From NCBI GenBank assembly GCA_026705295.1, contig JAPPBA010000096.1, positions 1-47,309 of the forward strand: a stretch of 47,309 bases of DNA, in the 5' to 3' direction. The DNA comes from Candidatus Palauibacter australiensis. Its GTDB lineage: Bacteria > Gemmatimonadota > Gemmatimonadetes > Palauibacterales > Palauibacteraceae. Below are positions 1 to 47,309 of the stretch, piece after piece (positions within the stretch are counted from its first letter, which is position 1; each line of letters begins with the position of its first letter). A program made the position numbers and the translations under genes. The notes beneath the pieces are model-generated. The model did not search any database and was not told the DNA's origin. It worked only from the letters and a program-made list of their open reading frames with translations.

Positions 1-1934
1 AGGCGCTGCTGCAGCTCGACCCAGCCGTGCCCCTGCTCGGGCGCCACATAGAGGTGCGTCGGCACGCCGTTGTGCCTCAGCCCCTGGTACAGTTCGACGG
101 ACTGCGGCATCGGCACGCGCTCGTCGTTCTCCCCGACGAGCACGAGGGTCGGGGTCACGACCTTGTGGAGGTCGAAGAGCGGCGAGTCGGCCATGTACTG
201 CTCGATCGGAGCGTCCTCGGACCACGGCGTGCCCCCGAACCACGGCGTGCGGTAGATGCGGACGTCGGATTGCGCGTACATCGACATCCAGTTCACGGCC
301 CCCGCGCCCGAGGACGCGGCTTTGAAGCGGTCCGTGTACGTGATGATCTTGTTCGTCATGTGGCCGCCGGCGCTCCAGCCCATCTTCGCCATGCGGTCGC
401 CGTCCACGAGTCCGCGCTCGACGAGATAGTCCACTCCGGCCATCACGTCCTTGTGGGCCTGGTCGAAGTAGTTGCCGATCATGTTGCGCAGGAAGTCGTC
501 GCCGTACCCGGTGGACCCGCGATAGTTGGGCTTGAAGACGAACCAGCCGCGGGCGGCGAGCACGGTCTCGTAGTTGCTGGAGCGCGCGAAGCGGAACTTG
601 TCGGAGGACGGCGGACCTCCGTGCGTCTGCACGACGAGCGGATAGCGCTCGCCCTCCTGGTAGTCGATGGGATAGAAGATGAGACCCTCCACCTCGACGC
701 CGTCGTCGCCCGCGTATTGCACGGCCTCCATGCGCGGAAGAAAGAACTCTTCGGCCAGGTAGTCGAAGAGGTGCGTGACCTGCCGGGGCTGCCCGGATCC
801 GGCCATCGCCCACAGGTCTCCCGCGTTGGTCGAACTGCTTACGGAATAGAGGTGCGTTCCGGACGACGGGTGGTAGTCCCAGGCGCCGACCGAGTGGTCT
901 CCCTCGGTGACCGCGTCGGCCCGCCCGGCATCCGAGGCATCGGCGGGCACCGAGTAGATCTGCTGGCGAACGCCGGTGTTGGCGCGGAAGTAGATCGAGC
1001 GGCCGTCCCGCGACCACACCGCGGCGTTCACGTCGAAGCTTCCGCCGGGCACCACCGAGACGGGGTCGCCGCCATCGGTCGGGACGACGAACAGGCGCTG
1101 GTTGAAGTAGAAGTCGCTCAGTTCGTCGTTGGTGTTCGCGACGAAGAGCGCGTGGCCGTTATCCGGTGAAAGGGCTGCGCCGACTTCGCCCACGTGATTG
1201 TCGGTGATCCGGCGGGCGCCCGTCCCGTCCGGGCCCATCACCCACAGTTCGGAGTTGAGCAGGTCGTCGTAGAGGGCGGTGGGTGCCAACTGCACGAGGA
1301 GGAGCGTGCCGTCGCGCGAGACCGAATACCCCCGGACCATCAGGCCGGCCTCCGTCACGCGTTCCGCCGCCCCGCCCTCGCTCGAAACCCGCCACAGTCC
1401 GGTCGGGAGCTTGTCCTCTTCATAGCGAAACACGTTGTCGTTGACCGCTTCACGCGCCTGCTCGGCCTCGGACTTCTCGTCGACCGCCATGAAGTAGATC
1501 CAGGCGCCGTCGCCGGACCACGAAATCGAACCCACGGGCGTCGGGTGTTCGCTCACGGCGCCAGCCTCGCCGCCGCGCGTCGGCATCACGAACACCTGGC
1601 TGTGCTCCGTATCGTGCCGGTTCGCGACGAAGGCGATGCGCGAGCCGTCGGGCGACCAGCGCGGGCTCGATTCACCGCCCTCGCCGTTCGTCATGCGCGT
1701 CGTGCCGGAGCCGTCCATGGCAACGCGCCAGATGTGGGACAGCGTGCCGTTGGCTTCCCAGTCGGTGTCCGTTCTCACGTACAGCACCTCCGACCCGTCG
1801 GGCGATATCCGGGGATCGGCGAGACCGGGGATGTCGATGAGATCCACGATCGTCATCGCGCGGCGCTGGCCGGAGGCGGGGGCGGCGGAAACGAGAACGG
1901 CGAGGATTCCGAGTCCGAGGATGCGGCGAGACAT
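1..1934 (-). CDS. S9 family prolyl oligopeptidase / acylaminoacyl-peptidase, 3' end beyond window
   Basis: Secreted serine peptidase of the DPP4/acylaminoacyl-peptidase type, which cleaves short peptides. The first 644 residues are visible; the stop codon lies outside the window. Residues 1 to about 23 form a signal peptide (MSRRILGLGILAVLVS, then an AxA-like ASG site). Residues about 30-380 carry WD40/TolB-like propeller strands (SPDGSEVLYV, SPRWSPDGSRIAFV, WSRDGRSIYF). The alpha/beta-hydrolase domain follows, with GWSAGGH (nucleophile Ser521), Asp604 in GENDERVP and His636 in EQGHGW, so the catalytic triad is complete. The ATG start gives the signal peptide. A hairpin at 1985-2011 separates it from the gene upstream. 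Confidence 0.95.
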   Translation of the reverse strand, partial: MSRRILGLGILAVLVSAAPASGQRRAMTIVDLIDIPGLADPRISPDGSEVLYVRTDTDWEANGTLSHIWRVAMDGSGTTRMTNGEGGESSPRWSPDGSRIAFVANRHDTEHSQVFVMPTRGGEAGAVSEHPTPVGSISWSGDGAWIYFMAVDEKSEAEQAREAVNDNVFRYEEDKLPTGLWRVSSEGGAAERVTEAGLMVRGYSVSRDGTLLLVQLAPTALYDDLLNSELWVMGPDGTGARRITDNHVGEVGAALSPDNGHALFVANTNDELSDFYFNQRLFVVPTDGGDPVSVVPGGSFDVNAAVWSRDGRSIYFRANTGVRQQIYSVPADASDAGRADAVTEGDHSVGAWDYHPSSGTHLYSVSSSTNAGDLWAMAGSGQPRQVTHLFDYLAEEFFLPRMEAVQYAGDDGVEVEGLIFYPIDYQEGERYPLVVQTHGGPPSSDKFRFARSSNYETVLAARGWFVFKPNYRGSTGYGDDFLRNMIGNYFDQAHKDVMAGVDYLVERGLVDGDRMAKMGWSAGGHMTNKIITYTDRFKAASSGAGAVNWMSMYAQSDVRIYRTPWFGGTPWSEDAPIEQYMADSPLFDLHKVVTPTLVLVGENDERVPMPQSVELYQGLRHNGVPTHLYVAPEQGHGWVELQQR

Positions 1935-1984
1935 GGCAGACTCCTGCGGTTGGCGGTAGCCCGTCGCGGTCCATCGATGTTGGT

Positions 1985-2011
1985 GGGCTCGTCCCCGGGG
2001 GACAAGAGCCC
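1985..2011 (-). terminator. Hairpin between two minus-strand genes
   Basis: GGGCTC/GAGCCC (6 bp) continues into GTCCC/GGGAC (5 bp) with a 2-nt bulge and a 3-nt loop. It lies 25-51 nt past the stop of the GH10-like gene. No T-run follows on the minus strand, so it is only a possible factor-assisted terminator or an mRNA end-stabilising hairpin. Confidence 0.4.
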
Positions 2012-2035
2012 GACGCGGGGCTCCTGCACGGACCG

Positions 2036-3136
2036 CTAGGTCGTGGCGTCGCGGAGGGCGGCGAGGTGTTCGTCCGTGAGGCCGTCCATCTCGAACATCG
2101 ATACGCCGGCCGCGCCCGCCTCGCGCGCGGTCGCGACAGCCTCCGCCAGCGCGCCGGGATCGAGCGCGGGCAGGTAGAGTCCGGCATTCAGCGGCGGGGC
2201 GTCGCGCGCGCCCGCCGTTGAGGCCGCCGCCTCGAGGGCCGCGATGCCCTCGCGCACGCCCTCGCCGATCCAGGGGATGTCCTCGAGGTAGAAGCTCTGG
2301 TAGAGCATCGGGAAGAAGCGGTCGAGGGGCCACCGGTCCCAGTCCTGGCGGACGAGCGTGCGGGCGATGGAAGGGGTCGGGAAGACGGCGGCGGTGATGG
2401 GCTTCCCGTGCTCGCGAGCGGCCTCGGCGAGTTGGCGCACGGCGCCCGTCACGGAGTCCCACCGGAAGCGGCGCCAGGCCTCGTCGGCGGGCGGGTCGGA
2501 GATCTCCAGCGGATCCCGCCCGTCCAGGGCGCGAAACTGTTCGCGGCAGACGTCGCAGTAGCAGAAGTCGAACTCCGGGTGCTCGACGTCCTGTACGAGG
2601 TCATAGGTCTCCCAGAGGGCGCGCGGCAGGATGACGTCGCAGTGGCGCACGTAGTCGAGGTGGACGCCGTCCACGGCCGGGTGGGCGGCGAGGTCCGCGA
2701 TGCGGCCGCGCAGGTATTCGCGCACGGGGCCGCGCGAGGGGCAGACCCACTTGTAGTAGCCGACGTAGGGAGGGTGATCGAGCGAACTCTCCAGGTTGCG
2801 GCTCACGGTGAACCACTCCGGGCGGTTCTCCTGCACCCAGGCGTCGCCGTTGCGATTCATCGTCCAGAACCAGCGGTGATACTCGAGTCCCTCGGCGTGG
2901 GCCGCTCCGGAAACCAGGTCGATATCGCCGCCACCCACGAGGACCGCGTGGAAGCCGGCCTCGCGCAGCCGGGCGAACCGTTCGCGCCAGGCGGCGGCGT
3001 CGCGGTCGCGATCTCCGTGCACCCACGTCCACAGGGTGAACGACGCTTCCGGATCTGGCGGGAACGCGCAGGCAGGAAGGGCCGCCCCCAGCGCCGCCGC
3101 GCCGCCGGCGGCCCAAACGAACTCCCGGCGCCTCAC
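2036..3136 (-). CDS. GH10-like (GHL10) TIM-barrel lipoprotein
   Basis: A 366-aa exported protein resembling family-10-like glycoside hydrolases. Its natural substrate cannot be read from sequence. The GTG start is chosen because it gives a short twin-arginine-style signal (RRREFVW, a hydrophobic run, then LPAC with lipobox Cys23), and because it overlaps the preceding gene's TGA as GTGA. Barrel signatures include the acidic strand end GVHLDYVRH and a Cys-rich loop FCYCDVC that could bind metal. The last strand reads GVSMFEMDG. Translational coupling to the CBM9-like gene upstream suggests the two proteins act on the same glycan. Family confidence is good; enzymatic activity is inferred. Confidence 0.8.
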   Translation of the reverse strand: MRRREFVWAAGGAAALGAALPACAFPPDPEASFTLWTWVHGDRDRDAAAWRERFARLREAGFHAVLVGGGDIDLVSGAAHAEGLEYHRWFWTMNRNGDAWVQENRPEWFTVSRNLESSLDHPPYVGYYKWVCPSRGPVREYLRGRIADLAAHPAVDGVHLDYVRHCDVILPRALWETYDLVQDVEHPEFDFCYCDVCREQFRALDGRDPLEISDPPADEAWRRFRWDSVTGAVRQLAEAAREHGKPITAAVFPTPSIARTLVRQDWDRWPLDRFFPMLYQSFYLEDIPWIGEGVREGIAALEAAASTAGARDAPPLNAGLYLPALDPGALAEAVATAREAGAAGVSMFEMDGLTDEHLAALRDATT

Positions 3137-3975
3137 GGGGACCGGTCCCGGTCGGCGACGAAGCGCACGACGCCCCACTTCTCGGGTATGTGCATGTCGA
3201 TCTCCCCCTGGGGCGACCACACCCAGTTGTCTTCGGGATGGTCGCTCCAGTCCACGGGTTCGCGCCGCTTCCGGTACTGTCCGTCCACGACCACGAGCGG
3301 CCACTGTACGCGGGAGAAGTTCACCCGCCACGCGTCGCCGGGCCGGGGGGCCGCGACCGCGGCGTCGGCGGCTGCGCCGGGGGGGCGGAGCGCCGACCAG
3401 GGAATCGCGATCTCGAGCGACCAGCCGGTGTCTTCGTCGGAGGGGTCGTTCAGCGTGCCCTCCAGATGCACCGCCGTGAGCAGGCCCTCGATGTCCCAGG
3501 TGATGTCCGCGCTTCCCTGTCGGCGGTACGGCCTGTCGAGGAAGAGGTCGAACTCGGTCCCGAGGGCGTTGATCTCGAGTTCGTAGTAGGCGAGACCGTC
3601 GCCGTCCGGGTCGAGGAAGACCTCGAAGTCGTGTTCCCGGTAGAGGATGGCGTCGCGGTCGGCCAGCGTCGCCCAGAGGTGCGGCTCTTCGAGTTCGGCG
3701 CCCACGTAGAGAAAGCGTTCATCCCACGCGATTTTGGCGCGCGTCGCGAGGTGAGGCTCGCGCCAGCCCTGGCCGCGAATGTCGACGAAGGGCTCCGTCC
3801 ACGGCGCGACGCGCCAGACCGCGTCGTCCAGCGATCCGTCGACCGCGGGCGGGGAGACGGCCCGCGGCGCATGGTATTCACGCACCGCGGCCGGCGCCTG
3901 GCCCGCCGACGGCGCCGGAGTCCCCGACGCAGCGAGCGCGGTCAGGAAAACGAGCCACGAGTCGGGGCGAAGCAT
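3133..3975 (-). CDS. CBM9-like carbohydrate-binding secreted protein
   Basis: A 280-aa secreted protein of the carbohydrate-binding family 9-like group (PF06452 type). The ATG start gives a signal peptide (MLRPDSWLVFLTALAASG). The mature domain shows the family pattern: VDGSLDDAVWRVAPWTEPF, then a strand with the TRAKIAWDERFLYVGAEL segment, then FEVFLDPDGDGLAYYELEIN, a typical beta-sandwich. The end has WSPQGEIDMHIPEKWGVV, where such domains often finish. Its TGA overlaps the GTG of the GH10-like gene. A longer in-frame start exists upstream but would bury the signal peptide. It probably anchors or feeds the coupled hydrolase. Confidence 0.85.
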   Translation of the reverse strand: MLRPDSWLVFLTALAASGTPAPSAGQAPAAVREYHAPRAVSPPAVDGSLDDAVWRVAPWTEPFVDIRGQGWREPHLATRAKIAWDERFLYVGAELEEPHLWATLADRDAILYREHDFEVFLDPDGDGLAYYELEINALGTEFDLFLDRPYRRQGSADITWDIEGLLTAVHLEGTLNDPSDEDTGWSLEIAIPWSALRPPGAAADAAVAAPRPGDAWRVNFSRVQWPLVVVDGQYRKRREPVDWSDHPEDNWVWSPQGEIDMHIPEKWGVVRFVADRDRSP

Positions 3976-3980
3976 GCCGG

Positions 3981-4466
3981 CTATCCTCGCACGGACGGGT
4001 AGACGAGGAAGATCCCGCTGGTCGCCGGAGTCTCCACCGCGAGGTTCCCTTCCGCATCCAGAAGCCACACGTTCACGCGGTACCACCCCTGGAACGAGAA
4101 GAACGGAAGCGTCAAGGTTTCCCGCGTCGAGTCTCCGGGTTCGAGTTCGACCATGTGTTGGACGATGTCGGCGCGCGTGGCTCCGCGGCCGCAGTGCAGC
4201 GTGGGGTTGTACGACTCCTCGAATTCCACTTCGAGGTTTGTCACGCCCACGGGTTTGATCGCGCAGGAGTCCTTGAAGATTCGAGCGCCGGATACGTTCC
4301 GCGAGGTGACCGTGATCGACTGCGTGGGTTCGTATTCGGGGCGGTCCACGCAGACCTCGAGGCCGTGCTGCGTCGCACAGAGCGAGGTGGACGGTCCGGT
4401 CGCGTCCTCTGCGCAGGAAAGCGCGAGCGCGGCGGCGAACATGGACGCGGCAAGCCTGCGTGACAC
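3981..4466 (-). CDS. Small lipoprotein, tandem paralogue A
   Basis: A 161-aa predicted lipoprotein of unknown function. The GTG start is preceded by GGAG with 7 nt spacing and yields a signal peptide ending ALALSC, with lipid Cys at about residue 18. The mature start carries DATGPS, a sequence style common in Gemmatimonadota lipoproteins. It is a clear paralogue of the next gene: both contain CATQHGLEVCVDRPEY or CDTRHGVEVCVDRPEY, a middle Cys (DSC/DAC), an HCG pair, and LEPG-STRETL then WLL-P/E-G-LA-(V/F)-TPATSG. Four conserved Cys suggest disulfides and a compact beta-sandwich. It is 5 nt from the CBM9-like gene and probably in the same transcript. Confidence 0.75.
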   Translation of the reverse strand: MSRRLAASMFAAALALSCAEDATGPSTSLCATQHGLEVCVDRPEYEPTQSITVTSRNVSGARIFKDSCAIKPVGVTNLEVEFEESYNPTLHCGRGATRADIVQHMVELEPGDSTRETLTLPFFSFQGWYRVNVWLLDAEGNLAVETPATSGIFLVYPSVRG

Positions 4467-4498
4467 CCTCGATCTCCGGAGGTCCAGGGGTTGGTGGT

Positions 4499-4984
4499 TC
4501 AGTTGTCGGCTCCCGGGAAAATGACGAAGACGCCGCTCGTGGCCGGGGTGTCGAAAGCCAACGCCCCGTCCGGCGTCAGAAGCCATACGGTCACGTGAAA
4601 GAAGCCCTGCGGAGAGTAACCCAACCGCAGGGTCTCCCGGGTCGACGCTCCGGGCTCGAGCCTCACCATGCGCTCGATGACCACGGTTCGTGTGACCGCC
4701 GGGCCGCAGTGACGCCTCGCATTGTAGTGCGGCTTGAAGTCCTCCTCGGAATCAGGCACGGGAAGCACGGTCGTACCGCACGCATCCTTGAAGATGGGAC
4801 GGTCGGACACATTTCGCGTGGTGACGAGGATGGCGCCGTTGGACCGGTACTCGGGCCGGTCCACGCACACCTCGACCCCGTGCCGCGTATCGCAGAGACT
4901 GCCCCGAGGCCCGGTCGCCTCCCCGCTGCAAGACAGGGTCGGCGCGATCACCGCTGTCAGTATCACCAAGCCACGAAGTCTCAT
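4499..4984 (-). CDS. Small lipoprotein, tandem paralogue B
   Basis: A 161-aa predicted lipoprotein, paralogous to its downstream neighbour and of unknown function. The ATG start has GGGAG about 5 nt upstream and gives a signal peptide (MRLRGLVILTAVIAPTLSC) with the lipobox Cys followed by SGEATGP. Conserved Cys positions match the paralogue. The end reads TPATSGVFVIFPG against TPATSGIFLVYPS. It is the first gene of the minus-strand group running to the GH10-like gene and is divergent from the PQQ dehydrogenase across a 186-bp gap, which must hold two promoters. I could not pick out a convincing -35/-10 there. Confidence 0.75.
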   Translation of the reverse strand: MRLRGLVILTAVIAPTLSCSGEATGPRGSLCDTRHGVEVCVDRPEYRSNGAILVTTRNVSDRPIFKDACGTTVLPVPDSEEDFKPHYNARRHCGPAVTRTVVIERMVRLEPGASTRETLRLGYSPQGFFHVTVWLLTPDGALAFDTPATSGVFVIFPGADN

Positions 4985-5170
4985 GGATCTCCCGCGCTTC
5001 CGACGACGCAAAATCTAGTGTCGCGTGCCGGAAATTCGCGAGCTTTCGGCCGAGGCTTCGAGAAAGGCGAAGTGTTGCCCGCCGGAGCGTCGCATCGGAC
5101 TGTAGGGCGTTGCCGGGGAAAGCCCCGGGGGTCGCTTGGAGCTTCGCACAAGTCACGCGGAGTGGAACGT

Positions 5171-7150
5171 ATGAACGGAAGCCACAGGTGTTCCAACTGG
5201 CTGGGCAGCCTGATCATGCTCGGCGCGGCACTCGGCGCGGCACTCGGCGCTGGACTCGGTGCCGCACCGTCCGCGCTGGTCGCGCAGACCGGTACGATGG
5301 GCGGAGAATGGCGCTACTGGGCCGGAGACGCCGGGTCCACGCGCTACGCGCCGCTCGACCAGATCGACGCCTCGAACGTCGGTGACCTCGATATCGCGTG
5401 GCGCTGGCAGGCGCGCAACTTCGGCCCGACCCCCGAGGGCTACTACCGCGTGACCCCGCTGTACGCGAACGGGGTCCTCTATGCCACCGCGGGATTCCGG
5501 CGGGCGGCGGTGGCCATCGACCCGGAGACGGGCGAGACGCTTTGGATGTATCGGCTCGACGAGGGCGAACGCGGCCGGCACGCGCCGCGCGGCAACTCCG
5601 GGCGCGGCGTCGGTTACTGGACGGATGGCGCCGAGGAAAGGGTGCTTCTCATCACCCCCGCCTACCACATGGTCTCGCTGGACGCGAAATCCGGCCTCCC
5701 CGACCCGGCCTTCGGCGAGGACGGGATCGTGGACCTCAAGCTCGGACTCGGGCGGGAACTGGACCTGGTGAACGACCGCATCGGCTCGAGTTCTCCCCCG
5801 GTCGTCGTCGGAGACGTGATCGTTGTCGGGGCCGCGCTCCCGCAGGGGGGACGTCCGCCGACCAAGGAGATGCCGCCGGGTCACGTGCGAGGGTTCGACG
5901 CGCGGACGGGCGAGCAACTGTGGACCTTCCACACCATCCCCCAGCCGGGCGATCCCGGCCACGAGACGTGGGAAGACGGATCCTGGGACTACACCGGGAA
6001 CGCCGCGGTGTGGACGCCGTTCACGGCGGACCTCGACCTGGGCTACGTCTATCTGCCGGTGGAGGCGGGGACGGGCGACTACTACGGAGGCCATCGCCCC
6101 GGCGACAACCTCTACTCGCAGAGCCTCGTGTGCGTGGACGCGAGCACGGGCGAAGTCGTGTGGTATTTCCAGACCGTGCACCACGGAATCTGGGACTTCG
6201 ATCCGCCGGCGGCGCCGGTTCTGATGGACATCACGGTGGATGGGCGGGAGATCCCGGCCGTCGCGCAGGTGACGAAGCAGGCCTTCACGTACGTCTTCGA
6301 CCGGGTGACGGGCGAGCCCGTGTGGCCGATCGAGGAACGGCCGGTGCCCGCCGGCGACGTGCCGGGGGAATGGTACGCACCCACGCAGCCCTTCCCGGCG
6401 CTCCCCGTGCCGTTCGACATGCAGGGCGCGACCGAGGAGGATCTGATCGACCTCACGCCGGAACTGAAGGCGGAGGCGCTCGAGATCGCGAAGAACCTCA
6501 CGCTCGGCGAGTTGTTCACGCCGCCGACCGTGATCGTCGAGGGGGGCAACCAGGGAACCCTCATCACCCCCGGCAGCCTCGGCGGGGCGAACTGGCCGGG
6601 CGCGGCGTACGACCCGGAGACCCAGCGGCTCTTCGTGGGGTCCGCGACGCGCGGCAGCGTGATCGGCCTCGTGAACGATCCCGAATCGTCGAACATGCGC
6701 TACATCGCCGGACGTCCCCGGGGCGTCGGCGGCCCCCAGGGCCTGCCGATCCTGAAGCCGCCGTGGGGACGGATCTCGGCGCTCGACATGAATACGGGAC
6801 AAATGGTGTGGCAGGTCGCGAACGACCACACGCCGTCGTTCGTGGAGGAACACCCGGCGCTGGAAGGCGTCGACGTCCCGCGCACGGGGCGGCCCAGCCG
6901 GGCGGGACTCCTCGCCACGCGCACGCTGCTCTTCGCGGGAACGGGCGGGGGGACGATGTCGGCGGACCTCACCGGCCTCCTGCGCGCGCACGACAAGGAG
7001 ACGGGCGAGATCCTGGCCGAGATCGAACTGCCGTCGCACCAGACCGGCGTTCCGATGACGTACATGCACGACGGGCGTCAGTACATCGTCGCCGCCGTGG
7101 CGGGACGCGGCGTGCCCGCGGAACTCGTCGCCCTGCGGTTGCCGGGCTAG
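5171..7150 (+). CDS. PQQ-dependent dehydrogenase (quinoprotein glucose dehydrogenase-like)
   Basis: A 659-aa exported quinoprotein that oxidises an alcohol or sugar using pyrroloquinoline quinone and passes electrons to the respiratory chain. The start ATG (GGAG 8 nt upstream) gives a signal peptide with a repeated LGAA core and an SALVAQ end. The eight-bladed propeller is evident from W-motif strands (AVAIDPETGETLWMY, GFDARTGEQLWTF, CVDASTGEVVWYF, ALDMNTGQMVWQV). HHGIWDFDPPAAPVL holds the catalytic Asp region; NDRIGSSSPPVVVGDVIVVG is typical of the membrane-linked glucose dehydrogenase branch. No CXXCH haem motif is present, so electrons must leave through another carrier. No PQQ-synthesis genes are in the window. 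Substrate is unknown. Confidence 0.92.
   Translation: MNGSHRCSNWLGSLIMLGAALGAALGAGLGAAPSALVAQTGTMGGEWRYWAGDAGSTRYAPLDQIDASNVGDLDIAWRWQARNFGPTPEGYYRVTPLYANGVLYATAGFRRAAVAIDPETGETLWMYRLDEGERGRHAPRGNSGRGVGYWTDGAEERVLLITPAYHMVSLDAKSGLPDPAFGEDGIVDLKLGLGRELDLVNDRIGSSSPPVVVGDVIVVGAALPQGGRPPTKEMPPGHVRGFDARTGEQLWTFHTIPQPGDPGHETWEDGSWDYTGNAAVWTPFTADLDLGYVYLPVEAGTGDYYGGHRPGDNLYSQSLVCVDASTGEVVWYFQTVHHGIWDFDPPAAPVLMDITVDGREIPAVAQVTKQAFTYVFDRVTGEPVWPIEERPVPAGDVPGEWYAPTQPFPALPVPFDMQGATEEDLIDLTPELKAEALEIAKNLTLGELFTPPTVIVEGGNQGTLITPGSLGGANWPGAAYDPETQRLFVGSATRGSVIGLVNDPESSNMRYIAGRPRGVGGPQGLPILKPPWGRISALDMNTGQMVWQVANDHTPSFVEEHPALEGVDVPRTGRPSRAGLLATRTLLFAGTGGGTMSADLTGLLRAHDKETGEILAEIELPSHQTGVPMTYMHDGRQYIVAAVAGRGVPAELVALRLPG
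5221..5268 (+). repeat. 12-bp tandem repeat inside signal-peptide coding region
   Basis: Four copies of a 12-bp unit (cggcgcggcact twice exactly, then two diverged copies) encode LGAA-LGAA-LGAG-LGAA in the hydrophobic core of the dehydrogenase signal peptide. The unit is a multiple of three, so slippage would change core length without breaking the frame. Confidence 0.75.
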
Positions 7151-7189
7151 CGCGCGGATCCGGCAGCCGGCCACCCGCGGAACACCACC

Positions 7190-8398
7190 GTGCCAGCGCC
7201 TTCCGTCGTCCGGGGAACGCCCTTTCACGAGCGAACCGGCCCGCTCTGCCAGGCCGGCAACTGGCGGCGCTGGGCCGGGCATCTCTCGGCGAGTTCGTAC
7301 GAGCCGACGCACGAGCACGAGTACCAGGCCATCCGCTCGGCGTGCGCGCTCATCGACGTCTCGCCGCTCTACAAGTACCGGCTCTCGGGCCCGGGCGCGG
7401 CGGCGCTCGCGAACCGGGTCGTCACGCGGGATGTGGACCGGCAGGACGTGGGACAGGTGTACTACACGCCGTGGTGCGACGCGGCGGGGAAGGTGCGGGA
7501 CGACGGCACGCTGCACCGGCTCGGCGGGTCCGATTTCCGCCTCACCTCCGCCGAACCGACGCTGAAGTGGCTGCACGAGAACGGCCGCGGCCTCGACGTG
7601 ACCATCGCGGAGGAGACGGAGCGGGTGGCGGCGCTCGCCCTCCAGGGGCCCCGTTCGCGCGATCTGCTCCAGCGGATCACCGACGGCGATGTGGCGGGAC
7701 TCCGCTATTTCCGCGTGATGTCGGCGCGGATCGCCGGGATCGCCGCGGAAATCTCGCGCACGGGCTACACCGGCGACCTGGGCTACGAGATCTGGGTCGG
7801 CGCCGCGGACGCGATACCGCTGTGGGACGCGCTCGCGGCGGCGGGTGAGCCGTTCGGCCTCGCCCCGGCGGGCATGCTCGCCCTGGACATGGCGCGCCTG
7901 GAGGCCGGCCTGCTCCTCGTCGACGTCGACTTCATCCCGGCCCACCGTGCGATCATCGAGGACCAGAAGTCGTCTCCGTACGAACTCGGCCTCGGCTGGA
8001 CCGTGTCGCTCGACGCGTCGAACTTCGTGGGCCGGGCGGCCCTCCGCGCCGAACGGACTCGCCCGCTCGCCTGGCGCTTCCGGGGGATCGTCCTCGACTG
8101 GGAGTCGCTCGAGGCGGCGTACGCGACCATCGGCCTCCCGCCGCAACTGCCGGGCACGACCCTGCGCGACAGCGTGCCGCTGTACGCGGGTGGACGGCAG
8201 GTGGGATACGCCACGAGCCGGGGCTGGTCGCCGACCCTCAAGACCTACCTGGGACTGGCGCACCTCGAAGCGGAGTCCGCCGCCGTCGGCACCGAACTTG
8301 AGATCGAGGTGACGGTCGAGCACCGGCGGCGCCGGGCCCGGGCCACGGTGGCGAAGACGCCGTTCTTCGACCCCGACAGGAAGCGGGCCACGCCGTGA
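7190..8398 (+). CDS. GcvT-fold aminomethyltransferase / folate-dependent demethylase family
   Basis: A 402-aa protein of the glycine-cleavage T-protein fold (relatives include GcvT, DmdA and the folate-binding part of dimethylglycine/sarcosine dehydrogenases). These move a one-carbon unit from a methylated donor to tetrahydrofolate. Family marks are the N-terminal EYQAIRSACALIDVSPLYKY, the SRTGYTGDLGYEIWV folate-site strand and the C-terminal barrel with LGLAHLE. Start is GTG, 39 nt after the dehydrogenase stop. Its TGA overlaps the next GTG. GcvH, GcvP and Lpd are absent, so a role in the glycine cleavage complex is unlikely. Partnership with the two FAD enzymes suggests oxidation or demethylation of a methylated amine or sulfur compound, which is inference. 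Confidence 0.85.
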   Translation: MPAPSVVRGTPFHERTGPLCQAGNWRRWAGHLSASSYEPTHEHEYQAIRSACALIDVSPLYKYRLSGPGAAALANRVVTRDVDRQDVGQVYYTPWCDAAGKVRDDGTLHRLGGSDFRLTSAEPTLKWLHENGRGLDVTIAEETERVAALALQGPRSRDLLQRITDGDVAGLRYFRVMSARIAGIAAEISRTGYTGDLGYEIWVGAADAIPLWDALAAAGEPFGLAPAGMLALDMARLEAGLLLVDVDFIPAHRAIIEDQKSSPYELGLGWTVSLDASNFVGRAALRAERTRPLAWRFRGIVLDWESLEAAYATIGLPPQLPGTTLRDSVPLYAGGRQVGYATSRGWSPTLKTYLGLAHLEAESAAVGTELEIEVTVEHRRRRARATVAKTPFFDPDRKRATP

Positions 8399-10023
8399 GC
8401 GCCACGAACGCGTACGACGCGATCATCGTCGGGGGCGGCCACAACGGCCTCATCAACGCCGCCTACCTCGCGCGGGCGGGCCTTCGCGTGGTCGTGCTCG
8501 AACGCCGGCACCTGGTGGGCGGAGCCGCGGTCACGGAGGAGATCTTCCCCGGCTTCAAGTACTCCGTCGCCTCCTACGTCGTGAGCCTGCTGAGGCCCGA
8601 GATCATCCGCGACCTGCGACTCGCGCGGCACGGGCTGGAGATCCTCCCCCTCGAGAGCACGGTCACGCCGCTCCCGAACGGCGACTATCTCGGGCGCTGG
8701 GCGGACCACGACCAGACGCGACGCGACCTCTACCGCCATTCTCCGAAGGACGCCGAGGCGTACGACGATTTCGCGACGCTCATGTACCGGCTCGCGTGGG
8801 CCGTGAAACCTCTCCTCGGCGTCGTGCCGCCCGACCCGCTCTCTCCCGGGCTGCGCGATCTGAAGACGCTGCTCATGCTGGGACGGCACGCGCGCGGCCT
8901 CGACGAGCAGCAGTTCCACGCGCTCTTCAAGCTGGGAACCATGAGCGCGGCGGACTATCTCGACGAGTGGTTCGAGTCGGATGTACTGAAGGCGACGATG
9001 TCCGCGAGCGGAATCATCGGAACATTCCTCGGACCTCGATCTCCGGGGACGGCGTACGTCCTGCTCCATCACTACATGGGCGAGATCGACGGGGTGTTCC
9101 GGGCGTGGGGATTCGCGCGGGGCGGGAACGGGATGGTCAGCGAGTCCATCGCCTCCTCGGCGAGGTCCCACGGGGCCGAGATCCGGACGGGGGCCTCGGT
9201 GGAGCGGGTGCTCACGGCGAACGGACGGGCGACAGGCGTCGTCCTGGAGGATGGCGAGGAACTCACGGCGAAGACGGTCGTGTCGGGGGTCGATCCGAAG
9301 CGCACCTTCCTCGGCCTGCTCGACCCGGAAGAGCTGCCGGACGATCTCGTGGAGGCGATCCGGCGCTTCCGAATCCGCGGCTCCTCCGGCAAGGTCAACC
9401 TGTCGCTCTCGGAGGCGCCGGAGTTCTCCTGCCTGCCGGGCGGGGGGCCGCACCTGCGCGGCGCCTTCTCCATCAGTCCGAGCATGGATTACCTAGAGCG
9501 CGCCTACGACGACGCGAAGTACGGCGGATTCTCGCGGCAGCCGTACATGGACATCGTGATTCCGTCGATGATCGACCCCGGGATGGCACCGCCGGGACGG
9601 CACGTGATGTCGATCTTCGTCCAGTATGCCGCCTTCGACATCGAGGGCGGCTGGGACGGCGCGAAGCGGGAGGCGTTCGGCGACGCAGTCGTCGATACGC
9701 TCTCGGAGTACATCCCGAACCTCAAGGGCTCCATCCTCCACCGGCAGGTGCTCACGCCGCTGGACATGCAGGAGCAACTGGGGCTCACCGAGGGCAACAT
9801 CTTCCACGGCGAGCTGACGCCGCAGCAGCTCTTCTTCTTCCGTCCGTCGCCCGCGTGGGCCGACTACCGGACGCCCGTGCGCGGGTTCTACCAGTGCGGC
9901 TCGGGGACGCATCCGGGGGGCGGCGTGTGCGGGGCCTCGGGGCGGCTCGCCGCGCTCGAGATCCTCCGGGACCTGCGTCGGCGCCCGCGGGGCGGGTCGG
10001 CAGATCGAGGGAGTCGAGCGTGA
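8395..10023 (+). CDS. FAD-dependent oxidoreductase, PYROXD2/phytoene-desaturase-like, copy 1
   Basis: A 542-aa flavoprotein of the CrtI/PYROXD2 family. The N-terminal Rossmann motif is VGGGHNGLINAAYLARAGLR with the acidic strand end VVVLERR. The conserved post-Rossmann GGAAVTEEIFPGFKYSVASY follows. The middle carries EWFESDVLKATMSASG and the C-terminal FAD motif is GSGTHPGGGVCGASGRLAALEIL. Start GTG overlaps the previous stop (GTGA) and its own TGA overlaps the next GTG. No carotenoid-synthesis genes accompany it, so a phytoene desaturase role is not favoured. It is a close paralogue of the next gene (AYDDAKYG, LTPLDMQEQLGLTEGNIFHGE against LTPADLADRFALPEGNIHHGE). Confidence 0.88.
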   Translation: MSATNAYDAIIVGGGHNGLINAAYLARAGLRVVVLERRHLVGGAAVTEEIFPGFKYSVASYVVSLLRPEIIRDLRLARHGLEILPLESTVTPLPNGDYLGRWADHDQTRRDLYRHSPKDAEAYDDFATLMYRLAWAVKPLLGVVPPDPLSPGLRDLKTLLMLGRHARGLDEQQFHALFKLGTMSAADYLDEWFESDVLKATMSASGIIGTFLGPRSPGTAYVLLHHYMGEIDGVFRAWGFARGGNGMVSESIASSARSHGAEIRTGASVERVLTANGRATGVVLEDGEELTAKTVVSGVDPKRTFLGLLDPEELPDDLVEAIRRFRIRGSSGKVNLSLSEAPEFSCLPGGGPHLRGAFSISPSMDYLERAYDDAKYGGFSRQPYMDIVIPSMIDPGMAPPGRHVMSIFVQYAAFDIEGGWDGAKREAFGDAVVDTLSEYIPNLKGSILHRQVLTPLDMQEQLGLTEGNIFHGELTPQQLFFFRPSPAWADYRTPVRGFYQCGSGTHPGGGVCGASGRLAALEILRDLRRRPRGGSADRGSRA

Positions 10024-11627
10024 GCTCTCGGGCGTACGACGCCGTCGTCATCGGGGCCGGACACAACGGTCTCGTCGCGGCGGCCTACCTGGCGCGGGCC
10101 GGGCTCCGCGTGGTCGTCGTCGAACGGGGCGAGGCCGCGGGCGGGTGCGCCGCCACGGAGGAGTTGTGGCCCGGATATCGCGTGGACACCGGCGCGCACA
10201 GCCTGACGGGGATCGATCCGCGTGTCATGGCGGACCTCGGCCTGGAGGCGCCGGGACCGACGGGCGCCGGGCTGGACCTCATGTCTCCCACGGCCTGCGT
10301 CGTGTCGCCGCAGCCGGACGGGGGAGCGCTCATCCTGGAGAGCGATCCGGCCCGGACGGCGGATCGGATTCGGCCCTTCTCCGCACGGGACGCCGCCCGC
10401 TGGCCGGAGTTCGTGCGCGCGATGTCGCGGGCGAGCCGAGCCCTCGCCGTGCTGTACGGCGCGCTGCCGCCGCGGATCGCGGGCGCGGACCGCGGCGACC
10501 TGTGGGAACTCCTCCGCCTCGGCGCGAAGCTGAACCGCCTCGGACGGCGGGACGCCCTCGAGCTGATGCGGCTCCTCCCGATGACGGTGGAGGAACTGCT
10601 CTACGAGTGGTTCGAGAGCGAGGCGCTCAAGGGTGCGCTCGCGGCGGACGGCGTGCGGGGGATCTGCCAGGGGCCGCTGGCCTCGGGCACCGGCTACATG
10701 TTCCTCCACCACATGGTGGGTGCGGGCGGGGTCGTGCGGCGAAGACGGCAGGTGCGCGGCGGGATGGGCGCGCTCGGCGCCGCTCTTGAGCGCGTCGCCG
10801 TCGCGGCGGGCGCGGAGATTCGCCTCGGCCGCGAGGCGGCCGCGATCCGCGTCGAAGACGGGCGCGCGACGGGCATCACCCTCGCCGGGGGCGGCGAGAT
10901 CGCGGCATCCCGCGTCGTCTCGTCCGCGGATCCCGGCCGCACGCTGCTCGGCCTCGTCGACCCCGGCGAACTGGCCCCCGAGTTCGCCCGCGCGCTGGAC
11001 CACATCAAGTACCGGGGCGTCGTCGCGAAGGTGCACCTCGCGCTGGGCGAGCCCCCGCGCCTGCGCTCCGGCGGTGACGCGGCCCGGTCCGCCATGCTTG
11101 CCGGCGCCGCCATCACGGTGGCACCGAGCATCCACTACATCGAGCGCGCGTACGACGACGCGAAGTACGGCCGTCCGTCCGCACGTTCGGTCCTCGACGC
11201 TGTCCTCACGACCGCGCTCGATCCGTCGCTCGCGCCGGAAGGGCGTCACCTCCTGTCCGTAGCGGCCCAGTACGCACCCTTCCGACTGGCCGACGGATCA
11301 TGGAATGACGAGCGCCGCGAGGCGCTGGGGGACGCGGTGATCGCGACGCTGGCGGAACACATCCCCAACCTCGAGAGGGCGATCCTGCACCGGCACGTGC
11401 TGACGCCAGCCGACCTCGCCGACCGGTTCGCGCTGCCCGAAGGGAACATCCACCACGGCGAGATGACGCTCGACCAGGTCTTCTTCGGGCGCCCCGTCGC
11501 GGGCTGGGCCCGATACCGGACCCCGATCGACGGACTCTACCTGTGCGGGGCCGGCACCCACCCGGGCGGCAGTCTCAACGGCCGCCCCGGCGCCGCTGCC
11601 GCCGCCCGCATCCTCCGCGACGGCTAG
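10020..11627 (+). CDS. FAD-dependent oxidoreductase, PYROXD2-like, copy 2
   Basis: A 535-aa paralogue of the preceding enzyme. The FAD motif is VIGAGHNGLVAAAYLARAGLR with VVVVERG. EELWPGYRVDTGAHSLTGI and the C-terminal GAGTHPGGSLNGRPGAAAA complete the family pattern. The GTG start at the GTGA overlap makes the trio translationally coupled. The pair could form a heteromer or act on successive steps with the GcvT-like protein. Neither order nor substrate can be told from sequence. Its TAG stop lies inside a hairpin shared with malate dehydrogenase on the other strand. Confidence 0.88.
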   Translation: MSSRAYDAVVIGAGHNGLVAAAYLARAGLRVVVVERGEAAGGCAATEELWPGYRVDTGAHSLTGIDPRVMADLGLEAPGPTGAGLDLMSPTACVVSPQPDGGALILESDPARTADRIRPFSARDAARWPEFVRAMSRASRALAVLYGALPPRIAGADRGDLWELLRLGAKLNRLGRRDALELMRLLPMTVEELLYEWFESEALKGALAADGVRGICQGPLASGTGYMFLHHMVGAGGVVRRRRQVRGGMGALGAALERVAVAAGAEIRLGREAAAIRVEDGRATGITLAGGGEIAASRVVSSADPGRTLLGLVDPGELAPEFARALDHIKYRGVVAKVHLALGEPPRLRSGGDAARSAMLAGAAITVAPSIHYIERAYDDAKYGRPSARSVLDAVLTTALDPSLAPEGRHLLSVAAQYAPFRLADGSWNDERREALGDAVIATLAEHIPNLERAILHRHVLTPADLADRFALPEGNIHHGEMTLDQVFFGRPVAGWARYRTPIDGLYLCGAGTHPGGSLNGRPGAAAAARILRDG

Positions 11628-11643
11628 CCAGGGCTGCTAGCCG
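11621..11643. terminator. Bidirectional hairpin containing both stop codons
   Basis: CGGCTAGC, a 7-nt loop, then GCTAGCCG: a perfect 8-bp stem. The TAG of the plus-strand FAD enzyme lies in the left arm and the TAG of the minus-strand malate dehydrogenase in the right arm. Convergent genes only 9 nt apart therefore share one symmetrical structure. No T-runs flank it, so intrinsic termination would be weak. Confidence 0.6.
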
Positions 11644-12617
11644 AGGAGGTCGGCGACGGCGTCGCGTTCGGAGCGCAACTCCGCGTCGGTGATCTCCATG
11701 CGCTCGCGGCTGAAGTCGCCCGGGTCGAGGCCGTCGACGACGGAGTAGTCGCCGTTCGCGCACGTCACGGGGTGCGAGTAGACGACGCCTTCGGCCACGC
11801 CGTAGCGCCCGTCCGCGTGCACGGCCATGCTCGTCCAGTCACCCTCCGGCGTCCCGTGCACCCACGTCCGCACGTGGTCGATGGCGGCGGAGGCCGCGGA
11901 CGCCGCCGAGGAGGCGCCGCGCGCCTGGATGATCTCCGCTCCCCGCTTCTGGACCTTCGGGATGAAGGTGTCCCGGTACCACGCTTCGTCAACGAGGTCG
12001 GCGGCCGGGGCGCCCGCCACCGTGCATTGGCTGATGTCCGGGTACTGCGTGGCCGAGTGGTTGCCCCAGATGGTCATGCGCCGGATTTCCGTCGCGTGCG
12101 TGCCCGTCTTCTCGGCGAGCTGGCTGATCGCGCGGTTGTGGTCGAGGCGGGTCATGGCCGCGAACTGCCGGCGGTCGAGCTTCGGGGCGTTCGCCGCGGC
12201 GATGAGGCAGTTCGTGTTGGCCGGGTTTCCGACCACGAGGACGCGCACGTCGGGCGACGCGCGGTCGCTCAGCGCGCGACCCTGCGGGCCGAAGATCCTC
12301 CCGTTGTCGGCCAGCAGGTCGCCCCGCTCCATCCCCGGCCCCCGCGGCTTGGCGCCCACGAGCAGCGCGTAGTCGACCCCGTCAAATCCCTCGTTCACAT
12401 CCGCGGTCCCGACCACCCCGTGCAGGAGCGGGAAGGCACAGTCGTTGAGTTCCATCTCGACGCCGCGCAGCGCGTCGAGCGCGGGCGGAATCTCCAGCAG
12501 TTGAAGCGTGACGGGCCGGTCCGGCCCGAGCATGTCCCCTGCCGCAATCCTGAAGGCAAGGGCGTATCCGATATTTCCTGCGGCCCCGGTGATGGCGACC
12601 CGCGCCGGTGCAGTCAT
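11637..12617 (-). CDS. mdh: Malate dehydrogenase (NAD-dependent, 326 aa)
   Basis: Interconverts malate and oxaloacetate with NAD(H) in the TCA cycle, in the cytoplasm. The chosen ATG starts directly before [19 protein letters not shown] (dinucleotide-binding loop). The substrate-binding arginine loop [37 protein letters not shown] and catalytic His187 in [12 protein letters not shown] all match the roughly 325-aa malate dehydrogenase type found in many Gram-negative bacteria and plants. The insert [18 protein letters not shown] is typical of this subgroup. GGAG lies just upstream of the start. The leader contains a 13/14-bp tandem repeat that would lengthen the frame if translated, so the internal ATG is preferred. 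Confidence 0.95.
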
Positions 12618-12634
12618 GTCGTCTCCGCGCTTTG

Positions 12635-12715
12635 TGTCTGAACGTCCTGTCTGAACGTCGTGTCTGAACGTCGTGTGCGAGCGTTGGTGAAGGAACGTCG
12701 GTGAAGGAGCGTCGG
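12635..12715. repeat. 13/14-bp degenerate tandem repeat in mdh 5' region
   Basis: Six head-to-tail units. The first three read TGTCTGAACGTC plus C or G (13 bp); the next three are 14-bp variants (TGTGCGAGCGTTGG, TGAAGGAACGTCGG, TGAAGGAGCGTCGG). The array lies 18-98 bp upstream of the mdh ATG, in the 298-bp gap divergent from the membrane-protein gene. It could be repeated regulator sites or a slippage product. Confidence 0.7.
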
Positions 12716-12915
12716 CAGGTGTCCGTGGCATCCCGTCCCCGGCACCGATACGCCCGGGAAGCGCCAAACTCACAGGACCGACTCCTCAAGTCCAGCGCGG
12801 ATACGGGCGGGCGCGGCGGAAGCGGCCTGCGCGGCCTCGCGCCGGGGCTCACGGCGTGGCAAACTTCGGCCCTTCTCGAGCCTGACGGGGGACTCCCATC
12901 CGCAACCACGCTCAC

Positions 12916-13452
12916 ATGACGCGCCTGATGGCGCTGCTGCTCGGGCTCTGCGCCGTCCTGCTCGGCCTGCTCGTTTGGGCGGTCGGGACGGGGGCCGGCC
13001 GCGCCACGCCGCTCCCCCATCCGGAGCACGCCCCGATGCTGGTGGGGATCGACGCGGGCGAACTCGGCGCCCCGGCGTGGGCCGCGTACGTCGCCGGCAT
13101 CGCCATGCTCGGGACCATGTGGGTCACCATGCTGATCGGGTTCCGCCAGGGGCACTGGATCCGGCGGGCGGTCAACGCGTGGATGGTGGGCTACGTCCTC
13201 CTCTTCGTCGTCCTCATGTGGTCCTTCGACGCCTATGCCGCCGGCGACACGACGATCGTCCTCGGCTTCACGGCCCCGACTTCCCTGCTGGTGTACGGGC
13301 TCACGCTCGCGCCGTGGATTCCCCTTCTCGCCATCACATGGGCGTTCGAGAGCGCCTACTTCGGCCCCCGTGAGCAGGCCCGCTTCGACGAGATCGTCGC
13401 GGAATCGAGGGGGAGCGGCGACTCCGACGCCACCGGCGGCGGCGAGGGATAG
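12916..13452 (+). CDS. Hypothetical integral membrane protein, partner of SSS symporter
   Basis: A 178-aa protein with about four hydrophobic segments (MALLLGLCAVLLGLLVWAVG; WAAYVAGIAMLGTMWVTMLIG; VGYVLLFVVLMWSFDAYAAG; LVYGLTLAPWIPLLAITWAF) and a charged Gly/Ser-rich C-terminus. I do not recognise a named family. It ends 6 nt before the GTG of the sodium:solute symporter, so the two are almost surely co-transcribed and the protein may be an accessory subunit. Ribosome-binding sequence before the ATG is weak. The stretch upstream, 12,716-12,915, shows no gene. Confidence 0.7.
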   Translation: MTRLMALLLGLCAVLLGLLVWAVGTGAGRATPLPHPEHAPMLVGIDAGELGAPAWAAYVAGIAMLGTMWVTMLIGFRQGHWIRRAVNAWMVGYVLLFVVLMWSFDAYAAGDTTIVLGFTAPTSLLVYGLTLAPWIPLLAITWAFESAYFGPREQARFDEIVAESRGSGDSDATGGGEG

Positions 13453-13458
13453 CGGGCG

Positions 13459-14955
13459 GTGGAGGCGAATCGCGCCCTGATCACGCTCCTCGCCGTGATC
13501 GCATACCTCGCGCTCTGCGTCGGCGTGGGACTCTGGTCGCTCCGCCGCACGAAGTCGGCGAGCGACTTCTTCGTGGCCGGCCGGAGGCTGGGGATGTTCG
13601 TGACCGCGTTCGCGATCTTCTCGAGCACGATGAGCGGGTTCGGGTTCGTGGGCGGTCCAGGCCTCATGTATTCGATGGGGACGAGTTCGATCTGGATTCT
13701 CGGGACGATCGTCATCTCCAACATCATCGTCCTCAACCTGGTGGCGAAACGCCTCCGCCTCGTGTCGGAGCTTCGCGAATGCGTGTCGCTGCCGGACGTG
13801 GCCGCGGCGCGATACGGCTCGGAGTCGGTGCGGGCCTCCGTGGCCGTCGTGATCCTGCTCGGCGTGCTGGGCTACCTCGCCACGCAGATCCTCGCGATGT
13901 CGATCGTGCTGCAGGGGGTGCTCGCGGACGCGGGGGTGATCGACAACCCGAGCCTGGCGCTCTGCGTCGCCATTTCGTGCTCCGTCCTGATCTTCTACTC
14001 GGTGACCGGCGGGATCGTGGCCTCCGTCTACACCGACGTGATCCAGGGCGCCATCATGGTCGTCGCTTCCGTCTTCGTCTTCGTCACCGTGCTCGGGACG
14101 TTCGACGGTGGGCTGGCCGAGATCAGCCGGATCGTGGCGGCCGACGACCGCGCGGCGAGCGGCCCGTGGGGAACCATCGGGCTGATGGGAGGGCTCGCGT
14201 GGTTCTTCGTGTTCGGCATCGGCGTGGCGGGGCAGCCCCACATCATCACCAAGTTCATGATGCTGCGGCGCATGAAGGAACTGCGCTACGTGATCCCGGT
14301 CGGCGTCATCGCGTACAGCTTCGCGGCGCTGCTCTGGATCGGGATCGGCTTCGCCATGCGGGCGCTGGTCATTACCGGCGGGCACCCGGCGCTCGCGACG
14401 CCGGACGCGGCTTCGCCGGAGTTCCTGCAGGCGTTCACGCATCCGCTGCTCGCCGGCGTCGTGTTCGCCGCGCTGCTCGCCGCGATCATGTCCACCGCGG
14501 ACGCGTTCCTGAACATCGGGACCGCCGCCATCATGCACGACCTGCCCAACGCGATTCGCGGCCGGTCGCTGGGCAACGAACTCGCGTGGGCGCGGGTCAT
14601 CACGGTCCTGCTGGCGATCTCGGCCGCGCTGGTGGCGCTGTATTCCGGCGACCTCGTGGCGCTTCTCGGCGTGTTCGGCTGGGGCACGTTCGCGGCGGGT
14701 CTCGTCCCCGTCATCGCGATCGGACTCAACTGGAAGCGGGCCAACGTCCTCGCGGCCAACGTCGCCGTCGCCAGCAGCCTGCTCGTCAACTTCGGCCTCC
14801 GGTCCGGCTTCGGCTTCGGCACCGTGCGTCTCCCCTACGGCGTCGACCACGGCGCCGCGGCGCTCCTCGTGTCCCTCGTCCTCTTCCTCTCCATCTCCTT
14901 CCTCACGAAACCCGACCCCATCGACCGCGACATCCAACGCGTGATGGACCTCTGA
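13459..14955 (+). CDS. Sodium:solute symporter (SSS family)
   Basis: A 498-aa secondary transporter with the LeuT-like fold and about 13 membrane helices, importing a small organic solute with Na+. Recognisable landmarks are SASDFFVAGRRLG and STMSGFGFVGGPGLMYSMG in the first helices, GYLATQILAMSIVLQG, YSVTGGIVASVYTDVIQG and the conserved helix-7/8 region GIGVAGQPHIITKFMMLR. IMSTADAFLNIGTAAIMHDL, late in the protein, matches the SSS signature where Na+-coordinating Ser/Thr lie. The GTG start sits 6 nt after the small membrane protein. Substrate cannot be assigned; proline/pantothenate-type carriers are the nearest in pattern. Confidence 0.9.
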   Translation: MEANRALITLLAVIAYLALCVGVGLWSLRRTKSASDFFVAGRRLGMFVTAFAIFSSTMSGFGFVGGPGLMYSMGTSSIWILGTIVISNIIVLNLVAKRLRLVSELRECVSLPDVAAARYGSESVRASVAVVILLGVLGYLATQILAMSIVLQGVLADAGVIDNPSLALCVAISCSVLIFYSVTGGIVASVYTDVIQGAIMVVASVFVFVTVLGTFDGGLAEISRIVAADDRAASGPWGTIGLMGGLAWFFVFGIGVAGQPHIITKFMMLRRMKELRYVIPVGVIAYSFAALLWIGIGFAMRALVITGGHPALATPDAASPEFLQAFTHPLLAGVVFAALLAAIMSTADAFLNIGTAAIMHDLPNAIRGRSLGNELAWARVITVLLAISAALVALYSGDLVALLGVFGWGTFAAGLVPVIAIGLNWKRANVLAANVAVASSLLVNFGLRSGFGFGTVRLPYGVDHGAAALLVSLVLFLSISFLTKPDPIDRDIQRVMDL

Positions 14956-14989
14956 TCCCCGGAGCATGACCCGGGAGGAGGGCGGGACA

Positions 14990-15021
14990 TCTCGCGCCGG
15001 CAGTTTGCACGGGGCGCGAGA
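14990..15021 (+). terminator. Hairpin downstream of symporter gene
   Basis: TCTCGCGCC pairs with GGCGCGAGA (9 bp, perfect) across a 14-nt loop, 34 nt after the symporter stop. No U-tract follows, so this is a possible Rho-aided terminator only. The rest of the gap to the Fic gene is A/T-richer, but I see no well-spaced promoter in it. Confidence 0.45.
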
Positions 15022-15106
15022 CGAGACCATAATCTGGACACATCGTTGGACATACTAGCGGACAAAACTAGGCACATAATCGCCGCGACATCGGCAGGAA
15101 GGCAGG

Positions 15107-16303
15107 ATGACGGACGAACGGCCGTACGAACGGAGTCATCCGTGGATCAGTTTTCGCGCGCGTCTGGAGCGGGCCACGCCGCAGTTGTGGCCCCTGCTGG
15201 GACAGGTGGCGGCTCGCTGCGAGCAGGTCGCCCGGGCGGTTCTGCCTCCCGCCGCAGCAGCGGAGATGCACAAGCTCTACCTCATCAAGGGGGCCCGCGC
15301 AACGACGGCCATCGAAGGGAACACGCTTACCGAAGAGCAGGTTCGGGACAGACTCGACGGACAACTCGAACTTCCAATCTCGCAGGAGTACCTGGGCCGG
15401 GAAGTCGACAACGTCCTTCGCGCCTGCGAAGACATTTTTCGGCGGATTACCGCCGGTGAACCGCCACGCCTCACTCCGGACTGGATCCGGGAAGCGAACC
15501 GCCTCGTCCTCGCGGGGTTGGAAGAGCACCTGGAAGAGGGAGTCGTTCCGGGAGAGGTGCCCACGTTCTCCGTTGGCGTGGGAAGATATTCGGGTGCGCC
15601 GCGGGAAGACTGCCTGTTCCTCCTCGAACGGCTGTGTGAATGGCTGGAGGAAGACGTAGTCTGGCCGGATCTCGAGGAGCACCTGGACAGTGCGATCGCA
15701 GTGGCGGTTCTGCGGGCGGTCCTCGCACACTTGTACATCGCCTGGATTCATCCCTTCGGCGATGGGAACGGTCGTGCGGCGCGGCTCACCGAGTTCCTCA
15801 TCCTGGCTCGCGCTGGGGTTCCCTCTCCCGCCACACATCTCCTGAGCAACCACTACAATCTCACTCGCGCGGAATACTACCGGCAGCTCGATCGTTCGAG
15901 CCGCGCCAATGCGGGCCGCGGGGACGCACTCGGGTTCGTCGTCTATTCGCTTCAGGGGTTTCTGGACGGCCTCGAGGAACAGTGTCGTTACGTGGAAGGG
16001 GTCCAGTCATGGCTGGCATGGGAACACTACGTGTATTCGACGTTCGGACAGCGGCGTCGCTCGCCCGCCATGAACCGTCGTCGGGAGGTGGTCCTCGTCC
16101 TGGGGCGGCACGCGGAGCCGGCGAGGAAGCGCGACATTCCCGACCTGGCTCCCGGCTTGGCGCGTCTCTATTCCACGAAGACCACGAAGACGCTCACGCG
16201 TGATTTGAACTGGCTGCTCGCCAACAACCTGCTCGAAGAGGACGGGGGCGAATACCGCGCGCCCGTCCACATGATGCAGCAGCTTCTTCCCGTCCGAGCC
16301 TAG
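15107..16303 (+). CDS. Fic family protein (class II self-inhibited)
   Basis: A 398-aa Fic-fold enzyme expected to transfer AMP (or a related group) from a nucleotide to a target hydroxyl. The core motif HPFGDGNGRAAR, catalytic His215, matches HPFx(D/E)GNGRxxR fully. An inhibitory helix motif of the S/TxxxE(G/N) kind, TTAIEG with Glu70, lies N-terminal to the core, which defines class II Fic proteins whose glutamate blocks productive ATP binding. The C-terminal 90 residues (YSTKTTKTLTRDLNWLLANNLLEEDGG) look like a winged helix, as in many SO_4266-type Fic proteins. ATG follows GGAAGG. It stands alone with no antitoxin gene, consistent with inhibition in cis. Confidence 0.92.
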   Translation: MTDERPYERSHPWISFRARLERATPQLWPLLGQVAARCEQVARAVLPPAAAAEMHKLYLIKGARATTAIEGNTLTEEQVRDRLDGQLELPISQEYLGREVDNVLRACEDIFRRITAGEPPRLTPDWIREANRLVLAGLEEHLEEGVVPGEVPTFSVGVGRYSGAPREDCLFLLERLCEWLEEDVVWPDLEEHLDSAIAVAVLRAVLAHLYIAWIHPFGDGNGRAARLTEFLILARAGVPSPATHLLSNHYNLTRAEYYRQLDRSSRANAGRGDALGFVVYSLQGFLDGLEEQCRYVEGVQSWLAWEHYVYSTFGQRRRSPAMNRRREVVLVLGRHAEPARKRDIPDLAPGLARLYSTKTTKTLTRDLNWLLANNLLEEDGGEYRAPVHMMQQLLPVRA

Positions 16304-16305
16304 CT

Positions 16306-16336
16306 CCGCCGCGCAACCGGAAACCTCCGGCGGCGG
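16306..16336 (+). terminator. GC-rich hairpin after Fic gene
   Basis: CCGCCGC pairs with GCGGCGG (7 bp) over a 17-nt loop, starting 3 nt after the Fic stop. No T-run follows. It could end the Fic transcript before the ABC operon. Confidence 0.35.
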
Positions 16337-16406
16337 GGTGCGTAAGCTCCGCTGAGAGTCTGGCCCGTTGCGCCGTCCCTAACCCCTCTGCCCATCTCTA
16401 ACGAGG

Positions 16407-17315
16407 ATGCCTGAAGAAGCCGTCGCCCGACTGTCGGGCGTGACGCATCGATACGGACCTGTCGTCGCGCTGGAGGAGGTGGATCTGGAGGTCCGGCGCG
16501 GCGAGGTACTGGCGGTGCTGGGGCCCAACGGGGCAGGCAAGACCACCGCGATCAGCCTGCTGCTCGGGAGCGTGCCCGTGCAGACCGGAGAAGCGACCGT
16601 CTTCGGACAGCGGCCGGGGGCTCCCGGGGTTCGCGCGCGCCGAGGCGCGATGCTCCAGATCTCCGGCGTCCCGAATACGCTGACGGTGGGCGAACACATC
16701 GACCTTTTCCGAGCCTACTATCCGGCGCCGGCGCCGGCTTCCCGGCTGCTCGCCATGGCGGGGCTGGAGGGACTGGAGCGACGCAGGTTCGGCAAGCTCT
16801 CCGGGGGACAGAAGCAGCGGGTGATGTTCGCACTCGCTCTGTGTGGCGACCCGCAGCTTGTGTTCCTCGATGAACCCACGGCGGGCCTGGACGTGGAAGC
16901 GCGGCGCGGGTTGTGGGATGAGATTCGCGCACTCAGCGAGTCGGGGCGGACCACGGTTCTGACGACCCACTACCTCGAGGAGGCGGACGCGCTCGCGGAT
17001 CGCATCGTCGTCCTACATCGCGGGCGGGTCATCGCGGAGGGCTCGCCGGCGACCATCAAGTCGCATACGGCCGCCCGCCGGGTCCGTTGCGTCACCGGGG
17101 TTCACCGCGACCGCGTGGCCTCCCTTCCGGGCGTCGTGAGGTCCGAGACCCGGGGCCGGTACCTGGAGGTCCTGACCTCACGACCGGAGGATCTCGTACG
17201 CGCCCTCCTCGATCTGGACCCGGACCTGCACGACCTGACCGTCGTCGGCGCCGGACTTGAAGAGGCCTTCCTCGCCCTGACGCGAGCACCCGACGCCTCG
17301 GAGCCTGTCTCATGA
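16407..17315 (+). CDS. ABC transporter ATP-binding protein (ABC-2 exporter type)
   Basis: A 302-aa cytoplasmic ATPase that powers the membrane protein encoded next. Walker A is GPNGAGKTT (39-47), signature LSGGQKQR (131-138), Walker B LVFLDEPT (151-158) with D-loop AGLD, and H-loop TTH (186-188). The C-terminal 80 residues follow the DrrA/NatA-type pattern of drug, lipid or sodium exporters. ATG start; the stop overlaps the permease ATG (ATGA). Substrate unknown. Confidence 0.93.
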   Translation: MPEEAVARLSGVTHRYGPVVALEEVDLEVRRGEVLAVLGPNGAGKTTAISLLLGSVPVQTGEATVFGQRPGAPGVRARRGAMLQISGVPNTLTVGEHIDLFRAYYPAPAPASRLLAMAGLEGLERRRFGKLSGGQKQRVMFALALCGDPQLVFLDEPTAGLDVEARRGLWDEIRALSESGRTTVLTTHYLEEADALADRIVVLHRGRVIAEGSPATIKSHTAARRVRCVTGVHRDRVASLPGVVRSETRGRYLEVLTSRPEDLVRALLDLDPDLHDLTVVGAGLEEAFLALTRAPDASEPVS

Positions 17316-18109
17316 CGACGGCAACACTCGCGCGACGCGGGCGCATCTACGTGCTGGAGGCCCGGTACCAGTTCCTGATGGTGCTGCGAGAGCCCGCCTT
17401 CGCGATCCCCACGCTGCTCTTCCCGCTGATCTTCTACCTGTTTTTCGGCGTGGTCATGGGCGGGAGAGGCTTTTCGGTCGCGGCACCCACGTACATGCTG
17501 GCGACCTACAGCGTCTTCGGCGTCCTGGGACCCTCGCTGTTCGGCTTCGGGGCCGGACTGGCGACGGAACGCGACTCCGGCGCTCTGCTGCTCAAGCGTA
17601 CCACGCCGATGCCCGCGGCAGCCTATCTGCTCGCCAAGGTGGGGATGGCGTTGACCTTCGGGGCGGCCGTCGTCCTGGGGATCTTCTTTATCGGCGCCCA
17701 CGGGGCCGGCGTGATGCTGTACCGCTGGCAGTGGTTCGCTCTGGCCGGGGTCGTACTCGCCGGGGTGATCCCTTTCTGCGCGCTCGGGTTGGCCGTTGGA
17801 GCGTGGTCGAAGAGTCGCGCCGCGGTGGCCATCACGAATCTCGTCTTCCTGCCCATGGCCATGCTGTCGGGGCTCTGGATCCCGATCACGCTGTTTCCGG
17901 CGGCCCTGCAGGACTTCGCCAACGTGTTGCCCGCCTATCACCACGCGCAGCTCGCACTTAAGGTCATCGCGATGGACGGTGGACAGGCGACGGCCCTGCA
18001 CGTCGCCGTGCTTGCCGTGCAATCGATCGCCTTTCTCATCGTCGCCGCGGTCGGGTTCCGGCGGGCGGAGAGCGGCGCCGTCTCGATCCGTGGGGGAGGG
18101 ATGTCATGA
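17312..18109 (+). CDS. ABC-2 type exporter permease
   Basis: A 265-aa inner-membrane protein with about six helices (AIPTLLFPLIFYLFFGVVMG; YSVFGVLGPSLFGFGAGLA; LTFGAAVVLGIFFIGAHGAG; VVLAGVIPFCALGLAVGAWS; ITNLVFLPMAMLSGLWIPI; AVLAVQSIAFLIVAAVGF). FLPMAMLSGLWIPITLFP is the recognisable ABC-2 loop before the last helix. It is coupled to the ATPase upstream and the amidohydrolase downstream by ATGA overlaps, making a three-gene operon. Likely role is export, or extraction of a membrane compound. Confidence 0.9.
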   Translation: MTTATLARRGRIYVLEARYQFLMVLREPAFAIPTLLFPLIFYLFFGVVMGGRGFSVAAPTYMLATYSVFGVLGPSLFGFGAGLATERDSGALLLKRTTPMPAAAYLLAKVGMALTFGAAVVLGIFFIGAHGAGVMLYRWQWFALAGVVLAGVIPFCALGLAVGAWSKSRAAVAITNLVFLPMAMLSGLWIPITLFPAALQDFANVLPAYHHAQLALKVIAMDGGQATALHVAVLAVQSIAFLIVAAVGFRRAESGAVSIRGGGMS

Positions 18110-19926
18110 ACACGGAGCACCGCACCGTCCTGCGGAGCCTGTGGATTCTCCTCGCCGCGGTAGTGGGATTCACCGGCGCGCTGGCGACGCTCCCGGTCCC
18201 GGGTGACGCGGCCGCCCCGGAACAGGAGCCGCCGGAGGAGAGCTTCGCGATCGTCGACGTGACGTTGTTCGACGGCGAGGCCTTCAGGCGGAACCAGGAT
18301 GTGTGGGTGGAGGACGGACGGGTGCGGCGGGTGGGCGCGAAGCTCCGGCTGCCGGAGGACCTGCCCCGCGTCGATGGCCGGGGACATACGCTGCTCCCGG
18401 GCCTCATCGATGGCCATGTCCACACGTTCGGCGGGACGCTTGGCGATGCGCTTCGCTTCGGCGTGACTTCCGTGCTCGATCAGTTCACGGACCCCGGCCT
18501 CGTGGCCGCCGCGCGGACGACCCGAGACGAAATCGCGCGGACGGCCGAAGCCGATCTCTTCTCCGCCGGCATGCTGGCGACGGCGCCCGGCGGTCACGGC
18601 ACGCAGTTCGGGCTGGGGGTGGAGCCGCTCACGGGCCCGGAAGGCGCCGACGCCTGGGTGCGGGCGCGGAAGGCGGAGGGGTCCGACTGGATCAAGATCG
18701 TCTCCGAGGATGGAGCCGCGTACCGCGGCGAGATCCCTTCTCTGGAGCGCGAGACGATTGCGGCGCTCATCGGGGCCGCCCACGCCGAGGGGCTGCTGGC
18801 CGTCGTCCACGTCAGCGACCTTGAGGCGGCGCTCGAGGCGCTCTCGCTGGGGGCCGACGGCCTGGTCCACACCTGGTTCGACGCCGCGATCTCTGAGGAG
18901 GGCGCTCGCAGCTTCGCGGAGGCGGGCGTCTTCGTCGTCCCCACCCTTTCCGTCATCATGGGACTGTTCGGCGACTCCACCGGTCTGCGCATCCTCGACG
19001 AGACGGACGAAGCGCTGGTCTCGCCGATGCAGCGGCAGACGCTGAGCAACCGGTTCGAGATGCCCGAAGGGCCGGACTCGGAGGTCGCGCTGGAGAACGT
19101 GCGGCGGCTCCATGCGGCGGGCGTGCGGATCGTCGCGGGCACGGACGCGCCGAATCCCGGGACGGCGACCGGCCTCTCGATGCACGGGGAGCTTCGGCTC
19201 CTCGCGCGGGCCGGCCTGGAGAGCCATGAGGCGCTCGCCGCGGCCACGTCCGTCGCCGCGGACGCATTTGCCGTCCCCGAGCGCGGCCGCATCGCCGAGG
19301 GCACCATCGCCGACCTCCTGCTGGTGCGGGGCGACGTGGAGGAGGACCTCGCGCGCACCGCCGACATCGTCACGATCTGGAAGGACGGCTATCCCGTCCT
19401 CCGTGAAACCGCCGCGACCGCCTCGTCGCCCGAGATCCCACCGGCTCCGGAGGGGCCGGTCGTCGTCGACTTCGAGGACGGGCTCGACTCCGGCTTCGGC
19501 TTCGGCTGGCAGGTGACGACGGACGCGATGAACGGGGGCGCCTCCACGGCGGACCTGGCCGTGGAGGACGGGGCGCTCGTCGTGCGGGGAGAGACCCGGG
19601 CAGGGTTCGCCTTCCCCTGGGCGGGCGCGATCTGGTTCACCGGCGACCAACCGATGCAGGCGGTCGACTTTTCCGGCCGCAGCGTCCTGCGCTTCCGCAC
19701 CCGCGGAGACGGACGGAGCTACACCGCGATGCTGTTCGGCGAGGGGGCCGCGGCCACCGTGCCCCCCACGGTCCCCTTCGTCGCCGGCCCGGAGTGGGCC
19801 GTGGTCGAGATCCCGCTCGAGGGCTTCGCCACCGCCGACCCCTCGATCATCGCCGCCCTCGCTTTCGTGGCCCAGGCCCCGCTCGGCTCGTTCACCTTCG
19901 AACTCGACGACGTAGAGATCCGCTAG
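18106..19926 (+). CDS. Exported amidohydrolase fused to a CIA30-like domain
   Basis: A 606-aa protein. Residues 1 to about 35 form a signal/anchor (LWILLAAVVGFTGALATL). Residues about 45-445 form a metal-dependent amidohydrolase barrel: HTLLPGLIDGHVHTFGG (HxH), IKIVSEDGAAY (metal-bridging Lys region), VVHVSDLEAALEAL and LVHTWFD (His ligands), VAGTDAPNPGTATG (catalytic Asp). Residues about 450-606 (VVDFEDGLDSGFGFGWQV, FSGRSVLRFRTRGDGRSYTAML, FTFELDDVEIR) match a CIA30/NDUFAF1-type beta-sandwich. Coupled by ATGA to an ABC-2 permease, it may act outside the cell on what the transporter handles. The substrate is not predictable. Confidence 0.88.
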   Translation: MNTEHRTVLRSLWILLAAVVGFTGALATLPVPGDAAAPEQEPPEESFAIVDVTLFDGEAFRRNQDVWVEDGRVRRVGAKLRLPEDLPRVDGRGHTLLPGLIDGHVHTFGGTLGDALRFGVTSVLDQFTDPGLVAAARTTRDEIARTAEADLFSAGMLATAPGGHGTQFGLGVEPLTGPEGADAWVRARKAEGSDWIKIVSEDGAAYRGEIPSLERETIAALIGAAHAEGLLAVVHVSDLEAALEALSLGADGLVHTWFDAAISEEGARSFAEAGVFVVPTLSVIMGLFGDSTGLRILDETDEALVSPMQRQTLSNRFEMPEGPDSEVALENVRRLHAAGVRIVAGTDAPNPGTATGLSMHGELRLLARAGLESHEALAAATSVAADAFAVPERGRIAEGTIADLLLVRGDVEEDLARTADIVTIWKDGYPVLRETAATASSPEIPPAPEGPVVVDFEDGLDSGFGFGWQVTTDAMNGGASTADLAVEDGALVVRGETRAGFAFPWAGAIWFTGDQPMQAVDFSGRSVLRFRTRGDGRSYTAMLFGEGAAATVPPTVPFVAGPEWAVVEIPLEGFATADPSIIAALAFVAQAPLGSFTFELDDVEIR

Positions 19927-19935
19927 CGGCGGGGG

Positions 19936-21402
19936 TCAGCGGACGCCGACCTGGCCGGCGACGGCGGCGGTCAGGCTGTCCGGGTCGTAGCCGAGGCCGT
20001 CCTTGAACACGATGCGGACGTTGCGGATGTCCGACGGGCGGAGTTCGATGTCGCCCTCGATCACGATGAGGTCGGCGAGCTTGCCGGGGGCGACGGTCCC
20101 CACTTCGCCGTCGAGGCCGAGAATGCGCGCTCCGTTCGCGCTCACGATTCGGACGGCGACCGCCGGGTCGAAGCCCGCTTCGACGAGAATCTCGAAGTTC
20201 CGCTGGTCGCCGTAGCCGGGTAGCGCGCCCCAGGCCGGATCTACTCCCGCCGCGAGCACGCCCCCCGCCTCCACGAACGCGAGTTCGAACGCGAGCAGGT
20301 TCTCGAACAGGTCGATCATCCACGGCATCTCGGTCGTCCGGAAGATCGACCGCCGCTCCATCTCCGCCTCCACGACGTGATCCGGAAGCGCTTCCAGGTC
20401 GCGCTCCGTGAGGTCGGGGACGAGGGGCGTGGCCTGCTCGGCGACGGCCAACGTGGAGGTCATGGCGACCCCCGCATCGACCATCTCGGAGATCGTCTCG
20501 TCCACGCGCGGGTCGTCCATGTCCAGTTCGGCGATGCTTCGCTGATAGTTGGGACTGCACCGGTCCGGTTCACGCGTGGTGTCGTACTCGGAGTTGGCCC
20601 ACAGGCCGTGCTCGAGGTTGTCGATCCCCATCGCCGTGGCCTCGCGGAACCCCACCGAACAGAGGTGCGCCGTGACCTTCATCCCCTGCCGGTGCGCCTC
20701 GTCGATGATCGTGGCGAGCGCCTCGCGCGTGATCTGCGTGTAGGCCTTGATCCACTCCGCCCCCTCCGCGGCCCAGTAGCGCACGTACCGGCGCGCCGCT
20801 TCCTCGTCGCGGATCGCGTACATGCCGAGATCCCGGAGCCGCTCATCGGGACCGGGGCTGATGACGTACGGGGCGGTGATGAGGAGTCGGGGGCCCGGCG
20901 TCTCGCCGCGCTCGATGGCGCCCTTGAGTGAGAGATCCTGATACGGGGCGACGCTTCCCGTCGTCCGCACCGTGGTGACGCCGGCCCCGAGATAGAGCCG
21001 GGGACCGGAGTACTGCATCTGCGACGCGCGCGGCGTGGACTGATAGTAGAACATGTGGTTGTGGAGGCCGACCATCCCCGGCATGACCGAGTGGCCTTCC
21101 AGATCCAGCCGCTCCGCTCCCGATGGGATCTCGACCTCGCCCGCCGCGCCGACGCTCTCGATCCGGTTCCCGCGGATGACGATGGTCTGCCCCGAGCGCG
21201 CGGGTCCGCCGGTGCCGTCGAACAGGAGGACGTTCTCGAGCGCCACGACCGGCGCGGAGACGCTGAGATGGGACCGGACCTCATCGGAGAGGGTGTCGCG
21301 GTCCTGCCCCGCGGTCTGACCGAGGCCGAACAGGGGCGCCGCGAGCGCCGACAGGATTCCGCGACGAAGCCATGCACCGCGAAGAGACGCGCCTTCGGGC
21401 AT
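19936..21402 (-). CDS. Exported amidohydrolase (imidazolonepropionase/dipeptidase-like)
   Basis: A 488-aa secreted metal-dependent hydrolase. AAGGAG sits about 7 nt before the ATG, and the signal peptide has RR followed by a hydrophobic run to GLGQTAGQ. Metal ligands are visible: VGLHNHMF (HxH), IKAYTQI (bridging Lys), VTAHLCSVGF and NLEHGLW (His), and AAGVDPAWG (catalytic Asp). The tail reads GTVAPGKLADLIVIEGDI, universal in this superfamily. GDQRNFEILVEAGFDPAVAVRI marks the secreted subgroup common in Gemmatimonadota and Acidobacteriota. It is divergent from, and paralogous to, the gene at 21,512. A long upstream in-frame extension is not used. Confidence 0.9.
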   Translation of the reverse strand: MPEGASLRGAWLRRGILSALAAPLFGLGQTAGQDRDTLSDEVRSHLSVSAPVVALENVLLFDGTGGPARSGQTIVIRGNRIESVGAAGEVEIPSGAERLDLEGHSVMPGMVGLHNHMFYYQSTPRASQMQYSGPRLYLGAGVTTVRTTGSVAPYQDLSLKGAIERGETPGPRLLITAPYVISPGPDERLRDLGMYAIRDEEAARRYVRYWAAEGAEWIKAYTQITREALATIIDEAHRQGMKVTAHLCSVGFREATAMGIDNLEHGLWANSEYDTTREPDRCSPNYQRSIAELDMDDPRVDETISEMVDAGVAMTSTLAVAEQATPLVPDLTERDLEALPDHVVEAEMERRSIFRTTEMPWMIDLFENLLAFELAFVEAGGVLAAGVDPAWGALPGYGDQRNFEILVEAGFDPAVAVRIVSANGARILGLDGEVGTVAPGKLADLIVIEGDIELRPSDIRNVRIVFKDGLGYDPDSLTAAVAGQVGVR

Positions 21403-21511
21403 GATGTTCTCCTTGTGCCGAGTCGTAATCTTCCTCAGCGTAGATGCGGTCGGGAGGGCCGGAAAGACCCGAGCCCCCCGAGATGCCGTCGCTGACGCGG
21501 GAGGCCACATC

Positions 21512-22834
21512 GTGCGCGCTGCCAGAGTCCTGTTCGTCCTCGGTTGGATCATGGCCGTCTTCGCTCCCCTCGCCGCGCAGGAACGGTGGCTGGCGATCGA
21601 GGGAGGTACGGTGTTCGACGGCACGGGCGCCGTTCACGAGAACGCGACCGTGCTCGTCCGGGGGGACCGGGTCGAGCGCATCGGGCCCGCGGGACAGGTC
21701 GAGATCCCGGCCGGGGCCCAGCGCATCGATGCGAACGGCAAGTTCCTCACGCCGGGGTTCATCGACCTCCACTTCCATTACTCCCCGGGCCCGCATGCCT
21801 CGATCGACGGGACGGGTACCGACGCGAACCCGGAACTGCCGCTCCTCTTCCTGGCCAACGGCGTCACCACGCTGCGGGAGATGGGGCAGTGGATCGCGGA
21901 CAACGAGGACTGGCTCGGCACCGTGGAGGCGCGGGAGCTCCCGGCGCCGCGGCTCCTCTTTTCCGGGCCGATCCTCGACGGGTTCAATACGGCCTATCCC
22001 ACCATCTCGCGCGTCCTGCTGGACGAGACGGACGCCCGGATGGCGGCGAACGAACTGATGGATCGAGGCGCGACGTCGCTGAAGGTGTACTTCCGGCTCT
22101 CGCTCGCGCAGGTGGCGGCCGTCATCGAAGAGGCCGACCGCCGCAACGTGCCGGTCCACGGCCATCTCGAGATCGTCGACCCCGTGGCCGCGATCCGGCT
22201 GGGGCTGGACGGGATCGAGCACACGAGGTCCCTTGGCCGCTCGCTCGTTTCGCCCAAGCGGGCGGAGGAGTTCCGGCAGGCGGTGCTGCGCGAGAGCATC
22301 CACCGGGGCGAGGGAGGATTCGCGCTGTGGGCGGCGCTGGACCCCGCCGGGCCGCGCGCCGACGCGCTCATCGACCTCATGCTCGAACGGAACGTCAACC
22401 TCGATGGCACGCTGGCCGTCTTCGAGCCGGAGTTCAGCGAGGAGGGCCGCGAGGTGCACTGGGCGGCGATGCGGAACATGGCCGCATTAACCGTGCGCTA
22501 CGCGAAGGCCGGCGGCCCCGTCACCATGGGGTCGCACGGCCTGGTCGCGAACGCGCCGCCGGGGCTCGCCTTCCAGCGCGAGATGGAGACCCACGTGGAG
22601 GCCGGCATGACGCCGGCGGAGACGCTGATCTCCGCGACGCGGATGGGCGCGGAGGCGTTGCGGCTGACCGACAGGGGTACGCTGGCGCACGGCATGCTGG
22701 CCGACATCGTGCTGTTCGACGCCAGTCCGCTCGAGGACATCGCCAACGCCCGCCGCGTACACGCCGTGATTCTCGGCGGGGAGGTGCTCGACCGCGACCG
22801 ACTACTCGCCTCCGCGGGCGGTCTCGTCCCCTGA
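21512..22834 (+). CDS. Exported amidohydrolase paralogue with Asp-to-His change in the last metal-site motif
   Basis: A 440-aa secreted amidohydrolase. The GTG start is favoured by GGGAGG with 7 nt spacing and by a signal peptide ending APLAAQ. The ligands HFH (PGFIDLHFHYS), Lys in LKVYFRLS, and His in VHGHLEI and GIEHTRS are present. The usual GTD(A/S) catalytic-Asp motif is replaced by TMGSHGLVAN. The same GxHG variant occurs in the amidohydrolase half of some propeller-amidohydrolase fusions, so this is probably a subfamily trait, not damage. Divergent start with the minus-strand paralogue leaves 109 bp for two promoters. Confidence 0.88.
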   Translation: MRAARVLFVLGWIMAVFAPLAAQERWLAIEGGTVFDGTGAVHENATVLVRGDRVERIGPAGQVEIPAGAQRIDANGKFLTPGFIDLHFHYSPGPHASIDGTGTDANPELPLLFLANGVTTLREMGQWIADNEDWLGTVEARELPAPRLLFSGPILDGFNTAYPTISRVLLDETDARMAANELMDRGATSLKVYFRLSLAQVAAVIEEADRRNVPVHGHLEIVDPVAAIRLGLDGIEHTRSLGRSLVSPKRAEEFRQAVLRESIHRGEGGFALWAALDPAGPRADALIDLMLERNVNLDGTLAVFEPEFSEEGREVHWAAMRNMAALTVRYAKAGGPVTMGSHGLVANAPPGLAFQREMETHVEAGMTPAETLISATRMGAEALRLTDRGTLAHGMLADIVLFDASPLEDIANARRVHAVILGGEVLDRDRLLASAGGLVP

Positions 22835-22852
22835 CCTGGTGTCGCGTCGCAA

Positions 22853-24610
22853 CTAGCCTCCGCCGCGGGTGGGGCCCTCGATGTGTACCGTGACGATGTC
22901 CGCGTCGTGGTATTTCTGGTGCCTCACGGACGTGGCCAGGTGCTGCAGAATGCGAAGCGAGATTTCGTGCTCCTGCACTTCCGCCGTGCCGTGGCTGGCC
23001 AGCACGGCGATCTGATCCTCGATGTTCCCGGCGCCACCTGCCGAGATGAACTCCAGTTCCGCCCCGGTCTCCCACTTGCGGGCCACGACGCGCAGACGCC
23101 GATCTTCTTCGCCTTCCTCCTCCTTCGCCTCCTCCAGAAGGAGCAGCAGCGTCTCCTCCGCCGCCTGCAGCAGCCGGTCGCTCATCTCCATGGGCCACCT
23201 GCGCCGGATCGAGAACTTGTCGAGGAAGTTCCGGATGGTGGGGAGCGCTTCCACGTTCAGCGTCGTCTCGACGCGGAGGGGCCGTGAGCCCGTGAACTCG
23301 AGCAGCGCCGTAAGGAGGATCGCAACCAGGCCACCCGCGGTCATCCCGTTCTCGAGCAGCGGCGCCAGCCCGGGACTCAGGTACTCGTTGAAGAGCGCGC
23401 CCTCCTGGAACGCGACGCCGGCCCAGAACGACACGCCGACGATCGCCGCCTTGCGATAGTCGATGCCGTCCTGGATGACGACCCGCGCCCCGATGACGAA
23501 CAGGATCGCGATCAGCACGAACCCGTAGGCGGCGATGACCGGGTCCGGGATGGCGAGCACGATCGCCGCGATCTTGGGCAGGAACGCCAGCGCGCAGAAG
23601 GTCAGGCCGATGCACACGCCCACGCGGCGCGCGGCCACGCCGGTGATCTCGGCCAGCGAGATGCTCGATGAATAGGTCGTGTTGGGGACGGTGCTCAGCA
23701 GTCCCGAGAGCAGGTTGCCGAGCCCATCGGCGGCGACCGCGCCCTGCACCGCTCCGAAGTCGGTGGCTCGGCTGCGCCGCCAGGACACGCGCTGAATGGC
23801 CACGGCATCGCCCACCGTCTCGATCGCGCCGATCAGCGTCACGAACACGAACGTGGGCAGCAGCGCCCAGAAGGCGGGCCCGAGGCTGAAGCCGAAGCCG
23901 GGCCAGCCGTCCGTTGGGAGACCGACCCACCGCGCGGCCGCCACGCGCTCGAAGTCGTAGATGCCGAACGAGACCGCCGCCACGCACCCGACGAGGATGC
24001 CGATCACCGGACCCCACAGCCGCATCACACCGCTGGCCCGGAGCACGATGAGCAGCGTCGCGATCACGGTCGCACCCGCCGTCACCGGCGCCGCCAGCGA
24101 CGAGGCGCCCTCGGGGACCTGGCGCAGAAGATCGAACAGAAGCGGCATGATCGTGACGGCGATCAGCATGATCACGGTCCCCGCCACGACCGGCGTGACG
24201 ATCCGCCTCAGGAACGCGAGGTGGCGCGAGAGTACGAACTGGAAGAGGGAGGAGGCGATGACCAGCGACGCGAGGAGGGCGGGACCGCCTTGGACGAGCG
24301 CCGTCACGGAGGCCGCGATGAACGCGCCCGATGTCCCCATGAGGAGGACGTACCCCGCCCCGATGCGCCCGATGCGCGCGGCCTGCACGGCCGTGGTCAC
24401 GCCGCTCACGATCAGGACCGCGAAGCTCCCCCAAGACAGGTAGTCCTCGGAGCCGCCGGCCGCCCGCACCACGATCGCCACCGTGATGACGATGGCCGCG
24501 ATGGTGAGCACGACGTACTGAAGCGCGAGGCCGATGGCGATCCGGTAAGGGGGTGTCTCGTCGGGCTCGTACTGGATCGCGTTGTTGAAGTCGCGGGGTT
24601 CTGCAGCCAT
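22853..24610 (-). CDS. NCS2 family (uracil/xanthine-type) permease with C-terminal cytoplasmic domain
   Basis: A 585-aa inner-membrane carrier of the nucleobase:cation symporter-2 / solute-carrier-23 fold. The N-terminal 440 residues carry about 12-14 helices. Family marks are LLMGTSGAFIAAS, TPVVAGTVIMLIAVTIMP, the substrate-site helix TLIGAIETVGDAVAIQRVS, and the NCS2 signature region GLGNLLSGLLSTVPNTTYSSS. The last 140 residues are soluble: RRRWPMEMSDRLLQAAEE, a Glu/Lys-rich loop, WETGAELEFIS, NIEDQIAVL, then HEISLRILQHLATSVRH. This resembles a degenerate GHKL/RsbW-like fold. ATG start; the gene ends 18 nt from the convergent amidohydrolase. The nucleobase substrate is inferred from family only. 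Confidence 0.88.
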   Translation of the reverse strand: MAAEPRDFNNAIQYEPDETPPYRIAIGLALQYVVLTIAAIVITVAIVVRAAGGSEDYLSWGSFAVLIVSGVTTAVQAARIGRIGAGYVLLMGTSGAFIAASVTALVQGGPALLASLVIASSLFQFVLSRHLAFLRRIVTPVVAGTVIMLIAVTIMPLLFDLLRQVPEGASSLAAPVTAGATVIATLLIVLRASGVMRLWGPVIGILVGCVAAVSFGIYDFERVAAARWVGLPTDGWPGFGFSLGPAFWALLPTFVFVTLIGAIETVGDAVAIQRVSWRRSRATDFGAVQGAVAADGLGNLLSGLLSTVPNTTYSSSISLAEITGVAARRVGVCIGLTFCALAFLPKIAAIVLAIPDPVIAAYGFVLIAILFVIGARVVIQDGIDYRKAAIVGVSFWAGVAFQEGALFNEYLSPGLAPLLENGMTAGGLVAILLTALLEFTGSRPLRVETTLNVEALPTIRNFLDKFSIRRRWPMEMSDRLLQAAEETLLLLLEEAKEEEGEEDRRLRVVARKWETGAELEFISAGGAGNIEDQIAVLASHGTAEVQEHEISLRILQHLATSVRHQKYHDADIVTVHIEGPTRGGG

Positions 24611-24719
24611 CGGTCACATCCAGCGTTGGGGAACGGAGATGCCGAACGCACGCGCCCGAAGCTCAAACCCACGGCAGCGACCCGCAAGACGACGACGGGC
24701 GCGTTGATCCGCGGCAACG

Positions 24720-24749
24720 TTGATTCTGAACGGGAATATGGTCTATATT
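24720..24749 (+). promoter_or_regulatory. Putative vapBC promoter with overlapping operator palindrome
   Basis: TTGATT, 18 bp, TATATT. The -10 lies within AATAT-GGTCT-ATATT, a perfect 5+5 inverted repeat at 24,735-24,749, as expected for an antitoxin operator. The segment CGGGAATAT (24,731-24,739) also equals one half of the hipB operator. The rest of the 24,611-24,804 gap holds no gene. Confidence 0.5.
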
Positions 24750-24804
24750 GGTCCAGTTTCCCCGTCAGGGACTGAGTCGGTCATCGGATGGAAGGAGCAG
24801 GTCG

Positions 24805-25095
24805 GTGGACACTTCGGAGTTCGCACGCACATGGAGGATCGCCGAGGCGAAGGCGCGCCTGTCCGAGATCCTGCGTCTCGCGGACGAACAGGGACCACAG
24901 CGTATCGGCGTTCGGAGGTCCTTCGTCGTCGTGTCCGAACGCCTTTGGCGGGAGAAGGCTCCGATCCGGCAGCCTCTCGGCCGGTGGCTGATCGACCACA
25001 TGCCTCGCGGGCTGGATCTCGAGATTCCCCGGGAGCGGGGGTCCACGCGACCGATCCCCTTCGCTTCGGATGACGTCCGGGACGACACCGAATGA
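24805..25095 (+). CDS. Phd/YefM-family antitoxin
   Basis: A 96-aa antitoxin that should neutralise the PIN-domain toxin encoded next and repress the pair. The GTG start is set by AAGGAG exactly 7 nt upstream. Upstream frame readthrough is low-complexity. The N-terminal DNA-binding part reads WRIAEAKARLSEILRLADEQGPQRI, the standard Phd helix pattern (NAKAxLSELL), followed by VRRSFVVVSERLW in place of the usual GRPVAVLVS strand. The C-terminal segment GRWLIDHMPRGLDLEIPRER is typical of the toxin-wrapping tail in VapC-partnered Phd proteins. TGA overlaps the toxin ATG. Confidence 0.85.
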   Translation: MDTSEFARTWRIAEAKARLSEILRLADEQGPQRIGVRRSFVVVSERLWREKAPIRQPLGRWLIDHMPRGLDLEIPRERGSTRPIPFASDDVRDDTE

Positions 25096-25511
25096 GCGGC
25101 ATCCTGCTGGACACCAACGTGATCTCGGAGCTGACGAAAGGGACCCCCGCCCCACCCGTGGTCGCGTTCCTGTCCGCACGAAACGACCTATGGCTGTCTG
25201 CGCTGGTGTTGCATGAACTGGAGTTCGGCCTGCGCCTCCTGCCTCACGGAAGGCGGCGAGACGCGCTGCGCGGCGTGCTGTCGGGGTTCATCCGCCGCTA
25301 CGAGGACCGTGTTCTGCCCGTGGACGAGAAAGCCGCCGTGTGGGCCGCACGCTTTCGCGCGGACGCTCGCGAGCGAGGACGTATGCTCGACCTGGGAGAT
25401 GCGCTGATCGCCGGAACGGCCAAGGCCTGTGACTTTTCGATTGCGACGAGGAACGTGGCGGATTTCGACGGACTTGAGGTCGTCGTCACGAACCCGTGGG
25501 AGTTCGGCTGA
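25092..25511 (+). CDS. vapC: VapC-type PIN-domain toxin (ribonuclease)
   Basis: A 139-aa Mg-dependent RNase toxin that cleaves tRNA or rRNA in characterised relatives. The acidic quartet is complete: Asp7 in ILLDTNVISEL, Glu42 in LHELEFG, Asp103 in LGDALIAGTA and Asp124 in ATRNVADFDGL, ending VVTNPW. The sequence resembles the FitB/VapC subgroup. The ATG is inside an ATGA overlap with the antitoxin. The last 26 nt overlap the 3' end of hipA on the opposite strand. Confidence 0.92.
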   Translation: MSGILLDTNVISELTKGTPAPPVVAFLSARNDLWLSALVLHELEFGLRLLPHGRRRDALRGVLSGFIRRYEDRVLPVDEKAAVWAARFRADARERGRMLDLGDALIAGTAKACDFSIATRNVADFDGLEVVVTNPWEFG

Positions 25512-26781
25512 CCCGGCCGGCTCCGGCGGAGGTCGATGCCATGCATTGCTCGGCCCGGCCCACGACGGTGTCGCGGAATCGCGAGAGCGCTTCTGCATCC
25601 AGCCCCGGAGTCACTAGCTCCTGCGCCACGTTGTGTGCCTTCCGGATCACCGACTCCCCGAGTTCGGCAACCCGCCTCCGGATGAGCGGGAGTCCGACCG
25701 TCGTTTCTTCGGCAAAGGCCGCCCAGTGGCGAGCATCCATCTCGGCAAGCCCTGCACACCCCCCGATGGGCATGGCGAGAGCGGGCGACAGCTCCGGGTA
25801 GGCGGCCGTCATCACGAGGTCGTAGAGCGGCGCGAGACGAGGTCCGGCGGCGTCATACAGGAGTGAGAAGTTCTTCCCGTGCGCGTCGGCGTTGCCGACG
25901 ATCAGGTTGAAGATCGTGGCGTCGAGGAGCTTGAGAACGTCGACGGCGGGGCGGAGGGCCACCCGCCGCAGGAGCTCGAAGCCACCCTTAAGATCCGGAC
26001 CACCCTCCGCCGCGTATTTTGCTTCGGGCGGTATCCCGAGCGCCTGACAGAAATCCTCCTGGTGACCGCGGCGGACTCGACCGTCCGGTCCCGTCGATCG
26101 ATCATACCGTGCGACCAACAGCAGCGTTCGGTCCCCCACTCTTCGGGGCTCCGCGGATGCGACATCCAGGCCCACCGCCCGCGCGAGCCGCATCACGAAG
26201 GCCTCGTTCTCCGTCGTGTGGGGGAAGTCGGGGATCGCCGGTTTCAGGATGTGAGTCGTGGGCTGCCCCGGCGCCGGAAGAGCGATCTGACCGTCGACCG
26301 TGACGACGGGCAGTTTCGACTGGGCGCCAGCGAGCGACAGGCGGAGGCCGGCCTCGCCGGCGAGCAGGGGGCGCCACGGCAGCCTGTCGAGCACCTCGAT
26401 CAGTGCCGCGTCGTCGAGCGGTTGAGGCGAATAATCGGATTCGAGATCTGTCGGCGCTTCTCCGGGCGGCAGGAGTTGGAGCGCGCCCGCCACGTCGCCT
26501 CCGAGACGATCCAGAAGGGCGAAGTCGTTCAGGGGGGAGACGCCCAGCGATCGTGCCACGCGGTCCCGCTGGATCTCTTCCGGCAGGAGGCCGGCGAAGA
26601 ACGGGCGGCATTCGCGGCGGGGGTATGGTTCCGCACGCCTGGGCAGCGATGCGGACAGTGCCGGGGCCCGGCCGTCCCGCAGCCAGTCCTCCGCGTACGC
26701 GAACTGGAGGGTGGCAGGCCGCGGCTGCGTCAAACGGCCGACGAGCCGCCCATCCCACCAGATGTCGAGGACGCGGCTCAC
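25486..26781 (-). CDS. hipA: HipA-type serine/threonine kinase toxin
   Basis: A 431-aa kinase toxin. The best-known relative phosphorylates glutamyl-tRNA synthetase and induces dormancy. Motifs align with E. coli HipA: Ser149 in RLSLAGAQSK (autophosphorylation/ejectable loop), Lys180 in THILKP (ATP binding), Asp299 in VGNADAHGKNFSLL (catalytic) and Asp321 in LAPLYDLVMT (metal). The N-subdomain (WWDGRLVGRL, SLPRR, FFAGLLPE) is intact. GTG start overlaps the hipB stop as GTGA, so translation is coupled. The 3' end runs antisense into vapC for 26 nt with no room for a terminator. Confidence 0.95.
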   Translation of the reverse strand: MSRVLDIWWDGRLVGRLTQPRPATLQFAYAEDWLRDGRAPALSASLPRRAEPYPRRECRPFFAGLLPEEIQRDRVARSLGVSPLNDFALLDRLGGDVAGALQLLPPGEAPTDLESDYSPQPLDDAALIEVLDRLPWRPLLAGEAGLRLSLAGAQSKLPVVTVDGQIALPAPGQPTTHILKPAIPDFPHTTENEAFVMRLARAVGLDVASAEPRRVGDRTLLLVARYDRSTGPDGRVRRGHQEDFCQALGIPPEAKYAAEGGPDLKGGFELLRRVALRPAVDVLKLLDATIFNLIVGNADAHGKNFSLLYDAAGPRLAPLYDLVMTAAYPELSPALAMPIGGCAGLAEMDARHWAAFAEETTVGLPLIRRRVAELGESVIRKAHNVAQELVTPGLDAEALSRFRDTVVGRAEQCMASTSAGAGRVSRTPTGS

Positions 26782-27035
26782 GTGTCGCGAACGCTGGCGG
26801 GTGCGGTCGCGTCGCCTCTGGGTGGGGGAACGATCTCGACGGAACAGCCGAGCGCCGCCAGCACCTGAAGGACCTTTCCGATCTGCGCGGTCGGTTTTCC
26901 CGCTTCAAGATCTACGATGAAGCGCAGACCCACTCCCGCGACACCCGCAAGCTCATGCTGGCGCAGTTCCGCGTGCTTGCGCGCGGTACGGACGATTTCG
27001 CCGATATCGGAAGGCGTGACGGTTCGTTTTCTCAT
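26778..27035 (-). CDS. hipB: HipB-type XRE antitoxin/repressor
   Basis: An 85-aa helix-turn-helix protein that binds HipA and represses the operon. The XRE fold is clear: IGEIVRTARKHAELRQHELAGVAGVGLRFIVDLEAGKPTAQIGKVLQVLAALG, with recognition helix GLRFIVDLEAGK. The C-terminus (VEIVPPPRGDATAP) is the flexible tail seen in HipB. The ATG is touched directly by operator palindrome 1. The only Shine-Dalgarno-like bases, GGGA, are inside that palindrome, so repressor binding would cover -10, transcription start and leader. Confidence 0.92.
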   Translation of the reverse strand: MRKRTVTPSDIGEIVRTARKHAELRQHELAGVAGVGLRFIVDLEAGKPTAQIGKVLQVLAALGCSVEIVPPPRGDATAPASVRDT

Positions 27036-27154
27036 GATATTCCCGATCGGGAATATCGGGTGTTTCCCAGCCGCTTGTCAACCGTATTTTTCCCGATCGG
27101 GAATATTTGCAGGTATTCAGAACTAGTGTGAAGCAGAATTTCCCGATCGGGAAA
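27036..27154. promoter_or_regulatory. hipB operator array: three palindromes at 50-bp centre spacing
   Basis: Each site has the exact 14-bp core TTCCCGATCGGGAA. Site 1 (27,036-27,057) is a perfect 22-bp palindrome, flanks GATA/TATC. Site 2 core is 27,090-27,103. Site 3 is a 16-bp palindrome, 27,139-27,154. Centres lie at 27,046.5, 27,096.5 and 27,146.5. Site 1 covers the -10 to the hipB ATG, site 2 lies just upstream of the -35, and site 3 approaches the tRNA-Gly 3' end. E. coli hipBA also has several operators, so cooperative looping or filament-like repression is plausible. Confidence 0.88.
27052..27081 (-). promoter_or_regulatory. hipBA promoter
   Basis: Perfect -35 TTGACA (complement at 27,076-27,081), 18-bp spacer, -10 GATATT (complement at 27,052-27,057). 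The -10 is the upstream edge of operator palindrome 1. The predicted leader is only about 10-15 nt. Confidence 0.7.
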
Positions 27155-27199
27155 CACGGAAGACGGAAAGGGTCGTATCGCAGATTTCGTAATGTTGAA

Positions 27200-27272
27200 A
27201 GCGGGCGACCGGGGTCGAACCGGCGACCTTCAGCTTGGAAGGCTGACGCTCTGCCAACTGAGCTACGCCCGC
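27200..27272 (-). tRNA. tRNA-Gly (anticodon TCC)
   Basis: A 73-nt cloverleaf: acceptor GCGGGCG/CGCCCGC with discriminator T; D-arm GCTC-AGTTGGCA-GAGC; anticodon stem TCAGC/GCTGA with loop CTTCCAA, hence TCC; T-arm GCCGG-TTCGACC-CCGGT. CCA is not encoded. Its 3' end points toward the hipBA/vapBC block. Confidence 0.96.
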
Positions 27273-27282
27273 GAGGCCGTCG

Positions 27283-27312
27283 AATCTGGCGACCGGGCCG
27301 GCTAACGGGCAA
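27283..27312 (-). promoter_or_regulatory. Possible tRNA-Gly promoter
   Basis: On the minus strand TTGCCC, 18 bp, CAGATT, ending 10 nt before the tRNA 5' end. The -35 is four of six consensus bases and the -10 four of six. Position is right for a tRNA promoter. Confidence 0.35.
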
Positions 27313-27354
27313 GTTTTCGAGCGCACGCGACGACGAATCCAGGAGGAGGATCGA

Positions 27355-27711
27355 GTGAGCGTTCGACATGTCTCGGAGTTCGGGCTGACGCCGGTCACCG
27401 CCGGATCGGGCACGGAAACGCAGGTTCTCATCGGCCCGGACCAGGGACCGAACTTCGCGCTGCGGCGCTTCGTCATGCAGCCGGGCGGCGGGATGCCGCG
27501 GCACACGAACATCGTCGAACACGAGCAGTACGTCCTCCGGGGACGGGCCCGGGTGACGATCGGAGATGAAGTGCACGACGTGAAGTCCGGGGATGTCGTC
27601 TACATCCCGGCGGGGACGCCGCACTCCTACGACGCGGTCGGCGACGAACCCTTCGAGTTCCTGTGCGCCGTGCCGAACCAGCCCGACAGGATCGAACTCG
27701 TCGACTGCTGA
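27355..27711 (+). CDS. Cupin-domain protein
   Basis: A 118-aa single-domain beta-barrel protein. GTG start is fixed by AGGAGG with 5 nt spacing. Cupin motif 1 reads GGGMPRHTNIVEHEQYVLRG, where the usual HxH is H-T-N, and motif 2 reads GDVVYIPAGTPHSY, supplying a conserved His. It therefore may bind a metal with a modified ligand set (His, Glu, His). Small cupins of this kind serve as isomerases, dioxygenases or sensory domains. No clue to the ligand is present. It is convergent with the alcohol dehydrogenase, 15 nt between stops. Confidence 0.85.
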   Translation: MSVRHVSEFGLTPVTAGSGTETQVLIGPDQGPNFALRRFVMQPGGGMPRHTNIVEHEQYVLRGRARVTIGDEVHDVKSGDVVYIPAGTPHSYDAVGDEPFEFLCAVPNQPDRIELVDC

Positions 27712-27726
27712 TCCCCGGGAAAACCG

Positions 27727-28773
27727 TCACACCGTAAGGACGACCCTCCCCACGATCCGGCCCTCCTCCAGGTCGCGCAGGCTCGCTTCCGCTTCGTCCA
27801 TGGGCCGCGTCGCGTAGGGGATCGGGTCGATGCGCCCGGCGCGGACGAGTTTCATCAGCTCCCCCATCTCGGCGAGGCTCCCGAGATCGGACCCCTCGAG
27901 GGTGAGATCCTTGAGCACGAGCAGGGGGAGGGGGACGGAGAGCGAGCCTCCGAGCAGACCTACCACCACGAGGCTTCCGCTCTTGGCGACCGTCCGGAAG
28001 CCGAGCGCCGTGGACGCCGAAGAGCCGGCGAAGTCGACCACCGCGGCGCAGCCACCGTTCGTGAGCTTCTTCAACTGCTTGGGCGCGTCGTCCTCGCGGG
28101 CGTCCACGACGTGCGCGGCCCCGGCCCGCCGCGCCGCTTCGAGCTTCGCGTCGTCGACCTCGACCACGATGAGTTCGGCGTCGAAGAGCGCCTTCGCGAG
28201 CTGGATGCCGGCGAAGCCGACGCCGCCGGCCCCGATGATGACGAGCTGATCCTCGAGCCGGCGTTCCGCCTTGCGGAGGGCGCTGTAGGCGGTGAGGCCG
28301 GAGCAGGCGTACGTGCCGGCCAGTTCGGGCGCGACGTCTCCGAAGTCGAAGAGATAGCGCGGGTGCGGGACGACGACGTGGTCCGCGAAGCCGCCGTCGA
28401 GGTGCGTGCCGAGGGCGCGCGGGCGGTGGCAGAGATGCTCCCGGTCGGCGTCGCAGAACTCACACGCGGTGCACCCGATCCACGGGAAGACCACGCGGCG
28501 CTCGCCGATGGAGACGCCATCGGCATCGGGCCCGGCCGCGGCGACCTCGCCGACGATCTCGTGGCCCAGCGTAAAGGGCAGTTCACGCACGGCCCGGACG
28601 TCCAGCTGTCGGCCGCCGCCCATCTCGAAGTAGCCCTGCCACAGGTGCAGATCGCTGTGGCAGAGACCGCAGGCGTGGACGCGGACGAGCACCTCGGTGC
28701 CCGTGGGTTCGGGGGTCGGCCGCTCCGCCGGTTCGAGCGGCCCGCCGTATTCGCGGAACTGGTAGCTTTTCAT
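27727..28773 (-). CDS. Zinc-dependent alcohol dehydrogenase (MDR family)
   Basis: A 348-aa NAD(P)-dependent medium-chain dehydrogenase. Catalytic zinc ligands are Cys38 (CGLCHSD) and His71-Glu72 (GHEIVG). Structural zinc is held by Cys101, 104, 107 and 115 (CTACEFCDADREHLC). The nucleotide site is IIGAGGVGFAGIQLAKAL followed by acidic VVEVDD, which favours NAD. ATG preceded by GGAAGG. It is the last gene of a minus-strand operon with the DegT aminotransferase, 28 nt away. The aldehyde/alcohol substrate is unknown. Confidence 0.92.
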   Translation of the reverse strand: MKSYQFREYGGPLEPAERPTPEPTGTEVLVRVHACGLCHSDLHLWQGYFEMGGGRQLDVRAVRELPFTLGHEIVGEVAAAGPDADGVSIGERRVVFPWIGCTACEFCDADREHLCHRPRALGTHLDGGFADHVVVPHPRYLFDFGDVAPELAGTYACSGLTAYSALRKAERRLEDQLVIIGAGGVGFAGIQLAKALFDAELIVVEVDDAKLEAARRAGAAHVVDAREDDAPKQLKKLTNGGCAAVVDFAGSSASTALGFRTVAKSGSLVVVGLLGGSLSVPLPLLVLKDLTLEGSDLGSLAEMGELMKLVRAGRIDPIPYATRPMDEAEASLRDLEEGRIVGRVVLTV

Positions 28774-28787
28774 CGCCTTCCTCGGTG

Positions 28788-28823
28788 TCGTGTCAGGACC
28801 TTCACCGTCGTGTCAGGACCTTC
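28788..28823. repeat. 20-bp-period direct duplication spanning a stop codon
   Basis: The 16-bp sequence TCGTGTCAGGACCTTC occurs at 28,788-28,803 and 28,808-28,823, period 20. One copy encodes the C-terminal KVLTRR of the aminotransferase; the other lies just past its stop, before the alcohol dehydrogenase start. Confidence 0.8.
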
Positions 28824-29944
28824 GCGAACGCGTCCACGACATCCTGCATCTGGTCGGCCCCCGCAAGCAGGACGTGGTGCTTGATCCAGATCGTCGTGCG
28901 GCAGAGCCGATCGCATACCGGAAGCCCTCTTTCGAGCGGTGCGGTGTAGCCCGGATGCGCGGGGATCCCCTCCGCGCGGAGCGCCTCGATCACGCGGTGC
29001 TTGTCGCGCCGGTCCGCCGCCATCCGGGACTCGTCGAGCCGGACCATGAAGATGTGGCAGCCATGCGCGGTGATGCGCTCGTCCGGGTCCGGCGTTCGCA
29101 GATCGTCGATGTCGTCGAGACCCTTCGCGAGCGCGTCCATGGCCTGCCGGCGGATGGCCTGCTCGGCGGGGAGGCGTTCCAGTCCGGCGAGGAGTAGCGC
29201 CGCCTGGAACTCGGTCATGCGGAGGTTGAGACCGACATCGGCGTGCGCGTGCGGCAAACCGCCGGGCTCGCGGCCGCAGTCGTGCCACAACCACGCCCGC
29301 CGATGGAGCGCTTCGTCGTCCGTGAGCACCATCCCGCCCTCGCCGGCCGTGAGGTTCTTGCTCGACTGGAAGCTGAACGCGCCGGCGTCGCCCAGGGTGC
29401 CGACCGCGCGGCCCCGCCAGCTCGCGAGCCACGCCTGCGCGGCATCCTCGACGACCCGCAGGCCCCGGCGGGCGGCGATCTCGCTCACGCGATCCATGTC
29501 CGCCGGGCGTCCGCCGATATGAACGGGCAGGATGGCCGTCGTGCGCTCCGTGATCGCATCCTCGATCCGCTCCGGATCCAGGTTGTGCGTGCCGGCCGCC
29601 ACGTCGGCGAAGGCGGGAGCCGCGCCCAGCGACCGGATCGCGTGGGCCGTCGCCGCGAAGCTGTACGGGCTCGTGATGACCTCGTCGCCGGGCTGCACCC
29701 CGGCGGCGACGAGGGCAGCCTGAAGCGCCATCGTGCCGTTGCAGCAGGCCACGGCGTACCGGGCGCCGTGCAGCGCGGCGAAGCGGGCCTCGAGCTCCGG
29801 GACGGCCCCGCCGCCCAGTCCCCACCGGCCGGACTCGAGCACCTCGGTCAGGGCACGCCGCTCCGCCGCCCCGGAGCGTGGCCACGCGGGCCACGGCGCG
29901 GTGCGGACCGGGGTGCCGCCGTCGATCGCCAAGCGGCCCGTCAT
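28802..29944 (-). CDS. DegT/DnrJ/EryC1/StrS-family aminotransferase
   Basis: A 380-aa PLP enzyme of the fold-type I sugar-aminotransferase family, which usually aminates a keto-sugar nucleotide. PLP-binding Lys196 is in FSFQSSKNLTAGEGG; Asp167 in RVVEDAAQAW contacts the pyridine ring. CCNGTMALQAAL supplies the phosphate-binding turn and ITSPYSFAATAHAI matches the family. ATG start lies 3 nt after the stop of the VPS10-like gene. With no sugar-nucleotide genes nearby, a role outside cell-envelope sugar synthesis remains open. Its end carries the 20-bp duplication. Confidence 0.92.
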   Translation of the reverse strand: MTGRLAIDGGTPVRTAPWPAWPRSGAAERRALTEVLESGRWGLGGGAVPELEARFAALHGARYAVACCNGTMALQAALVAAGVQPGDEVITSPYSFAATAHAIRSLGAAPAFADVAAGTHNLDPERIEDAITERTTAILPVHIGGRPADMDRVSEIAARRGLRVVEDAAQAWLASWRGRAVGTLGDAGAFSFQSSKNLTAGEGGMVLTDDEALHRRAWLWHDCGREPGGLPHAHADVGLNLRMTEFQAALLLAGLERLPAEQAIRRQAMDALAKGLDDIDDLRTPDPDERITAHGCHIFMVRLDESRMAADRRDKHRVIEALRAEGIPAHPGYTAPLERGLPVCDRLCRTTIWIKHHVLLAGADQMQDVVDAFAKVLTRR

Positions 29945-29947
29945 GGG

Positions 29948-32900
29948 CTACGAGACGGCGCGCGGCCGGCTCCGTGCGATGACCGCCGGTACGCCGGAAT
30001 CCCGCGCGAGCTGGTTGAACGCGTCGAGCAGCTCGCCGAGTACCCGCGCGAGCCCGGCCTCCTCCACCATCCACTCGGCCTCCAGATCGCTCCAGCGCTC
30101 CAGCACGCCGGCGCGGGGAGGAAGATCGGAGCCATCGACCTCACCCATGAGCGCCGTCAACTGCATGTTGAGCAGCCCCTCGTAGGCGACCATGTCCTGC
30201 TGCGCCGCCCGCCGCTTCTGGAACAGCCGGTCTTCCAGCACCGTGATCGAATCCGCGAGCGCGGCGCCCGCCGCTCCGAGCGCCTCCGCCCCGGAGAGGC
30301 CGGCCTCCGCCGCCTGCCCGACGACCTCGTTCACCTGCGCCCGCACGTCCCGGATGTCATTCAGCCCGACGTGGAGGTCCACGATCGCCCCGAACACCGA
30401 CTCCAGGAAGCGCCCGTTCGCCGCGAAGTCCGTCTCGGCAGCCGGTATCCGCGGATCCCCGCGCACCTCGAACGGCCGGGTCTGCGGCGGCGCTTCTCCC
30501 ACCGTCAGGCGGGCGCTGTAGGTGCCCGGCATGACGCGATATCCCTGCGCGTCACCGAAGAACGCGTACGACTCCGCGACCCTCGGCCCGCTCTCCACGC
30601 GCAGATCCCAGTACACCCGATTGTGGCCCGGCGCGGCGGGCGCGGGCGAGCGCCGGACACCCGCGGCCGTCATCGCCGTATCCGTGCTGAACGTGCGGAT
30701 CACGGCGCCCTCCGCGTCGAGGATCTCCAGCACGAGCGAGGTGTCCGGCATGTCCGGCGAGTCCGGCGCTTCCCCGGCTCCCGGATCCCGCGGCGGAGCG
30801 CCCACGACGTAGTCGATCGCGACGCCCGGCGTTTTGTTCTGCCCCGATGTCGTCGGGCCCACGGGGCCCCCGAGCCCCGAGCTCACGCGGTACGCCGTGG
30901 AGGGCGCGTACAGGTGGTGCCCGCCCGCCGCCTCGGCGTCCGCCTGCTGCCGCAGCGGAGAGAGGTCGTCGAGCACCCAGAAGCCGCGTCCCTGCGTCGC
31001 CACGGCGAGATCCCCCGCCTGCACCTGCAGGTCCGTGATCTGCGTGAGGGGCATGTTCAGGTCCAGGCTCCGCCACGAGGCGCCGTCATCGAAGCTCACG
31101 TACATCCCGAGTTCCGTTCCGGCGTAGAGCAGCCCGCGGCGCTCGGGGTCTTCGCGCACGACGCGGGCCCACGCGTCGGGCCGGTCGGCTCCGATCCCGG
31201 CGTCGATGCGCTCCCAGCTCTCGCCGTAATCCACGGTCTTGTAGATGTAGGGCGCGAAGTCGTCGAACTTGTAGCGGGCGAGCGTGATGTAGGCGCCGCC
31301 CGGCTCGTGCGGCGACGGGTCGAGGGAATTCACCATCCCCTCGGGCATCCCGTCCGGCGTGACATCCATCCACGTCTCCCCGTTGTCGCGCGTGACGTGG
31401 ACGAGGCCATCGTCTGCTCCCACCCAGATCGTCCCGGCCTCCAGCGCGGACTCGGCCATCGTCATGATCGTGTTGTAGACCTCGCCGCCCGCCGCCTCGT
31501 TCGTGAACGGCCCACCCGCCGCGACATGCTTCTCCGGCTCGTTCCGGGTGAGGTCGGGGGAGATCTCCTCCCATGTCACCCCGCGATCGCTCGACCGCAG
31601 CAGGTGCTGCGCGCCGTGGTAGATGACCCTCGGATCGTGCGGCGACACGACGACCGGCCCGTTCCAGTTCCAGCGGTAGCGCATATCCTCGGCATCCATC
31701 CCGAGCTGGAACTGCGGGTACGCCTGCACGCTGCGCGCGGAGCCGAGTTCCGTGTCCAGCTCCGTGATGATCCCCTGGATCGAGGTCGCGTACAGGTAGC
31801 GCGGGTTGTCGGGATCGAAGGCGACCCAGGCCGATTCCCCGCCCCCCGCGTCGATCCAGTCCTTCCAGCCCAAGCCGCCGGCGTGCGTCGCCCAGCCCAG
31901 CATGCCCACGCTCGTGTTGTCCTGCTGTCCCCCGTACATGCGGTACGGGAACCGGTTGTCCACCGCGAGCCGGTAGATCTGCGCCGTGGGCTGGTTCTCC
32001 TGCGTGGACCAGGTCTCGCCGCCGTTGAAGGTGACCGTCCCTCCCCCGTCGTTGGCGGAGAGCATGACCTCGCTGTCGAACGGGTTGATCCACAGGTCGT
32101 GGTGATCGACGTGCGGCGTCTGGATCGTCTCCCAGCTCCGCCCGCCATCGATCGACTTGAGGAAGGGCGAGTTCATCACGTAGACGGTCTCGCGGTCCAG
32201 CGGGTCGGCGTACAGCTCGATGTAGTACCAGGCCCGCCCCCGAAGCTGCCGCTCCGAACTCACCAGCGACCAGCTCTTTCCGGCGTCGTCCGAACGGTAG
32301 ACGCCGTCCACGTCCTCGTCCGCCTCGATCAGCGCCCACACCCGGTCGGGGTCGGCCGGAGACACGTCGATCGCCGTCTTCCCCATGAGATCGGGCAGGC
32401 CCGCGTTGATCTCCTCCCACGTGTCCCCGCCGTCCGTCGACTTCCAGAAGCCCGAGCCGGCCCCGCCGCTCCGGATGTACCACGGCTCGCGGTCGTGGTC
32501 CCACATGGAGGCGTAGAGGATGCGCGGGTTCGTGCGGTCCATCGCGAGGTCCGAGGCTCCCGTGTTCTCGTCCACGTGGAGGACGAGTTCCCAGTTCTCT
32601 CCGCCATCCGCCGAGCGATAGATCCCCCGCTCCGGTGACGGCGCGAAGGGCGACCCCTGGGCGGCGACGTAGACGAGATCCGGATCCTCGGGATGCACCC
32701 GGATGCGGGAGATGACACGGGTGGGGGCGAGACCCAGGTGCGTCCAGGTGCGGCCCGCGTCCGTCGAGCGGTAGACGCCGTCGCCGTGCGAGGTCGTGAC
32801 GCCGCGGATCGAGTGCTCGCCCATCCCGACGTACACGACGTTGGGATCGGACTCCGAGACGGCCACCGCGCCCACGGACGAGGTGCCCACGAACCCGTCC

Positions 32901-33214
32901 GTCACCGGACGCCAGCTGATGCCGGCATCGGACGTCTTCCACACGCCGCCGCCGGCCGTCCCCATGTAGTACGTGAGACGGTCGCCGGCGACCCCCGCCG
33001 CGGCCACGGCCCGCCCGCCGCGGAACGGCCCCACGTTGCGCCAGCGCATCGACTGGTAGAGCGCGGTCTCGCCCTCCGCGTCGCCGGCCGGCTCCTGGAC
33101 CGGGGCTGTCGCGCGCGCCTCCGCCGCTGGCGCCGCGAGTACCAGCGTCAGAAGCAGAAGCCCCGCGCGCCGCGGGAAGGACGGGGTGGGTGTTCTCGCT
33201 TCGATCGACCGCAT
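29948..33214 (-). CDS. VPS10/sortilin-like BNR-repeat exoprotein
   Basis: A 1,088-aa secreted protein. GGAGG is 9 nt before the ATG and the signal peptide runs to about residue 34 (RRAGLLLLTLVLAAPAAEA). Residues about 50-760 form beta-propellers with at least ten Asp-box (BNR) loops of the SxDxGxTW kind: STDAGRTW, SADGGENW, STDGGDTW, SDDAGKSW, SIDGGRSW, SSDRGVTW, TRDNGETW, TVDYGESW, SFDDGASW. A C-terminal segment (DLRVESGP, MPGTYSARLTVG, then a helical DIRDVRAQVNEVV region) is as in the secreted 'glycosyl hydrolase/VPS10' group of Gemmatimonadota and Acidobacteriota. No sialidase active-site residues are evident. It heads the operon with DegT and the dehydrogenase. Confidence 0.9.
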   Translation of the reverse strand: MRSIEARTPTPSFPRRAGLLLLTLVLAAPAAEARATAPVQEPAGDAEGETALYQSMRWRNVGPFRGGRAVAAAGVAGDRLTYYMGTAGGGVWKTSDAGISWRPVTDGFVGTSSVGAVAVSESDPNVVYVGMGEHSIRGVTTSHGDGVYRSTDAGRTWTHLGLAPTRVISRIRVHPEDPDLVYVAAQGSPFAPSPERGIYRSADGGENWELVLHVDENTGASDLAMDRTNPRILYASMWDHDREPWYIRSGGAGSGFWKSTDGGDTWEEINAGLPDLMGKTAIDVSPADPDRVWALIEADEDVDGVYRSDDAGKSWSLVSSERQLRGRAWYYIELYADPLDRETVYVMNSPFLKSIDGGRSWETIQTPHVDHHDLWINPFDSEVMLSANDGGGTVTFNGGETWSTQENQPTAQIYRLAVDNRFPYRMYGGQQDNTSVGMLGWATHAGGLGWKDWIDAGGGESAWVAFDPDNPRYLYATSIQGIITELDTELGSARSVQAYPQFQLGMDAEDMRYRWNWNGPVVVSPHDPRVIYHGAQHLLRSSDRGVTWEEISPDLTRNEPEKHVAAGGPFTNEAAGGEVYNTIMTMAESALEAGTIWVGADDGLVHVTRDNGETWMDVTPDGMPEGMVNSLDPSPHEPGGAYITLARYKFDDFAPYIYKTVDYGESWERIDAGIGADRPDAWARVVREDPERRGLLYAGTELGMYVSFDDGASWRSLDLNMPLTQITDLQVQAGDLAVATQGRGFWVLDDLSPLRQQADAEAAGGHHLYAPSTAYRVSSGLGGPVGPTTSGQNKTPGVAIDYVVGAPPRDPGAGEAPDSPDMPDTSLVLEILDAEGAVIRTFSTDTAMTAAGVRRSPAPAAPGHNRVYWDLRVESGPRVAESYAFFGDAQGYRVMPGTYSARLTVGEAPPQTRPFEVRGDPRIPAAETDFAANGRFLESVFGAIVDLHVGLNDIRDVRAQVNEVVGQAAEAGLSGAEALGAAGAALADSITVLEDRLFQKRRAAQQDMVAYEGLLNMQLTALMGEVDGSDLPPRAGVLERWSDLEAEWMVEEAGLARVLGELLDAFNQLARDSGVPAVIARSRPRAVS

Positions 33215-33330
33215 GGGAGCAAACCTCCGCGCTGGGATGTCGGCACCGCGCCGACCCGGGTTCATATTGGGCGCGATTGGGGCGCAGAGAATACACCGCG
33301 GCCCGACGCCGCCGACAGAAGAGAGGGTTC

Positions 33331-34188
33331 ATGCACATGCTCCTGAAGCGTTTCGCCGGACGCCTCACCCTCACGCTGTCGATGGTGGTGCTGGAGTCCG
33401 CGGGCTGGCTGCTCTTTCCGCTCATCATCGGCCGCGCCATCGATGGCGTCCTCGCGGGCTCGACGCGGGGCCTGTACGAACTCGCCGGACTCGGGATCGG
33501 GACGATCTTCATCGCGATCGGCCGCCGGGTCGTCGACAGCCGCGCCTACGCCGGCATCTACGTCCGGCTGGGCGAGGAGATGGTCGCCTCCGCCGACGAG
33601 CGCAGCACCTCGACCCGGACGGCGCGGCTCGGGATGCTCCGGGAGATCGTGGAGTTCTTCGAGCACTCCCTCCCCCAGCTCATCACGAGCACCATCGGGC
33701 TCGCCGGCACCATCGTGATCCTCTCGACGCTGAACGCTTCGGTGTTCCTGGGATGCGTCGTCGTCGCCATCGCCACGGGCATCCTGTACGCGCTCACGGG
33801 AAGGTTGACGACGCGCTACAACGAGGGGCTCAACGATGAGCACGAACGACAGGTCGACGCCGTCGACAGCGGCGATCCCGTCCGCCTCGGCGAGCACCTG
33901 CGCGCCATGACGCGGTGGAACATCCGACTCTCCGACCTCGAGGCCGGCACCTTCGGCATCAACTGGGTGCTGATGATGGGTCTGCTGGTATTCGCGGTCG
34001 GCATCTCGGCGGAGCGCACCGTCGAGTACGGGGCCGTGTTCGCCATCGTCATGTACGTCTTCCAGTTCGTGGAATCGCTGATGGCCCTCCCCTTCTACTA
34101 CCAGCAGTGGTTGCGGCTGCGGGAGATCTCGGGCCGGCTGGCACGCGTCGGCGCCGAGGCCGGCGTCGAGGCCGGCGCCACCGCGTGA
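33331..34188 (+). CDS. ABC transporter six-TM domain without ATPase (ABC_membrane_3-like)
   Basis: A 285-aa membrane protein equivalent to the transmembrane half of a type-IV ABC exporter (about six helices; SAGWLLFPLIIGRAIDGVLAG at the start, LPQLITSTIGLAGTIVILST in the middle, FGINWVLMMGLLVFAVGI late). The coupling-helix region ADERSTSTRTARLGMLREIVEFFE resembles the usual STSxxRLxxxxxxVxxFFE. The gene ends after the last helix with no nucleotide-binding domain and no ATPase gene beside it. Proteins of this domain-only type form a known small family, so this is not simply a truncation. ATG after GAGAGG. Divergent from the VPS10-like gene. Confidence 0.82.
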   Translation: MHMLLKRFAGRLTLTLSMVVLESAGWLLFPLIIGRAIDGVLAGSTRGLYELAGLGIGTIFIAIGRRVVDSRAYAGIYVRLGEEMVASADERSTSTRTARLGMLREIVEFFEHSLPQLITSTIGLAGTIVILSTLNASVFLGCVVVAIATGILYALTGRLTTRYNEGLNDEHERQVDAVDSGDPVRLGEHLRAMTRWNIRLSDLEAGTFGINWVLMMGLLVFAVGISAERTVEYGAVFAIVMYVFQFVESLMALPFYYQQWLRLREISGRLARVGAEAGVEAGATA

Positions 34189-34221
34189 GCGGGTGCCACC
34201 GACTGCCGGGCTCAGTCGCGG
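34181..34221. terminator. Bidirectional hairpin containing both stop codons
   Basis: CCGCG-TGAGC pairs with GCTCA-(GT)-CGCGG: 10 bp with one 2-nt bulge and a 19-nt loop that contains its own GGTG/CACC. The TGA of the ABC half-transporter is in the left arm; the TGA of the minus-strand D-aminoacylase is in the right arm. Confidence 0.55.
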
Positions 34222-35642
34222 CGAATGGCCTGGCCGGGGAGGGCGGTCTCGATGAGTTCCGCGTCGCGGACCACGAAGGTGCCTGCGACGAGCACGTGCT
34301 CGATCCCGGATGACGGCTCCGTGGGCGACTGGAAGGTCGCGTTGTCGATGACCGTAGCGGGGTCGAAGACGGTGATGTCGGCGTCCGCCCCGACCCGGAT
34401 CCGGCCCTTATTCGCCATCTGCGGCACATAGGCGTCGAGCCGCTGCGCCGGCATCAGCGTCATCTTCCGTAGCGCGTCCATGAGGGTGAGGAGGCCCTCC
34501 TCGCGCACGTAGCGGCCGAGCACGCGGGCGAAGGTGCCGGCCCCGCGCGGGTGTCCCTGGCCGTTGACGAAGGGGACGCCGTCGCTCGCCACCATCACGG
34601 CGGGGTGGGCCAGCGCCAGTTCGAACATCTCCTGAGGGATGATGTGCGCGATGATCCGGCCACCGGTCTCCCGCCGCTCGTTGAATGTGTCCTCCGTCAG
34701 CCGTTCGCCGGTCGCATCCCACTCGATGTCGCCGAAGTCGCCCCCAAGCCGCTCCCGCCAGCCCGGGTCGAAGATCGCGGCCCGGATGTCGGTGGAGGCC
34801 GCGGTGTAGGGATAGACCTCTGTCGTCACGTCCAGCCCGCTCGCCTGCGCCCCCTCGATCATGCTCAGGAGCGTGGGCACCTGCCCGAGGCCGCTCGATC
34901 CGATGTGCACGATGTGGACCCCGGCCCCGGTCGACGCCGCGTTCGCGATCATCTCGTGCACGGCCTCGATCGAGCTCCCGGGTTCGACGAGTCCGGCGTA
35001 GCGGACGTGGACGAAGTTCGCCACGCCTTCTTCCGCCGCGAGTTGGAACAGCCGGTGGATCTCCTCGCGCCGGGCCCCGGGCGTGTACTGGATGCCGAAG
35101 CCGAGGCCGAGCGCTCCGCGTCCCAGTTCGTCGCGCAGCCGGTCCTCCATCACCACGACCTGCTCGAGGTCGGCCGCGAGCCGGACCGCTTGCCGCTGCC
35201 CGCCGAGGGCGAGTCGGCGGGCCGCCCCATGCGAGGCCGTGGCGCCGTAGTGGATGGCGGCCTTCCCTTCGCGGCTCGCGTACCATTCGTCCACGTCGCC
35301 GGTGCCGCTCTCCAGTTCGAGCGCGGTGGTGACTCCGTCCTGCGCCTGCAACTGGCTCGAGAAGAGGTCCTGGCCGTGGGCGTGGAGGTCGATGAACCCG
35401 GGCGCGACGACGAGACCGGAAACATCGACCACCGTCTCGCCGTCCAGCGGAGACTCGGAAATCGCGGTGATCGTCCCGTCGCGGATGCCGACGTGACGCA
35501 CGGCGTCGAGACCGGATTCGGGATCCATCACGCGCCCGCCCGCGAGGACAAGGTCGTAGCTCTGGGCGGCCGTCCCGGAGGCGGTCGAGGTGAGGGCCGA
35601 GACGACGGCGGCGGCGATGGCGGTCAGCGTTCGGAACCGCAT
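34212..35642 (-). CDS. N-acyl-D-amino-acid deacylase family amidohydrolase (exported)
   Basis: A 476-aa secreted D-aminoacylase-like enzyme, expected to release D-amino acids or related acylated substrates. The ATG chosen gives a normal signal peptide (MRFRTLTAIAAAVVSALTS...AAQ). An upstream ATG at 35,675, just 4 nt past the preceding stop, would add 11 residues. Motifs: PGFIDLHAHGQD (HxH), DGVTTALELESG, VHIVHIGSSGLG and VTTEVYPYTAAST (metal-ligand strands), MVASDGVPFVNGQGHPRG (catalytic Asp) and GTFARVLGRYVREEGLL, all typical. The end ITVFDPATVIDNATF matches the family C-terminus. It is the last gene of an operon with DUF819 and proC. Confidence 0.9.
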   Translation of the reverse strand: MRFRTLTAIAAAVVSALTSTASGTAAQSYDLVLAGGRVMDPESGLDAVRHVGIRDGTITAISESPLDGETVVDVSGLVVAPGFIDLHAHGQDLFSSQLQAQDGVTTALELESGTGDVDEWYASREGKAAIHYGATASHGAARRLALGGQRQAVRLAADLEQVVVMEDRLRDELGRGALGLGFGIQYTPGARREEIHRLFQLAAEEGVANFVHVRYAGLVEPGSSIEAVHEMIANAASTGAGVHIVHIGSSGLGQVPTLLSMIEGAQASGLDVTTEVYPYTAASTDIRAAIFDPGWRERLGGDFGDIEWDATGERLTEDTFNERRETGGRIIAHIIPQEMFELALAHPAVMVASDGVPFVNGQGHPRGAGTFARVLGRYVREEGLLTLMDALRKMTLMPAQRLDAYVPQMANKGRIRVGADADITVFDPATVIDNATFQSPTEPSSGIEHVLVAGTFVVRDAELIETALPGQAIRRD

Positions 35643-35679
35643 GGGGAAGGCCCTCCGTTCGAGGATCCGCGTCATGCGA

Positions 35680-36879
35680 TCATCCGAGCAACGACGGGAG
35701 CACGCGAGCGACCCAAAGTCCGAGGAAGGTGCCCACGGCGTTGCCGAGAGACCCGATCAGAACGGCCGGGAGCACGAGGTCGCCGCGCCCGAGGCTGCGC
35801 GCCAGTGCGAGCGCGGAGGTGCCGCCGCCCACGTTGGCCTGCGACGCCACGGCCGCGATGTCCACGTCCAGCCGGAGAAGTCGGGCCGCGCCGAAGGTGA
35901 TGAACCCGTGCACGACGATGATCGTGAAGGTGAAGACGAGGAGCGCCAGGCCGAGCGGGCCGATGTCGGCGAGCGCCCGCACGTCGCAGTGGGCGCCGAT
36001 CACGCATAGGAAGAGGTAGACGGAGAACAGGCCCAGCGTCCGGCTGCCGGCGAGATCCGTGATGGCCCGGAACTGGGCGAGGATGAGAGCGATCACCGTG
36101 AGGATCAGGATGTCGGGGATCGGGAACCCCATGGCCGCGGTCCACGCCTCCAGCCGCTGGGAAGCCCACAGCGTCCCGAAACCGATCGCGAGGACGAGGG
36201 CGAGGTCGACCGGATGCACGCGCTCGGTGTCCTCGTCGACTCCGAGGTCCGGGGCCCGGTCGGCGGAACCCGGCGCCGTGTCGGCCGGCCCGCCGCCCCA
36301 GCGGGACTTCGGCCAGTGCGGCCGCAGCCAGCGGGGAATCGCGATCGTCGCGGCCATCCACACGGTCGTCATGATCGAGTCCACGGCCGACGCGCCGCCG
36401 AACAACACGCCCTCGCGCATGACGTCGTATCTGAGCGCGACCGCGTTGAAGTTCACGCTGCCGCCCGTGTAGGTGCCCGTGAACATCCCCCCCAGCGGCC
36501 CGAACAGGGGACCGATCCGCTCCGGCCCGTCCACGAGGGCCATGCCCGCGATCACGCCGGCCACGGTCCCCAGCGATCCGATGAGGAAGAGCGTGATGAT
36601 CGGCAGTCCGGCGCGGAGGATGTCGCGCAGGTTGACCTTGAGGAGGAGCCACACGATCGCGAGCGGGGCAACGGTACGGAAAATCGCGTCGTAGGCCGGT
36701 ACCGGGTTCGTATCGGTCGAGGAGGTCGGAAGCAGACCGAAGTTCGCGATGATCGCGGTGAAGATGATGACCATCAGCGCGGTGCCGCCGTGCCGCAGGA
36801 AGCTCCGGCGCACGAGCCATTCCGTCCCGGCGATGACGAGGCACAGGACGGCGACGATGTAGAGCGTCTGCGCGGTCAC
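35680..36879 (-). CDS. DUF819 family membrane protein (YjcL-like)
   Basis: A 399-aa integral membrane protein with about ten helices, of the DUF819 group. No transport substrate is proven for the family to my knowledge. Characteristic parts are the repeated GGSVNFNAVA and NVGGGTSALALA segments at equivalent positions, suggesting an inverted-repeat carrier fold, and GGMFTGTYTGGS. A hydrophilic loop near residue 215 (SADRAPDLGVDEDTERVHP) divides the halves. The GTG start is 19 nt after the proC stop, and the stop is 4 nt before a possible start of the D-aminoacylase. Context suggests uptake of an amino-acid or peptide-derived compound, which is inference. Confidence 0.88.
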   Translation of the reverse strand: MTAQTLYIVAVLCLVIAGTEWLVRRSFLRHGGTALMVIIFTAIIANFGLLPTSSTDTNPVPAYDAIFRTVAPLAIVWLLLKVNLRDILRAGLPIITLFLIGSLGTVAGVIAGMALVDGPERIGPLFGPLGGMFTGTYTGGSVNFNAVALRYDVMREGVLFGGASAVDSIMTTVWMAATIAIPRWLRPHWPKSRWGGGPADTAPGSADRAPDLGVDEDTERVHPVDLALVLAIGFGTLWASQRLEAWTAAMGFPIPDILILTVIALILAQFRAITDLAGSRTLGLFSVYLFLCVIGAHCDVRALADIGPLGLALLVFTFTIIVVHGFITFGAARLLRLDVDIAAVASQANVGGGTSALALARSLGRGDLVLPAVLIGSLGNAVGTFLGLWVARVLPSLLG

Positions 36880-36898
36880 GGCGGGACCCGGTCAGTCA

Positions 36899-37723
36899 TC
36901 AGTCATCGGCATAGAGCGACTCCGCCTTCACGGCGGAGGTCGTGATCCCCTTGATGAAGGCGGAGGAGAAGCCGCGGTGCTCCATCTCGTTGAGACCGGC
37001 GATCGTGCAGCCGCGCGGCGTCGTCACGCTGTCGATCTCGCGCTCGGGGTGGCGGCCCTGGTCACGGACGAGGGCCGCGGCGCCGAGCGCGGTCTGGGCC
37101 GCCATCCGGAGCGCCTCGTCGGGGTGGAAGCCGATCTCGATGCCGCCCTGGCAGGCGGCGCGCACCGCCCGCAGGAAGAACGCCACGCCGCAGGCGCAGA
37201 GGGCCGTGGCGGGGACCATGTGCTCCTCCTCCACGACGAGCGTGGCACCGACGGCCCGGAACAACGCCGCCACCCGGTCGAGCGCCCCGGCGTGGTCGGG
37301 CTCCGCCGCGAGACACGTCATCGACTCGCGCAGGGCGACCGCCGTGTTGGGCATGGCGCGAACGATCGCCACGTCGGGGCCCACGTGCCGGCGGATCGCC
37401 GCGATCGACGCCCCCGAGACGACGGACACCAGGAGGTGGCGCCCGGCCTCCACGTGCGGGGCGATCTCCATCAGCACCGCGTCGAGGGCCTGTGGCTGGA
37501 CCGCGACGATCACCGTGTCGCAGGCGGCCACCGCGCCCGGATTGTCGGACGACACCGGGAACCCCCGTCCCGCGAGATCCGCCACCCTCTCCGTGTGGCG
37601 GCGCGTGACGTGGACCTCCGCCGGAGCGTGCGAGCCCGCGGCCACGAGCCCCTCGGCGATGGCGCGCCCGATATTCCCCGCGCCGAGGATGGCGACGCTG
37701 GCGGACGATGTCGGGTGGCGCAT
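36899..37723 (-). CDS. proC: Pyrroline-5-carboxylate reductase
   Basis: A 274-aa cytoplasmic enzyme that reduces pyrroline-5-carboxylate to proline with NAD(P)H. The chosen ATG comes just before the Rossmann motif SVAILGAGNIGRAIAEGL. VTRRHTER is the cofactor-discriminating strand, IVRAMPNTAVAL the conserved active-site loop, and GVAFFLRAVRAACQGGIEIGF the dimer helices. The C-terminal signature DSVTTPRGCTIAGLNEME closely matches the ProC family (TSPGGTT-AGL), with RGC replacing the usual GGT. It heads the operon proC, DUF819, D-aminoacylase. The 233 bp upstream contain a short tandem repeat but no gene. Confidence 0.94.
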   Translation of the reverse strand: MRHPTSSASVAILGAGNIGRAIAEGLVAAGSHAPAEVHVTRRHTERVADLAGRGFPVSSDNPGAVAACDTVIVAVQPQALDAVLMEIAPHVEAGRHLLVSVVSGASIAAIRRHVGPDVAIVRAMPNTAVALRESMTCLAAEPDHAGALDRVAALFRAVGATLVVEEEHMVPATALCACGVAFFLRAVRAACQGGIEIGFHPDEALRMAAQTALGAAALVRDQGRHPEREIDSVTTPRGCTIAGLNEMEHRGFSSAFIKGITTSAVKAESLYADD

Positions 37724-37866
37724 ATCGGAGCCTCTTCGCGTGTTTCGCAAGTGTGGTCCGCGCGGGACCGGTTGCGGCCGAGCCTGGCAGCCCGTGACGG
37801 CGCGAGGCGCATTGTCGCCCGAGGGCCGCACGACCCGCAAGGCGTTGCCGCCCGAGCGGCGCGGTC

Positions 37867-37903
37867 GATGTCGCCCGGAGATGTCGCCGGAGATATCGCC
37901 GGA
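37867..37903. repeat. Three-copy 12/13-bp tandem repeat upstream of proC
   Basis: GATGTCGCCCGGA, GATGTCGCCGGA and GATATCGCCGGA lie head to tail in the gap between proC and the TM2-domain gene. Purpose unknown; the region is otherwise GC-rich and featureless. Confidence 0.6.
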
Positions 37904-37956
37904 CCCGGCCGGCCCGGCGACATTGGTGTATCCCCGCAGAAAACGGAGGCCGGAAG

Positions 37957-38517
37957 ATGGATCGTCGGATGGTCGAATACGAAGCGAAGAAGCAGACGCC
38001 GCTCGTGGCGTACATTCTCCTCGTGGTGTTCGGCGTCGTGGGCGCCCACAACTTCTATCTCGGACGACGCGGACAGGCGCTGGCCCAGCGGGTCGCCAAA
38101 GGTCTGAATCCCGGCAGGAAATCTTCTAACTACTTACAGGGCTGCACGATCTGCGTTTCCTGCCATTGTACTGGATCTTGCTGGAACGAGTTGCCAGAGC
38201 GGGAAAATCGGGCGTCAATGGCGGGAGTAGTAGCGCCTGATTTGGACGCCGAATCGAGATCAGCGGGGTGCTCGTTCATGGCTTTGCAATCCACATCGAC
38301 CTACGAATCCGCACCCGATCCCTCATCCAGCCACCAAGAAGCAATGGGCTCACCCGCAGGCCTCACGCTTTCCCAAGGACGGGGTACGACCGGCTCTGCC
38401 ACTCACGGCGACGGCACCAGTGCATGCCTCACCGCGTTCGGATCGTGCTTGATAATGCGCAGAAGCGCCGCTGCCGGACCGCTCACGCGGCGTCTCCCCT
38501 GCTCCCACTTTCGGTAG
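37957..38517 (+). pseudogene. TM2-domain gene, truncated after first helix
   Basis: The ATG has GGAGG 7 nt upstream and encodes YEAKKQTPLVAYILLVVFG followed by VVGAHNFYLGRRGQA, the first helix and the diagnostic G-x-H-x-FYLG turn of a TM2 domain. The second helix (normally a hydrophobic run ending in a W-x-hydrophobic-D motif) is missing. After about residue 44 (nt 38,089) the frame enters unrelated sequence (GLNPGRKSSNYLQGCTICVS) and continues antisense to higA until a chance TAG. Only the first 130 nt are gene-like. The loss coincides with the left edge of the acquired region. Confidence 0.7.
38090..38402. other. Non-coding junction at left edge of acquired region
   Basis: About 310 bp between the TM2 break and higA. 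It is less GC-rich than the backbone and has stops in the frames I followed. No transposase, integrase or insertion-sequence end was recognised. A tRNA T-arm look-alike (GGTCTGAATCC) at 38,101 cannot form the stem. Probably a decayed recombination scar. Confidence 0.45.
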
Positions 38518-38687
38518 CCGGAAAGGCTCATTCCCATCAGGGCCGCCATTTGCGTCTGCGTCAGCTTCGCCTCCATCCGAACCTCGCGGGGCGAGATCGG
38601 GGTGTGAACGATGGCGGGACCCTCGCCCTTCTCATGGTCCAAAGCCTCGTTCAACGACTGGATCAGGTCTTCTCCGAACGTGCTCAT
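38403..38687 (-). CDS. HigA-type XRE antitoxin
   Basis: A 94-aa helix-turn-helix antitoxin, second gene of a toxin-first pair. The HTH reads MEAKLTQTQMAALMGMSLSGYRKWEQGRRRVSGPAAALLRII, the pattern of HigA/YiaG-type proteins. The N-terminal 35 residues (FGEDLIQSLNEALDHEKGEG) should form the toxin-binding helix. ATG overlaps the toxin TGA (ATGA). It is expected to bind HigB and repress the promoter at 39,029-39,057. Confidence 0.88.
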   Translation of the reverse strand: MSTFGEDLIQSLNEALDHEKGEGPAIVHTPISPREVRMEAKLTQTQMAALMGMSLSGYRKWEQGRRRVSGPAAALLRIIKHDPNAVRHALVPSP

Positions 38688-39022
38688 TTGCTCTGCTTTC
38701 CTTGGAGCTTGATGGCGGCCACGAGCGCGGCCACCGCTCGGCGCTCGCTGGGGCTCAAATCGGTCTTGTCGGACTTCGAGTAGGCGAGAAGCGCGTAGAT
38801 CGGCACTCCTTCGCCCCCGAAGAAATAGATCACGCGGACGCCGCCCCGCTTACCGCGCCCGGAGGCTCCGAATCGCATTTTTCGGACCCCGCCCGTGCCG
38901 GGAATCTCGTCGCCCGCCAAGGGATGCTCGGCCAAGTAGTCGATCAGGTTGCGTCTCTCGTCCTCGGTGAACAGCTTGTCGGCCTGACGAGAGAATGTTG
39001 GAGTCTCGGCGACGGTCTGCAT
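38684..39022 (-). CDS. HigB/RelE-family toxin
   Basis: A 112-aa RelE-fold mRNA interferase of the HigB-2 group. Matching features are TFSRQADKLFTEDERRNLIDYLAEHP at the start, the basic strand GVRKMRFGASGRGKRGGVRVIYFF and the end PIYALLAYSKSDKTDLSPSERRAVAALV. The chosen ATG has no Shine-Dalgarno sequence. Instead a TTGCCA-17-TACCAT promoter places the predicted +1 on the A of the ATG, so the message may be leaderless. Toxin precedes antitoxin, the usual higBA order. Longer in-frame extension upstream is not protein-like. Confidence 0.88.
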   Translation of the reverse strand: MQTVAETPTFSRQADKLFTEDERRNLIDYLAEHPLAGDEIPGTGGVRKMRFGASGRGKRGGVRVIYFFGGEGVPIYALLAYSKSDKTDLSPSERRAVAALVAAIKLQGKQSK

Positions 39023-39028
39023 GGGAAC

Positions 39029-39057
39029 ATGGTAACCCAATGGGGTATCCGTGGCAA
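39029..39057 (-). promoter_or_regulatory. higBA promoter, predicted leaderless
   Basis: Minus strand: -35 TTGCCA (5/6), 17-bp spacer, -10 TACCAT (4/6). The +1 at 7 nt past the -10 is the A of the higB ATG (39,022). TACCCCATTGGGTTA spans the spacer and -10 as an imperfect inverted repeat, a likely HigA operator. Confidence 0.6.
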
Positions 39058-39116
39058 GCTCGGAAGCCCCGCCCCACACTCCCTCTTCGCCGAGAACGCA
39101 GCGGGGCCAATTCCTC

Positions 39117-39133
39117 CCCGACTCCACGTCGGG
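39117..39133 (-). terminator. Hairpin downstream of the six-gene operon
   Basis: CCCGAC, a 5-nt loop, GTCGGG, starting 28 nt after the methyltransferase stop on the minus strand. Short stem and no U-run; a weak terminator candidate separating the operon from higBA. Confidence 0.4.
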
Positions 39134-39160
39134 CACCGGCTCGGACTGCTGACAGAGCGA

Positions 39161-40237
39161 CTAACCGTCTTCTTCTCCCCCAGCCGGTGGCGGCGACGTC
39201 GGCGGATCTTTCGGACTCCTCCTCCTCCCACCGTCCTCTACCAATGGATCAGCTGGCGTCCCAACCCAGAGAGCATCCGGTCGCGAGACCTTGTAATGGC
39301 TCACTCTGTTTTGCTCTTCCGCATTCCTCCGTTCGGTCTGTCCTGCCTCGAAACGTCCCTTCGCCCCTTCCAGGTACTCCTCGATAGATTCAACGCACGT
39401 CCATCTCCGCTTGAGCCGTTCGCACACAGCTCCGCTCACGCAACTGCCAGCAAAGGGATCCAAGACCGCGTCACCTTCATCGGTCAGCATACGTACAAAA
39501 AACTCTGGAAGTTCGTCGGGAAATCGCGCCGGGTGGGGCCTAATCCCTCGCTCTCGGCAGTATCTTAGGTAGTAGCTGTTACTAGCGCTGTTGGCGATAG
39601 CAATCAGGTTTGGCGGAATTGCCGCTCCGTTGTCGCGCTCGAACTTCGTGCTGATATCATGTCCTGACGGTCGGCGCTTCGCCCTGTATCCGTTCTTCAA
39701 CAAGTACTTCATACTGTCGCTGTATGGCACCAACACCCTTCGATTCGTTGCTTTTGGCCAGGGCGTTGGAGCCAACCAGTACACTGAATTAACCGCATCT
39801 TTTACGCGAACCCTCCGGATGTTGACCCACTCCGCAGGAGTCGGTAGACGCGACGGATTCCACCAGTAGAACTCTTGGGCGACGTGAAACCCCACGTCCT
39901 CGCAGAGCATCACCAACAGCTTGAAATGATACAAGCTGCGCGTTGGTTGTCCCTTCTTCCATGCCCCGCCAATATCTACTACTAGACTGCCCGACTCCTT
40001 AAGTAGGCGTTTGAACTCCCTTCCAAACGGCTCAAACCATTCGACGTATCGGTCGGCATCCTCGTTTCCGTAATCCTTCTTCCTCACTAACCCGAACGGC
40101 GGACTCGTGACGATCAAGTCGTAACTCTTGTCTGCTAGTGACTTCATATACCGCAGGGAGTCGCCAAGTACCATTCGGCCATGCTTCGTGTGGCAAAACA
40201 CCCTCGGCTCTTGCTCTAACATTTCATCACGTGTCAT
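39161..40237 (-). CDS. DNA methyltransferase, beta class (N4-cytosine or N6-adenine)
   Basis: A 358-aa S-adenosylmethionine-dependent DNA methylase. Catalytic motif IV TSPPFG (44-49) precedes the SAM-binding motif I DPFAGSC (260-266), the beta-class order. The SPPF form of motif IV fits N4-cytosine enzymes best. HPARFPDELPEFFVRML before motif I is the usual motif X region. The central 90-230 segment would hold target recognition. The last 25 residues (GGRRRSPKDPPTSPPPAGGEE) are low-complexity and GC-rich, as if reading into flanking DNA. Start ATG overlaps the preceding gene by 11 nt; an ATG at 40,270 is an alternative. It ends the operon and is the likely self-marking component. Confidence 0.88.
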   Translation of the reverse strand: MTRDEMLEQEPRVFCHTKHGRMVLGDSLRYMKSLADKSYDLIVTSPPFGLVRKKDYGNEDADRYVEWFEPFGREFKRLLKESGSLVVDIGGAWKKGQPTRSLYHFKLLVMLCEDVGFHVAQEFYWWNPSRLPTPAEWVNIRRVRVKDAVNSVYWLAPTPWPKATNRRVLVPYSDSMKYLLKNGYRAKRRPSGHDISTKFERDNGAAIPPNLIAIANSASNSYYLRYCRERGIRPHPARFPDELPEFFVRMLTDEGDAVLDPFAGSCVSGAVCERLKRRWTCVESIEEYLEGAKGRFEAGQTERRNAEEQNRVSHYKVSRPDALWVGTPADPLVEDGGRRRSPKDPPTSPPPAGGEEDG

Positions 40238-41546
40238 GGTCGCTATCCGCTTCCGTGTTCTTGGAATCACCGTCCCGCCCCCTCAACCCCCATCGTCCGC
40301 GTCCCAATGCGATCAGGCGATTGGACGGCACGATTTGTAGAGTGGATCGGACTCCCCGCACCGCCCGTATAGCCTTCCGAAGTCTGCCCGTTGAAAGGGG
40401 CGCACCTGCTCGTACTAGCGCTTCGACGGCGAGATCTTCGATGTTGCGGCGTTCCTGTTCGGCCGCAGGCGAACCACGAATCGCCCATACAAGTCTGTTC
40501 AGTGAAATCACCTTCTTGGAGTCCCTCAAGAAGGCCTCCACCGTGTATTCGTCGATTCCGTCTTGGGGGAATCTCAAGCGATCCGACAGGGACCGCACTA
40601 TCTCCGAACAATGCCATTGGCGATTGGGGTCCGTTGTGAGTAGGTCCTCGGCTGCTCGCCGTAACTCTCTGCCCTGTACCTGCGTAAGATTGAAGTGCCT
40701 TCGGGAACCATAGCGGCGTCGCGAAAACTGATATACGTCGGGTTGTCGCAGAGCGTTTCGTAATCCACTCGTCACGGTCTTCAAGCTTCTCCCGTTGAGG
40801 CCCACTCGTGCGCGATATCTTTCGCAGATGGCCGGCATCGCCAGCGGCGCGGGGGCCTCGAAGAGTATTACGCGAAGGATCGTCCTATAGTCACGCCCCA
40901 AGCCTAAGAGAACTTCCTCGGAGGAATCTGGATCGAAACCGTATTGTGCAGACTCGTTAACGATCCTGACCAAGTCTTGGGCGAGATCGCCAGCTCCCTT
41001 CTGGCGAGCCGTCGCATTCACGAGCAGGCTAACGTCTTGCCGTGTGAGCCGCGATGATCCGAACCCGGCAACTATGTCCGTGCTTTCCCGGCATAGAGCC
41101 TTCCAGTGTCGTTCCGACAACCGAGTAACGATGTGCCGGACATCCCATCGCCATACGTGAAGCGTGTTGACGGACCAAGTGCGGATCAGGTGACCGGTGA
41201 GAGACGGGTTATCGTCAATCCCGCGAAACCAGTGATCCTCAGTGTCCAACATCTCCAGGAAGGCAGGTTGCCGTCGGTCGGCCAAAGCCACACCGAGTTT
41301 CGCGAGTAGAGTCACACGGAGATGCTTCGCCTCCCCGATTCGCCTAGTGGCTCTTGCCACAATCTGTCGGATGCGCTCTCGGCTGACGCCGAAATCGCGA
41401 GCTATCGCCTCCAGCGTGGACCCGTCACCCTCTCGCGGAAACCGCTTTGCGAGGACCATCCGATCGCGCTCGTCCAATCGTTCCAACCCCGCCGCGAGGA
41501 TCTCGCGTATCGCCGTTCGACGTCGAGGCTGCTCAACGGAACTCAT
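40227..41546 (-). CDS. Sigma-70 region 4-like protein with winged-helix repeats
   Basis: A 439-aa DNA-binding protein. Residues about 15-72 are a close sigma-70 region 4 (LERLDERDRMVLAKRF, then STLEAIARDFGVSRERIRQIVARATRRI, nearly the RpoD 4.2 helix-turn-helix). There is no region 2 or 3, so it cannot be a complete sigma factor. Three later segments look like winged helices: about 225-295 (ILRVILFEAPAPLAMPAICERY), about 305-365 (QWHCSEIVRSLSDRLRF), and about 375-430 (AVEALVRAGAPLSTGRLRKAI ending GRGRWGL), a HARE-HTH-like arrangement. ATG overlaps the gene before it (ATGA). Possible roles are operon regulator, RNA-polymerase recruiter or DNA-binding subunit. Confidence 0.75.
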   Translation of the reverse strand: MSSVEQPRRRTAIREILAAGLERLDERDRMVLAKRFPREGDGSTLEAIARDFGVSRERIRQIVARATRRIGEAKHLRVTLLAKLGVALADRRQPAFLEMLDTEDHWFRGIDDNPSLTGHLIRTWSVNTLHVWRWDVRHIVTRLSERHWKALCRESTDIVAGFGSSRLTRQDVSLLVNATARQKGAGDLAQDLVRIVNESAQYGFDPDSSEEVLLGLGRDYRTILRVILFEAPAPLAMPAICERYRARVGLNGRSLKTVTSGLRNALRQPDVYQFSRRRYGSRRHFNLTQVQGRELRRAAEDLLTTDPNRQWHCSEIVRSLSDRLRFPQDGIDEYTVEAFLRDSKKVISLNRLVWAIRGSPAAEQERRNIEDLAVEALVRAGAPLSTGRLRKAIRAVRGVRSTLQIVPSNRLIALGRGRWGLRGRDGDSKNTEADSDHDT

Positions 41547-41926
41547 TTCTCGGCACCAATGACTTCATTCAAGATGCCCGCTAGGTGGACCGGTCCTTGC
41601 ACCAAGCGTCGGCGCAACTCCTCGAGTCCCCACTCCGCCAAGCGCTGACACGTCTCGTACACCGGCTCGTCAGTCGTCGATGTTCGGAGGGCCAACACTG
41701 CTTGATAGATCGTATCGTCCGGATCGAAGGTTCCCCTGTTGAACATCGTCTGTCGTTCGCCCTTGGCACGAGCTCCCTCTTCTCCAGACGCCAGCGCAAG
41801 CGCTAGAGCGAATCGATAGGCATCCAGTTTATCTTGAAACAGTCCTGCCTCTTGGAGTTGCCGCAAGGTCTCCGCCGCTTCTAAGCTCACGCTTAGCGTG
41901 GTTGGTTCTTTCAACGTATCTCTCAC
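41543..41926 (-). CDS. Small DndE-like protein
   Basis: A 127-aa protein. TLSVSLEAAETLRQLQEAGLF followed by DAYRFALALALASGEE recalls DndE (short helical DNA-nick-binding protein; ...ILCRLALALSLEEG). The C-terminal half (DTIYQAVLALRTSTTDEPVY, then LAEWGLEELRRRL) is extra. Similarity is by eye and weak. Position next to a DndD-like ATPase gene supports it. ATGA overlaps on both sides. If not DndE-like, it is a small middle subunit of the kind found with SMC-like ATPases in three-component conflict systems. Confidence 0.55.
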   Translation of the reverse strand: MRDTLKEPTTLSVSLEAAETLRQLQEAGLFQDKLDAYRFALALALASGEEGARAKGERQTMFNRGTFDPDDTIYQAVLALRTSTTDEPVYETCQRLAEWGLEELRRRLVQGPVHLAGILNEVIGAEK

Positions 41927-43905
41927 AGCTTTCGAATCCTTGATCTGGACGACGTTATACGTTCAATTTCGTATCTTGCCCCTACACGAGATGCAACCGG
42001 TGAAAGGCCGCCCTCTTTCGACACTTCGCCTTCATGTACCAGCAACACAACTTGCGACGCCATCACGGGTAGGTACTGGAGCACGTTGTGGCGGTGTCGC
42101 GGATCCAGTCTACCCAAAGGAGTATCCATCAAGATCGGGCCAGCCCGCTGCCCAGTACGATTCAGGCCGTGAATCAGAGCTAGTGCCACGATTTGCTCGG
42201 CTCCGGCACTCTTCTGCGGTATCTTGCGTCCTTTTCTGTCTACAATGGACAATCCGTATACGTCATTGATCTCTAGCTTCTCAAACGACTTATCCGTAGT
42301 GAGTTCCAGAAATGCCTCGGTGGCAGATCGTTCTACCGAAGCTCGTAGGCGATCACGGAGACGGTCGACGCCTTTCCTAAAAACAGATTCGAGCGTACCG
42401 TAAATCCTATAGAGACGGGCACGGTCCTCCTCGCGGCCACCAGACACTCCGCGGCTTATGATCTCCGCACGCCTTTTTTGCGCCACCTGGGCGTGCTTGA
42501 TGGCTTCCGCTCCCTCCCTGACCTTTTGTTCCACTTGGCCCAAGAGTTTAACCTGTCGATCCCGTAGCGTGCGTACCCGCGCTATCTCACGCGTATCCAC
42601 TCCTCGTATCTGCTCTTCGAGATCCTGCTTTCTGTTCTCAAGTCGCGTCTGTTGCACCGCGAGACCACCGAGCTCGCCTGCTGCGGCAGTCAGTCCTTCC
42701 CTGGCACCTCGATGAATCACGGTCCCAAGCTGCTTGATGCGCAAGCCCACTACGCCGAGGTGACTCGCGACATCCTCGGTGGCATCCTCACGCTCCTTTA
42801 GGGTAGTTAGTCTCTTTCCAACGCTACGCGCTCCCTCTTCGGATACGGGCTGCACGCAAATCGGGCACACGCCAGAATCTAAGAGGCTGTTCAGCTGCTC
42901 CACTTCGTGCCGCCTAGCCCCCTGTTCCGACAATGCAGCCTGAAGTTTTTCTCGTTCCTGTCGTAATCGATCGATCTCCCTCTGCAATTGAGGGGTTAGC
43001 ATCTCCCGCCATGCCTCGCTTGCGTGTCCTAGCCGCTCTTGCTCCAGACTTGTCATGCGATCCTGCAAGTCGTTCAACTCTTGTGACACTCGGTCGATAT
43101 CCCTCTTTGCTTCTTCGGCTCGCGCTGTACGCTCCAAGCGCCGGTCATATCCCGAGATTTCCTGCTGTAGCTCCGCCTTCTGTTTTTCTAACGCCCGCTG
43201 ATCACGGCGCAGACTGTCCAAATCGGCATCCGCTACCTCGTACTCCTTGCTCAGTGCCTCTAGCCCGCTCCTCTGCTTGGCGAGCTTTGCAAGTTCTGCC
43301 GACGCCTCCTTACTCAGGCCTGTCAGATCGTCCCGCCCGTTAATGAGAGCCGGTACGCCTAGTGCCTGTTCAACAGCGTTCCGGATCCGGTTCCCTTGCT
43401 CGCTATCTTCGATCAATAGCTCTTCGTACTCGGCGAGCAATTCGGCATCAAACAGAAAGAAGCGGGCCGTTTGTCTTGGGGCGATCCGACTCAACTGGCC
43501 TTCGATCGCATCAAAAGGCAGCACGGTAGGTCCCCGTCGCAAGAACAAAGTCTGTGTATAATCACGGTTCTTCGTAGGTCGATTGACGCCCGGTGCCAAT
43601 CGCATCGACCGACCTAGCTCATAGTCCACGCCGTCGTACTCAAACGTCGCCGTCACTCCGAACTCGTGATTCCCCTCGTCGGCGGAATCCATATTCGCAA
43701 TATCGCAGTAGGCGCGGGGTTTGCGATTCCGATCGAGGACCTCGCCGTAAAACACCCACCGTACCGCGTTTAGCAAACTAGTCTTACCTCGCATATTATC
43801 GCCGAAAACCACGAGGACGTTGTGATCGCCATCGGCGGGGAAGCGCAACGTCTGTTCGCCGTAAAACGGGAGAAAGTTGGTGACAGTCAACCGGCGGAGT
43901 CTCAT
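41923..43905 (-). CDS. DndD/Rad50-like SMC ATPase with zinc hook
   Basis: A 660-aa P-loop ATPase. Walker A is GDNMRGKTS (35-43) after FLPFYGEQTL. The FFLFDAELLAEYEELL segment (149-164) resembles the DndD FFFDGE block. Coiled coils run about 195-345 and 360-485 and are joined by a CPIC zinc hook (Cys347, Cys350). Signature KSAGAEQIVALALIHGL (565-581) with SAGAEQ for LSGGE, Walker B ILMDTPLGRLD (591-601) and switch His624 complete the head. Such proteins dimerise through the heads and hooks and load on DNA. DndD partners sulfur-modification enzymes, but none is seen here, so sensing or looping of invading DNA is a better guess. ATGA junctions on both sides. Confidence 0.85.
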   Translation of the reverse strand: MRLRRLTVTNFLPFYGEQTLRFPADGDHNVLVVFGDNMRGKTSLLNAVRWVFYGEVLDRNRKPRAYCDIANMDSADEGNHEFGVTATFEYDGVDYELGRSMRLAPGVNRPTKNRDYTQTLFLRRGPTVLPFDAIEGQLSRIAPRQTARFFLFDAELLAEYEELLIEDSEQGNRIRNAVEQALGVPALINGRDDLTGLSKEASAELAKLAKQRSGLEALSKEYEVADADLDSLRRDQRALEKQKAELQQEISGYDRRLERTARAEEAKRDIDRVSQELNDLQDRMTSLEQERLGHASEAWREMLTPQLQREIDRLRQEREKLQAALSEQGARRHEVEQLNSLLDSGVCPICVQPVSEEGARSVGKRLTTLKEREDATEDVASHLGVVGLRIKQLGTVIHRGAREGLTAAAGELGGLAVQQTRLENRKQDLEEQIRGVDTREIARVRTLRDRQVKLLGQVEQKVREGAEAIKHAQVAQKRRAEIISRGVSGGREEDRARLYRIYGTLESVFRKGVDRLRDRLRASVERSATEAFLELTTDKSFEKLEINDVYGLSIVDRKGRKIPQKSAGAEQIVALALIHGLNRTGQRAGPILMDTPLGRLDPRHRHNVLQYLPVMASQVVLLVHEGEVSKEGGLSPVASRVGARYEIERITSSRSRIRKL

Positions 43906-44114
43906 TGGGCTGTACCTTTAGCCACGCGGTCTTTTTGTCTCATCAGTTCTTGGCCTACCACTTCGCGAAGTCTGTCGTGGACTGATGTCCGATCGTCTGA
44001 GAACCGAGAGTCATACTCAATCGCGAAACACGATTGCACCAATGCCTCACTGACAGGATGCTTTGATTGGCGGTTCAATTCGAGCAGAACCTGCAACGCT
44101 TCAGGATGGCTCAC
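43902..44114 (-). CDS. Small hypothetical protein of the candidate defence operon
   Basis: A 70-aa protein (ALQVLLELNRQSKHPVSEAL, then FAIEYDSRFSDDRTSVHDRL, ending EVVGQELMRQKDRVAKG). No recognised family. Predominantly helical and highly charged. It is locked between the helicase and ATPase genes by ATGA overlaps on both sides, which argues strongly that it is real and stoichiometric with them. It may be an adaptor between the ATPase and the nuclease-helicase. Confidence 0.7.
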   Translation of the reverse strand: MSHPEALQVLLELNRQSKHPVSEALVQSCFAIEYDSRFSDDRTSVHDRLREVVGQELMRQKDRVAKGTAQ

Positions 44115-46132
44115 TCGTCCTCCTCATGCTCAATTGTCTCCACTGATTCCAAATCGACGTTACACTGCGCGGCCATTCTCTTCGCAGCTACGATCGCAGA
44201 CTGGTTCCGGGCAGAGAGTGCGAACTCAAGCGCTCGTGCAAGTTCCGCTTGGGCCAACGCCCGCTGATCTTCGTCAGTGAATGGCGGAGGCACGACGAGC
44301 GCGTCATGGATGACCGCATGGAACTTGTCAGGTGCTCTTCTCAGTACGCGGCCTCGACGTTGAATAAATTGGCGTGGATTCTGCGACGAAGCAAGAATCA
44401 ACGCATGCGTTGCGACGGGGATATCAACTCCCTCGTCCAAGCAGCGCACCGATAGCAGCACACCACCCGCGGCGCAGAACCAATCAAGGGTGGCCTCCGG
44501 ATCCCCTTCCATTGCGTAGTGGTATTCCGCCGCCTGGATTCCGTGCGCAGCTATGGCATCTCGTAGCTTTGTGAGCTGATCGAGGTCTTCGCAGTAGACG
44601 AGCCACCGTTGGCCGCTCTCAAGACGATCGACCAGTACTTGCGTGGCCAAGGGGATCTTCCCCACCGCCTTCTTTCCGATACGGGACCGCTTGATCAGCA
44701 AGAGACGGATGTGTTCCGGCACCTGAGTATCGCCGTTCGAGGTTGGGACGCCGGCAATGGCTCGGGCGATGCGCGTCGTAAGAACTGCCCATTGGGCTGC
44801 TTCGTCATCGGTCAATGACACTGTGTGGGGGTAATACTCATACGGCACAAGGCGACCTGCCTTGATTGCGTCCGACAGAGTGAAGGGTGGTGGGACAACA
44901 CCTTGGAAATAGTCCATTAGAAGCTGCGTGCCAAAGGGATCGCCAAACCGGCGTGGGGTAGCACTCAGCCCCAAGCGACGATCCGCGTCCAGATTGAGCA
45001 GCTCGGCATGCTTGGTGCTGCCGGCTTGATGGACTTCGTCCACCACCAGAAGTAGGCGGTCTCGCGGAAGAACGCGATGTCGAAAAGCAGACTTAGCCGC
45101 GGTTTGCAGCGTCGCTAGGACAATCCGCGGGCCCAAGGCGTCGTTTGCCATCGTGAACCGCTCCAGTCTCTCCGCGTTGCGCCACGAGTCGTGACCTCCG
45201 CCAACGCGAAGGACTGTAGCTTGGGGAAGGCACTCCTGTAACTCCCTGCTCCATTGCCGTTGCAGTGTTCGGCTGGGAACCACTACGATGGCCACGCCAG
45301 CAGGAGAGATATGGCGCTCGATAGCAAGGATAGCGGTGTAGGTCTTTCCACTCCCTGTGGCGTGTTCGAGGATGCCGCGATACCCCCGTCGTTCCCATTC
45401 GTCGAGGGCGGCGGCTTGGTGTGGAAACGGAGTCCGGGATACTCCTTGACGGCGTTGGGGCAGCTCTAGATCGGCAACGTCACCACGAGCAACCGTCAAT
45501 AGTCTCTGCTTGACGGCATCGGGAAACTCAAAGACCTGGAGATCGGTGACCAATCCGACCCACAACCGCTCAAAATAGCCAGCATGATTACTTACACGGT
45601 GAGTTTCGGTCCCGCCTTTCCACGAACAAAAAACCTCGAACGACTCGAAGTTTCCGCTCCTATGCCAACCCTGCCATGTCTCGTTTGAAGAGCCGCGAAA
45701 CGTCACCATGCGTCGGTGTTGATCTCGGAACACACCTAGTTTCTCGTGATAGTGTCCCGTCTCGACGGGTCGAATCGCGACCTTCAGATCAAGAGCGCCG
45801 ACCGCGACCAACGTCGCGAGGACTTCGGCGTGCGGACGCAGCTCGCGCAGGCTCAGGAGTTCTTCGACCTGGACCGTCAGTCGGTCATGAGCTATGTCAA
45901 TCCGCTCACGGTACCCCACGCGCAATGCATCGATGTCCTCTCCTGTCAGATCAGGGCAGCATACGACGCGGAGTCGGCCGCCACGCCGGACGAAATCCAG
46001 AACCTCAGATCTAGCGAGTTCGAAAACGGTGGACCGGAAGAAACCGACGGCGCGATCATACCTGGTCGCGCGGCGAAGGCAAGGCACAAAGAAGGCTCCG
46101 ACTAGATCCATCTCGCCAGTGCGGTAGTCCAA
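44111..46132 (-). CDS. PLD-nuclease/SF2-helicase fusion, 5' end uncertain
   Basis: A 673-aa protein. Residues 1 to about 200 form a phospholipase-D-type nuclease domain: RYDRAVGFFRS, then HxK(x)5D as His129-Lys131-Asp137 and GSSNET (148-152). Residues 235-640 are a superfamily-2 helicase: HATGSGKT (257-264), DEVH (365-368), SAT (390-392), ASSQNPRQFIQRRGRVLRR (motif VI). It should translocate on and cut DNA, the restriction-type effector. The only starts are TTG at 46,132 and an internal ATG at 46,111, neither with a good ribosome site. The frame stays protein-like upstream (LIHESSQALWKGPEAPVGTG) to a TGA at 46,259, with no ATG or GTG. The 5' end may therefore be lost. Confidence 0.85.
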   Translation of the reverse strand: MDYRTGEMDLVGAFFVPCLRRATRYDRAVGFFRSTVFELARSEVLDFVRRGGRLRVVCCPDLTGEDIDALRVGYRERIDIAHDRLTVQVEELLSLRELRPHAEVLATLVAVGALDLKVAIRPVETGHYHEKLGVFRDQHRRMVTFRGSSNETWQGWHRSGNFESFEVFCSWKGGTETHRVSNHAGYFERLWVGLVTDLQVFEFPDAVKQRLLTVARGDVADLELPQRRQGVSRTPFPHQAAALDEWERRGYRGILEHATGSGKTYTAILAIERHISPAGVAIVVVPSRTLQRQWSRELQECLPQATVLRVGGGHDSWRNAERLERFTMANDALGPRIVLATLQTAAKSAFRHRVLPRDRLLLVVDEVHQAGSTKHAELLNLDADRRLGLSATPRRFGDPFGTQLLMDYFQGVVPPPFTLSDAIKAGRLVPYEYYPHTVSLTDDEAAQWAVLTTRIARAIAGVPTSNGDTQVPEHIRLLLIKRSRIGKKAVGKIPLATQVLVDRLESGQRWLVYCEDLDQLTKLRDAIAAHGIQAAEYHYAMEGDPEATLDWFCAAGGVLLSVRCLDEGVDIPVATHALILASSQNPRQFIQRRGRVLRRAPDKFHAVIHDALVVPPPFTDEDQRALAQAELARALEFALSARNQSAIVAAKRMAAQCNVDLESVETIEHEEDE

Positions 46133-46224
46133 CTCCAGCTCAAGAGTGGACAGGCCTTCGTTGAAGTCACCGGTACCAACCGGCGCCTCGGGACCCTTCC
46201 AGAGAGCTTGAGACGATTCGTGAA

Positions 46225-46470
46225 TCAGCTGGTGAGTCTCCCTTCTACGTGGTCCGGTTCAGCCGCTGGTTGGGGTCGGCGGACCATCGTCGTCAACGGC
46301 GTGGACGGGGTCGCGCGCGCAAGGGCTCTGGAAGCGCGTCGCGGGCCAGCACCGAGGGCGCGTGATTCACCGTTCCCTGCGCACCGAGGTGGGCGGGGCG
46401 AATGGCCAACTCGGCATGTCTTCTGCGGTCGAGCGGGGTGCCGCACGATCCGCTCGGGCAGGGTCTTCAT
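46225..46470 (-). CDS. Hypothetical 81-aa ORF with a strong ribosome-binding site
   Basis: AGGAGAG stands 7 nt before the ATG (MKTLPERIVRHPARPQKTCR...), between the relaxase-like gene and the helicase gene on the same strand. The product is Arg/Pro-rich without a recognisable domain and overlaps the 5' extension of the helicase frame. It could be the start of a gene whose remainder was replaced by the low-GC cassette. Coding status doubtful. Confidence 0.3.
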   Translation of the reverse strand: MKTLPERIVRHPARPQKTCRVGHSPRPPRCAGNGESRALGAGPRRASRALARATPSTPLTTMVRRPQPAAEPDHVEGRLTS

Positions 46471-46554
46471 GGCGTCTCTCCTCGCGTCAGAACGATCAGT
46501 CAATATAACGCCGTCGACCTCGAAAACACCCGGCTTGATGCCAACATCAAGGGG

Positions 46555-47309
46555 TTATCGCTCGAACCCTCCCCCGCCACGCTCGGGGCCTCGGGGCCGG
46601 GGCTGCCGGGGCGGAATACGGGTCACGCTCCGGCCGCGCTCCCGCCCCCATGCCCCTTCGCGCTCCTTCGTCTCCCCCGACGCCCGTCCGTACCGCTCCG
46701 CGTCCCGCAGCCCTCTTCGGTAGCCCTCGCGCACCTTCCGCTCGATCTGGCGGGCGCTTTCACCGTGTGCTTTCCCCAGCGCGGCCCGCTCGCCCTTGTG
46801 GTACCGGTCGAGATCCTCGCGCCAGCCCTCGACCAGATCCTCCCGGCCCCGGACCGCTCCGACCAGTTCCCGCAGCGAGCGATCGAGCCGCCAGATCCGG
46901 AGTCGGCCGCGCAGTGTGCGGCTCTCCCGGTCGAGCCTCTGTCGGTTGTCCTCCTGCCGCTTGTGCAGCTCGGCCCATTCCTTCCGCGCTCGGGTCTCCA
47001 GCCGCCAGAACCCGAGCCAGCGCCCGTCCTCGACCTTCTCCCAAGCCTGGGCCTCGGCACGTCGCCAGGCCTCCATGTCGACGCGCTCCTCGTCGACCGG
47101 CTTCCTCGCCCGCCGCGCCCGCCTTGGAAGCATCCCCTCGCGGCGGTATCGCGCCCAGTGACGCGGCCGGTCCCATATGGGGCGAAGCACCTCCTCGCCC
47201 GCCCGCCGCCGCTCGTTGTTCTTGACCCGCCTCTCGACCCTGATCCGGCCCTGCTCCCGCTCGTAGCCCTCGGCCCAGCGCGACAGCCGGAGCTTGCTGT
47301 TTCCGAGCT
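46555..47309 (-). CDS. C-terminal part of a MobA/MobL-like relaxase (5' end beyond window)
   Basis: The frame is open from the window edge to TAA at 46,555 (251 residues visible). It starts NSKLRLSRWAEGYEREQGRI followed by RVERRVKNNERRRAGE, which resembles the conserved region that follows the nuclease domain in MobA/MobL (MobQ) relaxases. The rest is a very charged helical domain (ARKEWAELHKRQEDNRQRLDRE, ERKVREGYRRGLRDAERYG). The His-hydrophobic-His catalytic motif would lie outside the window. If right, it nicks an oriT for conjugative transfer. High GC like the backbone. The identification rests on pattern only. Confidence 0.5.
   Translation of the reverse strand, partial: LGNSKLRLSRWAEGYEREQGRIRVERRVKNNERRRAGEEVLRPIWDRPRHWARYRREGMLPRRARRARKPVDEERVDMEAWRRAEAQAWEKVEDGRWLGFWRLETRARKEWAELHKRQEDNRQRLDRESRTLRGRLRIWRLDRSLRELVGAVRGREDLVEGWREDLDRYHKGERAALGKAHGESARQIERKVREGYRRGLRDAERYGRASGETKEREGAWGRERGRSVTRIPPRQPRPRGPERGGGGFER

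Follow-up and report, generated by a model that had tools for sequence, protein, structure and literature searches.

The promoter region of the hipBA operon of Candidatus Palauibacter australiensis carries three predicted HipB operators placed 50 bp apart, and comparison with relatives supports the view that this spacing is under selection. The sites are best read as autoregulatory HipB operators whose spacing is, with high probability, set by a HipB(-HipA) assembly of fixed geometry. The window, by which we mean the whole 47,309-nucleotide stretch of DNA analysed, holds the following features at the operon and array:

25486-26781, minus strand: hipA, 431 aa HipA kinase toxin, GTG start
26778-27035, minus strand: hipB, 85 aa XRE/HTH_3 antitoxin-repressor (Pfam HTH_3, 4.3e-6)
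27036-27057: putative operator site 1, perfect 22-bp palindrome GATATTCCCGATCGGGAATATC, core 27040-27053, overlapping the -10
27057-27052, minus strand: -10-like GATATT, inside site 1, 18-bp spacer from the -35
27054-27089: spacer 1, 36 bp, containing the -35, length conserved
27081-27076, minus strand: -35 element TTGACA, in spacer 1, between sites 1 and 2
27090-27103: putative operator site 2, consisting of the 14-bp core and lying just upstream of the -35
27104-27139: spacer 2, 36 bp, without a promoter, length conserved
27139-27154: putative operator site 3, 16-bp perfect palindrome TTTCCCGATCGGGAAA, core 27140-27153

The core TTCCCGATCGGGAA occurs exactly three times in the window, at 27040-27053, 27090-27103 and 27140-27153, with centres at 27046.5, 27096.5 and 27146.5 and spacings of 50 and 50 bp. 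The initial annotation, which reported three identical 14-bp cores at these centres, was thus correct to the base, and its descriptions of site 1 as a perfect 22-bp palindrome running from the -10 to the hipB ATG (27035, minus strand, which the palindrome adjoins) and of a perfect TTGACA between sites 1 and 2 were likewise borne out. As base composition predicts only ~0.00015 exact cores in the window, a chance origin of the array is excluded. A search for further copies, as had been proposed at the outset, found no fourth exact core in the organism's own 3.58 Mb genome, where five one-mismatch sites are scattered, and additional regulon sites were rejected on this ground.

By its domains, kinase residues, operon order and operator array the locus is classified as a HipBA type II toxin-antitoxin module, a prediction from sequence. 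The antitoxin gene comes first and overlaps hipA by 4 nt (26778-26781), in one operon; its product scores 78.3 bits against TIGR03070 (couple_hipB), above the NCBIfam cut-off of 71.65, while the hipA product matches Pfam HipA_C (5.4e-50) and Couple_hipA, and TIGR03071 above its cut-off. The closest solved structures to this HipA are those of E. coli HipA (E ~6e-39), and alignment with the latter places S149, D299 and D321 in conserved or near-invariant columns, such that the residues checked, namely the P-loop Ser region (SLAGAQ) and the two catalytic/Mg Asp (E. coli D309 and D332), are kept. The tripartite HipBST layout, in which HipA is split into HipS and HipT, is absent, as the single 431-aa HipA has both domains. 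The module resembles hipBA of E. coli K-12 in its HipB/HipA operon, a palindromic array over the promoter, autoregulation and fixed spacings (28/39/28 in E. coli), but differs in having three TTCCCGNNCGGGAA sites at 50/50 in place of the four TATCCN8GGATA operators O1-O4. The E. coli-type operator with its 28/39/28 spacing was accordingly not found at the window array, and the window HipB has no Trp at its C terminus, a residue that PMC3376134 describes as conserved universally.

The predicted promoter layout, with the -35 between sites 1 and 2 and the -10 within site 1, is conserved in relatives, where site 1 has the same position relative to the promoter. In 35 of 107 arrays of relatives the hexamer most like TTGACA precedes the proximal site by 28 or 27 bp, which is clearly the modal position, and the conserved spacer features, a -35 at -28 and T/A beside the -10, both match the window; A at -3 is conserved in 88% of relatives. 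Eight orthologous arrays of the same genus (L124-L131, the window's own included) all have three sites and all retain TGTCAA, the complement of the -35 core; seven of them are spaced at 50/50 and the eighth at 49/50. Their spacers have diverged, with 3-13 of 36 positions differing from the window's in spacer 1 and 6-28 of 36 in spacer 2 (28/36 in L131, otherwise at most 14/36), and the only change in spacer length is a single 1-bp deletion; immediately past site 3, by contrast, the DNA varies in length at several points, bases having been both gained and lost.

A scan of GTDB genomes for any TTCCCGNNCGGGAA pair 35-65 bp apart, centre to centre, returned at least 119 stretches. Among the 119 matches listed the adjacent spacing was 49 bp in 49 instances, 50 bp in 87 and another value in 22, and a HipB homologue lay near the array in 102 and a HipA homologue in 88. 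In a set of 117 hipB-linked TTCCCG arrays, which also includes relatives selected by homology, the proximal spacing was 50 bp in 64 and 49 bp in 43 (107/117), and hipB-linked arrays at 49/50 bp represent 12 named phyla. Spacings of 41, 42, 46, 52 and 60 bp occur mostly without HipB and several lie in minisatellite-like repeats; three such tandem TTCCCG minisatellites (L018, L029 and L036), with periods of 41-52 bp, have no HipB nearby. A quickly built phylogeny of 82 HipAs, in which some branches are long, has the 49/50 label changing at least about 12 times, and drift to 45-47 or 53-56 bp was not seen among the arrays on it. Exceptions are found in three Gemmatimonadota hipBA loci (L055, L137 and L138), where the proximal interval is 64-65 bp and those further upstream are 48-51 bp, and in two arrays with a 30 bp interval (L134 and L140), which suggests that the complex tolerates exceptions. 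That 49/50 bp is kept in 12 phyla with diverged spacers upholds the initial claim that the spacing implies selection, and equally the identification of the cores as predicted hipB operators, although the distance is kept to within about 1 bp and not to the exact value that the claim had. Relatives with variable spacing, which the initial annotation had named as evidence against its reading, were not what the TTCCCG family presented.

The same operator pairs were encountered in viral DNA. An IMG/VR scan for TTCCCGNNCGGGAA pairs (records L155-L223) gave 61 stretches at 35-65 bp, 10 at 66-96 bp and 5 at 14-34 bp, in contigs that may contain prophage flanks or misassigned DNA, and two palindromic control motifs of the same composition gave zero matches in IMG/VR. 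Following deduplication 46 of 63 TTCCCG arrays had a spacing of 49-51 bp, these being counts of distinct arrays and not of independent events; a binomial calculation that ignores relatedness, on the 62 arrays within 14-96 bp, puts the excess at 49-51 bp at ~1e-52. The number of exact cores was two in 48 of 50 records and three in the other two. Of the 50 TTCCCG-pair records searched, 49 yielded no convincing HipB gene; the sole clear homologue is that of L189, which has a real hipBA, and a marginal match on G352 (E = 0.009) was not counted. That the pairs are operators of the same phage's own hipBA was therefore rejected, L189 excepted, and the neighbouring genes are diverse, with no link to any one gene family. 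A hipBA-style -35 was not evident by eye in the orphan-pair spacers. As to location, pairs lie between or right after phage tRNA genes in L166, L182, L211, L214, L216 and L223, and some are near gene-end hairpins, in what we infer to be Rhizobium-like prophages. Pairs at 51 bp appear to be in frame within phage coding sequences in L167, L169, L192, L193, L197, L199 and L205, where they would encode VPxRE...VPxRE, 17 codons apart.

An equivalent scan of IMG/VR for E. coli-type TATCCN8GGATA pairs gave at least 120 stretches (L408-L527). Among the matches listed 107 of 122 distinct arrays had a spacing of 27 or 28 bp, which is the E. coli O1-O2 distance, their spacers differ, and hipBA was not found nearby except in L443, where the record is that of the chromosomal hipBA. 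When 50 of these records were searched over their full length for HipB, no convincing gene was found, four showing weak HTH matches of ~30% identity. The named BLAST-matched relatives of the E. coli-type records are enterobacterial phages, and while named isolates with phage pairs are few, one confirmed example is Klebsiella phage ST846-OXA48phi9.1, in which the pair (L528:2896-2941) occupies the 3' end of a gene that follows the one for lysozyme, with a hairpin resembling a terminator immediately behind it. Pairs beside strict terminators numbered 7/107 for the E. coli type, as compared to 1/104 random positions, and 1/46 for the TTCCCG type.

The arrangement in the window suggests how the array may work. 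A HipB dimer at site 1 would cover the -10, the start point and the ATG, and a second at site 2 would sit just upstream of the -35, sites 1 and 2 thereby enclosing the promoter, while site 3 would represent the array lengthened upstream by one ruler length. Adjacent HipB dimers, most likely each with HipA, would join in one cooperative assembly of fixed geometry, and it is this geometry that would require centres ~4.7 helical turns apart, thereby selecting 50 bp. That HipB binds the array, that it does so cooperatively, that HipA forms a bridge and that the DNA is bent are all inferred. E. coli HipB is a cooperative repressor that binds four operators (PMC3376134), the HipA-HipB2-HipA complex bends operator DNA by ~70 degrees (PMC3376134), and HipA dimerisation within HipA/HipB/operator complexes is described in PMC7029023.

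The alternative that fares best, though we consider it unlikely, is that HipB dimers cooperate directly or through the DNA and without HipA, the spacing then expressing the geometry of HipB itself; E. coli HipB alone has been described as a cooperative repressor (PMC3376134), but for a protein of 85 aa direct HipB-HipB contact across 36-bp spacers would be hard without looping or a bridging partner. Less probable still is that promoter geometry alone, under which site 1 has to cover the -10 and site 2 to lie just upstream of the -35, sets the spacing for HipB dimers that act independently. The conserved positions of the -35 and -10 relative to the proximal site are in its favour, but the interval between sites 2 and 3 is also 50 bp though promoter-free, distal spacings in other arrays are likewise 49-50 bp, with some arrays having four or more sites at ~50 bp, and the orphan phage pairs, with no promoter evident, keep 49-51 bp. 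As the 50-bp spacing persists where no promoter intervenes, promoter geometry alone appears insufficient. That the even spacing is what a tandem duplication of a 50-bp unit left behind, without selection, is very improbable and strongly disfavoured, since, for all that the cores are identical and genuine tandem TTCCCG repeats exist at 41-42 bp (L018 and L029) and 52 bp (L036), the window's two spacers agree at only 11 of 36 positions in register (best shift 15), those within the genus have diverged with no length change beyond 1 bp, and 50-bp-class spacers across species are near random (median pairwise identity 31% versus 26% when shuffled) yet keep their length.

Because the GTDB scan had selected on the core, a core-agnostic search that accepted any pair of similar palindromes, with a null derived from shuffles, was run upstream of 170 HipA loci; these had been collected by protein family from Gemmatimonadota, other genomes and viral contigs. 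At or above the 99.9% null quantile were 63 loci, the proximal spacing being 26-28 bp in 16, 39-40 bp in five and 49-51 bp in 31; arrays were seen at 26-28, 39-40, 49-51 and 71-72 bp and included cores other than TTCCCG. Core and spacing go together, TTCCCG-like cores being found at 49-50 bp, TGTCGNCG-like cores at 26-28 bp and the E. coli TATCC type at 28/39/28, and each hipBA family has its own fixed spacing, with 50 bp family-specific and not universal. A second class of HipB operator, TGTCGNCG-CGNCGACA-like and at 26-28 bp, was noted ahead of other hipBA operons in L345, L276, L237, L243, L277 and others. The spacings of 28, 39, 50 and 71-72 bp correspond to 2.67, 3.71, 4.76 and 6.76-6.86 helical turns, which is suggestive of a common rotational phase across families (28, 39, 50, 61, 72, 83), one that spacings of 26-27 bp fit less well. 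Nine of 16 off-mode orphan spacings fit this phase (p ~0.01, the phase having been chosen after seeing the data), and testing the unselected loci for a period gave no significant result (p = 0.96); a universal helical-phase rule was rejected on the latter result and the phase is retained only as suggestive.

For the phage pairs we offer a tentative reading, which we hold at somewhat short of an even chance: pairs at the cognate spacing may be decoys that bind the host's HipB-HipA during infection, a counter-defence made of DNA only and directed against growth arrest by HipA. HipA would be held in its inactive DNA-bound form and/or HipB would be shielded from Lon, which in vitro degraded HipB more slowly when operator DNA was present (PMC3376134). 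In HipAD (DS-6; PMC13092281) a kinase of the HipA family has been validated as an effector against phage, which ties HipA kinases to phage defence; its partner there is unrelated to HipB, and HipAD is not the window's system. Alternatives are that host HipB controls phage genes through the pairs, that they act as transcription roadblocks, or that they serve an unknown phage protein that shares this specificity and geometry. The retention of a correctly spaced pair where no promoter is evident points to the pair, and not the single site, as the recognised unit, in line with an assembly of fixed geometry, and the orphan pairs provide an independent test of this. If the decoy reading is true, the pairs would show viruses countering a toxin-antitoxin kinase with DNA alone, and would tie the long-debated hipBA to phage in a concrete way.

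Evenly spaced operators have precedents. For hipBA1/hipBA2 of Caulobacter crescentus, evenly spaced operators and the idea of a higher-order complex are already stated in PMC7029023, which deals with one organism and gives neither a spacing rule across phyla nor any sites in phages. Legionella HipBST similarly has three operators of 18 nt at even intervals, which are conserved in 28 species (PMC10653801), and their 53-bp gaps equal 71 bp centre to centre if the gaps run between the 18-nt sites; it differs in being tripartite, in its core, in its longer spacing and in that O2 and O3 are not symmetric (PMC10653801). The open-access literature searched yielded no earlier account of a cross-phylum 49-50 bp rule, nor any of phages carrying orphan pairs of HipB operators. 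A fixed, family-specific spacing furnishes a rule for HipBA operator assemblies, derived from sequence alone and spanning 12 phyla, and makes higher-order HipB-HipA complexes testable by spacing mutants outside E. coli.

Further toxin-antitoxin genes were noted in the window and genome. A Phd-like small ORF (24748-25095), for which no Pfam or NCBIfam match was obtained, precedes a PIN/VapC toxin gene (25092-25511, plus strand) with a 4-nt overlap, and this second toxin-antitoxin pair is convergent with hipA and overlaps its 3' end by 26 bp. The genome also has a second hipA (L331, contig C90), accompanied by a 40-bp palindrome pair that is borderline and has a different core, and a third. A tRNA-Gly(TCC) gene (27200-27272, minus strand) lies 46 bp beyond site 3, and as it shares the strand of hipBA and is located upstream of the array, read-through from it would cross all three operators.

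Follow-up and report, generated by a model that had tools for sequence, protein, structure and literature searches.

Probable integration of a tyrosine recombinase element at a short near-palindromic core inside a TM2-domain gene of Candidatus Palauibacter australiensis

Integrative mobilizable elements (IMEs) are mostly present as single copies, and those that encode a tyrosine integrase usually use the end of a gene, according to PMC5704250. SE, GInt and RIT elements are described in PMC10214605 as carrying two or three recombinases together with helper genes. PbeABCD or CxC ABC ATPase-DndE systems comprise PbeA, PbeC, the small proteins PbeB and PbeD and a DNA methyltransferase, according to PMC10853773. 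The locus analysed here has points in common with each of these systems. It lies in a window of 47,309 nucleotides, which is the entire contig C96 of the source genome (G000), a 3.58-Mb draft in 188 contigs. Our analysis leads us to conclude, with high confidence, that a mobile element is integrated here, its left attachment core being the heptamer listed as recombination core in Table 1, and that the tyrosine recombinase encoded at the element's right end recombined TGGNCCA with the TGGCCCA present in a TM2-domain gene, splitting this gene.

The PF05154 (TM2) profile matches positions 37990-38088 and ends after profile positions 2-34 of 51 (E values of 8.5e-9 and 9.1e-9). The reading frame stays open until 38517, and its residues beyond ...GRRGQALAQ are unrelated to TM2. 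The original prediction had placed the break at about 38,090, which is accurate to 2-3 bases, the last base in common with intact TM2 genes being 38087; it had also proposed that the first helix and the FYLG turn are retained and the second helix lost. The missing half, which it was proposed to look for, lies on another contig (G000:C57:1627-1884) and is the sole match within the genome. Directly adjoining it upstream are a 403-aa tyrosine recombinase gene and a second copy of GCTGGCCCA, and 3' of it is a gene that we named ketosynthase-type, which is the same neighbour as in G007. The right end of the element finishes with an ATG that shares the reading frame of the TM2 remainder (ATG CTG GCC CA), and a short restart protein could be produced from this remainder, as predicted from the reading frame. 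The frame match was looked at on 18 of the 21 junctions given, those that passed the script's filter. Since this near-palindromic core is read in one and the same phase, xTG GNC CAx, in either orientation of the element, this match may follow from codon usage rather than selection.

We searched 17 genomes of the genus and could read the TM2 site in 12 of them, G000 included. The gene is uninterrupted in eight, where it continues ...ALAQL(L/V)FS..., as was to be seen in close genomes free of the insertion, and it is broken at the same point, ...GCTGGCCCA, in the other four (G000, G004, G009 and G013); among these, G009 was scored as broken though its left side is a rearrangement, and G001, which holds a TM2 remnant only, was kept outside the 12. 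In close relatives the same site is either empty or occupied by other islands of the same family. The empty G003 and the filled G004 are identical in 1587/1587 left-flank and 303/304 right-flank bases, which amounts to one base different in 1,891, and the bases found on both sides of the G004 insert, by comparison with G003, are GCTGGCCCA. The elements at TM2 in G000 and G004 carry different cargo. In G013 the integrase end abuts the TM2 5' half, showing that the element is in the opposite orientation, and thus that the near-palindromic core is usable both ways. A tree of the proC-TM2 region requires at least four changes of state between intact and broken. The TM2 site has apparently been hit four separate times in the genus.

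Among the alternatives, the one that survives best assumes a single old ancestral insertion, precisely lost in most species. The gene would become intact again if the element were excised by its own integrase, and the changes required by the tree may be losses. This scenario is nevertheless disfavoured, and we regard it as unlikely, given the opposite orientation in G013, the different states of G003 and G004 within near-identical flanks, and the unlike cargo of G000 and G004. Separate insertions at the TM2 site are also to be considered in relation to the frequency of the core. TGGNCCA occurs 36 times in 114,006 bases, which extrapolates to about 1,100 per 3.6 Mb. It was found in all nine right ends of this integrase clade in the genus, four of which are located in TM2. 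Set against the number of TGGNCCA sites, this proportion suggests that TM2 is a preferred site, beyond what the 7-mer by itself explains. A distinct arrangement was observed in contig C29 of G009 (L038:1284-6800), where the TM2 5' half joins a transposase-like gene, presumably of the IS1380 type, at TGGCCCA, and the 3' half is inverted on the same contig; it is likely an inversion between two cores.

The short direct repeat sought at both ends measures 9 bp at the TM2 site, of which 7 bp constitute the core. The 7-base limit was set by an independent site in Gammaproteobacteria, where, in 9/10 congeners, homology to the right flank sets in at the T of TGGTCCA; five of the six displayed sites are empty and read ...TGGTCCAGCAACAC uninterrupted, the sixth being misplaced in the matching. 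Transposed to the window, this comparison of empty and filled sites places the core at 38081-38087 and the first base of the element at 38088. When both ends of a copy were paired they had 8-13 bp in common in 11/11 cases, part of which may be element end rather than target as the left window took in the element's first 8 bases, while mismatched pairs had at most 7 bp in common in 105/110 cases and 8-10 bp in 5/110. A convincing repeat was absent at the assigned ends in 3/8 Palauibacter copies (G009_C4, G005_C60 and G006_C28); a 20-bp repeat is present in G006_C28, but away from the assigned ends. The intact genes, the missing half and the direct repeat support the earlier proposal that the break in TM2 marks the left edge of an acquired region.

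At its right end the element carries a gene (G000:C57:376-1587) for a tyrosine integrase (PF00589, 4.2e-17), whose nearest solved chain is 4a8e, a XerC-like recombinase (E 1.7e-5). Tyrosine recombinases share a catalytic set composed of R-K-H-R, W and Y; the R, K, H and R residues are invariant in 45/45 integrases, and W and Y are found in 44/45. Integrase matches were obtained in 15/17 congeners at E <=0.001, although G011 gave a best match of 36% identity and the matches of G010 and G014 are short pieces. These data bear on the possibility that a DDE-type transposon or insertion sequence was inserted and made a short target duplication. The insert is indeed flanked by a short direct repeat; however, the right-end gene encodes a tyrosine recombinase that retains the catalytic residues, four genomes are interrupted at one and the same point, with either orientation represented, and the core is TGGNCCA in every right end of the clade in the genus, which makes a DDE transposon very improbable.

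Integration by the right-end recombinase would proceed by joining the near-palindromic core TGGNCCA of a circular element to TGGCCCA inside TM2. The junctions that we observed, with one core copy on each side of the split gene, are those expected from such a reaction. The 139-bp left end and a right end of about 73 bp may constitute the arm regions bound by the recombinase, and the circular junction of the excised element is predicted to read ...GGCAAATGC-TGGNCCA-GCGGGTC.... The element carries MobC and a relaxase and is probably, on the basis of its gene content, an integrative mobilizable element, which would depend on conjugative machinery encoded elsewhere for its transfer.

A scan of genome contigs yielded 121 related loci, of which 80 were kept. 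The stretch of about 300 bp after the break, noted earlier as devoid of recognisable genes, includes the conserved 139-bp end of the element, for which an alignment of 23 copies, including several partial ones, was made. Matches to the right end were obtained in 11/17 congeners. A model of the right end matches 75/80 loci and a model of the left end 18/80, the latter in loci whose upstream sequence is limited to 10 kb and many of which begin near the integrase. The inverted repeat inside the left end reads GGCAGGAAA...TTTCCTGCC, and the left end also bears a 14-bp motif, CTGCACGATCTGCG, whose reverse complement is located upstream of the integrase start by 37-42 bp, or 65 bp in one case. We detected this motif in 22/23 left ends (at most one mismatch) and in 58/59 integrase upstream regions (at most two mismatches), the 59 being the loci, out of 80, for which the integrase start was available together with 160 bases or more of preceding sequence; in control windows drawn from these loci the count was 26/1180. 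It could be an arm site or a regulator site, to which we assign it as a candidate.

The repetition of a short sequence adjoining varying genes, toxin-antitoxin pairs among them, recalls an integron cassette array in which the 139-bp repeat would be an attC site. This reading is weaker still than that of a DDE transposon. The integron integrase profile TIGR02249 exceeds its cut-off in only 1/17 congeners and is absent from G000, the 139-bp left end as a whole folds no better than its shuffles (DNA fold z of +1.06, and +1.05), and an integrase of the present family was found in 24/24 near-complete copies examined, being broken in one. An attC site was ruled out by this absence from G000 and by the poor folding. 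The sole integron integrase over the cut-off in the 17 congeners is at G011:C376:7438-8367. A small non-coding MITE- or REP-type repeat was also considered, and ruled out by the integrase at the other end of the near-complete copies. Finally, although the sequence is a draft metagenome assembly in 188 contigs, an assembly error at the junction has a negligible probability, as the same junction occurs in G004 with other cargo, both ends fit the expected core, and two single-contig chromosomes also contain the family, 5/8 of the regions fetched having two readable ends.

Table 1. Coordinates of the TM2 gene, the element and its cargo in the window, and of two related elements in other loci.
Feature	Position	Strand	Evidence
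TM2-domain gene 5' part (first helix, FYLG turn), core included	37957..38087	+	PF05154 2-34 of 51; intact orthologues in 8/12 genomes
Direct repeat GCTGGCCCA	38079-38087	.	second copy at G000:C57:1627-1635
Recombination core TGGCCCA, last 7 bases of the repeat	38081-38087	.	7-base limit from independent gammaproteobacterial site
Conserved left end, 139 bp, dispersed repeat in the genus	38088..38226	+	matches in 14/17 congeneric genomes
Inverted repeat inside the left end	38113..38164	.	sequence and alignment
14-bp motif	38142..38155	-	reverse complement of motif upstream of integrase start
HigA-like antitoxin (HTH_3)	38403..38687	-	PF01381 1.3e-8; copies 94-98% identical in three other places
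HigB/RelE-like toxin	38684..39136	-	PF06296 5.5e-6, at cut-off; copies elsewhere
DNA methyltransferase (N6/N4 type)	39161..40270	-	PF01555 3.5e-36; PADLOC MTase_II 9.2e-114
Protein with sigma-70 region 4-like HTH	40227..41546	-	PF04545 1.2e-13
Small protein, 127 aa, PbeD/DndE position	41543..41926	-	without family match; inferred from partners described in PMC10853773
PbeC-like ABC ATPase (CxC/DndD clade)	41923..43905	-	PADLOC PbeC 1.8e-199, DndD 2e-51; CPIC motif
Small protein, PbeB position	43902..44114	-	without family match; position only
PbeA-like helicase	44111..46132	-	PADLOC PbeA 3.7e-199; ResIII/Helicase_C
MobA/VirD2-type relaxase, C-terminal 250 residues, cut by contig end	46555..47307	-	74-86% identical to relaxase genes of other elements
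Element in sibling integrase gene	L168:4519-11247		catalytic tyrosine codon
Element in sibling integrase gene	L190:145-6868		catalytic tyrosine codon

The start of MobC, the integrase and the right end of the element are located on G000:C57:1-1628. Relaxase and MobC pieces homologous to the ends of contigs C96 and C57 lie 656 bp apart in the four relatives that have both (L119, L120, L121 and L123). From this spacing, the two separate contigs would be linked across a gap of about 656 bp, giving an inferred element of about 11.5 kb. The N-terminal part of the relaxase, and what is missing of MobC, would be encoded in this gap. The DNA to the right of the break had been predicted to be accessory in type, which agrees with its content: a HigBA-like pair, a Pbe/CxC-DndE-like operon and the end of a relaxase gene. 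The true start of the toxin of the HigBA-like pair is probably internal (MQTVAE...). Similar pairs, with a HigA 94-98% identical, recur beside element ends or integrases in L012, L131 and L120, the toxin being matched by a short piece only in L120. A CxC/Pbe-type operon, together with the methyltransferase and the protein with a sigma-region-4-like HTH, spans 39161-46132 and associates in one operon the PbeA helicase and the PbeC ATPase, whereas DndA, DndB and DndC were not recognised among the ORFs scanned. No conjugation apparatus family was found among the 10 ORFs scanned in 37957-47307, a range that stops at the gap of about 656 bp. The same 10 ORFs of the window contain no recombinase, and the right end encodes one integrase; this count covers those 10 ORFs and the right end. 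A complete relative of the relaxase was found in L119 (PF03432, 1.7e-24). This relaxase is complete in only 6/24 near-complete relatives, which indicates that mobilizability is not general in the family, and MobC is present in 7/24.

The titles of the related loci name Gemmatimonadota, Gammaproteobacteria and Acidobacteria MAGs, the source samples of which we take, from isolate names, to be sponges and corals. Two Gammaproteobacteria MAGs gave 37 and 49 matches to the integrase family, and the two single-contig chromosomes 14 and 11, with fragments and weak matches counted; the counts cover these four genomes. We built an integrase tree of 45 rows from G000 and 44 of the 80 loci, chosen for match length and label spread; L147 and L164 were labelled Gemmatimonadota by us and are listed as Pseudomonadota in the database. 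Phylum labels change 17 times along this tree against a shuffled mean of 17.4, and are thus as mixed as shuffled ones. Binning errors could add to this mixing, but one gammaproteobacterial flank was confirmed by 9/10 congeners. The family seems to move between phyla. Cargo was surveyed with PADLOC at a cut-off of 1e-8 in 17 relatives, with at least one large ORF submitted for each. Matches were obtained in six (L123, L231, L151, L184, L202 and L209), including restriction-modification genes in L151 and L123 and, within the family element of L231 (OX638356.1, a single-contig chromosome), a type I Zorya system, ZorABCD. The remaining 11 had no match at this cut-off: ten are L121, L120, L227, L228, L229, L230, L178, L190, L168 and L145, and the eleventh, L119, had a best value of 3.7e-8.

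In some loci the DNA adjoining the right end encodes an integrase of the same family. This was the case in 14 of the 68 loci, out of 80, with at least 60 bases of flank, the flank being taken from 130 bases after the integrase match; such a match denotes a neighbouring integrase gene and does not imply a disruption in each case. Among the 14, some may go back to a single event (L160/L171 and L165/L166). Both flanks are visible in L168 and L190; there, a second integrase gene is interrupted by the element, and the codon of the catalytic tyrosine lies within the repeated core GTTACCAGC. The right flanks of L155 and L194 gave no MobC match in the flank search, though they look MobC-like by eye; from an NNLNQIARW motif they may belong to a MobC gene.

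The broken gene noticed in the window becomes a defined attachment site with empty-site controls. The integrase, the 139-bp left end and the TGGNCCA core provide a simple handle to count and track a mobile family that in part carries defence genes, and, with empty and filled sites available in pairs, integration can be put to a direct test in a laboratory strain. More tentatively, the related loci may form an undescribed high-copy family with a single integrase, in which each clade would use its own short near-palindromic core, often in coding sequence and in either orientation. Such a family might pass among Gemmatimonadota, Gammaproteobacteria and Acidobacteria with marine sponge and coral hosts in common, spread phage-defence cargo, and disable rival elements by inserting into the integrase genes of siblings, in two cases at the catalytic tyrosine codon. 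We found no description of it among the open-licence PMC papers listed.

Like IMEs, the element has its own tyrosine integrase, direct repeats at its ends, a MobA/VirD2-type relaxase with MobC, and cargo, with no conjugation machinery among the ORFs scanned. Unlike them, the family is present in many copies per genome, often within coding sequence, at short near-palindromic cores and in both orientations, and 18/24 near-complete relatives do not have this relaxase in full. SE, GInt and RIT elements likewise rely on tyrosine recombinases, reach several kb and carry cargo, and SEs leave short spacers at their ends; in the present element one integrase is the only recombinase seen among the ORFs scanned. 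The resemblance to PbeABCD systems lies in the PbeA- and PbeC-like proteins, the small proteins at the PbeB and PbeD positions and the methyltransferase; the operon differs from PbeABCD and CxC-DndE systems by the added protein with a sigma-region-4-like HTH and by lacking recognisable DndA, DndB and DndC in the ORFs scanned. Finally, as in defence islands borne by mobile elements, the element carries a defence-type operon, and some of its relatives carry Zorya or restriction-modification genes. In contrast to such islands, the family is compact and built around one integrase family, and it occurs in MAGs labelled with three phyla.
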